Origin: a bacterium BMS3Bbin13
GTDB lineage: Bacteria > Pseudomonadota > Gammaproteobacteria > 21-64-14
Assembly (NCBI GenBank): GCA_002897735.1
Contig: BDTW01000015.1
Location: forward strand, 1 to 64,000
Direction of reading: 5' to 3'
Length of the DNA stretch: 64,000 nt
Every line of letters starts with the position of its first letter. The stretch's first letter is position 1. Made by a program: the position numbers and the translations under genes. Shown here piece by piece: positions 1 to 64,000 of the stretch. The notes under the pieces were generated by a model, which saw only the letters and a program-made list of their open reading frames with translations, searched no databases and was not told the origin of the DNA.

Positions 1-316
1 GCAGGCCGTTGAGCAGGTGGACGGCGAGGTTGGTGACCTTGAAGGCGTAGGGGGCGGGACCGAAGAAGTAATAATCCAGTGCGAAGGAGGCCATGCTGAT
101 CGGGCGCATGAGCGGGCCCGCATGGGAGGAGAACGACGCCGAGAGCAGCGCCTCGGGTGCGAGCGTATGGATGTGCAGCCGGGTGTTGTCGACGATATTG
201 GGCATATCGTCGTACAGGTAACCGCCGGCGAGTCCCGGCCAATAGGCCGCCGCGGTCAGCGCCAGCAGCGCGAACAGGATCAGCGCGTCGATCCGCCGTT
301 CCCTGGGAGAGGTCAT
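1..316 (-). CDS. Partial multi-pass membrane protein, TMTC/PMT-like glycosyltransferase N-terminus
   Basis: Reading right to left from the ATG at 316 there is an open frame of 105 codons that leaves the window. It shows a short charged N-terminus and a hydrophobic helix (about residues 10-26). A luminal loop follows with GLAGGYLYDDMPNIVDN, then MRPISMASFALDYYFFG and an N-H-rich stretch (TNLAVHLLNG). An early acidic Y-D-D-x-x-I-x-x-N motif followed by R-P-x-S-x-x-x-x-x-D-Y and H-L-x-N is what I know from the large membrane proteins with TPR tails that resemble protein O-mannosyltransferases. It lies 22 bp beyond the second pilin gene, so a role in pilin glycosylation is a reasonable inference. 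The missing C-terminus would decide whether TPRs are present. Confidence 0.55.
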   Translation of the reverse strand, partial: MTSPRERRIDALILFALLALTAAAYWPGLAGGYLYDDMPNIVDNTRLHIHTLAPEALLSASFSSHAGPLMRPISMASFALDYYFFGPAPYAFKVTNLAVHLLNGL

Positions 317-338
317 GCGCCGGGCTCCGTTCGCGCGG

Positions 339-776
339 TCAGTCGCGGCAGTTGGCGGGGCGGTAGCGGTTCGGCAGGGTGCTCCCGGCGCCGCCGCAGG
401 TCCAGTAGATGCCGCCGGTCGCGGCGGTGGGCGTGAGCACCAGGGTGGCGCCGGTGGCGCTGCCGCCGAGGGTCCGGTAGCCGATGGTGATGATTCCGCC
501 GCTCACCGTAACCGCATGCGTGTAACTACCGCTGATGCTGGCCGGCGCGGGCAGATAGAAGCTCCGGTTGCCGCCCGCCGGGATCGTGCCGTTAGTCAGG
601 AACTGCTCGTCGATCGCGACCTTGACCGGGGCGATCAGAACCAAGCCCTCGGCGACCTTGGCGCGGATGGTGTAGTCCTGGTAGGCGGGGATGGCGATGG
701 CCGCCAGGATGCCGATGATCGCGATCACGATCATCAGCTCGATCAGGGTGAAGCCGTGCTGGGGGTGCATCGTCAC
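339..776 (-). CDS. pilA: Type IV major pilin (second copy)
   Basis: Prepilin of about 145 residues. The leader ends in HG, followed by [20 protein letters not shown]: the class III signal with Gly-1, Phe+1 and Glu+5 needed for PilD cleavage and assembly. The hydrophobic N-terminal helix is followed by [12 protein letters not shown]. Two cysteines near the C-terminus (WTCGG and ANCRD) would form the D-loop disulfide. The GTG at 776 has a GGAG five bases upstream; an ATG two codons later (770) is an alternative giving a six-residue leader. Residues 1-50 of the mature form are almost identical to the neighbouring pilin at 911-1372 while the rest differs strongly, as expected for a duplicated and diverged pilin. 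It has its own sigma-54 promoter. Confidence 0.9.
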
Positions 777-808
777 GAAGGCTCCGAGGCCGGTGTTCGA
801 AAAACAGC

Positions 809-824
809 AGCAAGATCCAAGCCA
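809..824 (-). promoter_or_regulatory. Sigma-54 promoter of the 339-776 pilin
   Basis: On the minus strand the sequence reads TGGCTTG-GATC-TTGCT. The -24 GG and -12 GC are at exact spacing, and only two bases differ from the TGGCACG-N4-TTGCT consensus. The predicted start lies about 20 nt upstream of the pilin start codon. PilR, the matching activator, is encoded 1.6 kb away. Confidence 0.7.
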
Positions 825-855
825 ATATTAGAGAGCGATCCTCCGAAGCAGCCTG

Positions 856-886
856 AAAAAAAAGCGCCCCTGTTTCGGGGCGCTTT
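856..886 (-). terminator. Rho-independent terminator between the two pilin genes
   Basis: A ten-base stem (861-870 with 877-886, AAAGCGCCCC and its complement) with a six-base loop is followed on the minus strand by a run of eight T (856-863 in the complement). It lies about 25 bp after the stop of the pilin at 911-1372, so it ends that transcript before the second pilin promoter region is left. Confidence 0.85.
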
Positions 887-910
887 CGGAGGAAAAACGC
901 GGACTTCGTA

Positions 911-1372
911 TCAACGACAGTTCGCCGGCAGGTATTTGCTTGGTACGGTGGTGCCACTGCCGCCGGGAGCGTAGCCGCAAGCCCAGGCGATCGCGCCGTT
1001 GGTCGTGCTTGGCGTAAACGTCAGGATTGTCCCATTCGCGCTCGGGCTGCCGCCGAGGTTGTTCTTGAAGGTAATCGAAATCACACCTGTCCCTCCAGCC
1101 ACCGCTACGTTATCCACGTATTTTCCGGTGATATCGGCCTTCGGCGACAGTCCATAGCTTGCGTTGAGATTGCTTGCTGGGAACGCCCCGTTGGACTGGT
1201 AGGTTTCGGCCACGGCGGTTTGAGCGCCGTCGGCCAAGCTCAGGCCCTCCGTCACCTTGGCGCGGATGGTGTAGTCCTGGTAGGCGGGGATGGCGATGGC
1301 CGCCAGGATGCCGATGATCGCGATCACGATCATCAGTTCGATCAGTGTGAAACCCTGTTGTTTGCGTGTCAT
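911..1372 (-). CDS. pilA: Type IV major pilin
   Basis: Prepilin of 153 residues beginning MTRKQQG, followed by the processed N-terminus [20 protein letters not shown]: a seven-residue leader, Gly-1 and Glu+5. A disulfide-bonded loop is predicted between the C of WACGY and the C of ANCR at the extreme C-terminus. A strong ribosome-binding site (GAGGAGT) precedes the ATG. The gene is monocistronic: a sigma-54 promoter about 100 bp upstream and a rho-independent terminator downstream. It is the main subunit of the pilus fibre used for twitching, attachment and DNA uptake in this protein family. Confidence 0.92.
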
Positions 1373-1472
1373 GTCGATACTCCTCGATTGCTGATGAAAC
1401 CGGTCATAAAGCCCTGCAGTCAGTTGCCGGTCGCGCGCCGGCTCCGGGCGCGGTTCGGACCTACTCTGGTAG

Positions 1473-1489
1473 AAGCAGAATCCGTGCCA
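1473..1489 (-). promoter_or_regulatory. Sigma-54 promoter of the 911-1372 pilin
   Basis: The minus strand reads TGGCACG-GATT-C-TGCTT, a full -24 box and a -12 GC at exact spacing. The start codon is about 100 nt downstream, giving a leader of roughly 90 nt. PilR-dependent pilA transcription from a sigma-54 promoter is established for Pseudomonas, and pilSR are the next genes. Confidence 0.85.
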
Positions 1490-2370
1490 GTGTCCCGGTG
1501 CGCCGCCGGGACCGGCCCCCGGTCGCCCAGGTACCCGTTTTCTCGGCAGTTCGCGGGGAAACTCGAGTGGCGGGGGTGCGACGGGAGGGAGGGCCCGTCG
1601 TCCGCGGACGGTCCCGGCGCGTCACAAGCTGACGCTGCGCGTCACCCGGCCGGAGGGCCGTGTCCCGGCGCGTCCGTGCGCCGGCGGCTCCCGGAATCCG
1701 CGGGCAAATGTTCAAAGCGGGGATGTCCATGACGGCGGGCCTCCCTGCCCGCGGGGCGTCCATGCTCCGGGCCGCATTTTACGCCGCCGGCCCGGCGGGT
1801 GTCACTTCGGGTTGGGCGGGGGGAAGCGACCCGGGTGGCCCGGATGCAGGCATAGACCGGAATCCGGGAATCCCGGCGCCCGGAGCAACCTCGCCCACCG
1901 ATGGTACGGCGGGTCATCCATCCGCAAAACCACGCCGTGGAACTCACGGACAACCCCTATCCGATCCGTGGATTCCGTGGTTCATCGCGATGCCTCCATG
2001 GATTTCAAACGGTGTCGGCCGGGCGAGCCCGGCCCTACCGACACTGCGGGATCCCGTAGGGCGAATCTCGCCCCGCCGACGACGCCCGATCCACCGCCCC
2101 GCGCAACGCGTGCACGCCCCCCTCGTAGCCCGGATGCAGGCCGAAGGCCGAAATCCGGGGATGCGGTGTTCGGTCCCCCCTTGAACGCCTTGCCGTTCTC
2201 GATGCGTTGCGAGGCCACCCGTAGGGCGGGGCTCGCCCCGCCGACGACACTCGATCCACGCCCCCACGCAGTCGGCCGGGTAAGCCCGACCCTATCGTCC
2301 GTATCGACCCCGCGGGGTCCGTGGCTCTTTCCCCCGACATCGGCAAAGGTCGGTGCACGCCCGCCCCGCA
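1490..2370. repeat. Gene-free region with two families of short palindromic repeats
   Basis: About 880 bp between pilA and pilR with no credible gene. Four copies of a 25-bp REP-like palindrome (GTAGGGCGGG...CCGCCGAC or its complement) lie at 2014-2038, 2056-2080, 2221-2245 and 2271-2295, in inverted pairs. A second family (GCCCGGATGCAGG...AATCCGGG) is at 1838-1869 and 2125-2160. The 1490-1830 part is GC-rich sequence with nothing recognised. Reading frames across the region are artefacts of the base composition. Confidence 0.75.
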
Positions 2371-3693
2371 TCACTCCAGACCGAGCTTCTTCAATCGGTA
2401 GCGCAACGCGCGGAACGTGATTCCGAGGCGCTTGGCCGCGGCGGTTTTGTTGTAACGGGTCTTCTCCAGGGCCTGGACGATGGCGTCGCGCTCCACGGTG
2501 TCGAGATAGGTCTCCAGCGGCAGGCCGCCAGGCGGGCGCGGCGGCTCGATGCCCGCCGCCGGCAGGTGCAGATCCCGGCGCCGGATCGCCCGGCCTTCGC
2601 ACAGGGTCATGGCGCGTTCCAGGATGTTCTCCAGCTCACGCACGTTGCCGGGGAAGGCGTAGCCGCGTAGCGTCTCCAGGGCCTCCGGGTCCAGGGTTAT
2701 GGGTTCGCCCCCGGCCGTGAGGCGCGCGAGCACCGATGCGGCGAGCACCGGGATGTCGTCGGGGCGCTCGCGCAGGGACGGGACGTGCAATTCGATTACG
2801 TCGATCCGGTAGTAGAGGTCCTGGCGAAACTCGCCCGCCTGTACCAGGAGTCCCAGGTCCTTGTGGGTGGCGCTGAGTATGCGCACGTCGATGGCCACCT
2901 CGCGCTGCGCCCCGACCGGGCGCACCGCCTTCTCCTGGATCGCCCGCAGGAGCTTCACCTGCATGTGCAGCGGCAGCTCCGCCACCTCGTCGAGGAACAG
3001 CGTACCTCCGCCGGCGGCCTGGAACAGCCCCTGTTTGTCCGCCACCGCGCCGGTGAAGCTGCCTTTTACATGACCGAAGAATTCGCTCTCCATGAGATCC
3101 GTGGGGATCGCGCCGCAGTTGACGGCCACGAACGGGTGGTCCGAACGCGGACCCTTCTCGTGGATCAACCGCGCGACGAGTTCCTTGCCGGTGCCCGATT
3201 CGCCGCTGATGTACACCGGCGCCTGGCTGCACGCGAGCTTGTGGATCGTGGAGCGGATCTCCTGCATCAGCACGGAGTCGCCGAGCAGGGTGCGCCGCGA
3301 GCGCCGGTCGACCTCCGGGTAGGTGCGTCGCACCTTGAGGGCGCTGGTCACCAGGGCGCGCAGCATTTGCAGGTCCACGGGCTTGGAGACAAAATCGAAG
3401 GCCCCGGCCTTGAGCGCCTGCACCGCCGATTCCATGCTGCCGAAGGCGGTGATCACCGCGACCGGCACGTCGGGGAAGCGCTCCTGGATATGGCGCACGA
3501 GATCGAGTCCGTCGCCGTCGGGCAGACGCATGTCGGTCAGGCACAGTTGGAACGGGTGACGCCCGAGCAGCGCGCGCGCCTCGGCCAGGGTCGCGGCGCC
3601 GCGCGTGGCGATGTCCATGCGGGCGAGCGTGAGTTCCAGAAGTTCCCGAATGTCGGGTTCGTCGTCGACGACGAGGGCCAGGGCGCGTTTCAT
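2371..3693 (-). CDS. pilR: PilR, sigma-54-dependent response regulator of pilin expression
   Basis: NtrC-family regulator of 440 residues. The receiver domain (1-120) has the acidic pair DDE (10-12), phospho-acceptor Asp54 (LTDMRLP) and Lys104. The AAA+ domain (about 135-375) has Walker A GESGTGKE (164-171) and Walker B FLDEVAEL. The sigma-54 contact loop reads GSFTGA (211-216) instead of the usual GAFTGA, a tolerated substitution. A Fis-type helix-turn-helix ends the protein (AAAKRLGITFRALRYRLKK). The start codon directly abuts the pilS stop, so the pair is co-transcribed. Its predicted targets are the two sigma-54 pilin promoters next door. Confidence 0.93.
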   Translation of the reverse strand: MKRALALVVDDEPDIRELLELTLARMDIATRGAATLAEARALLGRHPFQLCLTDMRLPDGDGLDLVRHIQERFPDVPVAVITAFGSMESAVQALKAGAFDFVSKPVDLQMLRALVTSALKVRRTYPEVDRRSRRTLLGDSVLMQEIRSTIHKLACSQAPVYISGESGTGKELVARLIHEKGPRSDHPFVAVNCGAIPTDLMESEFFGHVKGSFTGAVADKQGLFQAAGGGTLFLDEVAELPLHMQVKLLRAIQEKAVRPVGAQREVAIDVRILSATHKDLGLLVQAGEFRQDLYYRIDVIELHVPSLRERPDDIPVLAASVLARLTAGGEPITLDPEALETLRGYAFPGNVRELENILERAMTLCEGRAIRRRDLHLPAAGIEPPRPPGGLPLETYLDTVERDAIVQALEKTRYNKTAAAKRLGITFRALRYRLKKLGLE

Positions 3694-5343
3694 CTACGCG
3701 GGCTCCGTGTTCCGGTGGGGGTGGAAGGTGGCACGAAAGCGGCTCTCCCCGCCCAAACTCCCCACGTATTCGAGGGCCGCCTGGTTGAGTTCGCACAACT
3801 CGCGCGCGATATACAGGCCGAGCCCGGTCCCGCGCGCGGAGTGTGTGTGAAACGGTTCGAAGGCCTGCTGCGCCGCCTCGGCGTCGAGGCCCGGACCCGG
3901 GTCGCGCACCTCCAGGTAGGCGGCCCCGGATTCCGGGTCGCGGCCCGCGGCCAGGGTGATGCGCGGCTCGGTGCGCCCGGCGTTGCCGTGCTCGAGCGCG
4001 TTCTGCGTCAGGTTCCACAGGACTTGTTGCAGGTGGGTGGTATCGACCGGGATTTCGAGTTCGGCCGGCTCGACCTCGATGCGCAGGCAGGCCGGATCGA
4101 GGTGGTGGGTCAGGGCGAACTCGCGCGCGAACTCCGCGAGCCAGCCGCGGATCGCTACCGGCTCGGCGTGTGCGGGTCGGCCGCGGGAGAGTTGCAGCAC
4201 GTTCTCGACGATGGTGTTCACGCGATCGGACTGTTCGCGGATGATCTGCGTCAGGCGCCCGTCGCCCGCCTCCAGCCGCGGCGATTCGGCCAGGAGCTGG
4301 GCCGCGTGGCTGATGGCGCCCAGCGGGTTGCGGATCTCGTGGGCGATGCTCGCGGTCAGCCGGCCCAGCGAGGCGAGTTTCAGTTGCTGGGCCTGGCGCG
4401 CCAGCTCCGCGGCGTCGTGCAAAAATACCAGGGTGCCGGCCCCTGCGTCCGCCCCGAGTTGTGTAAAACGCGGTTGCACGGTGACGCGCCGCGGGCCGGC
4501 CTGGAACGGCTCCGGCTCGCGTGCCGGTTGTTTGCGCCAGCGCCCCAGGGCCTCGGCGAGGCCCGCGGAAACGGTGTCCAGCGCGGCGCCGCCGCGGTCC
4601 TCCGGGGGCCTTGCCCGGATCCGCAGCAGGCGGCGGGCGGCCTCGTTGGCCAGGCGGATGCGCCCGGTGTGATCCACGACCAGCACCCCGGCGTCGAGGC
4701 GGCGGATGATCGTCTCGTTGAGTTTCTCCAGGTTGGCGAGGTCGGCGCCGCGCCGTGCCGCCAGCGCCTCGCTCTCGCGGATGCGCCGCGCCAGCAGGTA
4801 GGCGATGATCGCGGTGGCGAAGTACGCCGCGCCGAGGATTCCCGCCCGGGTGAAGGTCCCCCCGGTCCCGCCCTCGATCACGGCGACGATCTGTTCGGCG
4901 AGCACGGCCAGCGCCGCCAGTGCCGCGAACAGGATCGCCAGCCGGCCCGGGATCAGGAGGCTCCCGCCGGCGATGGTGATGACGAGCAGCACCCCGATGC
5001 TGCTGCCGGTCCCGCCGCTCGCGGCCATCAGCAGGGTGATCGCCGCGATGTCCGCCAGCAGTTGTACGTAGACCTGGACGGCGAAGGCCGGAACGCGGAA
5101 ATGATGGGCGACGATGGCGGCGATCGCGAACGCCAGGTAGAGCGGGCATACGATCTCGAACAGCGCCGGGTTGTACGAACCGAGCACCGACGGCGGGGTC
5201 GGGCCGGCGAAGTAGGCGACGGTGAGCAGCCCCGCCAGTGCCAGGCGGTAGAGATTGAAGTAGCGCAGCGGCTTCCATGTGTGAGCCCCGGCGTCCCACG
5301 GGGGCCCCGAGGCCGCGGCGGTGTCGGACAACGCGTGGACCAT
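3694..5343 (-). CDS. pilS: PilS, membrane sensor histidine kinase
   Basis: Sensor of about 549 residues. Several hydrophobic segments in the first 190 residues form the multi-pass sensor region, followed by a PAS-like linker (ETIIRRLDAGVLVVDHTGRI). The dimerisation/phospho-acceptor box is ASIAHEIRNPLGAISHAA with His335. The catalytic domain has N box LWNLTQNALEHG, G1 box VRDPGPGL and G2 box GTGLGLYIARE. I chose the ATG at 5343; the frame also opens at a TTG at 5388 without a ribosome-binding site. PilS phosphorylates PilR in response to pilin levels in the membrane in Pseudomonas. Confidence 0.92.
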   Translation of the reverse strand: MVHALSDTAAASGPPWDAGAHTWKPLRYFNLYRLALAGLLTVAYFAGPTPPSVLGSYNPALFEIVCPLYLAFAIAAIVAHHFRVPAFAVQVYVQLLADIAAITLLMAASGGTGSSIGVLLVITIAGGSLLIPGRLAILFAALAALAVLAEQIVAVIEGGTGGTFTRAGILGAAYFATAIIAYLLARRIRESEALAARRGADLANLEKLNETIIRRLDAGVLVVDHTGRIRLANEAARRLLRIRARPPEDRGGAALDTVSAGLAEALGRWRKQPAREPEPFQAGPRRVTVQPRFTQLGADAGAGTLVFLHDAAELARQAQQLKLASLGRLTASIAHEIRNPLGAISHAAQLLAESPRLEAGDGRLTQIIREQSDRVNTIVENVLQLSRGRPAHAEPVAIRGWLAEFAREFALTHHLDPACLRIEVEPAELEIPVDTTHLQQVLWNLTQNALEHGNAGRTEPRITLAAGRDPESGAAYLEVRDPGPGLDAEAAQQAFEPFHTHSARGTGLGLYIARELCELNQAALEYVGSLGGESRFRATFHPHRNTEPA

Positions 5344-5457
5344 AGTCGAATGATACTCGCTCAACCGGGGGTTTCGTGACGGTTGCAACGTTACGCCGGG
5401 ATCCCGCCGCCGGTCCCCGGTCCCGGACTTTCTATCGGACCGGATGAGAAAAGCTGT

Positions 5458-5502
5458 AAAAGGGGACGGAGGGAATAAATAATATTCCCTCCGTCCCCTT
5501 TT
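5458..5502. repeat. 45-bp perfect palindromic element, copy 1
   Basis: A perfect 20-bp inverted repeat (AAAAGGGGACGGAGGGAATA and its complement) around the loop AATAA. It sits 10 bp after the stop of the PP0621-like gene. Since both arms end in A4/T4 it can act as a terminator on either strand. A second copy in the opposite orientation is at 5838-5882. Confidence 0.85.
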
Positions 5503-5512
5503 ATTCCGCCGC

Positions 5513-5752
5513 TCAGCGCCGCCTCTGCTGTACGGGGCCCGCCACGCGGTGCGCTTGCGAGCAGTAGCGGCGGTCTTCGTCGCCGATCGACTCGGTTTCC
5601 GGCACGTACACCCCGCAGTGGGCGCAGCGCACCATGTGCTGCTCGGGCAGGGTCCGCTGCTGCGGGCCGGGCACGGGGGGACGGGTCGAGCGACCGCGAA
5701 TCAGTCGGTAGACGGCGAACACGAGCAGCGCGAGCAGCAGCAGACGGAACAT
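5513..5752 (-). CDS. PP0621-family small membrane-anchored zinc-ribbon protein
   Basis: Protein of 79 residues. An N-terminal hydrophobic helix (about 2-16) followed by R-rich residues implies an inner-membrane anchor with cytoplasmic tail. A proline-rich linker leads to a Cys cluster with CAHCGVYVP and YCSQAHR, which would hold one zinc ion. Small proteins with one N-terminal helix and a C-x2-C...C-x3-H motif are annotated as PP0621 family and often lie beside pilSR; no function is established. AGGCGG precedes the ATG. The gene is bracketed by the two 45-bp palindromes. Confidence 0.75.
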
Positions 5753-5837
5753 CCGCCTAGTGTCGACAGTCCGTGGCGCCCGCGCAAGGGCCGGCCTCTT
5801 CCAATTGACACATGAGCCTGAACGGGGGGGACCCCGG

Positions 5838-5882
5838 AAAAGGGGACGGAGGGAATATTATTTATTCCCTCCGTCCCCTTTT
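5838..5882. repeat. 45-bp perfect palindromic element, copy 2 (inverted)
   Basis: The same 20-bp arms as the copy at 5458-5502, with loop TTATT, i.e. the reverse complement of copy 1. It lies between the PP0621-like gene and sucC and could terminate readthrough in either direction. Confidence 0.85.
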
Positions 5883-5949
5883 CATGTCTTTTGCGAAATG
5901 CCGCCGATTCCGGGAGAATGGTGCCCCTTTTCCGTCGGCGGCACTCCAC

Positions 5950-7125
5950 ATGCATCTCCACGAATACCAGGGCAAGGCCTTGCTGGCGCAGATCGGGTTT
6001 CCGGTCCCGCCGGGGCGCGTGGTCCGCTCGCCCGGGGAGGCGGTGCGCGCCGCCTCGGAACTCCCGGGTGCGGCTTGGCTGGTGAAGGCGCAGGTGCACT
6101 CCGGCGGCCGCGGCAAGGCGGGCGGGGTACGCCGTGCGGACAGCCCGGAGGAGGTGGGGCGTGTGGCGCGGGAGTTGCTCGGCACCCGGCTGGTCACCGC
6201 GCAGAGCGGTGGTCGCGGTCTGCCGGTCGAGGCGGTGTTGGTCGAGCAACCCGCGTCGTTGGTTCGCGAGTTGTACTTGGCGATGCTGGTGGATCGGCGC
6301 CGGGAACGGGTCGCGGTGCTGGGGGCGCGCAGCGGGGGCATGGAGATCGAGGCGCTGGCCGCGGAGGATCCGGGGGCGGTGTGTTCGGTGTCCGTCGACC
6401 CGGCGGCGGGCTTGCTGCCCTACCAGTGCCGACGCCTCGCCTTCGCGCTGGGGCTGGATGCCGAGGCGGCCGCCGCACTGGGCCGCCGGCTGCCGTCCCT
6501 GTACCGGTTGTTCGTCGAACGCGACCTGAGCCTGCTCGAGATCAACCCGCTGGGGATCACCGACTCGGGTGGGCCGGTGGCGGTGGACGTGAAGATCCAG
6601 GTCGACGACAACGCGCTCTATCGTCAGCCCGCCCTGGCGGCGCAGGCGGACCCCGGCCAGGAGGAGGAACTCGAGCGTGCCGCCCGGCAGTTCGGGCTCC
6701 ACTACATCCGTCTGGACGGCGATATCGCCTGCATGGTCAACGGCGCGGGGCTGGCGATGGGGACCATGGACCTCATCAAGCTCCAGGGCGGCAACCCGGC
6801 CAATTTCCTCGACGTCGGCGGCGGGACCACTGCGGAGCGTGTCGCGGAGGCCTTCAAGCTGATCCTCTCGGATCCCAAGGTGCGCGCGATCCTCGTCAAC
6901 ATCTTCGGCGGCATCGTGCGTTGCGACCTGATCGCCGAGGGAATCATCCAGGCGGTGCGCGAGGTGCGCGTGACGGTACCCGTGGTGGTGCGCCTGGAGG
7001 GGACCAATGCGGCGCTCGGTCGGCAGTTGCTGAGCGAGAGCGGTCTCGACCTGATGGGCGCCGACGACTTCACGGAGGCCGCGCGCAAGGCGGTGGCGGC
7101 GGCCGGCGGCGGGCCGGCACGGTGA
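5950..7125 (+). CDS. sucC: Succinyl-CoA ligase, beta subunit
   Basis: Protein of 391 residues (family about 388). ATP-grasp domain from [13 protein letters not shown], with [14 protein letters not shown] as the nucleotide loop. The metal/ATP site EINPLG, the CoA-ligase half [25 protein letters not shown] and the LEGTNA segment are all present. It forms succinyl-CoA or its reverse, with substrate-level phosphorylation, in the TCA cycle. The ATG at 5950 is chosen because the protein begins there in the family; upstream sequence is the palindromic element. sucD overlaps its stop by four bases. Malate-CoA ligase cannot be fully excluded but the GIVRCD signature favours SucC. Confidence 0.93.
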
Positions 7126-7991
7126 TCCTGATCGACGCGCAGACGCGGGTGATCTGCCAGGGTTTCACCGGCAAGCAGGGGACCTTCCATTCCCGGCACG
7201 CAATCGACTACGGCACCCGGCTGGTGGGGGGGGTGACCCCGGGCAAGGGCGGGCGGATGCACCTCGGCCTGCCGGTCTTCGATACCGTGCACGACGCCGT
7301 CGCCGAGACCGGGGCCGAGGCGACGATGATCTATGTGCCCGCGCCGTTCGCCGCCGACGCCGTACTCGAGGCGGCCGACGCCGGGATCCGGCTGATCGTG
7401 TGTATCACCGAGGGGATTCCGGTCCACGACATGATCCGCGTGAAGGCGGCGCTGCGCGGCGGCGAGGCGCGGCTCGTCGGGCCGAACTGTCCGGGCGTCA
7501 TCACCCCCGGTGCCTGCAAGATCGGGATCATGCCGGGGGAGATCCACGCCCCGGGGATCATCGGGATCGTCTCGCGTTCCGGTACGTTGACCTACGAGGC
7601 GGTGAGTCAGACCACGCGCGCCGGGCTCGGGCAGAGCACCTGCGTGGGGATCGGCGGCGACCCGATCCACGGTGTCGGCTTCGTGGACTGCCTGGAACTC
7701 TTCGAACGCGACCGCCGGACCAAGGGTATCGTGTTGGTCGGTGAGATCGGCGGCAGCGACGAGGAGGAGGCCGCCGAATATATCCGCGCGTGCGTGCGTA
7801 AACCCGTGGTGGCCTACGTCGCGGGCATGACCGCACCGCCGGGGCGGCGCATGGGCCACGCCGGGGCGATCGTCCGCGGCGGGCGGGGGACCGCCAAGGA
7901 CAAGTTCGCGGCGCTGCGGGCCGCCGGCGTCACCGTGGTGCGCAGTCCGGCCGAGATCGGCGTGCGCATGAAGGAGTTCTTCACGGGCTGA
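7122..7991 (+). CDS. sucD: Succinyl-CoA ligase, alpha subunit
   Basis: Protein of 289 residues starting from a GTG that overlaps the sucC stop (GTGA), so translation is coupled. The CoA-binding Rossmann part begins [26 protein letters not shown] and [11 protein letters not shown] follow. His246 in [15 protein letters not shown] is at the position of the phosphorylated active-site histidine of the E. coli enzyme. Complete, with no abnormality. Confidence 0.94.
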
Positions 7992-8058
7992 GGCTTCCCC
8001 CCGCCGCAGTAGAACCTCCCAAGTCCGACAGGCCCTGAACCTCAGCTCCGGAGACACC

Positions 8059-9708
8059 GTGACCCGCCCGTTGCGCATCGCCCTGGCCCAGTTGAATCTC
8101 CTGGTGGGGGACGTGGCCGGCAATGCCGAGCGCATCCGTGTCGTTGCGCTGGACGCGCGCGACCGTCTCGCGGCCGACCTGGTGGTTTTCCCCGAGCTGG
8201 CCTTGAGCGGTTATCCGCCGGAGGATCTCCTGCTGCGCGGGGATTTCCGCCGCGCGGTGGACGCGGCACTCGTCCGGCTGCGGGCCGCGGTCCACGGGAT
8301 CCATCTGCTGGTCGGCTATCCGCACACCGAAGGGAACCGCCTCTACAACGCCGCGGCGCTGCTGCGCGACGGGCGCGTCGAGGCGCGCTACTTCAAACAC
8401 CTGCTGCCGAACTACAGCGTCTTCGACGAGAAACGCTATTTCACCGCCGGGACCGAACCGTGCGTGGCCGAGATCGGCGGCGTTGCCGTCGGAATCACGA
8501 TCTGCGAGGACATCTGGCAGCCGGAACCGGCGGCGCGCACCGCCGCGGCCGGGGCCCGGCTGCTGGTGAACCTGAACGCCTCGCCGTTTCACGTGGACAA
8601 GGCCCGCGAGCGCGAGCAGGTCGCGGCGCGCCGCGTCGCCGAGTGCGGGATCCCCCTGGTCTATCTCAATCTGCTCGGCGGGCAGGACGAACTGGTCTTC
8701 GACGGGCAGTCGTTCGTCCTGGATCGGGACGGCACGCCGCGTTTTCGCGCGCCGGCCTTCGAGGAGGGGTTGCATTGCGTCGATTTCGCCCGCGAGGACG
8801 ACACGGTGCGCCCGCTGCCCGGTCCGTGTGCGCCGCTGTCGGCATCGGAGCCGAGCCTATACGGGGCGTTGGTGCTGGGGGTGCGCGACTACATCCGCAA
8901 GAACGGCTTCGACGGCGCGGTGCTCGGCCTGTCCGGGGGGATCGACTCGGCGCTGTGTCTGGCCATCGCCGTCGATGCCATCGGCGCCGGGCGCGTGCAG
9001 GCGTTGCTCATGCCCTCGCGCTACACCGCGCCGATGAGTCTCGAGGACGCCGAGGCCGAGGCGCGCGCGCTCGGCGTCGATACCCGGGTGATCCCGATCG
9101 AGCCGCCCTTCCAGGCATTCCTGGAATCGTTGCGCGAGGTGTTCGCCGGGTGCGCGCCGGATGTCACCGAGGAGAACCTGCAGGCGCGCTGCCGGGGCGT
9201 GCTGCTGATGGCGGTCTCCAACAAGACGCGCCGGATCCTCCTGACCACCGGCAACAAGAGTGAGATGTCCGTAGGCTACGCGACCCTCTACGGGGACATG
9301 GCGGGCGGCTTTGCGCCGATCAAGGACGTGCCCAAGACGCTGGTCTACCGCTTGGCGCGCTACCGCAACGCCATCGCGCCGGTGATCCCCCAGCGCGTGT
9401 TCGATCGCCCGCCGTCGGCGGAATTGGCGCCGGACCAGAAGGACGCCGACCTCCTGCCGCCCTACGAGGTGCTCGATCCGATCCTGGAACGCTACGTGGA
9501 GCTCGATCAGGGAGTGGAGAGAATCATCGCCGCGGGCTACGATGCGGCGGTGGTGCGCCGGGTGGCGGAACTGGTGGACCGCAACGAGTACAAGCGCCGC
9601 CAGGCCCCGCCCGGGGTGCGCATCTCACGACGTGCCTTCGGCCGGGACCGGCGCTATCCGATCACCTGCGGCAACCGCCACGCCGGCGGACCGGGCTCGG
9701 ATCCGTGA
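8059..9708 (+). CDS. nadE: Glutamine-dependent NAD+ synthetase
   Basis: Protein of 549 residues with two domains. The N-terminal nitrilase-type glutaminase (1-255) has the triad Glu46 (FPELALSG), Lys113 (KHLLPNY) and Cys149 (TICEDIW). The C-terminal NAD synthase (about 270-540) has the ATP pyrophosphatase loop LSGGIDSA near 291-298 and TTGNKSEMSVGY. It makes the last step of NAD synthesis, amidation of nicotinate adenine dinucleotide, using glutamine as ammonia source. GTG start with GGAG upstream. Together with nadA at 24 kb, the window holds two de novo NAD genes. Confidence 0.95.
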   Translation: MTRPLRIALAQLNLLVGDVAGNAERIRVVALDARDRLAADLVVFPELALSGYPPEDLLLRGDFRRAVDAALVRLRAAVHGIHLLVGYPHTEGNRLYNAAALLRDGRVEARYFKHLLPNYSVFDEKRYFTAGTEPCVAEIGGVAVGITICEDIWQPEPAARTAAAGARLLVNLNASPFHVDKAREREQVAARRVAECGIPLVYLNLLGGQDELVFDGQSFVLDRDGTPRFRAPAFEEGLHCVDFAREDDTVRPLPGPCAPLSASEPSLYGALVLGVRDYIRKNGFDGAVLGLSGGIDSALCLAIAVDAIGAGRVQALLMPSRYTAPMSLEDAEAEARALGVDTRVIPIEPPFQAFLESLREVFAGCAPDVTEENLQARCRGVLLMAVSNKTRRILLTTGNKSEMSVGYATLYGDMAGGFAPIKDVPKTLVYRLARYRNAIAPVIPQRVFDRPPSAELAPDQKDADLLPPYEVLDPILERYVELDQGVERIIAAGYDAAVVRRVAELVDRNEYKRRQAPPGVRISRRAFGRDRRYPITCGNRHAGGPGSDP

Positions 9709-9743
9709 TTGGAATTTGCGGCGGTGTTGGGGTTTCGGGCGTT

Positions 9744-9888
9744 GTCGGCGGGGCGAGCCCCGCCCTACGGGTGGGTATGGGAACCGTGTTGGTTTTGCGG
9801 TAGGGCCGGGCTTGCCCGGCCGGCGGTGTTGGGGTTTGCGGCGGTGTTGGGGTTTCGGGTGTTGTCGGCGGGGCGAGCCCCGCCCTAC
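9744..9888. repeat. Three REP-like palindromes
   Basis: Copies of the 25-bp family lie at 9744-9768, 9800-9824 (opposite orientation) and 9864-9888. A short direct repeat, GCGGTGTTGGGGTTTCGGG, precedes the first and third copies. The block fills the space between nadE and the nitroreductase gene, which are convergent. Confidence 0.8.
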
Positions 9889-9915
9889 GGGAACCCCGGT
9901 TTGGAGAACCGCCGG

Positions 9916-10437
9916 TCAGAGATAGACCACCACTTCGTCGAGACGCCGGCGCGGTGTGGGTTCCGGGAGTTCCGCCGGGTAGCCCAGGCTGAGCAGCGCG
10001 ATCGGTGTCAGCTCCGGGTCCAGCCCGAGGCCTGTACGGATGCGCTCCTCGTCGAAGCGTCCCACCCAGGTCGAACCCATACCGGCGGCGACCACGGCGA
10101 GTTGCGCGTAGGCGGCGGCGATGGTGGCGTCCTGCAGTGCATAGAGCTGCTCGCCGCGCTCCCCGAACTCTTGCGCGGAACGCCGCGCGTCGGCGCAGAA
10201 CAGCAGGCACACCGGCGCTTCCGAGATGAACGCCTGATCGTCGGCCGCGGCGCGCAGCGCGTCCCGATGGACCGCGTCCGTGACCACGACGATCCGGTAG
10301 GCCTGCAGGTCACCCGCCGACGGCGCGCTGCTCGCGGTCTCGAGGATCGCATGCAGCTTTTCCCGTTCCACCGGCATGTCGGCTTGGTAGCGTCGCACCG
10401 AATGGCGGCGGCGGACGGTCTCGAAGAAATCCCACAT
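9916..10437 (-). CDS. Nitroreductase family protein
   Basis: Protein of 173 residues, a compact member of the FMN-dependent nitroreductase fold. It has an N-terminal RRRHSVRRYQ (phosphate-binding), ASSAPSAGDLQ (FMN-binding loop), a central helix DATIAAAYAQLAVVAAGMGSTWVG and the C-terminal LSLGYPAE. The family reduces nitro groups, quinones or flavins with NAD(P)H; the substrate cannot be told from sequence. AAGGAG precedes the ATG. Convergent with nadE and in the same direction as bamD upstream (41 bp apart). Confidence 0.85.
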   Translation of the reverse strand: MWDFFETVRRRHSVRRYQADMPVEREKLHAILETASSAPSAGDLQAYRIVVVTDAVHRDALRAAADDQAFISEAPVCLLFCADARRSAQEFGERGEQLYALQDATIAAAYAQLAVVAAGMGSTWVGRFDEERIRTGLGLDPELTPIALLSLGYPAELPEPTPRRRLDEVVVYL

Positions 10438-10478
10438 CGGATGCTCCTTCCGCTGACCCCCTCGGGACCCGCCGCGCC

Positions 10479-11276
10479 TCAGCCGCCTGAACGGGGCTTC
10501 AGGCGCGCCAGCGCAGGGTCCTTGGGGTAGTTGAGTTTCAAAACCCGCAACGCGTCGTTCGCCGGACCCTTGAGGCCGAGCCGGCGGTAACCCTCCACCA
10601 TGAGCACCAGCGCGCGGGGCGTCGCCGGTGTCTGCCGGTAGTGATCGAGGATATGCTTGGCGCGGTCGATGGCCGCCACGTAGGCGCCGCGCCCCATATA
10701 ATAGTTCGCGACGCTGAGTTCATACTTCGCCAGGTTGCCGCGCAGAAACACCATCCGGTCGCGGGCGTCCCGCGCGTAGCGGCTGTCGGGGAATCTGCGC
10801 AGCAGTTGTGCGAAGTACCGGAATGCCTTGAGTTCGGATTCCTGGTCGCGTTGCGAGCGGTCGACTCCGAAAAGGCGCTGGATCAATCCGCGCCCGCGAT
10901 TGTACTCGGAGAGGCCCATCAGGTAATAGGCGTAGTCCACGTTCGGATTGCGCGGATACATCTTGATGAAACGCTGCGCCTCGGAGACCGCCGAGTCGGG
11001 CTCGTCCTGCTTGTAGTAGGCGTAGGCGATCTCGAGCTGGGCCTGCTGGGCGTAGCGGCCGAACGGGAACCGCGACTCCAGCTTCTCGAAGTCCTGGATG
11101 GCCGTCTGGTAGTTGCCCGCGTCGAGTTCTTGCATGGCCTCGCTGTAGAGCTTGGTCACGGGCCAGCCCTTGGTCTTGTCGGCCTCCTTGCCGAACATCG
11201 CGCAGCCGCCCAGCACCAGGAGCAGGCAGGCGGCGATGAAGACCGGTATGAGGCGGCGCGGTCGGGTTCGGGGCAT
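10479..11276 (-). CDS. bamD: BamD, outer-membrane protein assembly lipoprotein
   Basis: Lipoprotein of 265 residues. Signal peptide with lipobox LGGC, lipidated Cys25. The remainder consists of five TPR-type helix pairs (LYSEAMQELDAGNYQTAIQDF, FPFGRYAQQAQLEIAYAYYK, YPRNPNVDYAYYLMGL and so on). It is the essential periplasmic scaffold of the Bam complex that inserts beta-barrel proteins. It is divergent from rluD, the usual arrangement in gammaproteobacteria, with 59 bp between start codons. Confidence 0.94.
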   Translation of the reverse strand: MPRTRPRRLIPVFIAACLLLVLGGCAMFGKEADKTKGWPVTKLYSEAMQELDAGNYQTAIQDFEKLESRFPFGRYAQQAQLEIAYAYYKQDEPDSAVSEAQRFIKMYPRNPNVDYAYYLMGLSEYNRGRGLIQRLFGVDRSQRDQESELKAFRYFAQLLRRFPDSRYARDARDRMVFLRGNLAKYELSVANYYMGRGAYVAAIDRAKHILDHYRQTPATPRALVLMVEGYRRLGLKGPANDALRVLKLNYPKDPALARLKPRSGG

Positions 11277-11335
11277 GACTGAGGATATTCTCGCACGGAC
11301 GGGGGTTTTGCGGCACAGTATACTCCAAGCGCGCC

Positions 11336-12307
11336 ATGGACGAATCCGAACCTCTCACCGCCGAGATCCCGCCCGACCTGTCCGGGCGGCGCCTGGACCA
11401 GGCGCTCGCCAAACTGTTCCCGCGTTACTCGCGCAGCCGCATCCAGCAGTGGATCCGCGCGGGCGACGTGCGGGTGGACGGGCGCGCGTGGCGGGCGCGC
11501 GACCGGCTCGCGGGTGGTGAGCGGGTGGTGCTTCAGGCGCGGAAGCCGGCGGCGGACCCGGGGTGCCGGGCCCAGTCCATCCCCCTCGAGATCGTCTACG
11601 AGGACGACACGCTGCTGGTCATCGACAAGCCGCCGGGGCTGGTGGTGCACCCGGCACCCGGCAACCGCGAAGGCACGCTGCAAAACGCCCTGCTGCACCA
11701 CGATCCGGCGCTGGCGGCGCTGCCGCGCGGCGGGCTCGTGCACCGCCTCGACAAGGACACCTCGGGGCTGCTGGTGGTGGCGCGCACCCTCGCGGCCCAC
11801 AAGGCCCTGGTGGATCAACTCCAGGCACGCAGCGTGGAGCGTGAGTACGAGGCGCTCGTGCACGGGGTCATGATCGCCGGCGGCACCGTGGACCAGCCGC
11901 TCGGGCGCCATCCGGTGGACCGCAAGCGCATGGCGGTCGTCCCGGCCGGGCGCCGGGCCGTCACCCACTACCGGGTCCGGGAGCGGTTTCGCGCCCACAC
12001 GTGGGTGCGCGTGCGCCTCGAGACCGGCCGCACCCACCAGATCCGGGTGCACATGGCGTATCTGCGCTACCCGCTGGTGGGCGATCCGGTCTACGGCGGG
12101 CGCTTCCGGGTCCCGCCGCGCGCCTCGGAAGACCTGCTCGGTGCCCTGCGCGCCCTGCGCCGGCAGGCGCTGCACGCCGGGCGTCTGGCGTTGATCCACC
12201 CCGATACCGGCGCGCGCGTGGAGTGGTACGCGCCGCTGCCGGCGGACCTGGAGGCGCTGATCGGCGTGCTGCGCACCGACGCGGCGGCCGCCGGGCGGGA
12301 TCGTTAG
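11336..12307 (+). CDS. rluD: 23S rRNA pseudouridine synthase D
   Basis: Protein of 323 residues. N-terminal S4 RNA-binding domain (RLDQALAKLFPRYSRSRIQQWI, RVDG), then the RluA-type catalytic domain with HRLDKDTSGLLVVAR carrying the catalytic Asp, and RTHQIRVHMAY near the end. It modifies uridines 1911/1915/1917 of helix 69 in E. coli. The downstream pgeF gene starts two bases after the stop. Confidence 0.95.
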   Translation: MDESEPLTAEIPPDLSGRRLDQALAKLFPRYSRSRIQQWIRAGDVRVDGRAWRARDRLAGGERVVLQARKPAADPGCRAQSIPLEIVYEDDTLLVIDKPPGLVVHPAPGNREGTLQNALLHHDPALAALPRGGLVHRLDKDTSGLLVVARTLAAHKALVDQLQARSVEREYEALVHGVMIAGGTVDQPLGRHPVDRKRMAVVPAGRRAVTHYRVRERFRAHTWVRVRLETGRTHQIRVHMAYLRYPLVGDPVYGGRFRVPPRASEDLLGALRALRRQALHAGRLALIHPDTGARVEWYAPLPADLEALIGVLRTDAAAAGRDR

Positions 12308-12309
12308 GA

Positions 12310-13095
12310 GTGGCACGGGGGGCGGGCGCCGGTCCGCCGCTCGGGATCCTCCGGCCCGACTGGCCGGCCCCCGCGCGGATCGGCGCCGCGGTGACCACGC
12401 GCCGCGGCGGGGTGAGCCGCGGGCCTTATGCGGAGTTCAATCTCGGCGATCATGTCGGCGACGATCCGCGCGCGGTGTCCGCCAACCGCGCGCGGTTGAT
12501 CGAGGCGCTGGGCCTGCCGGAGGCGCCGCGCTGGCTGCATCAGTGCCACGGCGCCGGGGTGGTGCATCTCCCGGAGGCGGGGGCGGCGGGGCTCGATGCC
12601 GATGCGGCCTGGACCGAGCGCCCCGGCGTGGTGTGTGCGGTACTCACCGCCGATTGCCTCCCGGTATTGTTGTGCGATCGCCGCGGCGCCCGGGTCGCCG
12701 CGGTCCATGCCGGCTGGCGGGGGCTCGCCGCCGGCGTGCTGGAAACCGCGGTACGGTCGCTGACGCGGTCGCCGGCCGAACTGCTCGCGTGGCTCGGCCC
12801 GGCCATCGGGCCGGAGTCCTTCGAGATCGGCGACGAGGTGCGCGAGCGGCTGCTTGCCGGCGACCCGCGCTCGCACGATGCGTTCCAGCCGGCCGGGTCC
12901 GGGCGGTGGCGGGCGGATCTCTGCGCGCTGGCGCGTACGCGCCTGGAGGCGGCGGGCGTGCGCGCCGTCTATGGCGGCACGACCTGTACGTTGCGCGATC
13001 CGCGGCGCTTCTACTCGTACCGGCGCGACGGTGCCACGGGCCGCATGGCGGCGCTGATCTGGATTCGGGATCCGGCCGCGGGCGCACGGTCGTGA
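12310..13095 (+). CDS. pgeF: Peptidoglycan editing factor, laccase-domain protein
   Basis: Protein of 261 residues of the YfiH/YlmD family. Signature segments are WLHQCHGAGVV, VLTADCLPVLLCD (catalytic Cys), AVHAGWRGLAAG (His), GPAIGPESFEIGDEV and GGTTCTLRDPRRFYSYRRDG. Members remove wrongly incorporated residues from peptidoglycan precursors and also act on purine nucleosides. The GTG at 12310 is the first in-frame start after the rluD stop; its ribosome-binding site is poor, so translational coupling to rluD is likely. The rluD-pgeF pair is conserved in gammaproteobacteria. Confidence 0.9.
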   Translation: MARGAGAGPPLGILRPDWPAPARIGAAVTTRRGGVSRGPYAEFNLGDHVGDDPRAVSANRARLIEALGLPEAPRWLHQCHGAGVVHLPEAGAAGLDADAAWTERPGVVCAVLTADCLPVLLCDRRGARVAAVHAGWRGLAAGVLETAVRSLTRSPAELLAWLGPAIGPESFEIGDEVRERLLAGDPRSHDAFQPAGSGRWRADLCALARTRLEAAGVRAVYGGTTCTLRDPRRFYSYRRDGATGRMAALIWIRDPAAGARS

Positions 13096-13172
13096 GCCGC
13101 TTGCGACGGGTATTATGACCCGGTCGCCCCGGCAGTCTGTCGGACTTGGGGGGTTCTACCGTGGCGGCGGGA

Positions 13173-14174
13173 TCAATCGTGATCCGGCATGAGCCGATCC
13201 TCGTCCGCAACGGGCGGCGATTCCAATTCCCGGGCCTCGCCGCGTGTCGGCCAACGATACAAGACCATGAGGTAGGCGAAAATCAGCATATAGATCACCG
13301 CGGTCCCGAACATGTTGCCGGGCATGCCGGTCCGGCCGTTGCCGTAAGGTCCGCCGAAGCCCTCCGCGGTCGACCAGATCAGGAATGAGAAGGCCATTCC
13401 GACCGGTAACAGGTAACGCAGGAGTTTTCCGGAAAGCAGACTCCAGGCGACGATCGTCTCCGTTGCGGCCGCAAGCAATCCGAAGATCAGGGGATCGGTG
13501 TGCATGATGACGTAGACAAAGGCCTGAAGATAATGGACCAGCCAGGCGGGCTGGCCTTGCTGGGCATCGACCAGATAGTTGACGAAGTGCGTCAGAAAAT
13601 AGGGGTGCCATTTAAACAGCGCGTCCCAGGCCCACAGGAAGCCGAAGATGTTGCGGGCGGCATGGATCCAGAGAAGCGTATGGTCGCGCGTGGTACGCGC
13701 CGACGATGCCGAGAGGGGCCGGCTGATGCGCCAGCAGGTATAGGTGAGGATCATGGCGATGAGGTAGGGCGGTGCAATGCCGGCATCGGTCCCGCCGGCG
13801 GCGGGATTGAAATCGCCGCCATGTTCGACGACGATCCACATCCCCAGCAGGTACACGATGGCGATCCACAAGGCCGATCGCATGCCCTTGCCCGACAGCA
13901 ATACCAGCGCGATGTAGAGATTCAGCAGGACGATGCCGTTTCCGGCGAGATGTACGGGCCAGGAGGACAGCGGCAGCCCGAGAAAATGGGCGACCGCCAG
14001 TTTGTTGATCCCCGATGAGGCGGTCCAAGTGTTGTACAACCAGATGAGCCCGAAGAGGATACGCAGTAGACGGAACATTTGAGCTTGTACGGGCGTGGTC
14101 GTAGGGGGCGGATACTTGGGCGGCCGATGATCGAAGCCCAGCCGGCGGAAAACGGCTTGTGTCTGTCCGGACAT
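13173..14174 (-). CDS. Multi-pass membrane protein with two DoxX-like halves
   Basis: Protein of 333 residues with about eight hydrophobic segments. An N-terminal tail is followed by RLLRILFGLIWLYNTW and, about 140 residues on, by NIFGFLWAWDALFKWHPYF. Each is followed by a V/A-x-H-F-type segment, which suggests an internally duplicated DoxX-like unit. Glycines and aromatic residues in the helices and a GGPYGNGRTGMPGN loop near the C-terminus stand out. AAGGGG precedes the ATG. No function can be given. It is convergent with pgeF. Confidence 0.6.
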   Translation of the reverse strand: MSGQTQAVFRRLGFDHRPPKYPPPTTTPVQAQMFRLLRILFGLIWLYNTWTASSGINKLAVAHFLGLPLSSWPVHLAGNGIVLLNLYIALVLLSGKGMRSALWIAIVYLLGMWIVVEHGGDFNPAAGGTDAGIAPPYLIAMILTYTCWRISRPLSASSARTTRDHTLLWIHAARNIFGFLWAWDALFKWHPYFLTHFVNYLVDAQQGQPAWLVHYLQAFVYVIMHTDPLIFGLLAAATETIVAWSLLSGKLLRYLLPVGMAFSFLIWSTAEGFGGPYGNGRTGMPGNMFGTAVIYMLIFAYLMVLYRWPTRGEARELESPPVADEDRLMPDHD

Positions 14175-14658
14175 AAGAGACCCCTTGCGATTGCCCCGGT
14201 GCGCGGCAAGTGCCGCCGTTCCCGCAGCCCGACGACGATATCCACGACTTTTCGAAGGGGATCCGGATCGTCGCGGCGTTTCTCGCCGACTTCCAATTCG
14301 GGGTGGTGGCCGCCCTCGCCGTGACCGCCCACGAAATCCCGCAGGAATCGAGTGACTTTGTGGCCCTGCTCCACAGCGATGTTCGACCGCGCCCGGGTCC
14401 CGGTGTTCAACCCGCCGGTCACCACGGTGGCGGGCGGACCGCCGGCCTACTACAGTTTACGGAGGCCGCGGGAGCGGCGACCCTACGTGTCGGCGGCGGC
14501 CGCCTCGCGCCTTCCCTGATACTCTGATATCGCGATCGCGGACCTCATCCCCGGGTCGCACCGGCAGTCGGATGTTCGCGCCCGGCAGGTGCCGTTGATC
14601 GGCGCGGGGGTATGATGGATCCCCGTGGTGCACCACCTGCCCGGGGGAAGGAGGAGAC
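14175..14658. other. Gene-free spacer
   Basis: Divergent spacer of 484 bp between the membrane protein and the ACT-domain gene. I see no gene, repeat of the window's families, or clean promoter. The short reading frames in it have no ribosome-binding site and no recognisable product. Confidence 0.5.
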
Positions 14659-15177
14659 GTGCGGGACTGGCATATGCTGACGCTCGTCGGGGTCGATCGG
14701 CCCGGCATCGTGGCGCGGGTCACCGACACCCTCTATCGTGTCGGCTGCAATCTCGGCGAGGCCTCGATGCTCCGGCTCGGCGGCAATTTCACCATCAGCA
14801 TGATGGTGGAGCATGCGGGCGGCGCGCACTCCCTGGCCGAGCGGCTCGAGCCGGTGGCCCGCGCGTTGGACCTGCACCTGCACGTGGACCCCATCCGCGG
14901 GGCCCTGCACCGCCACGTCGTGCCGGACGTGCGGGTGCGGGTACACGGCGCCGACCGCCCGGGGATCGTGGCGCGGGTCACCGGTGCCCTCGCCGAGGCG
15001 GGCCTGGACATCACCGACCTCGAGTCGGACGTGGCCGGAACCGGAGAGCGCCCGGTGTACGTGCTGCAGATCGAGGGCGTGGCGCAGCGCGGCATCGATT
15101 CACTGCGTGCGGCGCTGGAGAGGCTGGGCGACGGGGTGGAGACGAGCCTCGAGCCGGTGGACACGGTGCTCGGTTAG
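14659..15177 (+). CDS. Double ACT-domain protein, GcvR-like
   Basis: Protein of 172 residues made of two ACT domains, each starting with a D-R-P-G-I-V-A-R-V-T motif (VGVDRPGIVARVTDTLY at about 10-26; GADRPGIVARVTGALAEAG about 95-113). This is the organisation of the glycine-cleavage repressor GcvR and of related amino-acid-sensing regulators without DNA-binding domain. GTG start with GGAGGAG eight bases upstream. It is followed 14 bp later by def, probably in one transcript. Confidence 0.8.
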   Translation: MRDWHMLTLVGVDRPGIVARVTDTLYRVGCNLGEASMLRLGGNFTISMMVEHAGGAHSLAERLEPVARALDLHLHVDPIRGALHRHVVPDVRVRVHGADRPGIVARVTGALAEAGLDITDLESDVAGTGERPVYVLQIEGVAQRGIDSLRAALERLGDGVETSLEPVDTVLG

Positions 15178-15191
15178 GGGTCGGCGGGTCG

Positions 15192-15701
15192 GTGACGGTT
15201 CTGGAAGTCCTGACCTACCCGGACGCCCGCCTCAAGCGGGTCGCCGATCCCGTGGAACGCTTCGACGCGGCGTTGCGGGGGTTCGTCGCGGATCTGGTGC
15301 GGACGATGGCGGCGGGTCCGGCCGCGGTGGGGATCGCCGCCCCGCAGGTCGGACGCCTGCAGCGGCTGGTGATCGTCGACGTCTCGACGCGCCCCCGCGC
15401 CGCGGGCCATGGACGGCTCGTGTTGATCAATCCCGAGATCACCGCGTGGGAGGGCCACGCGGTCGGCCGTGAAGGCTGTCTGTCGGTGCCCGACTACACC
15501 GGCAACGTGATCCGCGCCGAGTGCATCCGGCTCAGCGCCCGCGACGAGCACGGCGGGTCCGTGGACTACGAGATGGAAGGATTCGAGGCGCGCGTCGTGC
15601 AGCACGAAATGGACCATCTGGACGGGCTGTTGTTCCTGGACCGGCTGGTGAGCCGGCGCAGCGACCTGTTTGCGCGTCGGGACCGCGGGAAGGGGTCTTG
15701 A
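15192..15701 (+). CDS. def: Peptide deformylase
   Basis: Protein of 169 residues with all three deformylase motifs: VGIAAPQVG (motif 1), EGCLSVP with the metal-binding Cys (motif 2) and HEMDHLDG with two metal-binding His and catalytic Glu (motif 3). It removes the formyl group from nascent proteins using Fe2+. The GTG at 15192 gives the family-typical beginning [12 protein letters not shown]. It is not next to fmt here, so it may be a second, stand-alone copy. Confidence 0.93.
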
Positions 15702-15759
15702 AAATCCCGGATTCCCCCCAATAAAAAATAACACCGATCTTCAGCCCGGAGTCTTTGCG

Positions 15760-18357
<2,598 letters not shown>

Positions 18358-18417
18358 GACCCCCGGGACGGCCCGCGGGCGCGGGTTCGACCGGGAACGC
18401 AACGGAGGGTGTGGCCC

Positions 18418-19578
18418 TTGCGACCGGACTACGAGGGTGGCGGGCTCGTCAATTTGGTGGCGTCCCTGGTCGAGGGGCTGGGTGCGGCGCCGCCGGCCCC
18501 GTATGCGCCGCTGGCGGCACTCGCCCCGGCGGAAGTGGCGCAGGCGCGCCACGTGGTGTTCCTCCTGCTCGACGGCCTGGGTCACGACTACCTGATCGCG
18601 CACGGCGCCGGGGGGGCGCTCGCCGCGCATCTCCGGGGACGGATCTGCTCCGTGTTCCCGCCCACCACGGCGGCGGCGGTGACCACGCTGCTCACCGCCA
18701 CCGCGCCCCAGCAACACGCGGTCACCGGTTGGTTCCTGTATCTGCGCGAGTTGGGTACGGTCACCACCTTCCTGCCGTTCCGTCCGCGCTGGGGTGGTCC
18801 GCCGCTGGATCACTTCGGGTTGTCCGCGGCCGAATTCGTTTCCGCCCCGCCGGCGCTGGACCGGCTCGATGCCGAGACTTGGTGCCTGCTGCCCGAGGAG
18901 GTGGTTGAATCCGCCTACAGCCGCGCGCTGACCGGCGGCGCGCACCGCACCGGCTACCGTGATCTGGAAGACTTCGGTTCGCGTATCGTCGGCCTCGTGC
19001 GCGACGCCGCGCGACGCCGTTTCGTTTACGCCTACTGGCCGGAATTCGACCGCCTGGCGCACCTGCACGGGGTCGGCTCCGCACCGGTGCGCGCGCACTT
19101 CGAGACCCTCGACGACGCCTTCGGCCGACTGCTCGAGCGCCTGCGCGGCACCGATACCCTGGTGGTGGCGGTGGCCGACCACGGCTTCGTGGACATCGGT
19201 CCGCAGGAGATCGTGCACCTCGAGGATCACCCGGCGCTCGCCGAGTGCCTGACCCTGCCGCTGTGCGGCGAGCCGCGCGCCGCCTATTGCTACGTGCGCC
19301 CCGGCGCCGTGCGGCGCTTCGAGCGCTACGTTACCGAACGGCTGGATGCACAGTGCGAGTTGCATCCCGCCGCCGCGCTGATCGAAGACGGCTGGTTCGG
19401 GCTCGGTGAGCCGGCGCCGCGCCTGTGGGAGCGCGTCGGCGACTACGTGTTGCTGATGAAGGGGCGCTGGGTGATCACGGACCGCCTGCCGGGCGAGCCG
19501 GCGTTCCGTCAGATCGGCGTCCACGGCGGTGTCAGCGAGGAGGAACTCCACGTCCCGCTGATCGTGGCGCATTGTTGA
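18418..19578 (+). CDS. Alkaline-phosphatase-superfamily phosphodiesterase/nucleotide pyrophosphatase
   Basis: Protein of about 386 residues. Metal-binding segments fit the type I phosphodiesterase family: LLLDGLGHDYL (first Asp), VFPPTTAAAVTTLLTATAP (catalytic Thr), YAYWPEFDRLAHLHG (Asp and His), VAVADHGFVDI (Asp-His) and a late GVHGGVSEEELHVPLIV. The frame opens at a GTG (18409), but the TTG at 18418 has GGAGGG at the right distance and gives the family-like start RPDYEGGGLVNL. The substrate is unknown. It lies 60 bp after clpB on the same strand. Confidence 0.85.
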   Translation: MRPDYEGGGLVNLVASLVEGLGAAPPAPYAPLAALAPAEVAQARHVVFLLLDGLGHDYLIAHGAGGALAAHLRGRICSVFPPTTAAAVTTLLTATAPQQHAVTGWFLYLRELGTVTTFLPFRPRWGGPPLDHFGLSAAEFVSAPPALDRLDAETWCLLPEEVVESAYSRALTGGAHRTGYRDLEDFGSRIVGLVRDAARRRFVYAYWPEFDRLAHLHGVGSAPVRAHFETLDDAFGRLLERLRGTDTLVVAVADHGFVDIGPQEIVHLEDHPALAECLTLPLCGEPRAAYCYVRPGAVRRFERYVTERLDAQCELHPAAALIEDGWFGLGEPAPRLWERVGDYVLLMKGRWVITDRLPGEPAFRQIGVHGGVSEEELHVPLIVAHC

Positions 19579-19746
19579 ACGCAGGGCCGCGCGGGCCTGT
19601 CCACGCCCGGCGACGCGCAGCACCGCCGCCAAGATACCGTATCCGTATCCGTCGATTACGCCCGATTTCGGTGCCGGAATGCCCCGGTGCGCGGGAAGCC
19701 CCGTCGTTCAGGGCGGGGAAGGATAGCGCGGCCGGCGCGGCCGTCT

Positions 19747-19752
19747 TATAAT
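19747..19752 (+). promoter_or_regulatory. -10 box for the small lysine-rich gene
   Basis: An exact TATAAT in GC-rich surroundings, 37 bp before the TTG start of the 49-residue gene; no good -35 box. Its position just before the only AT-rich small gene of the area supports use. Confidence 0.45.
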
Positions 19753-19788
19753 GTCCCACTCGTTTTTCCTCGAAAATAGGATGACAAA

Positions 19789-19938
19789 TTGGCCAAACCC
19801 AATTATCAGTATGAGAAACGTCAGAAAGAACTGGCAAAGAAAAGAAAGAAAGAGGAGAAACAACAGCGAAAAGCACCTAAAAGCGGGATCCAACCCTCAG
19901 GGGACCCGATTCAGCCCCCGGGAACGGGGGGGACTTAA
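19789..19938 (+). CDS. Small lysine-rich conserved protein (49 residues)
   Basis: Starting at a TTG with AGGA seven bases upstream, the frame encodes AKPNYQYEKRQKELAKKRKK followed by EEKQQRKAPKSGIQPSGD and a Pro/Gly-rich tail. A start of the form M-A-K-P-N-Y-x-Y/F-E-K-R-Q-x-E-L-A-K-K is known to me from short conserved proteobacterial proteins of unknown role. The codon usage is A-rich and clearly unlike the surrounding genes, as expected for a highly basic peptide. It may bind nucleic acid or ribosomes; that is conjecture. Confidence 0.75.
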   Translation: MAKPNYQYEKRQKELAKKRKKEEKQQRKAPKSGIQPSGDPIQPPGTGGT

Positions 19939-20093
19939 GCGGCGGGCCTCGCCGTCCACCCCGCGCGCCGGGTGGACACGTGGGGTGTCGGGTTTTGTCG
20001 GCCCGGCCGCTTCGGATCCTGTGCGAGCCCGTACCCGCCCTCCATCCCGGCCCTGCGCTGAAAATTAGTTATGGTTATTGGGTAGGGTTTGTG

Positions 20094-20099
20094 TATAGT
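20094..20099 (+). promoter_or_regulatory. Extended -10 box of the cold-shock gene
   Basis: TGTGTATAGT forms an extended -10 element in an AT-rich island (20061-20100). The predicted start leaves a leader of about 125-130 nt before the csp start codon. Long structured leaders are typical of cspA-type mRNAs, where they act as temperature switches. A -35 box is weak. Confidence 0.5.
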
Positions 20100-20233
20100 G
20101 GCCCCATTGCAGCGCAGTTCTTGTAGTTAGTTTGGAAAACCCTCCAGTCTCTTCTGTAAGGTACTCCAACGATTCCGCTTTCAAGAATGAACTGCAAGAC
20201 ATCGCAATTCAACCGAACACAGAGGTATTCCCA

Positions 20234-20437
20234 ATGGCTACAGGAACGGTAAAGTGGTTCAACGACGCTAAGGGCTTCGGCTTCATCACCCCGCAGGACG
20301 GCAGCAAGGATGTCTTCGTGCATCATTCCGCCATTCAGGGTGGCGGCTTCAAGTCCCTGGCCGAGGGTCAGCAGGTGTCGTTTGACGTGGAACAGGGCGT
20401 GAAGGGTCCGTCGGCGACGAACGTCCAGCCGGTCTAG
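20234..20437 (+). CDS. Cold-shock protein, CspA family
   Basis: Protein of 67 residues, a single cold-shock domain: [18 protein letters not shown] includes RNP1 (KGFGFI) and VFVHHSAI is RNP2. It binds single-stranded RNA and DNA. The upstream frame is open for another 34 codons, but the ATG at 20234 (preceded by AGAGG) is the family start. It is followed by a strong terminator. Confidence 0.95.
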
Positions 20438-20470
20438 ACGTCGCACACTGCGCAAGCAGGTTTCAGTGAA

Positions 20471-20503
20471 GGCCCCGCCGGTCCTCCGGCGGGGCCTTTT
20501 TTT
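20471..20503 (+). terminator. Rho-independent terminator of the cold-shock gene
   Basis: Stem GGCCCCGCCGG / CCGGCGGGGCC (20471-20481 with 20487-20497) around a five-base loop, followed by seven T. It lies 33 bp after the csp stop. Confidence 0.92.
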
Positions 20504-20614
20504 ATGGGCGCCTCGGTGAATCCGTGGGTGGATGCCGGTGGCCGCAGGTGGTCGGCCCCGGCGTACGGCAGCGCCCGATGCCGTTGGCGCAGCCGGTATG
20601 AGCGGCGCGGCGCC

Positions 20615-21331
20615 TCACGCGAGCAGCACCGCAACCAGCCCGGTGATGAAGATGCCGTCGAAGGTTCCGGCGCCGCCGATCGATGCCACCGGCGCCCCGA
20701 GGCGGCGCACCTCGCGCAGGTGCAGTATGTCGGCGCCCAGCAGCACGCCGAGGGTTCCGCCGATATAGGCCAGCGGCGCGCTGTGCGCCGGGTCCAGCAG
20801 CAGCGCGGCGAGGGCGGCCGTGATCGGGGCCACCAGCATGGGCATCGCGATCCCCATCCCCGGGATCGGGCGGCTCGTGCGGTAGCACACCACGGCCACG
20901 ATCCCGATGGCGAGCAGGACGATGATCGGGTTGAGGGGGTGGCGGCCGAAGAGGTAGGCCGAAAAGGTCACCGGGATCAGGCACCCGCCGACGTTGACCG
21001 CGATCAGGGTGTGTCCGGTGAACGGCCGCTGCGGCAGGCGCAGCAGGCCATGGAGCGGGTCCGGGACGGCGCCGGGCGCCGGCGGGTCGGCGCGCACGGT
21101 GAACAGGGGCAGGTTGATGGCGCTGCCGAACAGCGATGCGAACAGGAGGAACAGGGCCGAACCGCCCGACAGCCCCAGCTTGTCGAAGACGATGGTCAGC
21201 AGGCCCACCTGAATAAAGGCCGCCAGGAACCCCAGCGCCAGCACGAACAGCAGGAGATGCAGGGGTGAGAAGGGCGAGCGCACGTGAGTGGTCCGGGGTA
21301 TCGGCGCATCGAACTCGAGACGGGGGTCCAT
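20615..21331 (-). CDS. DUF1614 family membrane protein
   Basis: Protein of 238 residues with about seven hydrophobic segments. The C-terminal IGGAGTFDGIFITGLVAVLL and the GCLIPVTFSAYLF segment are the features by which I recognise DUF1614. The first 20 residues are soluble. Function unknown; it may be a transporter. The ATG at 21331 lacks a clear ribosome-binding site. Convergent with the cold-shock gene. Confidence 0.75.
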   Translation of the reverse strand: MDPRLEFDAPIPRTTHVRSPFSPLHLLLFVLALGFLAAFIQVGLLTIVFDKLGLSGGSALFLLFASLFGSAINLPLFTVRADPPAPGAVPDPLHGLLRLPQRPFTGHTLIAVNVGGCLIPVTFSAYLFGRHPLNPIIVLLAIGIVAVVCYRTSRPIPGMGIAMPMLVAPITAALAALLLDPAHSAPLAYIGGTLGVLLGADILHLREVRRLGAPVASIGGAGTFDGIFITGLVAVLLA

Positions 21332-21462
21332 AATGCCACAAAAGCACCCGTCACCGCGCGCGACCGGCCGACCGGCGCGATTCGGAGGAGCCTCTTGATT
21401 TTGCTACAATCGCCCCGATTCTAACATTTCAATTCGGGTTGGATTTTTCGAGGGCTGGACCC

Positions 21463-21819
21463 ATGCCGATTTACGAGTACCGGTGCACCGCCTGCGGGCA
21501 CGAGCTGGAGACGATCCAGAAGATGAGCGATGCCCCCCTCATCGAATGCCCGGCGTGCGGGAAGCCGGCCCTTCGGAAGCTGATCTCGGCCGCAGGCTTT
21601 CGTCTCAAGGGCAGCGGCTGGTACGAAACCGATTTCAAGACCGGAAACCGGAGAAACGTGGTCGAGCCCGGTTCGCCCAAGGGCGCGAAATCGGACGTCA
21701 AGACGGCCGGCAAGGATGGCGGCAAGGACGGCGGCAAGGATGGCGGCAAGAGTGGCGGCAAAGCCGAACCCAAGCGCGATCCGCAGAAGAAGACCCATAC
21801 CCCGACCGGCACCGAGTGA
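21463..21819 (+). CDS. FmdB-type zinc-ribbon protein
   Basis: Protein of 118 residues. It starts MPIYEYRCTACGHELETIQK and continues ECPACGKPALRKLISAAGF: the two C-x2-C knuckles of the FmdB/putative regulatory zinc ribbon. The tail is a low-complexity array of GKDGGKDGGKDGG-type repeats rich in Lys and Gly. FmdB proteins commonly lie directly before aspS, as here (aspS starts about 110 bp on); the role is unproven. Confidence 0.88.
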   Translation: MPIYEYRCTACGHELETIQKMSDAPLIECPACGKPALRKLISAAGFRLKGSGWYETDFKTGNRRNVVEPGSPKGAKSDVKTAGKDGGKDGGKDGGKSGGKAEPKRDPQKKTHTPTGTE

Positions 21820-21931
21820 GCCCCGGCGGCGTGCGGAAGTTGCGCCCCCCGGGTCGGGGTCGTAACATGGCGCGCTTCCGGAAATCCGTGGTTTTCCGGG
21901 AATTTCCAGAGACTTCGAGGGATTCAGGGTG

Positions 21932-23713
21932 ATGCGCAGCCATTACTGCGGGCAGGTGGGCGAGTCGCTGCTCGATCGCGAGGTGGTCCTGTGCGGCTGG
22001 GTCCACCGCCGGCGTGACCACGGCGGCGTGATCTTTCTCGACCTGCGCGACCGCGAGGGTCTGGTCCAGGTGGTCTTCGATCCGGATGCACCGGAGAGCT
22101 TCGCCGCCGCCGAGCGCGTGCGCAGCGAGTACGTCCTGCGGGTGCACGGGCGGGTGCGCCGCCGCCCGACGGGGACCGAGAACCCGACGCTCCCCACCGG
22201 CCGCGTCGAGGTGCTGGGCGCGGATCTGGAGATCCTCAACGCCGCCGATACCCCGCCGTTCCCGCTCGACGACGAGGCGGTCAGCGAGGAGGCGCGCCTG
22301 CGCCACCGCTACGTGGACCTGCGCCGTGCGCCGATGCTCGAACGCCTGCGATTGCGCTCGCGGGTCACGCGCGTGCTGCGCGGGTTTCTCGACGGGCACG
22401 GTTTCCTGGACACCGAGACCCCGATCCTGACCCGTGCCACGCCCGAGGGTGCCCGCGATTACCTGGTGCCGAGCCGCACCCACCCGGGGTCGTTCTTCGC
22501 GCTGCCGCAGTCCCCGCAGCTCTTCAAACAGCTCCTGATGATCGCCGGGCTGGACCGTTACTATCAGATCGCGCGCTGCTTCCGGGACGAGGACCTGCGC
22601 GCCGATCGTCAACCCGAGTTCACCCAGATCGACATTGAGGCCTCGTTCCTGGAGGAAGACGACCTGCTCGGTCTCATCGAGGCCATGATCCGGGAGCTGT
22701 TCGCCGAAGTCCTGGACGTGCGGCTCCCGGATCCCTTCCCGCGCATGGGCTACGATGAGGCGTTGGCGCGCTTCGGCACCGACCGCCCGGACCTGCGCAT
22801 TCCCCTGGAGTTGACCGAACTGACCGAACTGATGCAGGGCGTGGAGTTCAAGGTCTTCGCCGGCCCGGCCAACGATCCGAAGGGGCGGGTGGCCGCGTTG
22901 CGCGTGCCCGGGGGCGCGACGCTCTCGCGCAAGGAGATCGACGACCACACCGTCTTCGTCGGCCGCCTGGGTGCCAAGGGTCTCGCCTATATCAAGGTCA
23001 ATGATCGTGCCGCCGGACGCGAGGGGTTGCAGTCCCCGATCCTGAAGTTCCTGCCGGACCCGGTCATCGAGCAGATCCTGGCACGCACCGGTGCGGATTC
23101 CGGGGACTTGGTGTTCTTCGGCGCCGACCGCGCGACGGTGGTGAACGAAGCGTTGGGCGCGCTGCGCGTGCGGCTCGGCCGCGACCGGGGACTGGTCGAA
23201 CCCGGCTGGCGCCCGGTCTGGGTGGTGGATTTTCCGATGTTCGGGTGGGACGAGCATGCGCGGCGCTGGACGGCGCTGCATCACCCGTTTACCGCACCGC
23301 GCAGCGCGGATCCGCAGGCGCTCGCCGACGACCCGGGCGGCGCCCGCTCGCGGGCCTACGATCTGGTGCTCAACGGCACCGAGATCGGCGGCGGCTCTAC
23401 GCGTATCCACCGCGCCGAGATGCAGGCGGCCGTATTCCGGCTGCTCGGGATCTCCGAAGAAGAGGCACGCGACAAGTTCGGATTTCTGCTCGATGCCCTG
23501 CGCTACGGGTGTCCCCCGCACGGCGGCATCGCCTTCGGGCTCGATCGTCTGGTGATGCTGATGAGCGGCGCGGACTCGATTCGCGAGGTGATCGCCTTTC
23601 CCAAGACCCAGACCGCCGCCTGCCCGCTGACGCGGGCGCCCGCACCGGTCTCCGACGCGCAGTTGCGGGAGCTGGGGCTCAGGGTGCGGCACCCGACGAC
23701 CGAGGGGGCGTGA
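21932..23713 (+). CDS. aspS: Aspartyl-tRNA synthetase
   Basis: Class II synthetase of 593 residues. N-terminal OB fold ([22 protein letters not shown]), motif 2 region ([20 protein letters not shown]), the bacterial GAD insertion (about 280-420) and motif 3 ([13 protein letters not shown]). I use the ATG at 21932; the frame opens one codon earlier with GTG. Full length. Whether it discriminates Asn-tRNA cannot be read by eye. Confidence 0.95.
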
Positions 23714-23752
23714 GGGTGCGTGTGTCGTGGCGCGCCCATGCCGAGAGGAGCC

Positions 23753-23974
23753 GGTGGCCGGGCGAGCCCGGCCCTACGGGTGCGCTCTCGCCGATAGCGG
23801 CCGGTAGGGCGGGCCTTGGCCCGCCGACGAGCTTGGACGGGCGGGCGTCGGGCCGGTGATGTTCACCGTCGGTGGCCGGGCGAGCCCGGTCCTACGGGTG
23901 CGCTCTCGCCGATAGCGACCGGTAGGGCGGGCCTTGGCCCGCCGACGAGCTTGGACGGGCGGGCGTCGGGCCGG
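23753..23974. repeat. Tandem duplication of a REP-like pair
   Basis: Two 104-bp units (23753-23856 and 23871-23974) differ at only two positions. Each holds one palindrome in either orientation (23753-23777 and 23804-23828; 23871-23895 and 23922-23946). The 310-bp gap between aspS and nadA contains nothing else. Confidence 0.85.
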
Positions 23975-24023
23975 CGGCGGATCGGGTTCACGAACTCGCG
24001 CCGGCGACTGAGGAGTTGAACGG

Positions 24024-25124
24024 ATGACGGGCGACCCATTTGCCCTGCAAACCTACTCGCTGCTGGACGACGAGGACTGCGAGGCGCGCATCCGCGCCGC
24101 GAAGGAGGCGCTCGGCGAGCGCCTCGTGATCCTCGGCCATCACTACCAGCGCGAGGAGGTCTACCGCCACGCCGACTACACCGGCGATTCCCTCAAGCTC
24201 TCGCGTCTCGCCGCCGCCTCGCACGCACGCTACATCGTCTTCTGCGGCGTGCACTTCATGGCCGAGGTGGCCGACATCCTCTCGCGCCCGGACCAGATCG
24301 TGGTCCTGCCGGACCTCGCCGCGGGTTGCTCGATGGCGGATATGGCGAGCCTGGCGAAGGTGGAGCGCGCCTGGTCGGAACTGAGCGCGGTGCTCGACCC
24401 GGACGCGCACATCACGCCCGTCACCTACATCAATTCCGCCGCCGACCTCAAGGCGTTCTGCGGGCGCCACGGCGGCATCGTATGCACCTCCACCAACGCC
24501 CGCGACGTCCTCGAGTGGAGCTTCCGGCGCCGCGAGAAGGTGCTGTTCTTCCCCGACCAACACCTGGGTCGCAATACCGGCCACCGGATGGGCATCGATC
24601 CGGAGCAGATGGTGGTGTGGGACTTCGACCGCCCGCTCGGGGGGCTGACCGAGGCGCGCATCCGCGCGGCGCGGATCATCCTCTGGAAGGGATTCTGTTC
24701 GGTGCATCAGATGTTCCGGCCCGCGCACATCGACGCGTTCAAGGAGCGCTTCCCGGACGCCAAGGTCATCTCCCACCCGGAGTGTTCGTTCGAGGTGTGC
24801 GAGAAGTCCGATTTCGTCGGTTCCACGGAGTTCATCATCAAGACGGTCGCCGAGTCGGCCCCCGGCACCCGCTGGCTGGTGGGAACGGAACTCAACCTGG
24901 TCGAGCGATTGAATACGCAGTTCCGTGACGAGGGCAAGTCGGCGCACTTCATGTCGCCGACGGTGTGCATGTGTTCGACGATGTTTCGCATCGATCCCCA
25001 GCACCTCGCCTGGACCCTGGAGAATCTCGCGCGGGATCGGGTGGTGAACCGTATCCAGGTCCCGCCCGCGACCGCCGATCAGGCGCGGGTGGCCCTGGAG
25101 CGCATGCTGAAGGTCTCGCCGTAG
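24024..25124 (+). CDS. nadA: Quinolinate synthase A
   Basis: Protein of 366 residues. It has ILGHHYQREEVYRHADYTGDS near the N-terminus, FCGVHFMAEVADIL with the first cluster Cys, HPECSFEVCEKSDFVGST with the second, and SPTVCMCSTMFRIDP with the third: the three cysteines that hold the [4Fe-4S] cluster. It condenses iminoaspartate and dihydroxyacetone phosphate to quinolinate for NAD synthesis. Complete; the oxygen-sensitive cluster fits a micro-aerobic diazotroph. Confidence 0.95.
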   Translation: MTGDPFALQTYSLLDDEDCEARIRAAKEALGERLVILGHHYQREEVYRHADYTGDSLKLSRLAAASHARYIVFCGVHFMAEVADILSRPDQIVVLPDLAAGCSMADMASLAKVERAWSELSAVLDPDAHITPVTYINSAADLKAFCGRHGGIVCTSTNARDVLEWSFRRREKVLFFPDQHLGRNTGHRMGIDPEQMVVWDFDRPLGGLTEARIRAARIILWKGFCSVHQMFRPAHIDAFKERFPDAKVISHPECSFEVCEKSDFVGSTEFIIKTVAESAPGTRWLVGTELNLVERLNTQFRDEGKSAHFMSPTVCMCSTMFRIDPQHLAWTLENLARDRVVNRIQVPPATADQARVALERMLKVSP

Positions 25125-25159
25125 CGCGGCCGGCCGATCCGGGCGATGGACCGGCGCCC

Positions 25160-25849
25160 GTGGTGGTGCTGCTCCACGGGCTGTTCCTTTCCGGCTGGGT
25201 GATGGTCCGGCTGGCGCGGCGCCTGCGCCGCTGCGGGCTGCGCACGGCGATCTTCTCCTATCCGACGCGCCGGCGCAGCCCGGCGGACAACGCCCGCGAC
25301 CTCGCGGCATTCCTGGTACGCCTGTCGGTTCCCCGCGTCGACCTGGTGGCGCACAGCCTCGGCAGTCTGGTCGTGCTGCACCTGCTGGCGGGCCAATCCG
25401 GGTTGCGGGCGGATACGGGGTCGGGACCGCGCGTGCGGCGGGTCGTGCTGCTCGGACCCCCGTTGGGCGGCAGTGTGGTGGCGCGGCGCCTGACGCGCCG
25501 GGCCCCCGGGCGCTGGTTGCTCGGGCGCAGCGTGGAACAGGGCTTGCTCGGGGATGGGCCGGCGGTGCCGCCCGACGTGGATCTCGCGGTGATCGCGGGC
25601 AGCCGCGGCTGGGGGATCGGCTGGTTGTTCGGCGGACTGCCGCGGCCCAACGACGGGACCGTCGCCGTCGCCGAGACGCGCACACCCAACTGTCGGCAAC
25701 ACACGGTACTGCCGGTGAGCCACATGGGGCTGGTATTTTCACCGCGTGTGGCGCGTCGCATCTGCCGCTTCCTGCGGCACGGAGAACTGGAGGCGGCCGG
25801 CCGGGCGAGCCCGGCCCTACGCGACCGCGGGCGCGGCGGGACCCGGTAG
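25160..25849 (+). CDS. Alpha/beta hydrolase, short lipase-like
   Basis: Roughly 229 residues. The oxyanion region [13 protein letters not shown] is near the start. The nucleophile elbow is VAHSLGSLV (G/A-H-S-x-G), with an acidic residue in RPNDGTV and a late His in [11 protein letters not shown], so the Ser-Asp-His triad is complete. The start is uncertain: the three GTG codons at 25160-25168 are the first in-frame starts after nadA. The last 18 or so residues ([18 protein letters not shown]) are translated from one palindromic repeat and the stop codon lies in the next, so the C-terminus was rewritten by repeat insertion. Confidence 0.75.
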
Positions 25850-25938
25850 GGCGGGGCTCGCCCCGCCGACGGCGTTGGATGGACCGATTGTCGTGGGTGC
25901 GTGGTTCCACGAGGCCGGCCGGGCGAGCCCGGCCCTAC
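25796..25938. repeat. Three REP-like palindromes before yebC
   Basis: Copies at 25796-25820, 25846-25870 (inverted) and 25913-25938. The first is inside the hydrolase reading frame and the second supplies its TAG stop. Confidence 0.8.
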
Positions 25939-25988
25939 GCGGGCGCGTGATACACTGTTTCGCCGGACGGCGTAGACGAGAGCGGCGT

Positions 25989-26732
25989 ATGGCGGGACAT
26001 AGCAAGTGGGCCAATATTCAGCACCGGAAGAACGCGCAGGATGCCAAACGCGGTAGGCTCTTCACCAAGCTGATCCGCGAGATCACCGTGGCGGCCCGGA
26101 CCGGCGGACCGGACCCGGCCATGAATCCGCGTCTGCGCCTCGCCGTCGAAAAGGCCTGGGCGGCGAACATGCCCAAGGACAAGGTCGAGCGCGCCATCAA
26201 GCGCGGCGCGGGCGCCCAGGAGGGCGAGACCTACGAGGAGGTGCGCTACGAGGGCTACGGCCCCGGCGGGGTGGCGGTGCTCGTGGACTGCATGACCGAC
26301 AACCGCAAGCGCACGGTGGCCGAGGTGCGTCACGCCTTCTCCAAGTGTGGCGGCAACCTCGGGACCGAGGGTTCGGTCGCCTACCTGTTCACCAAGAGCG
26401 GGGTGCTCGGCTACCCGGCCGGTTGCGACGAGGACCGGATCATGGAGGTTGCGGTGGAGGCCGGTGCCGAGGATGTCGTCGCCGGCGACGACGGATCCGT
26501 CGAAGTGGTGACGGCACCCGAGGACTTCATGGCGGTCCGGGAGGCGATGCAGGCGGCCGGGCCGGCGGCGGAATACGCCGAGGTGACGATGCGCGCCTCG
26601 ACCTCGGTGCCGCTGGCGGGCGAGGACGCCCGGCGGCTGGTGCGGCTGCTGGAGATGCTGGAGGATCTGGATGATACGCAGCAGGTGTACTCCAACGCGG
26701 ACATCGCCGAGGACGTGCTCGCCGAGCTGTGA
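25989..26732 (+). CDS. yebC: YebC/PmpR-family protein
   Basis: Protein of 247 residues starting [20 protein letters not shown], the invariable family start. RVTGG-type loops and [10 protein letters not shown] are also typical. Members bind DNA or assist translation of proline stretches; the exact role here is open. The order yebC-ruvC-ruvA is conserved in gammaproteobacteria. Confidence 0.94.
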
Positions 26733-26795
26733 GGCGGCGGGTGCCCTGTGAGGCCCGGTGCCGTGCCTCCGCCCCCGCGTCCCCCCCCCGGATCC

Positions 26796-27320
26796 GTGTC
26801 CGTGACCCGCATCCTGGGTATTGATCCCGGTTCCCGGGTCACCGGCTACGGGGTGATCGACGTGGGCGGCGGGCACCTGCGCTACGTCGACAGCGGCTGC
26901 ATCCGCGTGCAGGGTGCGGACATGGCCGCGCGGCTTTCCTGTATCTTCGAAGCGGTGCGCCGGATCATGGAAACCTACCGGCCCGTAGAGGTCGCGGTCG
27001 AGCGCGTGTTCCTGCACCGCAATGCGGACTCCGCGCTCAAACTCGGACACGCGCGCGGTGCGGCGATCTGTGCCGTGGCGCTGGATCCGGTGGTCGTCGC
27101 CGAATACAGCGCGCGGGAGGTCAAGCAGGCGGTGGTCGGAACCGGCGCGGCGGCCAAACCGCAGGTGCAGCACATGGTGCGCCATCTCCTCGGGCTGGAC
27201 GGTACCCCGCAGAGCGACGCCGCCGACGCCCTCGCGGTGGCGCTGTGCCACGGTCACACGGGGGGCACGCTGGCGCGGTTGCCGGCGGCGTGCGGCGCGC
27301 GGCGAGGGCGACGGCGGTGA
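26796..27320 (+). CDS. ruvC: RuvC Holliday-junction resolvase
   Basis: Protein of 174 residues. It opens with ILGIDPGSRVTGYGV (catalytic Asp), has VAVERVFLHRNADSALKLG (Glu) and ends with QSDAADALAVALCH (two Asp). It cuts Holliday junctions with RuvAB. The frame extends upstream through a proline-rich stretch over a C10 run; the GTG codons at 26796 or 26802 are the realistic starts. The stop overlaps the ruvA start (GTGA). Confidence 0.93.
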   Translation: MSVTRILGIDPGSRVTGYGVIDVGGGHLRYVDSGCIRVQGADMAARLSCIFEAVRRIMETYRPVEVAVERVFLHRNADSALKLGHARGAAICAVALDPVVVAEYSAREVKQAVVGTGAAAKPQVQHMVRHLLGLDGTPQSDAADALAVALCHGHTGGTLARLPAACGARRGRRR

Positions 27321-27913
27321 TCGGGCGCGTGCGCGGCGTGCTGGCGCACAAGCAGCCGCCGCACCTGTTGGTCGATGTGCATGGCGTCGGCTACGAGATC
27401 GAGGCGCCGATGTCGACCTTCTCTGTGCTTCCGCCGCTCGGCGACGAAGTCACGCTCTATACGCACTTGGTGGTCCGCGAAGACAGCCACGCACTGTTCG
27501 GCTTCGCCCGCGAGACCGAGCGGCTGCTGTTCCGCAACCTGCTGCGGGTCAACGGTGTGGGGGCGCGGCTGGCACTGGGGATCCTCTCGGGCGTCAGTAC
27601 CGAGGAGTTCGTGCGCTGTGTCCACGAGCAGGACACCGGCGCCCTGACCCGGCTGCCCGGCGTCGGCCGCAAGACCGCCGAGCGGCTCATCATGGAGATG
27701 AAGGACCGCCTGAGCGAGTGGGAAGGCCAGGGTGTCGCCGCTGCGCCCCCCGTCGCGGGCGGTGCGGGGCGGCCCGCGGCCGAGGCGGTGAGCGCCCTGG
27801 TGGCACTCGGCTACAAGCCCCACGAGGCCGGCCGAATGGTGCGCGGGGTGGACACGCAGGGCCTCGGCAGCGAGGAGATCATTCGCCGGGCCCTGCAGGG
27901 ACTGATGCCGTGA
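27317..27913 (+). CDS. ruvA: RuvA Holliday-junction binding protein
   Basis: Protein of 198 residues. It has the OB domain (IGRVRGVLAHKQPPHLLVDVHGVGYEI), the helix-hairpin-helix pair (LLRVNGVGARLALGIL and LTRLPGVGRKTAERLIMEM) and the C-terminal RuvB-binding domain (AVSALVALGYKPHEA). GTG start overlapping ruvC. ruvB is not next to it but 2.3 kb downstream. Confidence 0.95.
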   Translation: MIGRVRGVLAHKQPPHLLVDVHGVGYEIEAPMSTFSVLPPLGDEVTLYTHLVVREDSHALFGFARETERLLFRNLLRVNGVGARLALGILSGVSTEEFVRCVHEQDTGALTRLPGVGRKTAERLIMEMKDRLSEWEGQGVAAAPPVAGGAGRPAAEAVSALVALGYKPHEAGRMVRGVDTQGLGSEEIIRRALQGLMP

Positions 27914-27951
27914 GCCGGGTGTCCGCCCGGGGACCGGATCGCGGCGGGGTA

Positions 27952-29001
27952 ATGCCCGGCCGCGTGTGCCGTGCGCTCCCGATATCGGCGCTGGTTCTGG
28001 CGGTGCTCGGAGCGCCGGCCGCGGCCGCGACCTACCCGTTGCCGCCGAGCGGCGAATCGGTGGTGGGTCGCCTGCAGTGGGTGGCGGCCGGTCCGCAGGA
28101 CACCCTCTCGGACATCGCGCGCCGCTACGATCTCGGTTACGACGAGCTGCGCGAGGCCAACCCGCACGTGGATCCGTGGCTGCCCGGGGCCGGCACGCGC
28201 GTGGTGTTGCCCACGCGGTTCGTCCTCCCGCCGGGTCCGCGCAAGGGGGTCGTCCTGAATGTCCCCGAAATGCGCCTCTACTATTATCCACCGGCGCGCC
28301 GCGGGCGCCCCCGCGAAGTCGCCACCTACCCGGTGGGGATCGGTCGCGAGGGCTGGCAGACCCCCGTGGGGATCACCCGGATCGTCGCCCGGATCCCGAA
28401 TCCCGCGTGGTATCCGCCGGCCTCCATTCGCAAGGAGCACGCCGCCGAGGGCGATGTACTGTCGCGCTATGTCCCCCCCGGGCCCGACAATCCGCTGGGC
28501 CGGTTCGCCCTGCAACTGGGCGTGCCCGGCTACCTGATCCACGGCACCAACCGGCCCTACGGCGTGGGGATGGCGGTGAGCCACGGCTGCGTGCGTCTCT
28601 ATCCCGAGGACATCCGTGCGTTGTTCGATGCGGTCCGCGTGGGCACGAAGGTGCGCATGGTCCGCGAACTTTACAAGGTCGGCTGGCAGGGCGGGAGGTT
28701 GTACCTGGGGGCGCATCGTCCGGTCACACCGCAGGGGACCGCGCGCGCGCTCAATCTGACCCCCGTGGTGCGTCTGCTGGTCGGCGCGATTCGCCGTCAC
28801 CCGGGCTATGTCGTGGACTGGGACCGGGTGCGGCGGTTGCTCGAGCGTCCCCCCGGGATCCCGGTGCCGGTGGGCGTGGGCGATCCGGGGCTGCGCGCGA
28901 CCCTTGCCGCGGCGGTGCGTATCGCCGCGGTACCCGGTGCCGGCGCGCAGGAGAAAAAACTCGCCCCGCGGGCGCGGGGCGTGAGGGACGCGGGATCGTG
29001 A
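27952..29001 (+). CDS. L,D-transpeptidase with LysM domain (ErfK/YbiS type)
   Basis: Protein of 349 residues. Signal peptide (ALPISALVLAVLGAPAAAA), a LysM domain (about 45-90, DTLSDIARRYDLGYDELREA) and a YkuD catalytic domain with IHGTN...MAVSHGCVRLYPED (His-18-Gly-Cys-Val-Arg). A long C-terminal segment has no clear domain. This architecture is that of the E. coli enzymes that attach Braun lipoprotein to peptidoglycan. The ATG at 27952 gives a standard signal peptide; a GTG overlapping the ruvA stop (27910) is also in frame. The lpp-like gene lies convergently at 29030. Confidence 0.9.
   Translation: MPGRVCRALPISALVLAVLGAPAAAATYPLPPSGESVVGRLQWVAAGPQDTLSDIARRYDLGYDELREANPHVDPWLPGAGTRVVLPTRFVLPPGPRKGVVLNVPEMRLYYYPPARRGRPREVATYPVGIGREGWQTPVGITRIVARIPNPAWYPPASIRKEHAAEGDVLSRYVPPGPDNPLGRFALQLGVPGYLIHGTNRPYGVGMAVSHGCVRLYPEDIRALFDAVRVGTKVRMVRELYKVGWQGGRLYLGAHRPVTPQGTARALNLTPVVRLLVGAIRRHPGYVVDWDRVRRLLERPPGIPVPVGVGDPGLRATLAAAVRIAAVPGAGAQEKKLAPRARGVRDAGS
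28953..28981 (-). terminator. Terminator of the murein-lipoprotein gene
   Basis: Stem CGCCCCGC / GCGGGGCG (28962-28969 with 28974-28981) with a four-base loop, followed on the minus strand by six T (complement of 28953-28958). It lies about 50 bp after the lipoprotein stop and is embedded in the last codons of the converging L,D-transpeptidase gene. Confidence 0.75.
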
Positions 29002-29029
29002 CGGCCGTGCGCGACCGTCGCATCCCCGC

Positions 29030-29320
29030 CTACTTGTACATGGTCTTCTTGAACATGCGGTTGATCTTCTCGTTGGTCGCGTCGATGGCCTTCTTGTTGG
29101 CCGCCGCCTGCTGCAACGCCTCGTCGGCCTTCTGATTCGCCTGATCCGCGGTGCTCTGTGCGGCCTGGGCCGTGCTCTGTGCAGCCTGGGCCGTGCTCTG
29201 CGCACTCCGGGCCGCCGAGTTGGCGGTGTTCAACTGGTCGGTGGTGGCACAGCCGCCCGCGAGGCCGACGACGAGCGCCAGCGCCGCGATCTTGGCCGGG
29301 GTCCCCAATGATTTTCGCAT
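29030..29320 (-). CDS. Murein lipoprotein, Lpp/OprI-like
   Basis: Protein of 96 residues. Lipoprotein signal with lipobox AGGC (Cys24), then an alanine-rich heptad coiled coil with repeats of the AQSTAQAAQSTADQANQK type, and a final INRMFKKTMYK with a C-terminal lysine. OprI and Lpp form trimeric coiled coils linked to diaminopimelate through the terminal Lys. Excellent ribosome-binding site (AAGGAG). The two flanking L,D-transpeptidase genes are the right enzyme class to make the bond. Confidence 0.87.
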   Translation of the reverse strand: MRKSLGTPAKIAALALVVGLAGGCATTDQLNTANSAARSAQSTAQAAQSTAQAAQSTADQANQKADEALQQAAANKKAIDATNEKINRMFKKTMYK

Positions 29321-29362
29321 GACGGTCTCTCCTTCCGGGGGGGTAAGACGTAACGGTTCGCA

Positions 29363-29393
29363 AGTATATCGGATTTCGCGCGTCCGATTCCAA
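29363..29393 (-). promoter_or_regulatory. Sigma-70 promoter of the lipoprotein gene
   Basis: On the minus strand TTGGAA (complement of 29388-29393), 19 bp, TATACT (complement of 29363-29368). The predicted leader is about 36 nt. The spacer is two bases longer than ideal. Confidence 0.5.
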
Positions 29394-29427
29394 AGGATTC
29401 CCGCGCCGCGATCCGAATGCGGGCGGC

Positions 29428-29994
29428 TCAGCGCACCACCACCTTGGTGCCGATGCGCACCCAGCGCGCAAGCCGGTCGATCTGCGCGTTGGTGAGGGCG
29501 ATACATCCGCCGGTCCAGTTGAGCCGGCGATGGATCCATGGGTCGGCATGGCCCAGTCCGTGGATGCCGAGGTCGCCCCCGAGCGGCGTGTCCTGCGGCG
29601 GAAGGCGGTGATGGCGCACCGCCCACAGGATGCGGCGTACCGTCTCCGGTCCGATCAGGTCATGGTCGAATGCGCGCCAGACGTAGGGCGGGGTGGGGTA
29701 GTCGAAGCCGAAGAACCGATGGAACACACTGTGATCGTTGATCCAGGCGATGCGGAAGGTGCCGAGCGGGGTGGCGTTGTCGTCGCGTCGTCGCAGCCGC
29801 ACCACGCCGGCCCGGCCGATGGCGATCCCGGGGAAACGGGCCTCCACCCGGCCGTCCAGGACCACCGAGAGCACGGCCTTGCGGGTGTCGACCAGCAGCC
29901 ACGGCGCACCTTGCGCGGGCGCCGCCGTCGCGAGAGCCAGGACCGCGAACAGCAACAGTCCCGGCGCCCGCCGTCCGTTCAACGCGCCCGGCAT
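29428..29994 (-). CDS. L,D-transpeptidase (YkuD domain, no LysM)
   Basis: Protein of 188 residues. Signal peptide (LLLFAVLALATAAPAQGA) followed at once by the YkuD domain. Active-site segment GIHGLGHADPWIHRRLNWTGGCIALTN has the His and the Cys in T-G-G-C-I-A-L. It is a second, shorter transpeptidase, upstream of the lipoprotein gene on the same strand. It could cross-link peptidoglycan, attach the lipoprotein or remove it (the DpaA activity); sequence alone does not choose. Confidence 0.87.
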   Translation of the reverse strand: MPGALNGRRAPGLLLFAVLALATAAPAQGAPWLLVDTRKAVLSVVLDGRVEARFPGIAIGRAGVVRLRRRDDNATPLGTFRIAWINDHSVFHRFFGFDYPTPPYVWRAFDHDLIGPETVRRILWAVRHHRLPPQDTPLGGDLGIHGLGHADPWIHRRLNWTGGCIALTNAQIDRLARWVRIGTKVVVR

Positions 29995-30167
29995 CCCGCG
30001 ACCGCCCGTTTCAACGTCGTTTCGCCGTCATAGTGGTCACCGCAATAGGATAAAGCGGGCGGCGGTTCGCCCAAAGGACGAGCGGATCGGCGACATCCAA
30101 CGAAGACTGTTGGTCCCCGCCGGGTCCCGGCCCGGAGTATGATGGCGGAGGCGTCTGGGTGGGGACC

Positions 30168-31241
30168 ATGATCGAATCCGACCGGTTGGTGAGCCCGCGG
30201 CTCGCGGGAGACGAGGACGCGGCGGAGCGTACCATACGCCCGCGCACCCTCGGGGAATACGTGGGGCAGGCGCCGGTGTGCGAGCAGATGGATATCTTCA
30301 TCCGCGCCGCGCGCGAGCGCGGCGAGGCCCTGGATCACGTACTGATCTTCGGGCCGCCCGGCTTGGGCAAGACCACACTGGCGCACGTGATCGCCAACGA
30401 GCTGGGCGTCAATCTGCGCCACACGTCCGGCCCGGTGCTGGAGCGCCCCGGCGACTTGGTGGCACTGCTCACCAACCTGGAACCGCGCGACGCCCTGTTC
30501 GTGGACGAGATCCACCGCCTCGGCCCGGTGGTCGAGGAGATCCTCTATCCGGCGATGGAGGACTACCAAGTCGACATCATGATCGGCGAGGGGCCGGCGG
30601 CGCGCTCCATCCGGCTCGACCTGCCGCCGTTCACGCTGGTGGGGGCCACGACGCGCGCCGGGCTGTTGACTTCGCCGCTGCGCGATCGCTTCGGTATCGT
30701 GCAGCGCCTGGAGTTCTACAGTGCCGCGGACCTGACGGGGATCGTGGCGCGTTCGGGGACGATCCTGGGCCTGGAGGTGACCGGCGAGGGGGCCGCGGAG
30801 ATCGCGCGCCGCGCGCGCGGGACGCCGCGGATCGCCAACCGGCTGTTGCGCCGGGTCCGGGACTACGCCCAGGTCGAGGGCGACGGGCGCATCACGCGTG
30901 AGAGCGCCGCACGCGCCATGAACATGCTCAAGGTGGACGCCAACGGGTTCGACGTCATGGACCGCAAGCTGCTCGGCACGCTGATCGAGAAGTTCGACGG
31001 AGGGCCGGTCGGCATCGACAGCTTGGCGGCGGCGATCGCCGAGGAGCGCGGCACGATCGAGGACGTGGTCGAACCGTTCCTGATCCAGCAGGGCTATATG
31101 ATGCGCACGTCGCGCGGCCGGGTCGCCACGCGCACCGCCTATGAACACTTCGGACGGATGCCGCCCGCGCGCACCGGTGCGGCGCAGGCCGCGGTGCAGG
31201 ATCTGTTCGTCGCCGGGCGGGGCGAAGACGGCCCCGACTGA
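30168..31241 (+). CDS. ruvB: RuvB Holliday-junction helicase
   Basis: Protein of 357 residues. AAA+ motor with Walker [12 protein letters not shown], Walker B FVDEIHRL, sensor 1 GATTRAG and the arginine-finger region LRDRFGI. The C-terminal winged helix is [21 protein letters not shown] at 30168 (GGGG upstream) preferred over GTG at 30159. It is separated from ruvA by the lipoprotein/transpeptidase group. Confidence 0.96.
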
Positions 31242-31351
31242 GCGGGTGCGAGCGCGCATGCGGTGCCCCGCCCGGCGTGTCCGGAGCGGTCGGACGACAA
31301 CGATGCGGATCGCGTTGCGGGAAGGCATGGAGGTGATTTCCGGGCGATGGG

Positions 31352-33535
31352 TTATACCGAGTTTCGCTTGCTTGCGTACTCAAGGAATTCCTCGGCACAA
31401 ACGGGTTTGCTGAAATAGTAGCCCTGGAAAACATCGCAGCCGAATTCCATCAACATGCTCAGTTGCACGGCGTCCTCGACCCCCTCGGCGACCACCCGGA
31501 ATCCGAGGGTATGCGCCATGTCGATGGTGGACTTCACCAGCGTGGCATCCGATGCGTCGGTCGCCATGTTGGTCACGAAGCTGCGATCGATCTTCAGGAC
31601 ATCGACCGGGAAGTTGCGCAGACGTGACAACGATGAGTAGCCCGTGCCGAAATCATCGATGGCGATCTTGAAGCCCATGCCCGACAAGGCATGCAGGTGT
31701 TCGATGACATGATCGGAATATCGCGTTATTCCGGTCTCGGTGATCTCCAGTTCGACCGACTCCGGCCGGAAGCCGCGGGTGGCGCAAGCCCTGGCGAATT
31801 CCTCGATGATATTTTTGGACAGGATCTGGTGCGGGGAGACATTGACGGCCAGTCGCGGGAAATAATCGGAATCATACAATCCCGCCTCGCGCCAGCGGGC
31901 CATCTGATCAAGGGTGCTTTCGAGCACCCAGCGGCCGATATCGATGATGACGCCCCGTTCTTCGGCGATCCCGATAAATACATCGGGTGGAATATCGCCG
32001 TACTCTTTGCTGCGCCAACGCAACAGAACCTCGGCGCCGGTAATCCGGCCCCGACGGTCCGCCTGCGGCTGGTATACCAGAAACAGTTCATTGCGTTCGA
32101 TGGCCTTTCCGATCGCCGCACCCAGAAATCGCCGGTGATCCGCCTGCCGTTCCATTTCCCGGGTATGGATCTGATATCCGCCGCGTGAATGCTCCTTGCA
32201 ATGGGTGAGGGCGATAGCCGAACGCCGCAACAGGGACTCGACGTCCGCATCCCGCCCGCTCCCCCACGCGATACCGATGGAACCCTCGAGGGTCAGCTCA
32301 TGTTGCTCGAATTCGAACGTCGCATGCAACCGCTCGTTGATCGCCGCCGCCAGCCCGCCGGCGAGGGCCGGGATCTTTTCATCATTTCCATGCCGCTCCA
32401 GGTAGGCGATCACGAATTCATCGGCCCCCATGCGGGCTTTGACGGCGCTTCTCGGGACGCCGCTGATGCGGCGTGCGGCTTCGCACAGAACGGCATCACC
32501 GGCACGCCGGCCAAGTCCGGAATTGATCTCATGGAAATAATCCAGATCCAGGGTCAGGACAACAACCCGGCGATCATTCGATCGGGACCGGGAAAGCATT
32601 TTTTCGAGTTTCTCATGCAATAGCGATGCATTGGGCAACCCCGTTACGCTGTCGTAATAGGCGAGCCGGCGGATCTTCTCTTCCGCGGATTTGATGGGGG
32701 ACAGATCGATGAACATGCCCGCATAACGCAGCACCTTGTTTTGGTCGTCCTTCAAAGCGACGATATTCAACCACTCCGGATATATCGCCCCGTCCTTGCG
32801 CCGGTTCCAGATCTCGCCTTCCCAGAAGCCCCGCTCGTTGATGCTGCGCCACATGGCCGCATAAAAATCCGGCCCCTGCCGGCCGGATCTGAGTATCGAG
32901 GGCGTCATGCCGACGGCTTCTTCGACGGCATAGCCCGAAACTTTTTCGAACGCCCGGTTGACCCATTGAATCTTCAGTTTGCGGTCGGTAATCACGACCC
33001 CGTGAGAACTGTGGGCCAGAATCAGGTCGGCGAGCCGCTTTTCCTGGTGTATCTGTACGCCGGCTATCAGCAGGGCGATGATTCCGGCGAAATTCTCGAG
33101 TATATGCACCTCGCCGGCATCGTACGCATGGCCGGTTTTGATATATAAAACCATGACGCCCAGCAGTCGGTTCCGCAGCTTGATCGGCACCACGTAGTGG
33201 CCGTGGTCACACATGTCCTCGTAATGGGTTTCATGCCGTTCGTCCACGCGGGCCGCGTGCAGGAGTTCGGCCGATGCCGCCACCCGGCCGCACAGGCAGT
33301 GACCATAGCGCACCTTGGCACAGGTTTTTTTTATGGAAGGGGGGAGGTTGACCGTGGCGACGAGCGTCAGCCGCCTGTTTGCCGGCCCCGACAGAAAGAC
33401 ACCGCCGGCGTTCGTGTCCAACCAGGGCAGTTGGAGAATCGTCTCCAGAATGCCGCGCAGCACCTCGTTGAGGTTGGCCGCATGGCCGCCGTCGGGCACC
33501 TCGATGATTCCGTTCGGTTCTCGGTCTTCCCGCAT
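31352..33535 (-). CDS. GAF-PAS-GGDEF-EAL cyclic-di-GMP protein
   Basis: Protein of about 727 residues. GAF domain (about 20-165), PAS/PAC (175-290, ITDRKLKIQWVNRAF...GYAVEEAVGMTPS), GGDEF-like domain (295-455) with GADEF in place of GGDEF, and EAL domain (470-720). The EAL half has all landmarks: GAEVLLRW (EVL variant), NVSPHQI, ELEITETG, IDDFGTGYSS, KIDRSFV, VAEGVE and QGYYFSKP. It is therefore most likely a phosphodiesterase whose GGDEF half is regulatory. ATG at 33535 with GGAAA upstream; the frame is open 29 codons further. Signals sensed by GAF/PAS are unknown. Confidence 0.9.
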   Translation of the reverse strand: MREDREPNGIIEVPDGGHAANLNEVLRGILETILQLPWLDTNAGGVFLSGPANRRLTLVATVNLPPSIKKTCAKVRYGHCLCGRVAASAELLHAARVDERHETHYEDMCDHGHYVVPIKLRNRLLGVMVLYIKTGHAYDAGEVHILENFAGIIALLIAGVQIHQEKRLADLILAHSSHGVVITDRKLKIQWVNRAFEKVSGYAVEEAVGMTPSILRSGRQGPDFYAAMWRSINERGFWEGEIWNRRKDGAIYPEWLNIVALKDDQNKVLRYAGMFIDLSPIKSAEEKIRRLAYYDSVTGLPNASLLHEKLEKMLSRSRSNDRRVVVLTLDLDYFHEINSGLGRRAGDAVLCEAARRISGVPRSAVKARMGADEFVIAYLERHGNDEKIPALAGGLAAAINERLHATFEFEQHELTLEGSIGIAWGSGRDADVESLLRRSAIALTHCKEHSRGGYQIHTREMERQADHRRFLGAAIGKAIERNELFLVYQPQADRRGRITGAEVLLRWRSKEYGDIPPDVFIGIAEERGVIIDIGRWVLESTLDQMARWREAGLYDSDYFPRLAVNVSPHQILSKNIIEEFARACATRGFRPESVELEITETGITRYSDHVIEHLHALSGMGFKIAIDDFGTGYSSLSRLRNFPVDVLKIDRSFVTNMATDASDATLVKSTIDMAHTLGFRVVAEGVEDAVQLSMLMEFGCDVFQGYYFSKPVCAEEFLEYASKRNSV

Positions 33536-34138
33536 TATTTCCGTCTCATTTCCCGGGCCGCCGGAACGCCCGGGATTTCCAGGATGCCCCTGGGTGATCA
33601 ATGGGTATCCGGGTATCGGCACGACTCAGCGGGGAGTTAGGCTTGATTCGGAGTTTTCACGCAATACCTCGAGGTCCTTCCGAAGAATTGGGGGGGGCGA
33701 TGAGAAGGCCGGCCGTATTGGTTGCACTCCATTACTGTAGTTCACTTGAGATCCCATGGTTCCGGTCTTGCGGCGGCAGCCGGACGGGGTATTAAAGATC
33801 CTTGTGTTTCAGTGGATTAAAGGGCCTTCAGCGACCTGCCGCCGCTCCGGGTGTCGGTCGCGCGGTTCCGCCCTTTCGGGCGGGGGCCTTGAGCGTGGGA
33901 GGGGAGATCGGGCTGAAAGGGCGGGCAATCGTGGTATCGCCCCTGGCGTCGAGCGGCGGGCTGTGACATGGGCGGCGCAGTCCGCGCCGGTGCCTTCCTC
34001 CCACGCTCGCCCCGGGCGGCGTGTCCGCGATTGCAAAGAACCCCTTGCCGGAGTGTGGCGGTCCCCGTACAGTAGCCGAAGCCCAGCGGGGCGTCGGTTG
34101 AACTTCACTGCAACGCGGTGCAAATCCCTGTCACGATC
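33536..34138. other. Gene-free spacer with inverted repeats
   Basis: About 600 bp between the c-di-GMP gene and ybgC. It has a CCGCCC-TTTC-GGGCGG hairpin (33867-33882) and a 12-bp inverted repeat, GAGCGTGGGAGG at 33890-33901 and its complement at 33997-34008. No gene is supported. The tol operon promoter must lie here but I could not point to it. Confidence 0.5.
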
Positions 34139-34549
34139 GTGAACGTGTTCGTGTGGCCGGTTCGGGTGTACTACGAGGATACCGACGCCGGTGGTATCGT
34201 ATATTACGCGAACTACCTGAAATTCATGGAGCGGGCACGTACCGAGTGGCTGCGCGCACTGGGGTTTGAACAGGACCGGCTGCGGGAGCGGGAAGGGGTC
34301 ATCTTCGCGGTGCGTTCGGTATGCCTCGATTTCATCAAGCCGGCACGTTTTAACGACCTCCTGGACGTCACCGTGCAACCGGTGCGGAAACGGCCGGCGA
34401 GCTTGGTGCTGGATCAGGAGGTGCGGGCGGGGCGGGGGCCGTCACGGTCGCTGTGCCGGGGGCGTGTGCGCATCGCCTGTCTGGACGCCCGGACACTGAA
34501 CCCCCGCGCGCTGCCGCGGTCTTTGCTCTTGGAGATCCCCGGTGAGTAG
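34139..34549 (+). CDS. ybgC: YbgC acyl-CoA thioesterase
   Basis: Hotdog-fold protein of about 136 residues. The signature YYEDTDAGGIVYYANYLKFMERARTEWL carries the catalytic Asp. First gene of the Tol-Pal operon in most gammaproteobacteria. The start is one of several in-frame GTG codons (34118-34151); 34139 gives a family-like N-terminus FVWPVRVYYED. tolQ overlaps its end by eight bases. Confidence 0.93.
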   Translation: MNVFVWPVRVYYEDTDAGGIVYYANYLKFMERARTEWLRALGFEQDRLREREGVIFAVRSVCLDFIKPARFNDLLDVTVQPVRKRPASLVLDQEVRAGRGPSRSLCRGRVRIACLDARTLNPRALPRSLLLEIPGE

Positions 34550-35276
34550 CGATCTGTCCATTCTCCATCTGGTCATGGGCGCGAGTCCGCTGGTGCAGGC
34601 CGTGCTGGTTGCGCTGCTGCTGGCGTCGATCCTGTCCTGGACGGTGATCCTGCAGAAACGCAAGATACTGCGGCGTGCGCAGTCGGCGGCGGACGCGTTC
34701 GAGGACCGCTTCTGGTCGGGGACGGACCTCGGCGCCATCTACCAGCAGCTCGGTCGTCGCAACCACGACCTCGCCGGGATGGAGCGGATCTTCGAGGCCG
34801 GATTCAAAGAATTCATGCGCCTGCACAAGCAGTCCGGCGCCGAGGCGCGCGCGGCGGTGGAGGGTGCGCAGCGCGCGATGCGCGTGGTGCTCTCCCGCGA
34901 GGTGGACGAACTCGAGACCCAGTTGCCGTTCCTTGCGACGGTGGGTTCGACGAGCCCTTACGTCGGGTTGTTCGGGACCGTGTGGGGGATCATGAACGCC
35001 TTTCAGAACCTCGGCGGCGCCACGCAGGCCACCATCGCCCACGTCGCGCCGGGCATCTCCGAGGCCCTGGTGGCCACCGCGATGGGCCTGTTCGCTGCGA
35101 TCCCGGCGGTGATCGCCTACAATCGCTACACCACTGTGCTCGACCGCCTGGTCAACCGATATGAGAATTTCATGGAAGAGTTCTCGACCATCCTCCAGCG
35201 CCACGCCTTGAGTCGGCGCCGCGATCCCGCCGCCACGCCCGGGCCGGCCCTCGACCAGACGGCGGAACAGGCCTGA
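34542..35276 (+). CDS. tolQ: TolQ, proton-channel subunit
   Basis: Inner-membrane protein of 244 residues of the MotA/TolQ/ExbB family with three hydrophobic segments (about 17-37, 135-157, 170-190). The conserved TVGSTSPYVGLFGTVWGIMNAF and ISEALVATAMGLFAAIPAV belong to the second and third helices. With TolR it uses the proton gradient to energise TolA during outer-membrane constriction. GTG start inside ybgC. Confidence 0.95.
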   Translation: MSSDLSILHLVMGASPLVQAVLVALLLASILSWTVILQKRKILRRAQSAADAFEDRFWSGTDLGAIYQQLGRRNHDLAGMERIFEAGFKEFMRLHKQSGAEARAAVEGAQRAMRVVLSREVDELETQLPFLATVGSTSPYVGLFGTVWGIMNAFQNLGGATQATIAHVAPGISEALVATAMGLFAAIPAVIAYNRYTTVLDRLVNRYENFMEEFSTILQRHALSRRRDPAATPGPALDQTAEQA

Positions 35277-35299
35277 GCCGCGGGGCCGGGTCGATCCCG

Positions 35300-35731
35300 A
35301 TGAGTCGAGTCTCCGCAAGGCGCAGGCGGTTGATGTCCGACATCAACGTCGTTCCCTATATCGACGTGATGTTGGTGTTGCTGGTGATCTTCATGATCAC
35401 CGCGCCGCTGCTGACCCAGGGTGTCAAGGTGGAACTGCCCCGGGCCTCGGCACAGCCGCTGCCCCCCGATGCCGGGGAACCGCTGGTGGTGACGGTGGAC
35501 CAACAGGGCCGCTACTATCTGAACGTCGGCGACCATCCCGGTCGGCCGCTCGACGTCGATACGTTGGTAACGCGCGTGGCTGCGGTGCTCAAGCTCCGCC
35601 CAGGGACCAAGGTCATGGTGCGCGCCGATGAACGCGTCGCCTATGGCACGGTGGTGCGGGTGATGACGTTGCTTCAGGGGGCGGGGGTTCCCAGCGTGGG
35701 GCTGGTGACCGAACCGCCGCCGCGCCGGTGA
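35300..35731 (+). CDS. tolR: TolR
   Basis: Protein of 143 residues. One N-terminal helix with the proton-path Asp (INVVPYIDVMLVLLVIFMI), then a periplasmic domain (KVMVRADERVAYGTVVRVM). Part of the TolQR motor. It ends overlapping the tolA GTG/ATG start. Confidence 0.95.
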   Translation: MSRVSARRRRLMSDINVVPYIDVMLVLLVIFMITAPLLTQGVKVELPRASAQPLPPDAGEPLVVTVDQQGRYYLNVGDHPGRPLDVDTLVTRVAAVLKLRPGTKVMVRADERVAYGTVVRVMTLLQGAGVPSVGLVTEPPPRR

Positions 35732-36642
35732 CCATGTGGCAGGTGCTGCGCAGAGACCCGGGGGCGTTCGTCGGAGCGCTGCTGATCCACGGGCTCGTAT
35801 TGGCGTTGCTGGTGCTCGGCCTGCTGCGTACGTCGCCGGTCCGGCCGGTGGGTTCGCCGGGGAAACACGTGATCCAGGCGGTGGCGGTCAATGCGAAGCA
35901 GGTCGACCGGGAGGTCGGGCGCTTGCGCAAGGCCGAGCAGGCGCGGCGTGCGAGGCAGGCCGCCGAGCGCCGGCGGCTCGCGAACCAGCGGCGGGCGCTC
36001 AAGCGCCAACGCGAGCGGCAGGCCCGCGAGGCGGTGGTGTTCAAGCGCCGGCGGCAGGAGGCGCAGCGCAAGCGCCGGGCGGCCGAGGCACGCCTCGAGG
36101 CGCAGCGCAAGGTACAGGCCGGGCGTCTCGCGAAGCTCAAAGAGCAGGCGGTCGCGCTGCAGAAGAAGAAGGAGGCCGAACAGCGGCACTTGGCCGAACT
36201 CGCGGCCAAGCGCAAGCGCGAGGCCGTGCAGCAGCGCCGTGCGGCGCAGGCGCGCAAGCGACGGGAGGCGGCGGAGAAGGCGCTGCAGACGCAGGTCGCG
36301 GCCGAGCAGCGTCAGGTCCAGGCGGCTCGCGCGCGGGAGGTCCGGACGATCGTCGATCGATACGTGCAGGCGATCAAGAACCAAGTGGAGCAGAATTGGC
36401 TGCGCCCGCCCGGTTCCGCGGCCGGGCTCTCCTGCACGGTGGAGGTCAAGTTGATCCCGGGTGGCGAGGTGACCGGCGTGAAGATCGCCAAGGGCAGTGG
36501 GGACCCGGTCTTCGACCGCTCGGTGGAGACCGCCGTGCGCAAGGCATCGCCGTTGCCGATGCCGTCCGACCCGTCGCTGTTCGACCGGTTCCGGGACCTC
36601 ACCTTCGTGTTCAAGCCGGTGCGGCAGGGGGGGGCATCTTGA
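35728..36642 (+). CDS. tolA: TolA
   Basis: Protein of about 304 residues. One N-terminal membrane helix (GALLIHGLVLALLVLGLL), a long helical domain rich in Ala/Arg/Lys/Gln/Glu (about 60-205), and a C-terminal domain with NWLRPPGSAAGLSCTVEV and KIAKGSGDPVFDRSVETAVRKA that contacts Pal/TolB. The GTG at 35728 overlaps the tolR stop; an ATG two codons later is possible. The central helix is rich in Arg where many relatives use Lys, an effect of high GC. Confidence 0.93.
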   Translation: MTMWQVLRRDPGAFVGALLIHGLVLALLVLGLLRTSPVRPVGSPGKHVIQAVAVNAKQVDREVGRLRKAEQARRARQAAERRRLANQRRALKRQRERQAREAVVFKRRRQEAQRKRRAAEARLEAQRKVQAGRLAKLKEQAVALQKKKEAEQRHLAELAAKRKREAVQQRRAAQARKRREAAEKALQTQVAAEQRQVQAARAREVRTIVDRYVQAIKNQVEQNWLRPPGSAAGLSCTVEVKLIPGGEVTGVKIAKGSGDPVFDRSVETAVRKASPLPMPSDPSLFDRFRDLTFVFKPVRQGGAS

Positions 36643-37949
36643 TCCGGACGATTCGCCGCCTACTGGCGGTGTTGTTGATTTGCGCGGGGACGCCGGCGTG
36701 GGCCGGGCTTACCATCCAGATTACTCGCGGGGTGGAGGGCGCGGTCCCGATCGCCGTCGTCCCGTTCGCCTGGAGCGGCCCCACGCCGGCGCCGCCCCAG
36801 GACATCGGTGCGATCATCGGCGCGGACCTCGCCCGCAGCGGACGCTTCGCGCCGCTCCCGGCAAAGGATCTGATCGCGCATCCCACCGCCCCGGGCCGGG
36901 TGAACCTTGCGAACTGGCGGGTGCTCGGCGTCAACAACCTGGTGATCGGCAGCGTGCGGGCGCTCGGTTCCGGGCGCTACCGGGTCGAGGTCTACCTCTA
37001 TGACGTTTATCAGTCGCCGCAGCAGGCGCAACTCCTGGGGCGGCGATTCACGGTTTCGGCCGCGCAGTTGCGTCGGACCGCGCACCACATCAGCGACCTG
37101 ATCTATCGACAGTTGACCGGACAGCCGGGCGCGTTCGACACCCGTGTCGCCTACGTGACGGTGTCGGGTCCGCTCAAGGCGCGCCGCTACGCCCTCAAGG
37201 TGGCCGACTCCGACGGCTACAACGCACATACGGTGCTGCAATCGACTCAGCCGATCATGTCGCCGGCTTGGTCGCCGAACGGCACGCGCCTGGCCTATGT
37301 GTCATTCGAGCACGGCCGCTCGGAGGTCTATATCCAGGACCTGGCGACCGGGGCGCGCAGGTTGGTGTCGTCCTTCGCCGGGCTCAACAGCGCGCCGGCC
37401 TGGTCGCCGGACGGGCGTGAGCTGGCGCTGACGCTCTCGCGCCGGGGCAATCCGGAGATCTACATCCTCGACCTCACGACCGGGAAGCCGCCGCGCCGGA
37501 TCACGCACGACCCGGCGATCGATACCAGTGCCGTGTGGATGCCCGACGGGCGCAACCTGGTGTTCACATCGGATCGCGGCGGCGGCCCGCAGTTGTATGA
37601 GATCCCGGTGCAGGGCGGGCCCGTGACGCGCCTGACCTTCGACGGGTCCTACAATGCCGCCCCCTCGGTCTCGCCGGACGGCGAACGCATCGCGATGGTC
37701 CACGGCCAGGGCGGCAGCTACCGGATCGCCGTGCTGGATCTCAAGAGCGGCCTGTTCCAGGTGCTCACGGACGGGCCGCTCGACGATTCGCCGAGTTTTG
37801 CCCCGAACGGGCAGATGATCCTGTATTCGGCGCAGTATCATGGCCGGCGCGTCCTGACCACCGTCACGGTGGAGGGGCGGGCCGGGCAGCGCCTGCTTTC
37901 CCAGGCGGGCGATGTACAGTCGCCGGCTTGGGGGCCGTATCGCAAATGA
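36639..37949 (+). CDS. tolB: TolB
   Basis: Periplasmic protein of 436 residues. Signal peptide (LLAVLLICAGTPAWA), an N-terminal alpha/beta domain, and a six-bladed beta-propeller with repeated S/A-P-A-W-S-P-x-G and S-P-D-G-x-x-I-A motifs. TTG start overlapping the tolA stop, with a G9 run as ribosome-binding site. It binds Pal and colicins in model organisms. Confidence 0.95.
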   Translation: MIRTIRRLLAVLLICAGTPAWAGLTIQITRGVEGAVPIAVVPFAWSGPTPAPPQDIGAIIGADLARSGRFAPLPAKDLIAHPTAPGRVNLANWRVLGVNNLVIGSVRALGSGRYRVEVYLYDVYQSPQQAQLLGRRFTVSAAQLRRTAHHISDLIYRQLTGQPGAFDTRVAYVTVSGPLKARRYALKVADSDGYNAHTVLQSTQPIMSPAWSPNGTRLAYVSFEHGRSEVYIQDLATGARRLVSSFAGLNSAPAWSPDGRELALTLSRRGNPEIYILDLTTGKPPRRITHDPAIDTSAVWMPDGRNLVFTSDRGGGPQLYEIPVQGGPVTRLTFDGSYNAAPSVSPDGERIAMVHGQGGSYRIAVLDLKSGLFQVLTDGPLDDSPSFAPNGQMILYSAQYHGRRVLTTVTVEGRAGQRLLSQAGDVQSPAWGPYRK

Positions 37950-38016
37950 ACAGAACCCATGGTCCGGTCGGGCCGTGGGCGGGTTTCCTGGTTCACGACG
38001 GCGGGAGGAATCGGAG

Positions 38017-38562
38017 ATGACGAAACGAATGCTGACGATCTGGCTGGGCGCGGCGGCGGCGCTGGTGCTCACCGCCTGTGCGGGCACCGGCGGGGGACAG
38101 ACCGGTGCCGCGGCTACGCCCGGCGGGGCGGGCGTGGCGGCCGGCGCGGGCGGTGCGCAGAGCTACGCCGCGGGCGGGACCGGGACGATCCAGGGCCGGG
38201 GCGTGGCGGGCGGGCGGCAGAACCTGCTGGAGAAGCGCACGATCTACTTCGCCTTCGACCGCAGCGTGGTGGAGTCGAAGTACCGCGACATCATCGCCGC
38301 CCATGCCGCCTACCTGTCGGCCCATCCCCCCATGAAGGTGACGTTGGAAGGGAATACGGACGAGAGGGGCAGTGCGGAGTACAATCTGGCCCTGGGCGAG
38401 CGGCGCGCGGAGGCGGTCAAGCAGATGATGCTGGTCCAGGGTGTGGCGTCCGCCCAGATCCGCACGATCAGCTTCGGGAAGGAGCGTCCCGTGTGTATGG
38501 CTCACGACGAGGCCTGCTGGCGGCTGAACCGCCGGGTGGACATCGTCTACTCGAAACAGTGA
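38017..38562 (+). CDS. pal: Pal, peptidoglycan-associated lipoprotein
   Basis: Lipoprotein of 181 residues. Lipobox LTAC (Cys21), a Gly/Ala-rich linker, and an OmpA-like domain with IYFAFDRSVVE, LEGNTDERGSAEYNLALGERRA (peptidoglycan-binding Asp/Arg) and RRVDIVY. GGGAGGAATCGGAG precedes the ATG. Confidence 0.95.
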   Translation: MTKRMLTIWLGAAAALVLTACAGTGGGQTGAAATPGGAGVAAGAGGAQSYAAGGTGTIQGRGVAGGRQNLLEKRTIYFAFDRSVVESKYRDIIAAHAAYLSAHPPMKVTLEGNTDERGSAEYNLALGERRAEAVKQMMLVQGVASAQIRTISFGKERPVCMAHDEACWRLNRRVDIVYSKQ

Positions 38563-38570
38563 GGCGCCTG

Positions 38571-39377
38571 ATGACGCATCGGTCACCCGGAATCCGAGGC
38601 CTGCGCCTGGTGGGCCCGATGCTGGTCGTCGTCGTGGCGGCGCTGGTGCCCGTGGGGAGTGCGTCGTCCGCCGGGCTTTCGCTGGAACAACGCGTGGAGC
38701 GACTGGAGCGGATCGTGAACGGTCCGGGTATGGTGGACATGCTCGGCCAGATCCAGGCGCTCCAGCAACAGATCCAGCAACTCACCGGGCGCCAGGATGA
38801 ATTGCAGCACAATCTCGACAACCTTCAACGCCACCAGCGTGACCTGTATCTGGACATCGATCAGCGCCTGCGGCGGTTGGAACTGAAGCCGACCGCGCCG
38901 GGTTCGGCGGGCGCCGCTCCGTCGTCCCCGATCCCCGCCGCCCCGTCGCCCGGTGGGGCCGGAGCCGCGGCCGGGACCGCAACCGCAACCCTCCAGGTCC
39001 AGAGCGACTATGAAAGCGCCCTCGGTCTGCTGCGGGCCGGCAAGTATCCGCAGGCGGCTCAGGCCTTCCGGGCGTTTCTCAAGGCGCACCCCGACAGCGC
39101 CTACGCGGACAACGCCGAGTACTGGCTGGGCGAGACGAATTACGTCACGCGCAACTTCGGGCCGGCATTGCAGGCCTTCCAAGCAGTGGTGCGGCATTAT
39201 TCCAGGAGCCCCAAGGTCCCGGACTCCCTGCTGAAGATCGGCTACATCCAGTATGAACAGAAGCACTGGAAAGCGGCGCGCAAGACGCTTACCGAGGTTA
39301 TCGCCCGCTACCCGAACAGTGCCGCCGCGCGGCTCGCCGAGCAACGCCGGCAGCGGATGAAGGTGGAAGGCCACTGA
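38571..39377 (+). CDS. cpoB: CpoB (YbgF), Tol-Pal-associated TPR protein
   Basis: Protein of 268 residues. Signal peptide, a trimerising coiled coil (LEQRVERLERIVNG...IQALQQQIQQL, about 35-95), a Pro/Ala/Gly linker, and three TPR units beginning YESALGLLRAGKYPQAAQAF. It coordinates peptidoglycan synthesis with Tol-Pal constriction in E. coli. Nine bases after pal. Confidence 0.94.
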   Translation: MTHRSPGIRGLRLVGPMLVVVVAALVPVGSASSAGLSLEQRVERLERIVNGPGMVDMLGQIQALQQQIQQLTGRQDELQHNLDNLQRHQRDLYLDIDQRLRRLELKPTAPGSAGAAPSSPIPAAPSPGGAGAAAGTATATLQVQSDYESALGLLRAGKYPQAAQAFRAFLKAHPDSAYADNAEYWLGETNYVTRNFGPALQAFQAVVRHYSRSPKVPDSLLKIGYIQYEQKHWKAARKTLTEVIARYPNSAAARLAEQRRQRMKVEGH

Positions 39378-39409
39378 CCCGCGGGGGCGCGTCGGGCTAA
39401 GATAAAATT

Positions 39410-40090
39410 ATGGATACCGCGCCGCCGCCGCGCGGGACGGCGCGCGTCATGCCGGGCCTGCGCATCACCGAGATCTTCCTCTCGCTTCAGGGCGAGACCC
39501 GCACGGCGGGATGGCCCAGCGTGTTCGTGCGCCTGACCGGTTGCCCGTTGCGCTGCCGCTACTGTGACACCGCCTACGCCTTCCGCGGCGGGCGGTGGAT
39601 GGCGATCGATCAGATCCTCGACGAGGTGGCCGCGTACCGGCCGCGCCACGTCACCGTGACGGGGGGCGAACCGCTCTCGCAACGCGACTGCCTCGCCTTG
39701 CTCGGGCGGCTCTGCGATGCGGGCTACGAGGTCTCCCTGGAGACCGGAGGGGCGCTTGCGGTGGAGGCGGTCGATCCGCGCGTGGTGCGGGTGCTCGATC
39801 TGAAGACGCCGGGCTCGGGGGAATGTCGCCGCAACCGGTATGAGAATCTGGCGGTGCTCGGGCCGCAGGATCAGGTGAAGTTCGTCTGCTGCGACCGTCG
39901 CGATTACGAATGGGCCCGGGAGCAGATCGAGCGTTACGGGCTCCCCGATCGCTGCGAGGTCCTGTTCTCGCCCGGCCACGGCATGCTCGCCCCCGGCCTG
40001 CTGGCCGACTGGATCCTCGAGGACCGCCTCGACGTGCGCCTGCAGATACAGCTCCACAAGTACCTGTGGGGCGATGTCCCCGGTCGTTGA
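39410..40090 (+). CDS. queE: 7-carboxy-7-deazaguanine synthase
   Basis: Protein of about 226 residues, radical-SAM. [20 protein letters not shown], the cluster motif CPLRCRYC (C-x3-C-x2-C), [10 protein letters not shown] and [10 protein letters not shown]. It makes the deazaguanine core of queuosine. ATG at 39410; another at 39449 ([10 protein letters not shown]) is the family-like start and equally possible. queC overlaps or follows immediately. Confidence 0.93.
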
Positions 40091-40097
40091 AGGCTTG

Positions 40098-40814
40098 ATG
40101 AATCGTACCCGCGAACCCGCCCCGACGTCGCCGGACCGCCCGGCGGTGGTGCTCCTGTCCGGCGGGTTGGACTCGGCGACCACCCTGGCCGTGGCGCGCG
40201 CACGCGGCTATCGCTGTTATGCCCTGAGCCTCGATTACGGCCAGCGCCAGGCCGCGGAACTGGATGCCGCGCGGTGCGTGGCGCGGGGGGCGGCCGGCCA
40301 CAAGGTCATCCGGATCGACCTCGGGGCGATCGGAGGCTCGGCCCTGACGGATCCGGCGATTCCGATTCCGGAGCACCCCTCGGAGGGGATCCCGGTCACC
40401 TACGTTCCGGCCCGCAACACCGTGTTCCTGTCCCTGGCCTTGGGCTGGGCCGAGGTGCTGGGCGCGCGCGACCTGTTCATCGGGGTCAACGCCGTGGACT
40501 ATTCCGGTTATCCGGACTGTCGGCCGGAATACATTCGCGCCTTCGAGGCGCTGGCCGCGCTTGCTACGCGGGCCGGCGTCGAGGGGGCCAGATTCCGGGT
40601 CCATGCCCCCCTGATACGCCTATCCAAGGCCGACATCATCCGCGAGGGGCTGCACCTCGGTCTGGACTACGCGGTGACGGTCTCCTGCTATGCGGCGGAT
40701 TCGGAGGGCCGCGCGTGCGGCGTGTGCGACGCCTGTCGGATTCGGGCGGCCGGGTTCCATGCCGCCGGAGTGCCCGACCCCACCCGGTACCAACCCGGTC
40801 GGGGGGCGGTGTAG
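40098..40814 (+). CDS. queC: 7-cyano-7-deazaguanine synthase
   Basis: Protein of 238 residues. PP-loop ATPase motif [32 protein letters not shown], and the C-terminal zinc site [20 protein letters not shown]. It turns the QueE product into preQ0. AAGG precedes the ATG. Operon with queE. Confidence 0.95.
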
Positions 40815-40941
40815 GGCTATAATCCGAGCGGAGGGTCCAATAGAGGCAATTGTCCGGCGGCGGGAAATAAACATCCCGCATACCGCGTCTACATAAAGAT
40901 AGCCGGTATTCCACAGGCTCGGAGTCGTGCGGGGAGACACC

Positions 40942-42162
40942 ATGCATCTTTCGATCACCAATGAGGTTCTGCTGTCCGTATTCATCATCGCCGGTATCAT
41001 GGGGGCGGTGGTCTACCGCACGAATTTCTGCACGATGGGGGCGGTTTCGGACTGGGTCAACATGAACGACCGCGGCCGGTTCGGGGCGTGGCTGTTCGCC
41101 ATCGTCATCGCCATCGTCGGGGTACTGCTCCTGGAGGGCATAGCCGGCATCGGTCTCGGTACCAGCATGCCGCCCTTGATGCCGCCCTATCGCACCCCGA
41201 ACTTCTCCGTGCTGCGCTACCTCGTGGGCGGTACCCTGTTCGGGATCGGGATGACGCTCGGCAGCGGGTGCGCGTTTCGGACCATCGTGCGCGCCGGCGC
41301 GGGCAACCTGAAGTCCGTCGTGGTCCTGATCACCATCGGCATCTTCGCCTACCTGATGACCCAGACCTCCTTCTACGAGAAGTTCTTCTACGGGTGGGTG
41401 AGCGCCACGACCATCCACCTGTCGGCGCACGGGATTTCCAGCCAGGCGCTGGGGCCGCTGGTGAGCGGCATCCTGCACGTCGGCAACGGCGCGACCCTGG
41501 AGTATTGGATCGGCGGAATCCTCGCCTTGGCGCTGCTGGTCACCATCCTGCGCTGGTCGGATTTCCGCACGCGCTTCGACAACATCCTCGCCGGCGCCGT
41601 AGTCGGGCTGGCCGTGGTCGCCGCCTGGTACGTGACCGCCGGTCCGATGGGGCACGCCTGGAAAGAGGCGGTCGTGTTCATGGACAACCCCACGCGGGAC
41701 GTGATGACCCAGTCGTTCACCTTCGTGAACCCCACCGGCGAGACGCTGGCGTACCTCATGTCGCCGCGCAACGTGGCCTTGATCACCTTCGGTGTGGTCT
41801 CGCTGGTCGGCGTGTTGGTGGGTTCCCTGGTGTACTCGGTGCTCACCCGCAACTTCCGGATCGAATGGTTCCGGTCCGTGAGGGATTTCATACGCCACGT
41901 CACCGGCGGGGCACTGATGGGCATCGGCGGCGTGCTCGCCATGGGTTGCACCATCGGGCAGGGTGTCACCGGATTCTCCACGCTGGCGCTGGGGTCGATC
42001 CTGGCCTTCATCTCGTTCGTGTTCGGCAGCGCCCTGACCATGAAGGTGGAATACTACAAGATGGTATATGAACAGGAGGCCAGCTATTTCGATGCCCTGG
42101 TGTGTGCGCTGGCGGACCTGCATCTGCTGCCGAAGCGCCTGCGCAAATTCGATCCCGTTTGA
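40942..42162 (+). CDS. YeeE/YedE-family sulfur-compound transporter
   Basis: Protein of 406 residues with about ten hydrophobic segments. It has the Cys-bearing family motifs NFCTMGAVSDW, GSGCAFRTIVRAGAGN and, in the second half, MGCTIGQGVTGFSTLALGS. These Cys are the sites over which thiosulfate passes in the characterised YeeE. The substrate here (thiosulfate, sulfite or selenium compound) is not certain. ATG at 40942 with GGGGAGA upstream. A tRNA-Lys and an island follow. Confidence 0.87.
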   Translation: MHLSITNEVLLSVFIIAGIMGAVVYRTNFCTMGAVSDWVNMNDRGRFGAWLFAIVIAIVGVLLLEGIAGIGLGTSMPPLMPPYRTPNFSVLRYLVGGTLFGIGMTLGSGCAFRTIVRAGAGNLKSVVVLITIGIFAYLMTQTSFYEKFFYGWVSATTIHLSAHGISSQALGPLVSGILHVGNGATLEYWIGGILALALLVTILRWSDFRTRFDNILAGAVVGLAVVAAWYVTAGPMGHAWKEAVVFMDNPTRDVMTQSFTFVNPTGETLAYLMSPRNVALITFGVVSLVGVLVGSLVYSVLTRNFRIEWFRSVRDFIRHVTGGALMGIGGVLAMGCTIGQGVTGFSTLALGSILAFISFVFGSALTMKVEYYKMVYEQEASYFDALVCALADLHLLPKRLRKFDPV

Positions 42163-42467
42163 AGAATCGGCACCTGAATCGACGGCGGTCGCGGCGCACC
42201 GGCGCCGGGCGCGGACTCGACCTTTCGCGGCCTTTGGCCGATAACCCGACGGGGCGTGTGCCCGCTCCCGTCGGGTCCGTTGCCGCGGAGCGGGGATGGT
42301 CCCGGCGGATTCGCATAATGCCGGCGGCGGAGGTCATCCGCGGACCCGCAGGCACCGGCCGTCCCGTCTCCCACCGAATCGGGGCCTATCAGGCTCGAAC
42401 CGCACCGCTCTTCGGCGCTATCGCCGCCCTGCACGACCTGCTGCGCCGGCGAGATCCCGATGGGTAC

Positions 42468-42495
42468 TTGCCATCGCCCGTCCAGCCCGTATCAT
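42468..42495 (+). promoter_or_regulatory. Promoter of tRNA-Lys
   Basis: TTGCCA (42468-42473), 16 bp, TATCAT (42490-42495). The predicted start is about ten bases before the tRNA. The rest of the 350-bp gap after the transporter gene (42163-42467) shows nothing else recognisable. Confidence 0.6.
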
Positions 42496-42511
42496 GGCAT
42501 TTCCGCCCCAT

Positions 42512-42587
42512 GGGCCGTTAGCTCAGCTGGTAGAGCACCGGACTTTTAATCCGTGTGTCACAGGTTCGATCCCTGTACGGCCCACCA
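42512..42587 (+). tRNA. tRNA-Lys(TTT)
   Basis: A 76-nt cloverleaf. Acceptor stem GGGCCGT / ACGGCCC, D-arm GCTCAGCTGGTAGAGC, anticodon loop CTTTTAA with TTT, T-arm CAGGTTCGATCCCTG and an encoded CCA end. One mismatch at the base of the anticodon stem. tRNA 3' ends are common integration sites, and an integrase stub starts 92 bp downstream. Confidence 0.95.
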
Positions 42588-42678
42588 ATAAAAACAGTGT
42601 GTTATAGCTGTACTTGCCCTTCCGTTCCGGGATTTGCAGGAATCTTGCGGGAACGAGTGAAAAGGTCGAAAGGGTAGG

Positions 42679-42891
42679 ATGGCCTCGTTCGTCAAGCGAA
42701 AGGGCCTCCACGGACGTGTCGTCCGGCAGGCACGCATCGAGCGCAAAGGCTGGCCGCGGCAATACGCTACCTTCGATACGAAAGCGGAGGCCGAGGGATG
42801 GGCCACGACGATCGAATCGGAGATGCTTTGGGGGGTGTTCGTCTCCCGCAAGGGCCGGTCGGGGTACGCCAGCCAGAGGCCCCATCGGTAG
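42679..42891 (+). pseudogene. Truncated tyrosine integrase, N-terminal part only
   Basis: An open frame of 70 codons reads ASFVKRKGLHGRVVRQARIE, then RKGWPRQYATFDTKAEAEGW and ATTIESEMLWGVFVSRKG. This is the arm-type DNA-binding N-terminus of phage/ICE integrases, where R-x-K-G-x-P-x-x-x-x-T-F-x-T-K-A-E-A-E-x-W-x-x-x-I-E-S-E-M is typical. The core-binding and catalytic domains are missing, so the gene is a remnant. Position directly after tRNA-Lys supports an old integration event. Confidence 0.72.
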
Positions 42892-43079
42892 TGCGGGCAG
42901 CCGAGGCAGTTTTTGCCGCAGGTGAACGACTCCGGAATGAGGGCGCCACTCCGCTTCGGTTGAATCGTTCTCAGGTATTTCGCAATTGTGTGCAGTCGGC
43001 GATCAATCTCGCCGACCGCATATCGCGATGCGGAGCGCCCGTTGTCGGTGGCTGGATCGGCCCATGTCTCGCTACTCAT
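42870..43079 (-). pseudogene. Possible remnant of a small Cys-cluster protein
   Basis: The minus strand carries an open frame with EIDRRLHTIAKYLRTIQPKR followed by SFTCGKNCLGCPHYRWGLWL. A C-G-K-x-C-x-x-C-P-H motif occurs in small zinc-binding proteins of mobile elements. Downstream of this the frame only runs antisense to the integrase remnant. Weakly supported; chance in GC-rich sequence is possible. The rest of 42892-43260 shows nothing recognisable on either strand. Confidence 0.25.
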
Positions 43080-43266
43080 CCAGACCGGAACCAAAGCTGG
43101 AACCGAAACTGTCGAACGGGTTATATCCGCAGCTTCCCGGGTCGCAACCGCCGGTTCCGGAATCCCGGTCGCAGCCCGATCCCGCCGGAATCGTCGGCGC
43201 TGCTCTCCCAATGCGAGTCCGTCCCGTACGGATTGCCTGCAACATCGAGGTTGCCGACAGGTATAG

Positions 43267-43295
43267 ATTGACAACATGCGCTTGTCAGCCTAGAT
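43267..43295 (+). promoter_or_regulatory. higBA promoter with overlapping operator
   Basis: Consensus -35 TTGACA (43267-43272), 17 bp, TAGATT (43290-43295). An inverted repeat TGACAA-N7-TTGTCA (43268-43286) overlaps the -35 box and spacer, the position expected for binding by the antitoxin. Confidence 0.75.
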
Positions 43296-43323
43296 TGGCG
43301 TGGGATCGCAAGAGGCGGGCGGC

Positions 43324-43602
43324 TTGATCCGGAGCTTCCGGCACAAGGGGCTGAAACGGCTCTACGAGCAAGATATCGCCAAGGGCCTCCCGGCGGATAT
43401 GACGCCGAAGATCGCGCGGATCCTGGCGCGCCTCGACGTGGCGACGCAGCCGCAGATGATGGACCTGCCGGGTCTCGGGCTGCATCCGCTGAAAGGGAAG
43501 CGGAAGGGGTTCTGGTCCGTGTGGGTCACCGGCAACTGGCGGATCATCTTCCGCTTCAAGGCGGGCCACGTAGGCGATGTGGATCTGGTCGACTACCACT
43601 GA
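43324..43602 (+). CDS. higB: HigB-type RelE-family toxin
   Basis: Protein of 92 residues. Start TTG with GAGG upstream, giving IRSFRHKGLKRLYEQD like other plasmid-maintenance killer proteins. GLHPLKGKRKGFWSVWVTGN and WRIIFRF are the conserved core, and VDLVDYH ends the protein. HigB cleaves mRNA on the ribosome. Toxin before antitoxin is the usual higBA order. Confidence 0.9.
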   Translation: MIRSFRHKGLKRLYEQDIAKGLPADMTPKIARILARLDVATQPQMMDLPGLGLHPLKGKRKGFWSVWVTGNWRIIFRFKAGHVGDVDLVDYH

Positions 43603-43621
43603 CCCGCAATGGAGGTAGTGC

Positions 43622-43927
43622 ATGGGGATGCAGAACCCGCCGCACCCCGGGTTGTCGGTGCGCCATGACTGCCTGGAACCGCTCGGGCTCTCCGTTACGA
43701 AGGCGGCGCAGGTCCTCGGCGTGAGTCGTCAGGCCCTGAACAACCTTGTGAACGGCAGGGCGGGGATTTCGCCGGAGATGGCGATCCGCCTCGACAAAGC
43801 CTTCGGCGGAACGGCCGAGGGTTGGCTCGCGCTGCAGACGGCCTACGATCTGGCGCAGGCGCGCAAGAAGGAACGGCGGATTACCGTCAAGCGATACGCG
43901 CCCGACACTGCCTCGAAGCGCGCGTAG
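43622..43927 (+). CDS. higA: HigA-family antitoxin
   Basis: Protein of 101 residues. An N-terminal segment ([20 protein letters not shown]) precedes an XRE-type helix-turn-helix ([20 protein letters not shown]). It then has [20 protein letters not shown], the HigA signature. It would neutralise HigB and repress its own promoter. 19 bp after higB. Confidence 0.93.
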
Positions 43928-43958
43928 CGGATCCTGACGGTGGCTTGGAGCGGACAGA

Positions 43959-44186
43959 GTGTTTCGTCCCATCGCCCGCCGGGATTCGTGGCCCTGGCTG
44001 TCCGTCGACGAGATCGCGACTTACCTGGGGAGCCAACGGGATACCGTCTACAAGTGGATCGAGCGCAAGAGTATGCCGGCTCACAAGGTGGAGCGGCTGT
44101 GGAAGTTCAGAAAAGAAGAGATCGATCAATGGGTTCGAGGCGGCGGTAGCAACCGTGTGGATAGGGGCGGGACAAACGACGGTTGA
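43959..44186 (+). CDS. Excisionase-like helix-turn-helix protein
   Basis: Protein of 75 residues with a MerR/excisionase-type domain: WLSVDEIATYLGSQRDTVYKWIERKSMPAHKVERLWKF. The frame ends in a G/R-rich tail. Such small HTH proteins often open methylase-helicase defence islands, as here before the helicase remnant, where they probably regulate the locus. GTG start. Confidence 0.75.
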   Translation: MFRPIARRDSWPWLSVDEIATYLGSQRDTVYKWIERKSMPAHKVERLWKFRKEEIDQWVRGGGSNRVDRGGTNDG

Positions 44187-44232
44187 TGCACCGTGGTCGC
44201 CTGGGAGAGCACATGGAGGCTAAGGGGTCCCA

Positions 44233-44954
44233 ATGAAGCTGGAAGACCTCCAGGCCAATGCCGTCGTGCGCGGCATCCTTTCGGACGAACTGGTCACGGT
44301 CGTCAGCGTGCAGTGGTTCGGCTCCGAGGCGCTGGAGCTAACGTACAAGACCCCGACCGGGAAAGTCGCCAACGAACTGCTCTATCGACACGACGAGCCA
44401 CGGCTCGAAATCGTGGAGGTCGGCAGGCCCTGGAGTTTTGACGGTGACGGGGCGTTGTTCCGCCTGGTCTCCGAAGCACAGCGAATCCGTCTTGCCCACC
44501 TATTTGATCCGGTGCTCGCGGTCCACACATCCGTGGTGGAGCCGCTGCCGCACCAGATCACGGCCGTCTACGAATCGATGCTGCCGCGCCGGCCGCTGCG
44601 CTTCCTGCTCGCAGACGATCCCGGTGCCGGCAAGACCATCATGTTGACCGGGAGTTTGAGAAACTCGGCTACGACGACATCGAGAGCCGGATCCCCGGCA
44701 CGGGCCGGTTGCGGTTCATTGAAGTGAAGGGCCGGGTCAGCGGCGCATCCACGATCACGGTGACCCGAAACGAAATTCTCTACTCGCTCAACAAGCCCGA
44801 GGACTATATCCTCGCCATTGTCGAGTTTCTCGAAAGTGACGAGCATCGGGTTCACTACGTCCGGGAGCCGTTCCGGCGTGAGCCCGATTTCGGGGTGACC
44901 AGTGTCAATTACGATATGGCCGAATTGCTTGCGAAGGCCGAGGCACCGAGATGA
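44233..44954 (+). pseudogene. SNF2-family helicase with DUF3883 end, internally deleted
   Basis: The first 137 codons (KLEDLQANAVVRGILSDELV..., LPHQITAVYESMLPRRPLRF, LLADDPGAGKTIM) are the N-terminus of a large SNF2/DEAH helicase up to Walker A. Right after it the reading frame must shift: in another phase, from 44643, VDREFEKLGYDDIESRIPGT and RLRFIEVKGRVSGASTITVT up to 44954 are the DUF3883 C-terminal domain. Nearly the whole motor (several hundred residues in relatives) is gone. A stop in the original frame occurs at 44727. The DUF3883 end still overlaps the next start (ATGA). Confidence 0.78.
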
Positions 44955-46141
44955 CATGGCTGACAGACGATGAGCTGACGGTTCGCCTGCGTGATATGGA
45001 ATCCCGATTGGTCGAACGCAAACGAAGCGGAGCGGACCGCAGCGGCATTCGCAGAAATATCTGTGCCTTTGCCAACGACCTCGCCGGTAGCGGTCAGGTG
45101 GGAGTGATCTTCGTGGGCGTCGAGAACGATGGCCGCTGTGCCGGGCTCGACATCGATGATCAACTGCTTCGTACCCTTGCGCAAATGCGCTCGGACGGGA
45201 ACATCCTGCCCCTGCCCTCCATGCAGGTCGACCGAAAGGTGCTCGACGGGTGCCCGGTTGCAGTCATACGAGTGGAGCCGGCGGCGAATCCGCCGGTGCG
45301 CTATCAAGGTCGGGTCTGGGTCAAGGTAGGTCCCACTGTACAAGAAGCCACACCTGAAGAAGAACAAAGGCTGATCGAACGGCGCCGCGCCGGAGATTTA
45401 TCGTTCGACCTGCGGCCCGCCGCCTCCGCGGGGCTCGACGCGCTCGACATGGATTATGTCCAACGCACCTATATCCCCGCGGCGATATCGGCGGAGGTCC
45501 TGGAGCAGAATCAACGACCACCGCCGCAACAGTTACGCTCGCTACGGCTGGCGGTCGGGGACCAACCCACTTGGGGGGCGTTGATCGCCTGCGGGACCGA
45601 TCCTCAAACTTGGGTGCCCGGCGCCTATGTGCAGTTTCTGCGTATCGAAGGGGCGGCGTTGACCGACCCCATCAAGGATCAGAAGGCGCTGACCGGGAAG
45701 TTGGAGGACGTGCTGCGCCGATTGGATGAGCTGTTGGAGATCAACGTTGCCGTGCGCACGCAGATCACCGGCGCCCCGCGCGAAATCCACCGGCCGGACT
45801 ATCCGCTAGTGGCGTTGCAGCAGTTGGCAAGAAACGCCGTGATGCATCGCGTCTACGAGGGCACCAATGCACCGGTGCGGGTCTACTGGTACGCGGACAG
45901 GATCGAGATCCAGAATCCCGGCGGCCTCTACGGCAGGGTCACGTCCGAGAATATCGGCGGTGGGGCAACCGATTACCGCAATCCGCTGATCGCCGAGATC
46001 ATGCGTAATCTGGGTTTTGCGCAACGTTTTGGGATGGGACTGCCGGTCGCCAAGAAGGCCCTGGAGGACAATGGCAATCCGGCGCCGGAATTCGACTTTT
46101 CCCCCACGCACGTCGCAGTCACTGTAAGGCCTGCGCCATGA
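44951..46141 (+). CDS. AlbA_2/Schlafen-type ATP-binding regulator
   Basis: Intact protein of 396 residues. The AlbA_2 domain is at about 10-135 (VERKRSGADRSGIRRNICAFANDLAGSG; VGVIFVGVENDGRCAGL). A C-terminal GHKL-like ATPase part has LVALQQLARNAVMHRVYEGT and FAQRFGMGLPVAKKAL, as in COG2865 proteins. These are found in defence islands. Neighbours overlap at both ends by ATGA, so it belongs to the same operon as the broken helicase and methylase. Why it survives intact is unclear. Confidence 0.8.
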   Translation: MTWLTDDELTVRLRDMESRLVERKRSGADRSGIRRNICAFANDLAGSGQVGVIFVGVENDGRCAGLDIDDQLLRTLAQMRSDGNILPLPSMQVDRKVLDGCPVAVIRVEPAANPPVRYQGRVWVKVGPTVQEATPEEEQRLIERRRAGDLSFDLRPAASAGLDALDMDYVQRTYIPAAISAEVLEQNQRPPPQQLRSLRLAVGDQPTWGALIACGTDPQTWVPGAYVQFLRIEGAALTDPIKDQKALTGKLEDVLRRLDELLEINVAVRTQITGAPREIHRPDYPLVALQQLARNAVMHRVYEGTNAPVRVYWYADRIEIQNPGGLYGRVTSENIGGGATDYRNPLIAEIMRNLGFAQRFGMGLPVAKKALEDNGNPAPEFDFSPTHVAVTVRPAP

Positions 46142-47133
46142 AAACCATCGCCTTCTTCAACAACAAGGGCGGCGTCGGCAAGACCTCGCTGGTCTATCAC
46201 CTGGCCTGGATGTATGCCGACCTCGGGGTGAACGTCATGGCCGCCGACCTCGATCCCCAGGCCAATCTCACCAGCATGTTCCTCGACGACGACCGGCTGG
46301 AGGAGATCTGGACGGACGACAGCCATGAACAGACGATCTACGGCGCGTTTCAACCCTTGCTCGAAGGCACCGGCGACGTGCGCGCTCCCCAGACGGAAGA
46401 GGTTTCGCCGGGGCTTGGTCTGGTGGTGGGCGATCTGGCGCTTTCGGCGGCGGAGGACGAGCTCTCCAGCCAGTGGCCGGACTGTCTCGATCGCAAGCCG
46501 CGGGCTTTTCGGGTGTTGAGCGGTTTGTGGCGCATCCTCATGGCAGCGGGTGAGGACGCCGGCGCCGATCTGGTCCTGATCGACGTCGGCCCGAACCTGG
46601 GCGCACTGAACCGCGCGGCCCTGGCGGCGGCACAGGAGGTGGTAATCCCGCTGGCGCCGGATCTCTATTCCCTCCAGGGGTTGCGCAACCTCGGCCCGAC
46701 ATTGCGCCGCTGGCGCCGCGAGTGGGTGGAACGGCTGGAACGCCGCCCGGAGTCCATCGCCGATCTTCCTCTGCCGAATGGCGAGATGCGTCCGGCCGGT
46801 TATGTCGTCCTGCAACATGCGGTCAGGCTGGACCGGCCGGTCAAGGCCTATGGCCGATGGATGGCTCGCATCCCAAAGGAGTATCGCCACTCGGTGCTCG
46901 ATGAAAAGGACTCGGGCAAGGCCACGATTGAAACGGATCCGCATTGCCTCGCGACGCTGAAGCATTACCGCAGCCTGATGCCGCTGGCCCAAGAGGCGCG
47001 CAAGCCCATGTTCTTTCTCAAGCCCGCCGATGGCGCTATCGGCGGCCACAGCACGGCGGTGCAGGATTGCTACCTGGATTTCCGCGATCTCGCCAAACGT
47101 ATCGCCGACCGCTGCGGCATAGCAATGCCATGA
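46138..47133 (+). CDS. ParA-family ATPase
   Basis: Intact protein of 331 residues. Deviant Walker A KGGVGKTS (10-17) after [20 protein letters not shown] (Walker A'), and [17 protein letters not shown] (Walker B). The late part (KTYG-like loop [20 protein letters not shown]) resembles the ParA proteins encoded between helicase and DUF1156 methylase genes. No ParB partner or plasmid functions are near, so a role in the defence locus rather than partition is likely. Confidence 0.82.
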
Positions 47134-47420
47134 CCTATAAGAAAAAACCCATCGAGATCGCCCTGCCGCTGGACGTCATCAACGCCGCCTCGACGCGCGA
47201 GAAGTCGATCCGCCACGGCCACCCGAGCACGTTGCACCTGTGGTGGGCGCGTCGTCCCCTGGCGGCCGCGCGGGCGGAGATCTGGCAGAGCCGGCGGCGG
47301 GCCTGTGCGGACAATGCTGACCACCCGCGCGCCAGGGAGCTGTTCGACCGCGACAGGCTGCCGGCCTTCCACGACCCCTTCGCCGGCGGGGGTGCGCTGC
47401 CGCTGGAGGCCGTCGCATAG
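47130..47420 (+). pseudogene. DUF1156 adenine methylase, internally deleted and truncated
   Basis: Starts in ATGA overlap with the ParA gene. Residues 1-50 ([40 protein letters not shown]) are the DUF1156 N-terminus. After AAARA the sequence jumps to [20 protein letters not shown] and [20 protein letters not shown], a segment that in full proteins comes over 100 residues later and includes the SAM-binding D-P-F-A-G-G-G motif. The frame then ends at a TAG. Total 96 codons against about 900 in relatives: inactive. Confidence 0.78.
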
Positions 47421-47527
47421 GTCAAACCTTTCGGAGTCCTCCGGCTCTGCCGCAGTCTGTCTTGGGTGCAGGGATGTGATAATGCGAAAATCAGTCTTAT
47501 CCTCCTCACGCCTGGAACCGAGGCGTA

Positions 47528-47646
47528 GGACAGACCACGGTTTTAAACCTTCCGGCAGGATGCATGCTTGAGGGGCGTGTCACGCCTGGAAAGTCGGGGT
47601 GGTTGCGGCGGACGACTGATTAAGGAGCGGAAACCGTGGTCTGTCC
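47528..47646. repeat. Element with 16-bp terminal inverted repeats
   Basis: GGACAGACCACGGTTT (47528-47543) and its exact complement (47631-47646) enclose 87 bp without a gene. A ten-base direct repeat CACGCCTGGA occurs at 47507 and 47581. The arm resembles REP-type sequences I know from several gammaproteobacteria. It sits between the methylase remnant and the SET gene. Nothing else is seen in 47421-47527. Confidence 0.65.
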
Positions 47647-47652
47647 CCGGTT

Positions 47653-47967
47653 TTACTCTTCGAATTCGCCTTCGGTTTGGTAGTCGTGGGTGATTTCTTC
47701 GTCGGGGGCGATATCGCGCAAGGCGCAGACTTCGAGGGTGTCGTAGTAGCAGGCGTTGGGGGTGGAACTGTGATTGATATAGCGCAAATTGCAGCGGACT
47801 TTGAAGCCCCGGCGTCCGTCCACCCATAGCACATGGGGGCCGTCGGTGGTGGTCCAGTCTCCGCTGACCGTGCCGAGCACTTCGCCGGCGGGGATGTGGC
47901 GTGCGGCAAACAGGCCTTTGCCATGGATGGGACTTTTGGCGACGTAGACGTTTTTTGGTTTGCTCAC
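47653..47967 (-). CDS. Small SET-domain protein
   Basis: Protein of about 104 residues, essentially one SET domain. It has VYVAKSPIHGKGLFAARHIPAG (SET-N, with G-x-G), LRYINHSSTPNACYYDTLEV (R/Y-x-x-N-H-S/C-x-x-P-N, cofactor and lysine channel) and DIAPDEEITHDYQTEGEFEE (E-E-x-x-x-D-Y). All three core SET motifs are present, so methyltransferase activity is plausible. GTG start at 47967; the longer frame upstream is not like coding sequence. Substrate unknown; bacterial examples can act on ribosomal or DNA-binding proteins. Confidence 0.8.
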   Translation of the reverse strand: MSKPKNVYVAKSPIHGKGLFAARHIPAGEVLGTVSGDWTTTDGPHVLWVDGRRGFKVRCNLRYINHSSTPNACYYDTLEVCALRDIAPDEEITHDYQTEGEFEE

Positions 47968-48325
47968 GATCGTTTCTCGAAAATAGGTCGGTCCGACAGG
48001 GCGCGCGTTATTCGGTGCCTGCAAACTTCCGGTACTCGGGGTCCGCGACGAATCATAGAACCACCGTCGCATGCTGTCGGTGCGGTTTCTTTCACTCGGC
48101 CGCGAGATCGATTTGGATTTGCCTATTACGGCTGTTATGTGTCGACCTGTCAAGGTTCATCGCCGCCCTTTGTTCCCGTCCCGAGACATTCCTGGTGCCA
48201 AGCATTCGGGCCGATGCGCGAGCGGCGTTCAACGGCGGTCTCTTCGTCCACGGGCGGCCGCATCGTACCATGGGCTTTTGCGGCCGAGGGGGGCGCCGGC
48301 GCAGATGGGGGAGGGAGGCTGTGGG

Positions 48326-48370
48326 CGAACGCAGATCGGCACAGGCGAAGGCGGTGCCGATCTGCGTTCG
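48326..48370 (-). terminator. 17-bp hairpin after fixX
   Basis: Perfect inverted repeat CGAACGCAGATCGGCAC (48326-48342) and its complement (48354-48370) around 11 bases, 20 bp after the fixX stop. No T tract follows, so it may be a rho-dependent or RNA-stabilising 3' end of the fixABCX message. Otherwise 47968-48390 contains no gene. Confidence 0.6.
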
Positions 48371-48390
48371 AATGCGGTGTACCCCGCGAT

Positions 48391-48678
48391 TCAGCCGAAC
48401 TTGAACAGAATGCCGTAGCCGCCGCGGGGATATTCCCACTGGATGTTGCGGAATTCCGTGCAGATGATGCGACAGGTCCCGCATTCCATACAGCCGTCGG
48501 TGATCAGTGTCACGCGGCCGTCGCCTTCTTTGGTGTAACAGCCGGCGGGGCAGCAGAAGGTGCAGGGCTTGCTATGACAGTCGACCGTACATACCGACGG
48601 GTCGGTGATCTGGATATGCGCCCGTCCGGGGTCGACGCGATAGCGGTTCTGAAACAGCCTTTCCTCGACGCGCATCAT
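48391..48678 (-). CDS. fixX: FixX ferredoxin-like protein
   Basis: Protein of 95 residues. [10 protein letters not shown] and [14 protein letters not shown] give the Cys set of the FixX single [4Fe-4S] ferredoxin. [14 protein letters not shown] is the conserved end. It passes electrons between FixAB and FixC. ATG overlapping the fixC stop. It is the last gene of fixABCX. Confidence 0.93.
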
Positions 48679-49973
48679 TGGAAGGCCCTCCACAGTTTCA
48701 CGGCGTCACCCATGAGGCCGGTCCAGGACCGCGACTTGACGAAGCTGCGGCGAATCGATCGTTCCTTGGCCTTCTTTTCCACGCCGTCCACGGTGAGAAG
48801 TTCGTGGGCGGCGCGGTTGAGCAGCTCCGGGTAGGCGGTGAAGAACTGGGGGTTGTTTTCCAGCACCTTGGGCATGTCCTTATATTTTTTCAGGTCCTTC
48901 ATGACGAAGCTGGTTTTGACCTTTTCGTGATATCGGGCGAGATTCTTCGCCGTCATCGGCTTGTCGTCGGCCGTCAGTTCGATCATCGTCTCGGCGGCCA
49001 ACCGGCCGGTGGTCATTGCGAGGTTGGAACCTTCGCGGTGGACCGAATTGACGAACATGGCGGCGTCACCGACGATCATCCAGCCGTCGCCGTACAGGGG
49101 AGGAACCGCGTGGTAGCCGCCTTCCGGGATCAGGTGCGCGGTATACTCCTTCATGGTCCCTCCCTCGATGAGGGGCCGGATGGCCGGGTGGTCTTTCATC
49201 TTGTCCAGCAGTGCATAGGGGGCGATGCCGTGTTTCCGGAAGTCGGACAGCAGGCAGCCGATCCCGATGGTCAACGACTCCCGGTTGGTGTAGAGAAAGC
49301 CGGTGCCGACCATGCCGTTGGTGATCTTGCCCGCCATCTCGATGACCACCCCGGCGTTGGCGGATACGTTGAAGCGGCTGTCGATGGTCTCTTCGGGCAG
49401 GAAGTGGATCTCCTTTACCGCCAGCGCCACGTCCTTCGGCCTGAGTTCCGGATGGAAACCGGCTTTCTTGGCAAGCAGTGAGTTGACCCCGTCTGCGAGG
49501 ATCACCACGTCGGCGTAGACCGAGCCGCCGGTGCGGTCCGTCTTCACGCCCACCACACGATTTCCGTCCATGTGCAGGTCGGTCACGGTGGTCTCGGAAA
49601 TCACCATGGCCCCCGCCTCCTGCACTTTCCCTGAGAACCACTTGTCGAACTGGGTGCGAATGATGGTGTAGCGGTTATAGGGCGGTTTGTTGAAGGCATC
49701 GGAGCGATAGGTGTTTCCTACGTAGGATTCGTCGTCCAGAATCCACATGCGCTGCTCGAGCAGGTGCCGCTCCAGCGGCGCGTCATCGCGGAAATCCGGG
49801 ATTATCCGCTCCAGTGCGTCGGAATACAGAATCGCACCCTGTACGTTTTTGGACCCGGGCGTCTCGCCCCGTTCCAACTGGAGCACCTTCATGCCGGCCT
49901 TGGCCAGCGTATAGGCGGCGGAGTTGCCGGCCGGGCCGGCGCCCACCACGATGGCATCGAATTTTTCGTTCAT
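48675..49973 (-). CDS. fixC: FixC, flavoprotein quinone oxidoreductase
   Basis: Protein of 432 residues of the ETF:quinone oxidoreductase family. FAD-binding [20 protein letters not shown] near the N-terminus, [26 protein letters not shown], and [26 protein letters not shown]. FixC is the quinone-reducing arm of the bifurcating complex. GGGGGAGA upstream of the ATG. Confidence 0.94.
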
Positions 49974-49988
49974 GACATCTCCCCCGGG

Positions 49989-51089
49989 CTAACCGGCGAG
50001 TCTTGCGGTCGTTAGGTGTTGACGGAACGCATTGGTGAGCGCCGGTACGATCTGGATCGCATTGCCGACGATTCCGTAGGTCGCGAAGTCGAAGATGGGG
50101 GCGTTCGGATCTTCGTTGACCGCGACGATAACGTCCGATGCCTCCATTCCGACGCGGTGTTGGATCGCGCCGGATATGCCGACGGCGATGTAGAGATTGG
50201 GGCGGACGGTCTTGCCGGACTGGCCGACCTGCCGATCGGCGCTCACCCAGCCCGCCTGTACCACGGGCCGCGTGGCGCCCACTTCCGCTCCCAGCACCTT
50301 CGCCAAGTCCCAGATCATCTGAAAGTTCTCAGGGCGCTTCAGGCCCCGCCCTCCGGCCACGATGATGTCGGCAAACGGCAGGTTGGCCTTGTCGCGCCGG
50401 TCGTCGGGAATGAATTCCAGGAGCTTGGTGGCGATATCCGACTCGACCAGTCCCAGGGAATGTTCGACGATGCGGCCCGTGCGGGTCGTGTCCGGTTCCG
50501 GCATGGCCATGACGCGCGGGCGCACGGTCGCCATCTGAGGCCGGTAGTTTCGGGTGACGATGGTGCACAGGAGGCTGCCGCCGAAGGTGGGGCGGGTGGC
50601 GGCCAGACTCCGGTTCTCCAGGTCGATATTGAGTTCGGTGCAGTCCGCCGTGAGCCCGGTCCGCAACGTGGTTGCGACACTGCCGGCGAGATCACGCCCG
50701 AGGGTGGTGGCCCCGAGGAGCAGGATCTCGGGCTGGTAGGCGTTCACCAGGCCGGTCATGCCCGCCGTGTAGGGTTGATTGCGGTACTCGGCGAGGACCG
50801 GGTCCTCCACCAGGTAGCAGAGGTCGGCGCCGTAGGAAATGGCTTCGTCGCAAAAGCCCCGCGCGACGTCGCCGGGGGCGGCGAGTACCACCCCGGCGAG
50901 TTCCACTCCCAGGATATCCGCGAGCTTGCGGCCCTCGCCGAGCAACTCCCGGGATACCGGATGCACGAGGCCGCGCTCGTGCTCGACGAAGACCCATACG
51001 CCGGTATAGGCCGCGAGCCGTGGATCCAGCTCCAACTTGCGGCGGCGGACGGGCTTTTTGTCGGGCGGTGCGGCGGTGTTGTCGTTCAT
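49989..51089 (-). CDS. fixB: FixB, electron-transfer flavoprotein alpha subunit
   Basis: Protein of 366 residues. An N-terminal extension (about 1-25, [13 protein letters not shown]), then the ETF alpha fold with [27 protein letters not shown]. The C-terminal FAD-binding segment reads [40 protein letters not shown] and [22 protein letters not shown]. Between fixA and fixC, 15 bp each. Confidence 0.94.
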
Positions 51090-51104
51090 GTCTACCTTAC
51101 CGTA

Positions 51105-51950
51105 TCAGGAGGAGCGTCGGACGATCTGTCTACCCAACTGGGGATGTTTCGTGAACAGTTTTGCCAGCAGGGTGTCCGCCAGATCATTGGGTTGTCCGCT
51201 CTGGGCCTCGATCAGCTCTGCGCGGGTGGTTCGGGGCCGGGGCGCAAACACCTTCGAGACTACGGTGGGTGAGCCCTTGAGGCCGATCTTCGTGATATCT
51301 TCGATGCCCGCCGCCTCACGATCCCACACGGTAAGAGGATGCCGGGCCGCGCGGAACATGTCCGCCATCGTGGCAAAGCGCATTTCATTGAGGCCTTCCA
51401 GTACGGTGATCAGGCAGGGCAGCGCGGTCTCCAGGACCTGCACGCCCCCTTCGGCGCGCCGCTGTACGATGATCCGGCGGTTCTCGGGATCGACTTCGCC
51501 GACGGCGCTCACGTAGGTCAGCAGTTGCAGGCCGAGCCGGGTTGCGATGCCGGGGCCCACCTGGGCGGTATCGCCGTCGATGGTCTGTTTTCCGGCGAAG
51601 ACCAGATCGACGGGCATGTCTTCCCGGATCCTGGCGATGGCGGCCGCGAGGGCATAGGAGGTCGCGAGGGTATCGGCACCGGCGAACGCGCGGTCGGTGA
51701 GCAGGATGGCGTCGTCCGCGCCGAACGAGAGGGCCTTGCGCAGGGCCGCCTCGGCCTGGGGCGGGCCCATGCACAGTACCGTGATGCGACCGCCGTAGCG
51801 GTCCTTGAGGCGCAGTGCCTCCTCGAGCGCATACAAATCGTAGGGGTTGACGATCGCCGGTACACCCTGGCGCATGATGGTGTTGGTGACCGGATGCACG
51901 CGTATCTGGGCGCTGTCGGGTACTTGCTTGATGCAAACGACGGTGTGCAT
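51105..51950 (-). CDS. fixA: FixA, electron-transfer flavoprotein beta subunit
   Basis: Protein of 281 residues. It starts MHTVVCIKQVPDSAQIRVHP and has VPAIVNPYDLYALEEALRLKD and FAGKQTIDGDTAQVGPGIA, typical of the beta subunit carrying the bifurcating flavin in FixAB. The ATG at 51950 follows AGGGGA; the frame continues upstream into control sequence. First gene of fixABCX, behind a sigma-54 promoter and NifA site. Confidence 0.95.
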   Translation of the reverse strand: MHTVVCIKQVPDSAQIRVHPVTNTIMRQGVPAIVNPYDLYALEEALRLKDRYGGRITVLCMGPPQAEAALRKALSFGADDAILLTDRAFAGADTLATSYALAAAIARIREDMPVDLVFAGKQTIDGDTAQVGPGIATRLGLQLLTYVSAVGEVDPENRRIIVQRRAEGGVQVLETALPCLITVLEGLNEMRFATMADMFRAARHPLTVWDREAAGIEDITKIGLKGSPTVVSKVFAPRPRTTRAELIEAQSGQPNDLADTLLAKLFTKHPQLGRQIVRRSS

Positions 51951-52046
51951 ATCGGGTCCCCTGAATTCGTGACAACGGGGCACCCGGGTGTGTGCCGTCG
52001 TGGAGTGCCGTTCCGATGAGCGACCCCGTTGTGTCGGTGAAGGCCC

Positions 52047-52062
52047 AGCAAATCGCATGCCA
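52047..52062 (-). promoter_or_regulatory. Sigma-54 promoter of fixABCX
   Basis: Minus strand TGGCATG-CGAT-TTGCT, one base from consensus, exact spacing, about 97 bp before the fixA ATG. Confidence 0.85.
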
Positions 52063-52146
52063 TCGCGATGGGTGTGGATTCCAGGCTATGAATTCAAGGG
52101 ATTGCGAATGGCGGGTGCCGGCGGGGCCGGTCGGGTTTGCCACCAT

Positions 52147-52162
52147 TGTCGATTTCCCCACA
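52147..52162. promoter_or_regulatory. NifA upstream activator site for fixABCX
   Basis: TGT-CGATTTCCCC-ACA, an exact TGT-N10-ACA. Its centre is about 90 bp upstream of the fix -24 box. Confidence 0.8.
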
Positions 52163-52267
52163 AGCGTTCAAGGTGTGCGGCGCGATCGGCGCGATCGAAG
52201 TCCCGAGCCCGCCGGAGCACCCGGCACCGGGTCGACGGAGGGAGGCCGTATTCCTGCCGGACGGAGG

Positions 52268-52283
52268 TGTGCGGTTTGTGACA
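52268..52283. promoter_or_regulatory. NifA upstream activator site for the ferredoxin promoter
   Basis: TGT-GCGGTTTGTG-ACA, exact TGT-N10-ACA, about 105 bp before the -24 box at 52379. It could also help the divergent fix promoter. Confidence 0.8.
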
Positions 52284-52306
52284 AGGTTCGGCTCCGGGCG
52301 GCCGAT

Positions 52307-52322
52307 TGTCGCTATCGCAACA
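52307..52322. promoter_or_regulatory. Second NifA site for the ferredoxin promoter
   Basis: TGT-CGCTATCGCA-ACA, exact TGT-N10-ACA, 39 bp after the first and about 65 bp before the -24 box. Confidence 0.75.
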
Positions 52323-52378
52323 GGACGGGTGAGGATGAAACCTCTGGAAAAGCGGGCGGTTGAGCGAGATTCCGCTTT

Positions 52379-52394
52379 TGGCACAGGGTTTGCT
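52379..52394 (+). promoter_or_regulatory. Sigma-54 promoter of the ferredoxin gene
   Basis: TGGCACA-GGGT-TTGCT, a full consensus match. The ferredoxin ATG is about 135 bp downstream; nifLA may be read from here too. Confidence 0.9.
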
Positions 52395-52529
52395 CAAGCA
52401 CTTGCGGACGACGGTGCCCGAAGGGTGCCGTGGCGTTGCCGCGCCGCCGGTATTGGGAATCGACGCACGGGAGTCTGCGCCACCGGTGCGGCCGGCCCAC
52501 AGAACCTTCGTATCGACCAGGAGTGGATC

Positions 52530-52754
52530 ATGGCCTACAAGATTATCGCCTCCCAATGCACGGGTTGCTCCGTCTGCGATCCCGAATGTCCCAACAACGC
52601 GATTCGGGAGAAGGGCGGAACGTTCTTCATCAAGCCGGAGAAGTGTACGGAATGCATCGGTTATTTCGACGATCCTCAATGCGTGGTGGTTTGCCCGGTG
52701 GACGACACCTGCGTCATCGACAACAGTGTGCCCCGTTACGAGGCGCGCGTTTAG
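52530..52754 (+). CDS. 2[4Fe-4S] ferredoxin, YfhL/FdxN type
   Basis: Protein of 74 residues. [12 protein letters not shown] and [18 protein letters not shown] give eight Cys for two clusters, the second with the six-residue insertion typical of nif-linked and YfhL ferredoxins. CAGGAG precedes the ATG. NifA-controlled (see promoter). Likely electron donor for nitrogenase or for NifB, perhaps accepting from FixABCX. Confidence 0.92.
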
Positions 52755-52899
52755 TCGACCGATGTCGGCCTGCACCGGAGCGCCTCCGAAATGCACCAAT
52801 AGGGTGCAGGAGGGGTCGTTGGGTTCCGGGCGGACCCGTCGGATTCTCTGAGACCGTTGTCGTAAGTCCTTATGAAAAACCGGGGGTTGAGGCGCCTGA

Positions 52900-56198
<3,299 letters not shown>

Positions 56199-56199
56199 C

Positions 56200-56220
56200 C
56201 CGCCCCGTCCTGCGGGGTGG
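56200..56220 (+). terminator. Weak hairpin after nifA
   Basis: Eight-pair stem (one G-U) with a five-base loop directly after the nifA stop, followed by only two T. It could reduce readthrough into the nifB control region. Confidence 0.35.
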
Positions 56221-56236
56221 TTGCGCCTCGCGCGGG

Positions 56237-56252
56237 TGTGGGCTTGTGCACA
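56237..56252. promoter_or_regulatory. NifA site 1 of nifB
   Basis: TGT-GGGCTTGTGC-ACA, exact TGT-N10-ACA, about 105 bp before the nifB -24 box. Confidence 0.75.
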
Positions 56253-56268
56253 AGATCCCACAGACCGC

Positions 56269-56284
56269 TGTGAGCTTGACCACA
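56269..56284. promoter_or_regulatory. NifA site 2 of nifB
   Basis: TGT-GAGCTTGACC-ACA, exact TGT-N10-ACA, 32 bp after site 1 (three helical turns). Confidence 0.78.
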
Positions 56285-56348
56285 AGAGAGTGGGCGCCGA
56301 TGCGGGGATGACGCTTCAGGGCGCTGAATATCCGACGGTTTCCAATTT

Positions 56349-56364
56349 GGGCACAAGGTTTGCA
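56349..56364 (+). promoter_or_regulatory. Sigma-54 promoter of nifB
   Basis: GGGCACA-AGGT-TTGCA: only the first base departs from consensus. The predicted transcription start near 56375 rules out reading-frame starts before it. Confidence 0.85.
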
Positions 56365-56434
56365 CTGCAATCCGTCCAGAGGCCCGCGCGCGAGCGTTCG
56401 AACGGCGGGTCACGGAACGGGGGAAGGGTGCGCG

Positions 56435-57940
56435 ATGGAATCGAAAGTACTGGGCCGGATCGGACCGCGCGTTGCGAAGAGCGGCTGCGCCGCCGCGGGT
56501 TCCTGCGGCGGCACCGACGAGCAACTCGCCCATCTGCCGGAGGAGATCCGGAAGAAGGTCTACAACCATCCCTGCTACTCGGAGCAGGCGCATCACTACT
56601 TCGCGCGTATGCACGTGGCGGTGGCGCCGGCCTGCAACATCCAGTGCCACTATTGCAACCGTAAATACGACTGCGCCAACGAATCCCGGCCCGGCGTGGT
56701 GTCGGAGCTGCTGACGCCGGAGCAGGCGGTCAAGAAGACCCTGGCGGTGGCGGCGAGCATTCCCCAGATGGCGGTGCTGGGCGTCGCCGGTCCGGGTGAT
56801 CCGCTGGCCAATCCGGAGCGGACCTTCGCCACCTTCCGCGCCCTCTCGGAGCAGGCGCCGGACATCAAGCTGTGTGTTTCCACCAACGGCCTGGCCCTGC
56901 CGGACTGGGTCGACGAACTGGCCAAGTGCAACATCGACCACGTGACCATCACCATCAATTGCGTGGATCCCGAGGTGGGCGCCGGAATCTATCCGTGGAT
57001 CTTCTGGAACAACCGGCGCATCAAGGGCGTGAAAGGCGTCAAGATCCTCATCGAACGGCAGCAGAAGGGGCTGGAGATGCTGGTCGAACGCGGCATCCTG
57101 GTGAAGGTGAATTCCGTGATGATCCCCGGCGTCAACGATGAGCACCTCGCGGAGGTCAGTCGCGTCGTCAAACAAAAGGGCGCCTTCCTGCACAACGTGA
57201 TGCCGCTGATCGCCAAGGCCGAACATGGGACGTTCTACGGCGTGATGGGCCAGCGCGGTCCGACGCACGGCGAGCTGCAGGCGCTGCAGGATGCCTGCGC
57301 CGGCAACATGAACGTGATGCGCCATTGTCGCCAGTGCCGGGCCGACGCAGTGGGAATGCTGGGCGAGGACCGCGGTGCGGAGTTCGCCATGGACAAGATC
57401 GAGACCATGGAAATCGATTATGCGGCGGCGATGCCGAGGCGTGCCCGGGTCCATGCCGCAATCAACGAAGAGCTGGCGGCGAAGCGGGCCGGCACGGTCC
57501 ATGTGCCGTCGGCGCCTCCGTCTCCGGCCGGGACGAAGTACCGCCCCGTGTTGATGGCGGTGGCCACCGCCGGCGGCGGTCTCATCAACCGGCACTTCGG
57601 GCACGCCCGGGAGTTTCTCGTGTATGAGGCCTCGTCGCAGGGCGTGCGTTTCGTCGGACACCGCAAGGCGGATCGCTACTGCGGCGGCGGCGACACCTGT
57701 GGTGACGGCGAATCGGCGTTGGCCGGGATCATCCGGATCCTGGAGGGCTGCGAGGCGGTGTTGTGTTCCAGGATCGGTTACGAGCCCTGGGAACTCCTCG
57801 AGCAGGCCGGTGTGCAGCCCAATGGGGAGCATGCCATGGAGCCGATCGAGGAGGCCGTCATGGCGGTGTACCGGGAGATGATCGATCTCGGAAAGCTCGA
57901 TGCGGGCCATGACGCGATGCAGAGCAAGGCGAGGGCCTGA
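56435..57940 (+). CDS. nifB: NifB, FeMo-cofactor precursor synthase
   Basis: Protein of 501 residues. The radical-SAM domain has CNIQCHYC (Cys67, 71, 74) and the further Cys sites of the K1/K2 clusters. LGVAGPGDPLANPERTF and CVSTNGLALPDWVDEL are family signatures. The C-terminal NifX-like domain (about 370-480) has GGGLINRHFGHAREFLVYE. It makes the 8Fe core NifB-co. The ATG at 56435 has AAGGG upstream and lies after the mapped promoter; the frame extends upstream only by chance. Operon with fdxN and nifQ. Confidence 0.95.
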   Translation: MESKVLGRIGPRVAKSGCAAAGSCGGTDEQLAHLPEEIRKKVYNHPCYSEQAHHYFARMHVAVAPACNIQCHYCNRKYDCANESRPGVVSELLTPEQAVKKTLAVAASIPQMAVLGVAGPGDPLANPERTFATFRALSEQAPDIKLCVSTNGLALPDWVDELAKCNIDHVTITINCVDPEVGAGIYPWIFWNNRRIKGVKGVKILIERQQKGLEMLVERGILVKVNSVMIPGVNDEHLAEVSRVVKQKGAFLHNVMPLIAKAEHGTFYGVMGQRGPTHGELQALQDACAGNMNVMRHCRQCRADAVGMLGEDRGAEFAMDKIETMEIDYAAAMPRRARVHAAINEELAAKRAGTVHVPSAPPSPAGTKYRPVLMAVATAGGGLINRHFGHAREFLVYEASSQGVRFVGHRKADRYCGGGDTCGDGESALAGIIRILEGCEAVLCSRIGYEPWELLEQAGVQPNGEHAMEPIEEAVMAVYREMIDLGKLDAGHDAMQSKARA

Positions 57941-57954
57941 GGAGGGTTTCGATC

Positions 57955-58233
57955 ATGGCGCTGAGCATCGTCGGGAGTTGCGTGAACTGTCGGGCCTGCG
58001 AGCCCCTGTGTCCGAGCGAGGCCGTCTTCGAGGACAAGCCCCACTTCCGGATCGATGCGAAGAAATGCACCGAGTGCGAGGGGGAGTTCGCCGACGCCCA
58101 GTGCGCAAGCATCTGTCCCATCGAAGGGGCGATCCTCGACGCCGCGGGGGAGGCGATGAACCCGCCGGGTTCGCTGACCGGCATCCCCCCGGAATGCATG
58201 GCCGAGGCGATGGCCGAACTGCAGGCCCATTGA
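57955..58233 (+). CDS. fdxN: FdxN, nif-linked 2[4Fe-4S] ferredoxin
   Basis: Protein of 92 residues. CVNCRACEPLCP and CTECEGEFADAQCASICP give the eight cluster cysteines. The C-terminal extension (PPGSLTGIPPECMAEAM) is usual in ferredoxins encoded after nifB, which donate electrons to it. 14 bp after nifB. Confidence 0.92.
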   Translation: MALSIVGSCVNCRACEPLCPSEAVFEDKPHFRIDAKKCTECEGEFADAQCASICPIEGAILDAAGEAMNPPGSLTGIPPECMAEAMAELQAH

Positions 58234-58245
58234 CGGGAGGGCGGG

Positions 58246-58818
58246 GTGGACGGAACTCCGCAAGAGGCCAGGGTGTGCGTATTGCACGAGCGTCTGAGCG
58301 CGTGCGCCCGCGGGCGTCCCAATGACGAGCTGCTGGCCCGCATGCTGGCCAGCCGTGCCTGCGACCTCGGTGGGCTGCCGCCGGATTTGGGCCTTGATCC
58401 GGACGGATTCCGGCGGATGCTCGACCGGAATTTCGCCGGTGCGGACTGGCCTGCACCGGCGGGGGTCGGCCCGGCGGTGGATCCGAACCGCCAGCCCGAA
58501 CGTGACGATCTGCGCCGGTTGCTGCTCGCCCACCGGGCCCGGATCGATGCGTCCGAGCGGTGGGTGGCGGAAATCGTGGCGGCCGGGTGCATGGGCGGCA
58601 ACCACCTTTGGCAGGATCTCGGGTTGCGCTCACGCGGGGATCTCAACGATCTCATGGCGACCAATTTCCCCGAACTGGCCGCCCGGAACGATCGGAACAT
58701 GAAATGGAAGAAGTTTCTCTACAAGCAACTCTGCGAACGTGAAGGGATCCACGCCTGCCGGGCGCCGTCCTGCCAAGTGTGTATCGACTACGCCCAGTGC
58801 TTCGGGCCGGAGGAGTAG
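58246..58818 (+). CDS. nifQ: NifQ, molybdenum donor for FeMo-cofactor
   Basis: Protein of 190 residues. Late GCMGGNHLWQDLGLRSRGDL, NFPELAARNDRNMKWKKFLY and the cluster motif C-x4-C-x2-C-x5-C (CRAPSCQVCIDYAQC) identify NifQ. It carries a Mo-Fe-S cluster for transfer to NifEN/NifH. GTG start with GGGAGGG upstream; 12 bp after fdxN. Confidence 0.93.
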   Translation: MDGTPQEARVCVLHERLSACARGRPNDELLARMLASRACDLGGLPPDLGLDPDGFRRMLDRNFAGADWPAPAGVGPAVDPNRQPERDDLRRLLLAHRARIDASERWVAEIVAAGCMGGNHLWQDLGLRSRGDLNDLMATNFPELAARNDRNMKWKKFLYKQLCEREGIHACRAPSCQVCIDYAQCFGPEE

Positions 58819-58875
58819 TACCGGGAATCGTCCGCTACGCGCCATGGAGGGCGGAGACGGGTGCGCAACCGCGTG

Positions 58876-59760
58876 TCAGCAGCCCATCGCTGCGCTCGAG
58901 ACCTCCGGTGCCGGCGGTTGCGTCGCGTCGCAGGCCCGCAGCAGTGCGGCCGAGTCCGCCTGGATGATCTCGATATCCCGGCGGGCACAGAAACGCCGTT
59001 CCTTCTCCGTCGGTTCCGGAATCAGCGCCCAACCCCGGGGCGTTCCGGCGCCATAAGTGATATCGGCCGACACCATGCGCTCGGTGTCCCGGGTCAACCT
59101 CAGCCCCAGGAACAAGTAGCGCCGGTTCCGGCGGTAGCGCTTGAGAAAGGCGGGGATCGCAAAGCCGCCCATCAACTCGGTGAGGTAGTCCACGTAATCG
59201 GCGTCTGAAGCGATGAAGGTGGGTTCGGGTCGCGGCGTCCCCATCGGTTTGAACAGGACCGGCAGGTCCGGGTCCGCGGCGTCCTGGTCGATTTCGCGGT
59301 ATCCGGTGTCGTCATGCATGAACACGCGGAAGCGGTATGCCGTGCCGCCGATGCGGGAAATGCCGACCACGAGAATGTGGGGCGTGTCCCGATAGACCTC
59401 CTGCAGTTGGGTGTCGCGGTTGATGTCGATCACATAGGGAGGCCGGATCCGCCCCAGCCACTCGTGCAGCGGCGCGAGGGTCCACTCGCGGGCGCCATAC
59501 AGATCCGTCAGGAAGCGATTGACGAAGCTGCGCCCGCGCCGGAGTTCCTGATTCATGGCGGCGCGCGGAAACTCGTACATGAGGCGCGGCGCCATCGGGT
59601 GGCCGTTGTTCATGGCCAGGATCAGACTCTCTCCGTCGGCCGGTATGGGAGCGCCGGTGACCGGATCGCAGGCGCCGTCGAGGGCGCCGGGTCCCAGATA
59701 GGGGATGACCTCGCCGGTGTGGATGCCGGCGATGATGGTCGACAAGTCGGGATCGTGCAT
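58876..59760 (-). CDS. SIR2-like domain protein in the nif regulon
   Basis: Protein of 294 residues. TGEVIPYLGPGALDG (15-29) resembles the NAD-binding start of SIR2_2-type proteins, where V-x-P-x-x-G-A-G is usual. LGRIRPPYVIDINRDTQLQE fills the place of the T-T-N-Y-D-x-x-L-E segment, and RRYLFLGLRLTRDTERM with ADITYGAGTPRGWALIP resembles the terminal segment. ATG at 59760 with GGAG upstream. A sigma-54 promoter and a NifA site lie upstream, and nifH is divergent. It may use NAD to modify a protein or metabolite connected with nitrogenase; this is inference. The canonical deacetylase His is not obvious. Confidence 0.7.
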   Translation of the reverse strand: MHDPDLSTIIAGIHTGEVIPYLGPGALDGACDPVTGAPIPADGESLILAMNNGHPMAPRLMYEFPRAAMNQELRRGRSFVNRFLTDLYGAREWTLAPLHEWLGRIRPPYVIDINRDTQLQEVYRDTPHILVVGISRIGGTAYRFRVFMHDDTGYREIDQDAADPDLPVLFKPMGTPRPEPTFIASDADYVDYLTELMGGFAIPAFLKRYRRNRRYLFLGLRLTRDTERMVSADITYGAGTPRGWALIPEPTEKERRFCARRDIEIIQADSAALLRACDATQPPAPEVSSAAMGC

Positions 59761-59799
59761 GTCTACGGTCTCCGTGGCGCGAAGGTCCGGGGACGAGCT

Positions 59800-59815
59800 T
59801 GCAAGATCCGGTCCA
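59800..59815 (-). promoter_or_regulatory. Sigma-54 promoter of the SIR2-like gene
   Basis: Minus strand TGGACCG-GATC-TTGCA: -24 GG and -12 GC at correct spacing, two differences from consensus. Start codon about 40 bp downstream. Confidence 0.65.
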
Positions 59816-59878
59816 CGAGCCCAAGTCGCTGAAAGCAGAAAGGACCGGCCGGCGGCCCCGGTGAAGTCCGCCGGCGTT

Positions 59879-59894
59879 TGTGCCAAAGCCGACA
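59879..59894. promoter_or_regulatory. NifA site of the SIR2-like gene
   Basis: TGT-GCCAAAGCCG-ACA, exact TGT-N10-ACA, about 70 bp upstream of the SIR2-like -24 box and about 230 bp from that of nifH. Confidence 0.72.
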
Positions 59895-60005
59895 AACCTT
59901 GTCGGCCGCGCCCGCTCTTCCGGGAGGTCGGGGCGTCCGGGATCGCCGCGGGCGGGTTCGGCGGTTGACGGGCCGTTGCGCATACCCCGGCGGTGCCGCG
60001 GGCCG

Positions 60006-60021
60006 TGTCGTCATCCATACA
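60006..60021. promoter_or_regulatory. NifA site of nifH
   Basis: TGT-CGTCATCCAT-ACA, exact TGT-N10-ACA, centred about 105 bp upstream of the nifH -24 box. Confidence 0.82.
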
Positions 60022-60118
60022 CGTCGCCCCGGATTGTCGGAGATGCCACCCCCGAAGGGGCTTCGGGCGGTGCCAAAAACGACAAACGAGTCCAGGGGTT
60101 ACGGCAACTCCCGGCAGA

Positions 60119-60134
60119 TGGCATGCTCCTTGCT
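60119..60134 (+). promoter_or_regulatory. Sigma-54 promoter of nifHDK
   Basis: TGGCATG-CTCC-TTGCT, one base from consensus, about 50 bp before the nifH ATG. Confidence 0.92.
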
Positions 60135-60148
60135 CAAATGGCCGGTAA

Positions 60149-61078
<930 letters not shown>

Positions 61079-61089
61079 GACGTGCTTAC

Positions 61090-61121
61090 GGGGTCCGGAC
61101 GCCCGGAGACGGCCGGACCCC
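61090..61121 (+). other. Hairpin in the nifH-nifD spacer
   Basis: GGGGTCCGG (61090-61098) pairs with CCGGACCCC (61113-61121), loop 14 bases, 12 bp after the nifH stop. No T tract. Such structures protect the 3' end of nifH mRNA so that more NifH than NifDK is made. Confidence 0.65.
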
Positions 61122-61229
61122 CGCCCGCCCCCGGTCCGCGCACGGCACGGCCGGCCTATAGGGCGATATCCCGTCCCCGTCGGGGCGCCCGTGCACGGAT
61201 GGGTGCCGAGGCGAACAGGAGACATGTAA

Positions 61230-62714
61230 ATGAATGCAATGACACGCGAAGAGACCGAGGCCCTTATTCAGGAGGTGCTGGAGGTCTATCCGGAAGAGGC
61301 GCGCAAGGACCGCGCCCGGCACCTGGTCGTCAACGATCCGGGCGCGGAACGGCCCGAGAAGTGCATTACCTCGAACAAACAGTCCCTTCCGGGCGTGATG
61401 ACCATCCGCGGCTGCGCGTACGCCGGCTCCAAGGGTGTGGTGTGGGGGCCGGTCAAGGACATGATCCACGTCTCCCACGGGCCGGTGGGATGCGGCCAGT
61501 ACTCACGGGCCGGACGGCGTAATTATTATATCGGTGTCACGGGCGTCAACACCTTCGTGACCATGGACTTCACCTCCAACTTCCAGGAAAAGGACATCGT
61601 CTTCGGGGGCGACAAGAAGCTGGACAAGCTCATCGACGAACTCGACCGTCTGTTCCCGCTCAGCAAGGGCATCACTATCCAATCCGAGTGCCCGGTCGGC
61701 CTGATCGGCGACGACATCGAGGCGGTGGCGAAGAGGAAGGTCGAGGAACTCGGGAAGCCGGTCGTTCCGGTGCGTTGCGAGGGTTTCCGCGGCGTGTCGC
61801 AGTCCCTCGGCCATCACATCGCCAACGACTCCGTGCGTGACTGGGTTCTGCCGGTGCGGGACGGGGACGACTCCTTTCAGGGAACGCCTTATGACGTCTC
61901 GGTCATCGGCGACTACAACATCGGCGGCGACGCGTGGGCGTCCCGCACCTTGTTGGAGGAGATGGGCCTGCGGGTCGTGGCCCAGTGGTCCGGCGACGGC
62001 ACGCTGTCGGAAATGCAGCTGACCCCGAAGGCCAAGCTCACTCTGGTGCACTGCTACCGCTCGATGAATTACATCGCCCGCCACATGGAAGAGAAGTACG
62101 GCGTTCCGTGGTTGGAGTACAACTTTTTCGGCCCGACCAAGATCGCGGAGAGCCTGCGCAAGATCGCCTCGCTCTTCGACGACACCATCAAGGAAGGCGC
62201 CGAGCGCGTGATCGAGAAGTACCGGGCCGAGTACGAGGCGGTGATCGCCAAGTACCGGCCCCGGCTGGAGGGCAAGCGGGTCATGCTGTTCGTCGGGGGG
62301 CTGCGTCCACGCCACACCATCGGGGCCTACGAGGACCTGGGCATGGAAGTGGTGGGCACCGGCTACGAGTTCGGCCACGATGACGACTATGAGCGCACGT
62401 TCCCGGAAATGGGTAACGCCACGCTGCTATACGACGACGTGACCGGCTACGAGTTCGAGGCGTTCGTCAAACGCATCCAGCCGGACCTCATCGGATCCGG
62501 GATAAAAGAGAAGTACATCTTCCAGAAGATGGGCATCCCTTTTCGTCAGATGCACTCGTGGGACTATTCCGGACCGTATCACGGCTATGACGGCTTCGCC
62601 GTATTCGCCCGGGACATGGACATGACCCTGAACAATCCATGTTGGGCCGCGATCACCCCGCCGTGGAGGAAGGCGACCGAACTCGATCCCGGGCAGGTGG
62701 TCGGCGTCGGGTAG
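61230..62714 (+). CDS. nifD: NifD, nitrogenase MoFe protein alpha subunit
   Basis: Protein of 494 residues. P-cluster ligands Cys62, Cys88 and Cys154, and cofactor ligands Cys275 (LVHCYRSMN) and His442 ([10 protein letters not shown]) fall at the same numbers as in Azotobacter. [18 protein letters not shown] and [12 protein letters not shown] are also standard. This is the molybdenum type (no vnf/anf features). AGGAGA precedes the ATG. Confidence 0.98.
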
Positions 62715-62733
62715 CAGGCGCCGCACAAACAAC

Positions 62734-62757
62734 CCGGTCCCCGTCGGCGGGGGCCGG
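62734..62757 (+). other. Hairpin in the nifD-nifK spacer
   Basis: CCGGTCCCCG-TCGG-CGGGGGCCGG: a continuous ten-pair stem (one U-G) with a four-base loop, 20 bp after nifD. No T tract, so a processing or stability element is more likely than a terminator. Confidence 0.65.
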
Positions 62758-62814
62758 AATCCGAAGAACCCTTGAACCGTCGTCCACGGATTGGTGGCGC
62801 GGCAGGAGGTTGTC

Positions 62815-64000
62815 ATGAGTCAAGAGGTAGAAGACATCCGGCCCAGCTATCCCCTGTTCCAAGATGAGGATTACAAGGAGAATCTGGCCAACAAGAAGGC
62901 CCTGTTCGAGGAATGCCATTCCCGGGAGAAGATCGACGAGACCTTCGAGTGGACCACCACCCGGGAATACAAGGAACTGAACTTCCAGCGCGAGGCGCTG
63001 ACGATCAATCCGGCCAAGGCCTGCCAGCCCCTCGGCGCGGTTCTGTGCGCCCTGGGCTTCGAGAAGACCCTGCCCTACGTGCACGGCAGCCAGGGCTGCG
63101 CGGCCTACTTCCGGACCTATTTCAACCGCCATTTCAAGGAACCGATCTCCTGCGTCTCCGACTCCATGACGGAAAATTCGGCGGTGTTCGGCGGACAGAA
63201 GAACATGTTCGCCGGCCTGGAGAACGCCAAGGCGCTCTACAAGCCGGACATGATCGCGGTCTCCAGCACGTGCATGGCGGAAGTGATCGGAGACGACCTG
63301 AACGCCTTCATCAACAACGCCAGGAAGGACGGCCGGGTTCCCGAGGAATACCCGATCCCCTTCGCCCATACCCCGAGCTTCGCGGGCAGCCACGTGACGG
63401 GCTGGGACAACATGTTCGAGGGCATAGCCCGCTATTTCACTCTGAACTACATGGACGACAAGGAGCCCGGCAAGAACGGAAAGATCAACGTCGTTCCGGG
63501 ATTCGAGACCTATCTCGGAAACTTCCGGGTCATCAAGCGCATGCTGGGCGAGATGGGCGTGGACTACAGCTTCCTGTCGGATCCGGAAGAGGTGCTGGAT
63601 ACTCCGGCCGACGGCGAGTTCAGGATGTATGCGGGCGGTACCACCCTGGAAGAAGTGAAGGACGCCCCCAATGCCTTCGATACCCTGCTGCTGCAGCAAT
63701 GGCAACTGAAAAAGACCGAGAAATTCGTGCGGACCACGTGGAAGCACTCCGCGCCCAAGATCAACATCCCCATGGGGGTGGAGTGGACCGATGAGTTCCT
63801 GATGAAGGTATCCGAGATCACCGGCAAGCCGATCCCGGCGTCCCTGGAGAAGGAGCGCGGCCGGCTGGTGGACATGATGACCGACTCCCATGCCTGGCTG
63901 CACGGCAAGCGCTACGCCCTGTGGGGGGACCCGGACTTCGTCATGGGCATGACCAAGTTCCTGCTGGAACTTGGCGCCGAGCCCATACACATCCTCAGCC
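62815..64000 (+). CDS. nifK: NifK, nitrogenase MoFe protein beta subunit (partial)
   Basis: The first 395 codons are in the window; the 3' end is cut off. P-cluster ligands Cys70, Cys95 (HGSQGCAAYFR) and Cys153 (SSTCMAEVIGDD) match Azotobacter numbering. NFQREALTINPAKACQPLGA is the family N-terminal signature. GGAGG precedes the ATG. Confidence 0.97.
   Translation, partial: MSQEVEDIRPSYPLFQDEDYKENLANKKALFEECHSREKIDETFEWTTTREYKELNFQREALTINPAKACQPLGAVLCALGFEKTLPYVHGSQGCAAYFRTYFNRHFKEPISCVSDSMTENSAVFGGQKNMFAGLENAKALYKPDMIAVSSTCMAEVIGDDLNAFINNARKDGRVPEEYPIPFAHTPSFAGSHVTGWDNMFEGIARYFTLNYMDDKEPGKNGKINVVPGFETYLGNFRVIKRMLGEMGVDYSFLSDPEEVLDTPADGEFRMYAGGTTLEEVKDAPNAFDTLLLQQWQLKKTEKFVRTTWKHSAPKINIPMGVEWTDEFLMKVSEITGKPIPASLEKERGRLVDMMTDSHAWLHGKRYALWGDPDFVMGMTKFLLELGAEPIHILS

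Follow-up and report, generated by a model that had tools for sequence, protein, structure and literature searches.

A SIR2-like gene divergent from nifH belongs to a nif-associated family with conserved NifA-type promoters and an incomplete SIR2 active site

SIR2-like genes have been described in the nitrogen fixation context of several bacteria. In Pseudomonas stutzeri A1501, the gene PST_1325 encodes a SIR2 family protein, and PST_1326 is nifH (PMC11332353). PST1325 is induced 9.68-fold under nitrogen fixation, and a non-polar mutant had 23% of the wild-type nitrogenase activity in a strain without DraT and DraG (PMC2820453). This phenotype occupies a single line of a table, and no complementation is mentioned with it. 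The Rhodobacter capsulatus protein Rcc03262 was undetected in a nifA1-nifA2 mutant (PMC6925177), and the SIR2-like gene ZMO1821 of Zymomonas mobilis lies within the nif cluster and is upregulated under nitrogen fixation, for which a deacetylase role was proposed without a test (PMC8600466). The literature that we found names such proteins only as conserved hypothetical or SIR2 family proteins, and once as a likely deacetylase. Our survey of the open-licence literature revealed no report of missing catalytic residues in these proteins or of a linkage to draT.

We have examined a related gene, here called nif-SIR2, in a 64,000-nucleotide stretch of DNA (the window) from the gammaproteobacterium BMS3Bbin13 (contig BDTW01000015.1). 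A preliminary description of this sequence had placed a SIR2-like gene divergent from nifH, and this gene is real. Its product matches the Pfam family SIR2_2 (PF13289) at 33.7 bits relative to a cut-off of 24.5, and the same profile matches 75 of 76 aligned homologues with an E value of 0.01 or better. SIR2_2 is the sole Pfam family reported for the protein, with no match to the sirtuin family, to PF07357 (DraT) or to PF03747 (DraG), and searches of NCBIfam, PADLOC and PDB sequences yielded no useful match. The coordinates of the gene and its surrounding features are listed in Table 1. A longer open reading frame spanning 58876-60186 was ruled out as the gene, both by the start position of the homologues and by the location of the promoter, which would fall inside the extension. 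The interval 58876-60134 that was initially assigned to this feature comprises the gene in its lower part, and the remainder is a control region.

Table 1. Features of the nif-SIR2 locus in window coordinates.
Feature	Position	Strand	Details
nifQ	58246..58818	plus	convergent with nif-SIR2; PF04891
nif-SIR2 gene, subfamily I	58876..59760	minus	294 aa; ATG at 59760; Pfam SIR2_2 above cut-off; start common to homologues at 58-69% identity
Met173 codon (general-base His position, His lost)	59242..59244	minus	Met/Leu in 94/98 subfamily I rows
Asn114 codon (catalytic-Asn position, kept)	59419..59421	minus	Asn in 98/98 subfamily I rows
GPGAL, codons 23-27 (replaces canonical GAGxS motif)	59680..59694	minus	alignment
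-24/-12 sigma-54 element of nif-SIR2, TGGACCGGATCTTGCA	59800..59815	minus	2 mismatches to consensus; position conserved in 57/79 upstream regions
NifA-type upstream site TGT-N10-ACA, nearest nif-SIR2	59879..59894		exact; UAS present in 56/79 upstream regions
Second TGT-N10-ACA site, nearest nifH	60006..60021		second copy of the motif
-24/-12 sigma-54 element of nifH, TGGCATGCTCCTTGCT	60119..60134	plus	1 mismatch
nifH	60185..61078	plus	divergent from nif-SIR2; Arg101 kept; TIGR01287

The arrangement of the intergenic region agrees with the preliminary description, which had proposed that the SIR2-like gene has its own sigma-54-type promoter and an exact NifA site, and that it shares a control region with nifHDK. 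Divergent -24/-12 elements are indeed present, with two TGT-N10-ACA sites between them. The -24/-12 element of nif-SIR2 is not a strong match when taken alone, as sites with two mismatches are common by chance in the window (18 found versus 12.7 expected). The exact TGT-N10-ACA site at 59879-59894 is better evidence, yet one window is insufficient to settle the question of NifA control. We scanned GTDB genomes for relatives, which were found to be encoded by 518 stretches, and 80 of these loci were read with up to 9 kb of flanking sequence. Phylogenetic footprinting was carried out on 79 upstream regions, made up of homologues and the window, with up to two mismatches allowed in the -24/-12 element. 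This element is found at a constant distance from the start codon in 57 of the 79 regions, compared to an average of 0.8 for pieces drawn at random from these loci. The corresponding values for the upstream activator site (UAS) are 56 and 4.8, and both elements are present in register in 35 regions versus 0.3 for random pieces. This conservation across upstream regions places the nif-SIR2 promoter far beyond chance.

Both promoter elements persist where draT separates nifH from nif-SIR2. Moreover, 11 of the 12 loci whose flanks gave no queried nif or dra gene have a -24/-12 element with no more than three mismatches. NifA-type control is therefore a property of the nif-SIR2 gene itself. These promoters, together with the co-occurrence with nif described below and the published NifA dependence of the R. 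capsulatus member (PMC6925177), support the proposed membership of nif-SIR2 in the NifA regulon, and expression under this control is predicted for the window organism. Among relatives, Rcc03262 is undetected in cells lacking NifA (PMC6925177), and PST1325 is listed as induced under nitrogen fixation (PMC2820453). Elsewhere in the window (52047-52394), another pair of divergent sigma-54 sites is located at 52047 on the minus strand and at 52379 on the plus strand, the latter being a perfect match. Three TGT-N10-ACA sites lie between them, beside genes for FixAB-like electron-transfer flavoproteins upstream of nifLA.

The association of the family with nitrogen fixation was assessed in an evenly sampled set of 369 gammaproteobacterial genomes, of which 31 are nifD-positive (30 above the cut-off and one with the gene split over contigs). 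The nif-SIR2 family is present in 26 of these 31 genomes, with one copy each (Fisher p 8e-34). Only one further genome of the set, which is 81% complete, carries the family with nifH adjoining nif-SIR2 on the contig. A match in another genome was rejected as a family member because it is an ordinary SIR2 protein outside the family. The gene is missing from five of the 31 nifD-positive genomes, and thus it is not universally needed.

Genomic context is similarly consistent. Among the 80 loci, nif-SIR2 adjoins a divergent nifH in 15, follows draT, with nifH on its far side, in 19, adjoins a divergent nifE in seven, and is located near nifQ, fdxN, nifB or draG in 17 more. It is also divergent from nifH in all 20 loci from putative Pseudomonadaceae, including an Azotobacter-like genome. 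The family and genus names used for these loci are inferred in part from NifH likeness, and in one of the genomes NifH is nearly the same as the PDB protein from Azotobacter vinelandii. Distances between nif-SIR2 proteins track those of NifB, NifK, NifD and DraT (Mantel r 0.70-0.80). A second subfamily (subfamily II), with approximately 30% identity, is often found behind nifT, as in Rhizobium etli p42d and several others. Some loci depart from the common arrangements. In seven Halochromatium-type genomes, nif-SIR2 is divergent not from nifH but from a nifE-like gene whose product is about 31% identical to NifD. Subfamily I members adjoin nifH in two alphaproteobacteria, Rhodobium orientis and a Hyphomicrobiales MAG (loci L039 and L085), and the gammaproteobacterial gene order at L039 suggests transfer of a nif cluster.

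The preliminary description had drawn attention to NifH Arg101 and to the absence of draT and draG from the window, and had raised the possibility of an NAD-dependent switch or repair factor for nitrogenase. Arg101 is retained in the window NifH, and the absence extends beyond the window, as neither the DRAT nor the ADP_ribosyl_GH family was found in the whole genome (96.9% complete). The genome-wide search for draTG that had been proposed was thus negative. In many relatives, draT is directly upstream of nif-SIR2 and draG lies beyond, and draT and draG may have been lost from the window lineage. The labels draT, draG and ald in these loci derive from recognition in the sequence of one locus (L032) and from tblastn searches, and PF07357 confirms DraT in several of the same genomes. 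In four loci, L032 among them, an alanine dehydrogenase-like gene adjoins draG, downstream of nif-SIR2. In three loci, from Candidatus Thiodiazotropha and from a related symbiont, draT and nif-SIR2 are 2.4-7.5 kb apart, and the NifA-type promoter of nif-SIR2 is kept.

In the main rival explanation, nif-SIR2 serves as a non-catalytic sensor of NAD or ADP-ribose. It would either adjust nitrogenase to the redox or energy state or act with DraT and DraG on ADP-ribosylated NifH where these enzymes are present. This reading draws on the draT-nif-SIR2-draG order in relatives, on the close tracking of DraT distances (r 0.80), on the SIR2 fold, and on the retention of Asn114 and, in part, of the glycine-rich loop. 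However, the presence of nif-SIR2 shows no link to that of DraT (12/27 against 4/5, Fisher p 0.33), and the sequence upstream of draT yielded no good -24/-12 element in the loci examined. The two genes are therefore neighbours rather than parts of one regulon. A draT-SIR2 operon was likewise rejected as the unit of control, given that a separate -24/-12 element and UAS precede nif-SIR2. In addition, both enzymes are absent from the window genome, the mutant phenotype listed for P. stutzeri was obtained in a strain that lacks them (PMC2820453), and the Ser of the GAGxS motif, examined below, is lost. On balance, we regard a sensor function as improbable, but worth keeping in mind ahead of the other alternatives.

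Structurally, the window protein is predicted with high confidence by AlphaFold2 (pLDDT 92.6), and the closest solved folds are those of the antiphage SIR2 proteins DSR2, KomC and ThsA (Foldseek E 4e-9 to 7e-8, TM about 0.6, 14-16% identity). This resemblance is in keeping with the earlier suggestion that the protein guards nitrogen-fixing cells against phages through NAD depletion. Such a role is very improbable, as the protein lacks the catalytic His and the GAGxS Ser, there is no PADLOC match, no homologue was found in the phage collection, and no sensor domain or partner gene adjoins nif-SIR2 in the window. Its nif neighbourhood, its control by NifA and its almost exclusive occurrence alongside nif also argue against a function in defence.

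Subfamilies I and II group together in a single clade (support 96/92) that excludes ordinary SIR2_2 proteins, in a tree where several outgroup branches are long. The window protein carries the DxNRD and KPxG motifs, falls within the nif-linked clade, has its own NifA-type promoter and lies in a nif neighbourhood, all of which are hallmarks of subfamily I. In this subfamily, GPGxL replaces the GAGxS motif, with Leu at the canonical Ser position in 97 of 98 aligned rows. The general-base His is absent from 96 of 97 distinct members, and all 20 additional putative Pseudomonadaceae members combine Asn with Leu at the two catalytic positions. Subfamily II has Trp in place of the catalytic Asn. An initial formulation that the His is lost in all members was dropped, because some alphaproteobacterial members of subfamily II keep it, always together with this Trp. 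Across the whole family, both catalytic residues are present in only one of 115 distinct members, from Marinobacterium zhoushanense, whereas nearly all ordinary SIR2_2 proteins taken from the same class as a control retain both. The Marinobacterium protein has KPHG along with the Asn, possibly by reversion. A second, longer SIR2_2 protein encoded in the same genome as the window (contig C1:26914-27396) keeps GAGIS and STNYD and apparently carries Asn at the catalytic His position (KINGC).

The importance of these positions is known from other SIR2 proteins. The ThsA substitutions N112A and H152A each abolish NAD cleavage, mutants of either residue also fail to bind NAD, and H152A additionally disturbs the oligomer (PMC7272460). 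Similarly, both Asn and His are required in FAM118 (PMC12700824). Because Asn and His so rarely coexist in the nif-SIR2 family, and because GAGxS has given way to GPGxL, canonical SIR2 catalysis is unlikely as its conserved function. Moreover, with the His missing from nearly all of subfamily I and the Asn from subfamily II, the family has no canonical active site in common. Of the earlier proposal of an NAD-dependent switch or repair factor, the link to nitrogenase is supported by promoters, co-occurrence and the published data on relatives (PMC6925177, PMC2820453), but the chemistry is not supported.

The absence of a single residue is not proof that all catalysis has been lost. Asn114, Arg115 and Asp116 do not vary within subfamily I, and the further invariant polar residues His128, Asp112 and Lys171 could, together with Arg115, form an alternative active site. 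These residues, as well as the deacetylase role proposed for ZMO1821 (PMC8600466), would be accommodated by an enzyme whose active site has been rearranged, acting as a deacylase, as an NADase or in ADP-ribose processing, and modifying NifH or another nif protein. This is, in our judgement, somewhat less likely than a sensor function, considering the nearly complete loss of the His in subfamily I, the Trp substitution in subfamily II, and the lack of paired zinc-site cysteines. The four cysteines of the window protein (31, 258, 276 and 294) include no CxxC pair, and there is no Cys4 zinc site.

We consider it reasonably likely that nif-SIR2 is a nitrogenase-dedicated accessory protein that is made with NifHDK under the control of NifA and sigma-54 and that acts most probably by binding. 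Four observations favour this reading: a positive effect on nitrogenase in a strain without DraT and DraG, a promoter of the same type as that of nifHDK, the neighbouring genes nifH, nifE and nifZT, and the degenerate active site. The effect of gene deletion on nitrogenase that had been suggested as an experiment is in essence already published as the table entry for PST1325 (PMC2820453), which, judging by its annotation, gene position and the sampled Pseudomonadaceae loci, is probably a member of subfamily I. The present analysis shows the conserved NifA/sigma-54 promoter, the co-occurrence with nif, the predicted fold and the loss of a catalytic residue, and published work on relatives documents a dependence on NifA and a benefit to nitrogenase activity. 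The non-enzymatic mode of action is inferred from these features, and the partner and the ligand named below are guesses. In the proposed mechanism, nif-SIR2 would be produced together with NifHDK, and its SIR2-type Rossmann fold, in which the active site is no longer complete, would serve for binding rather than for NAD hydrolysis or deacylation. The protein might hold a nitrogenase component, perhaps NifH or an assembly intermediate of NifDK, in a manner that could be gated by a nucleotide occupying the former NAD pocket, where non-catalytic binding of NAD or ADP-ribose may occur. Nitrogenase would thereby be helped to reach or keep full activity. A broader formulation, to which we assign roughly even weight, is that nif-SIR2 proteins constitute a widespread, nitrogenase-dedicated family of SIR2 pseudo-enzymes whose two sister subfamilies differ in the catalytic residue that was lost, recruited as a nitrogenase maturation or protection factor or as an NAD/ADP-ribose-gated clamp, independent of DraT and DraG.

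An apparently NifA-controlled nif-SIR2 gene is found in hundreds of diazotrophs, among them Azotobacter- and Stutzerimonas-type genomes. Its inclusion in the nif toolkit, probably without SIR2 chemistry, redirects experiments on these proteins. The gene could also matter for the transfer of nitrogenase to new hosts, in which accessory factors may be limiting for activity, and it would represent a testable case of an antiphage-type fold that has been turned into a metabolic helper.

Among known systems, the CobB-type sirtuin deacetylases are set apart from the window protein by their sirtuin Pfam match and Cys4 zinc site. The phage-defence NADases DSR2, ThsA and KomC have the fold and the SIR2_2 domain in common with it, but at 14-16% identity, and the window protein differs from them in lacking the catalytic His, the GAGxS Ser and a defence context. 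Specifically, the Asn of the TTNxD motif of ThsA and DSR2 is kept, whereas the His of their HG motif is replaced by Met173. ZMO1821 resembles the window gene as a SIR2-like gene of a nif cluster, a likeness drawn from its published description. Rcc03262 is also a SIR2 family protein in a nif context with a link to NifA. However, it is encoded within the operon nifB1-rcc03265-nifZT-rcc03262 and, judged by gene order, likely belongs to subfamily II, whereas the window gene is of subfamily I and has its own promoter beside nifH. PST_1325 of Stutzerimonas stutzeri A1501 adjoins nifH and carries a SIR2 annotation, as does the window gene, and the sampled Pseudomonadaceae members have KPLG where the window protein has KPMG.
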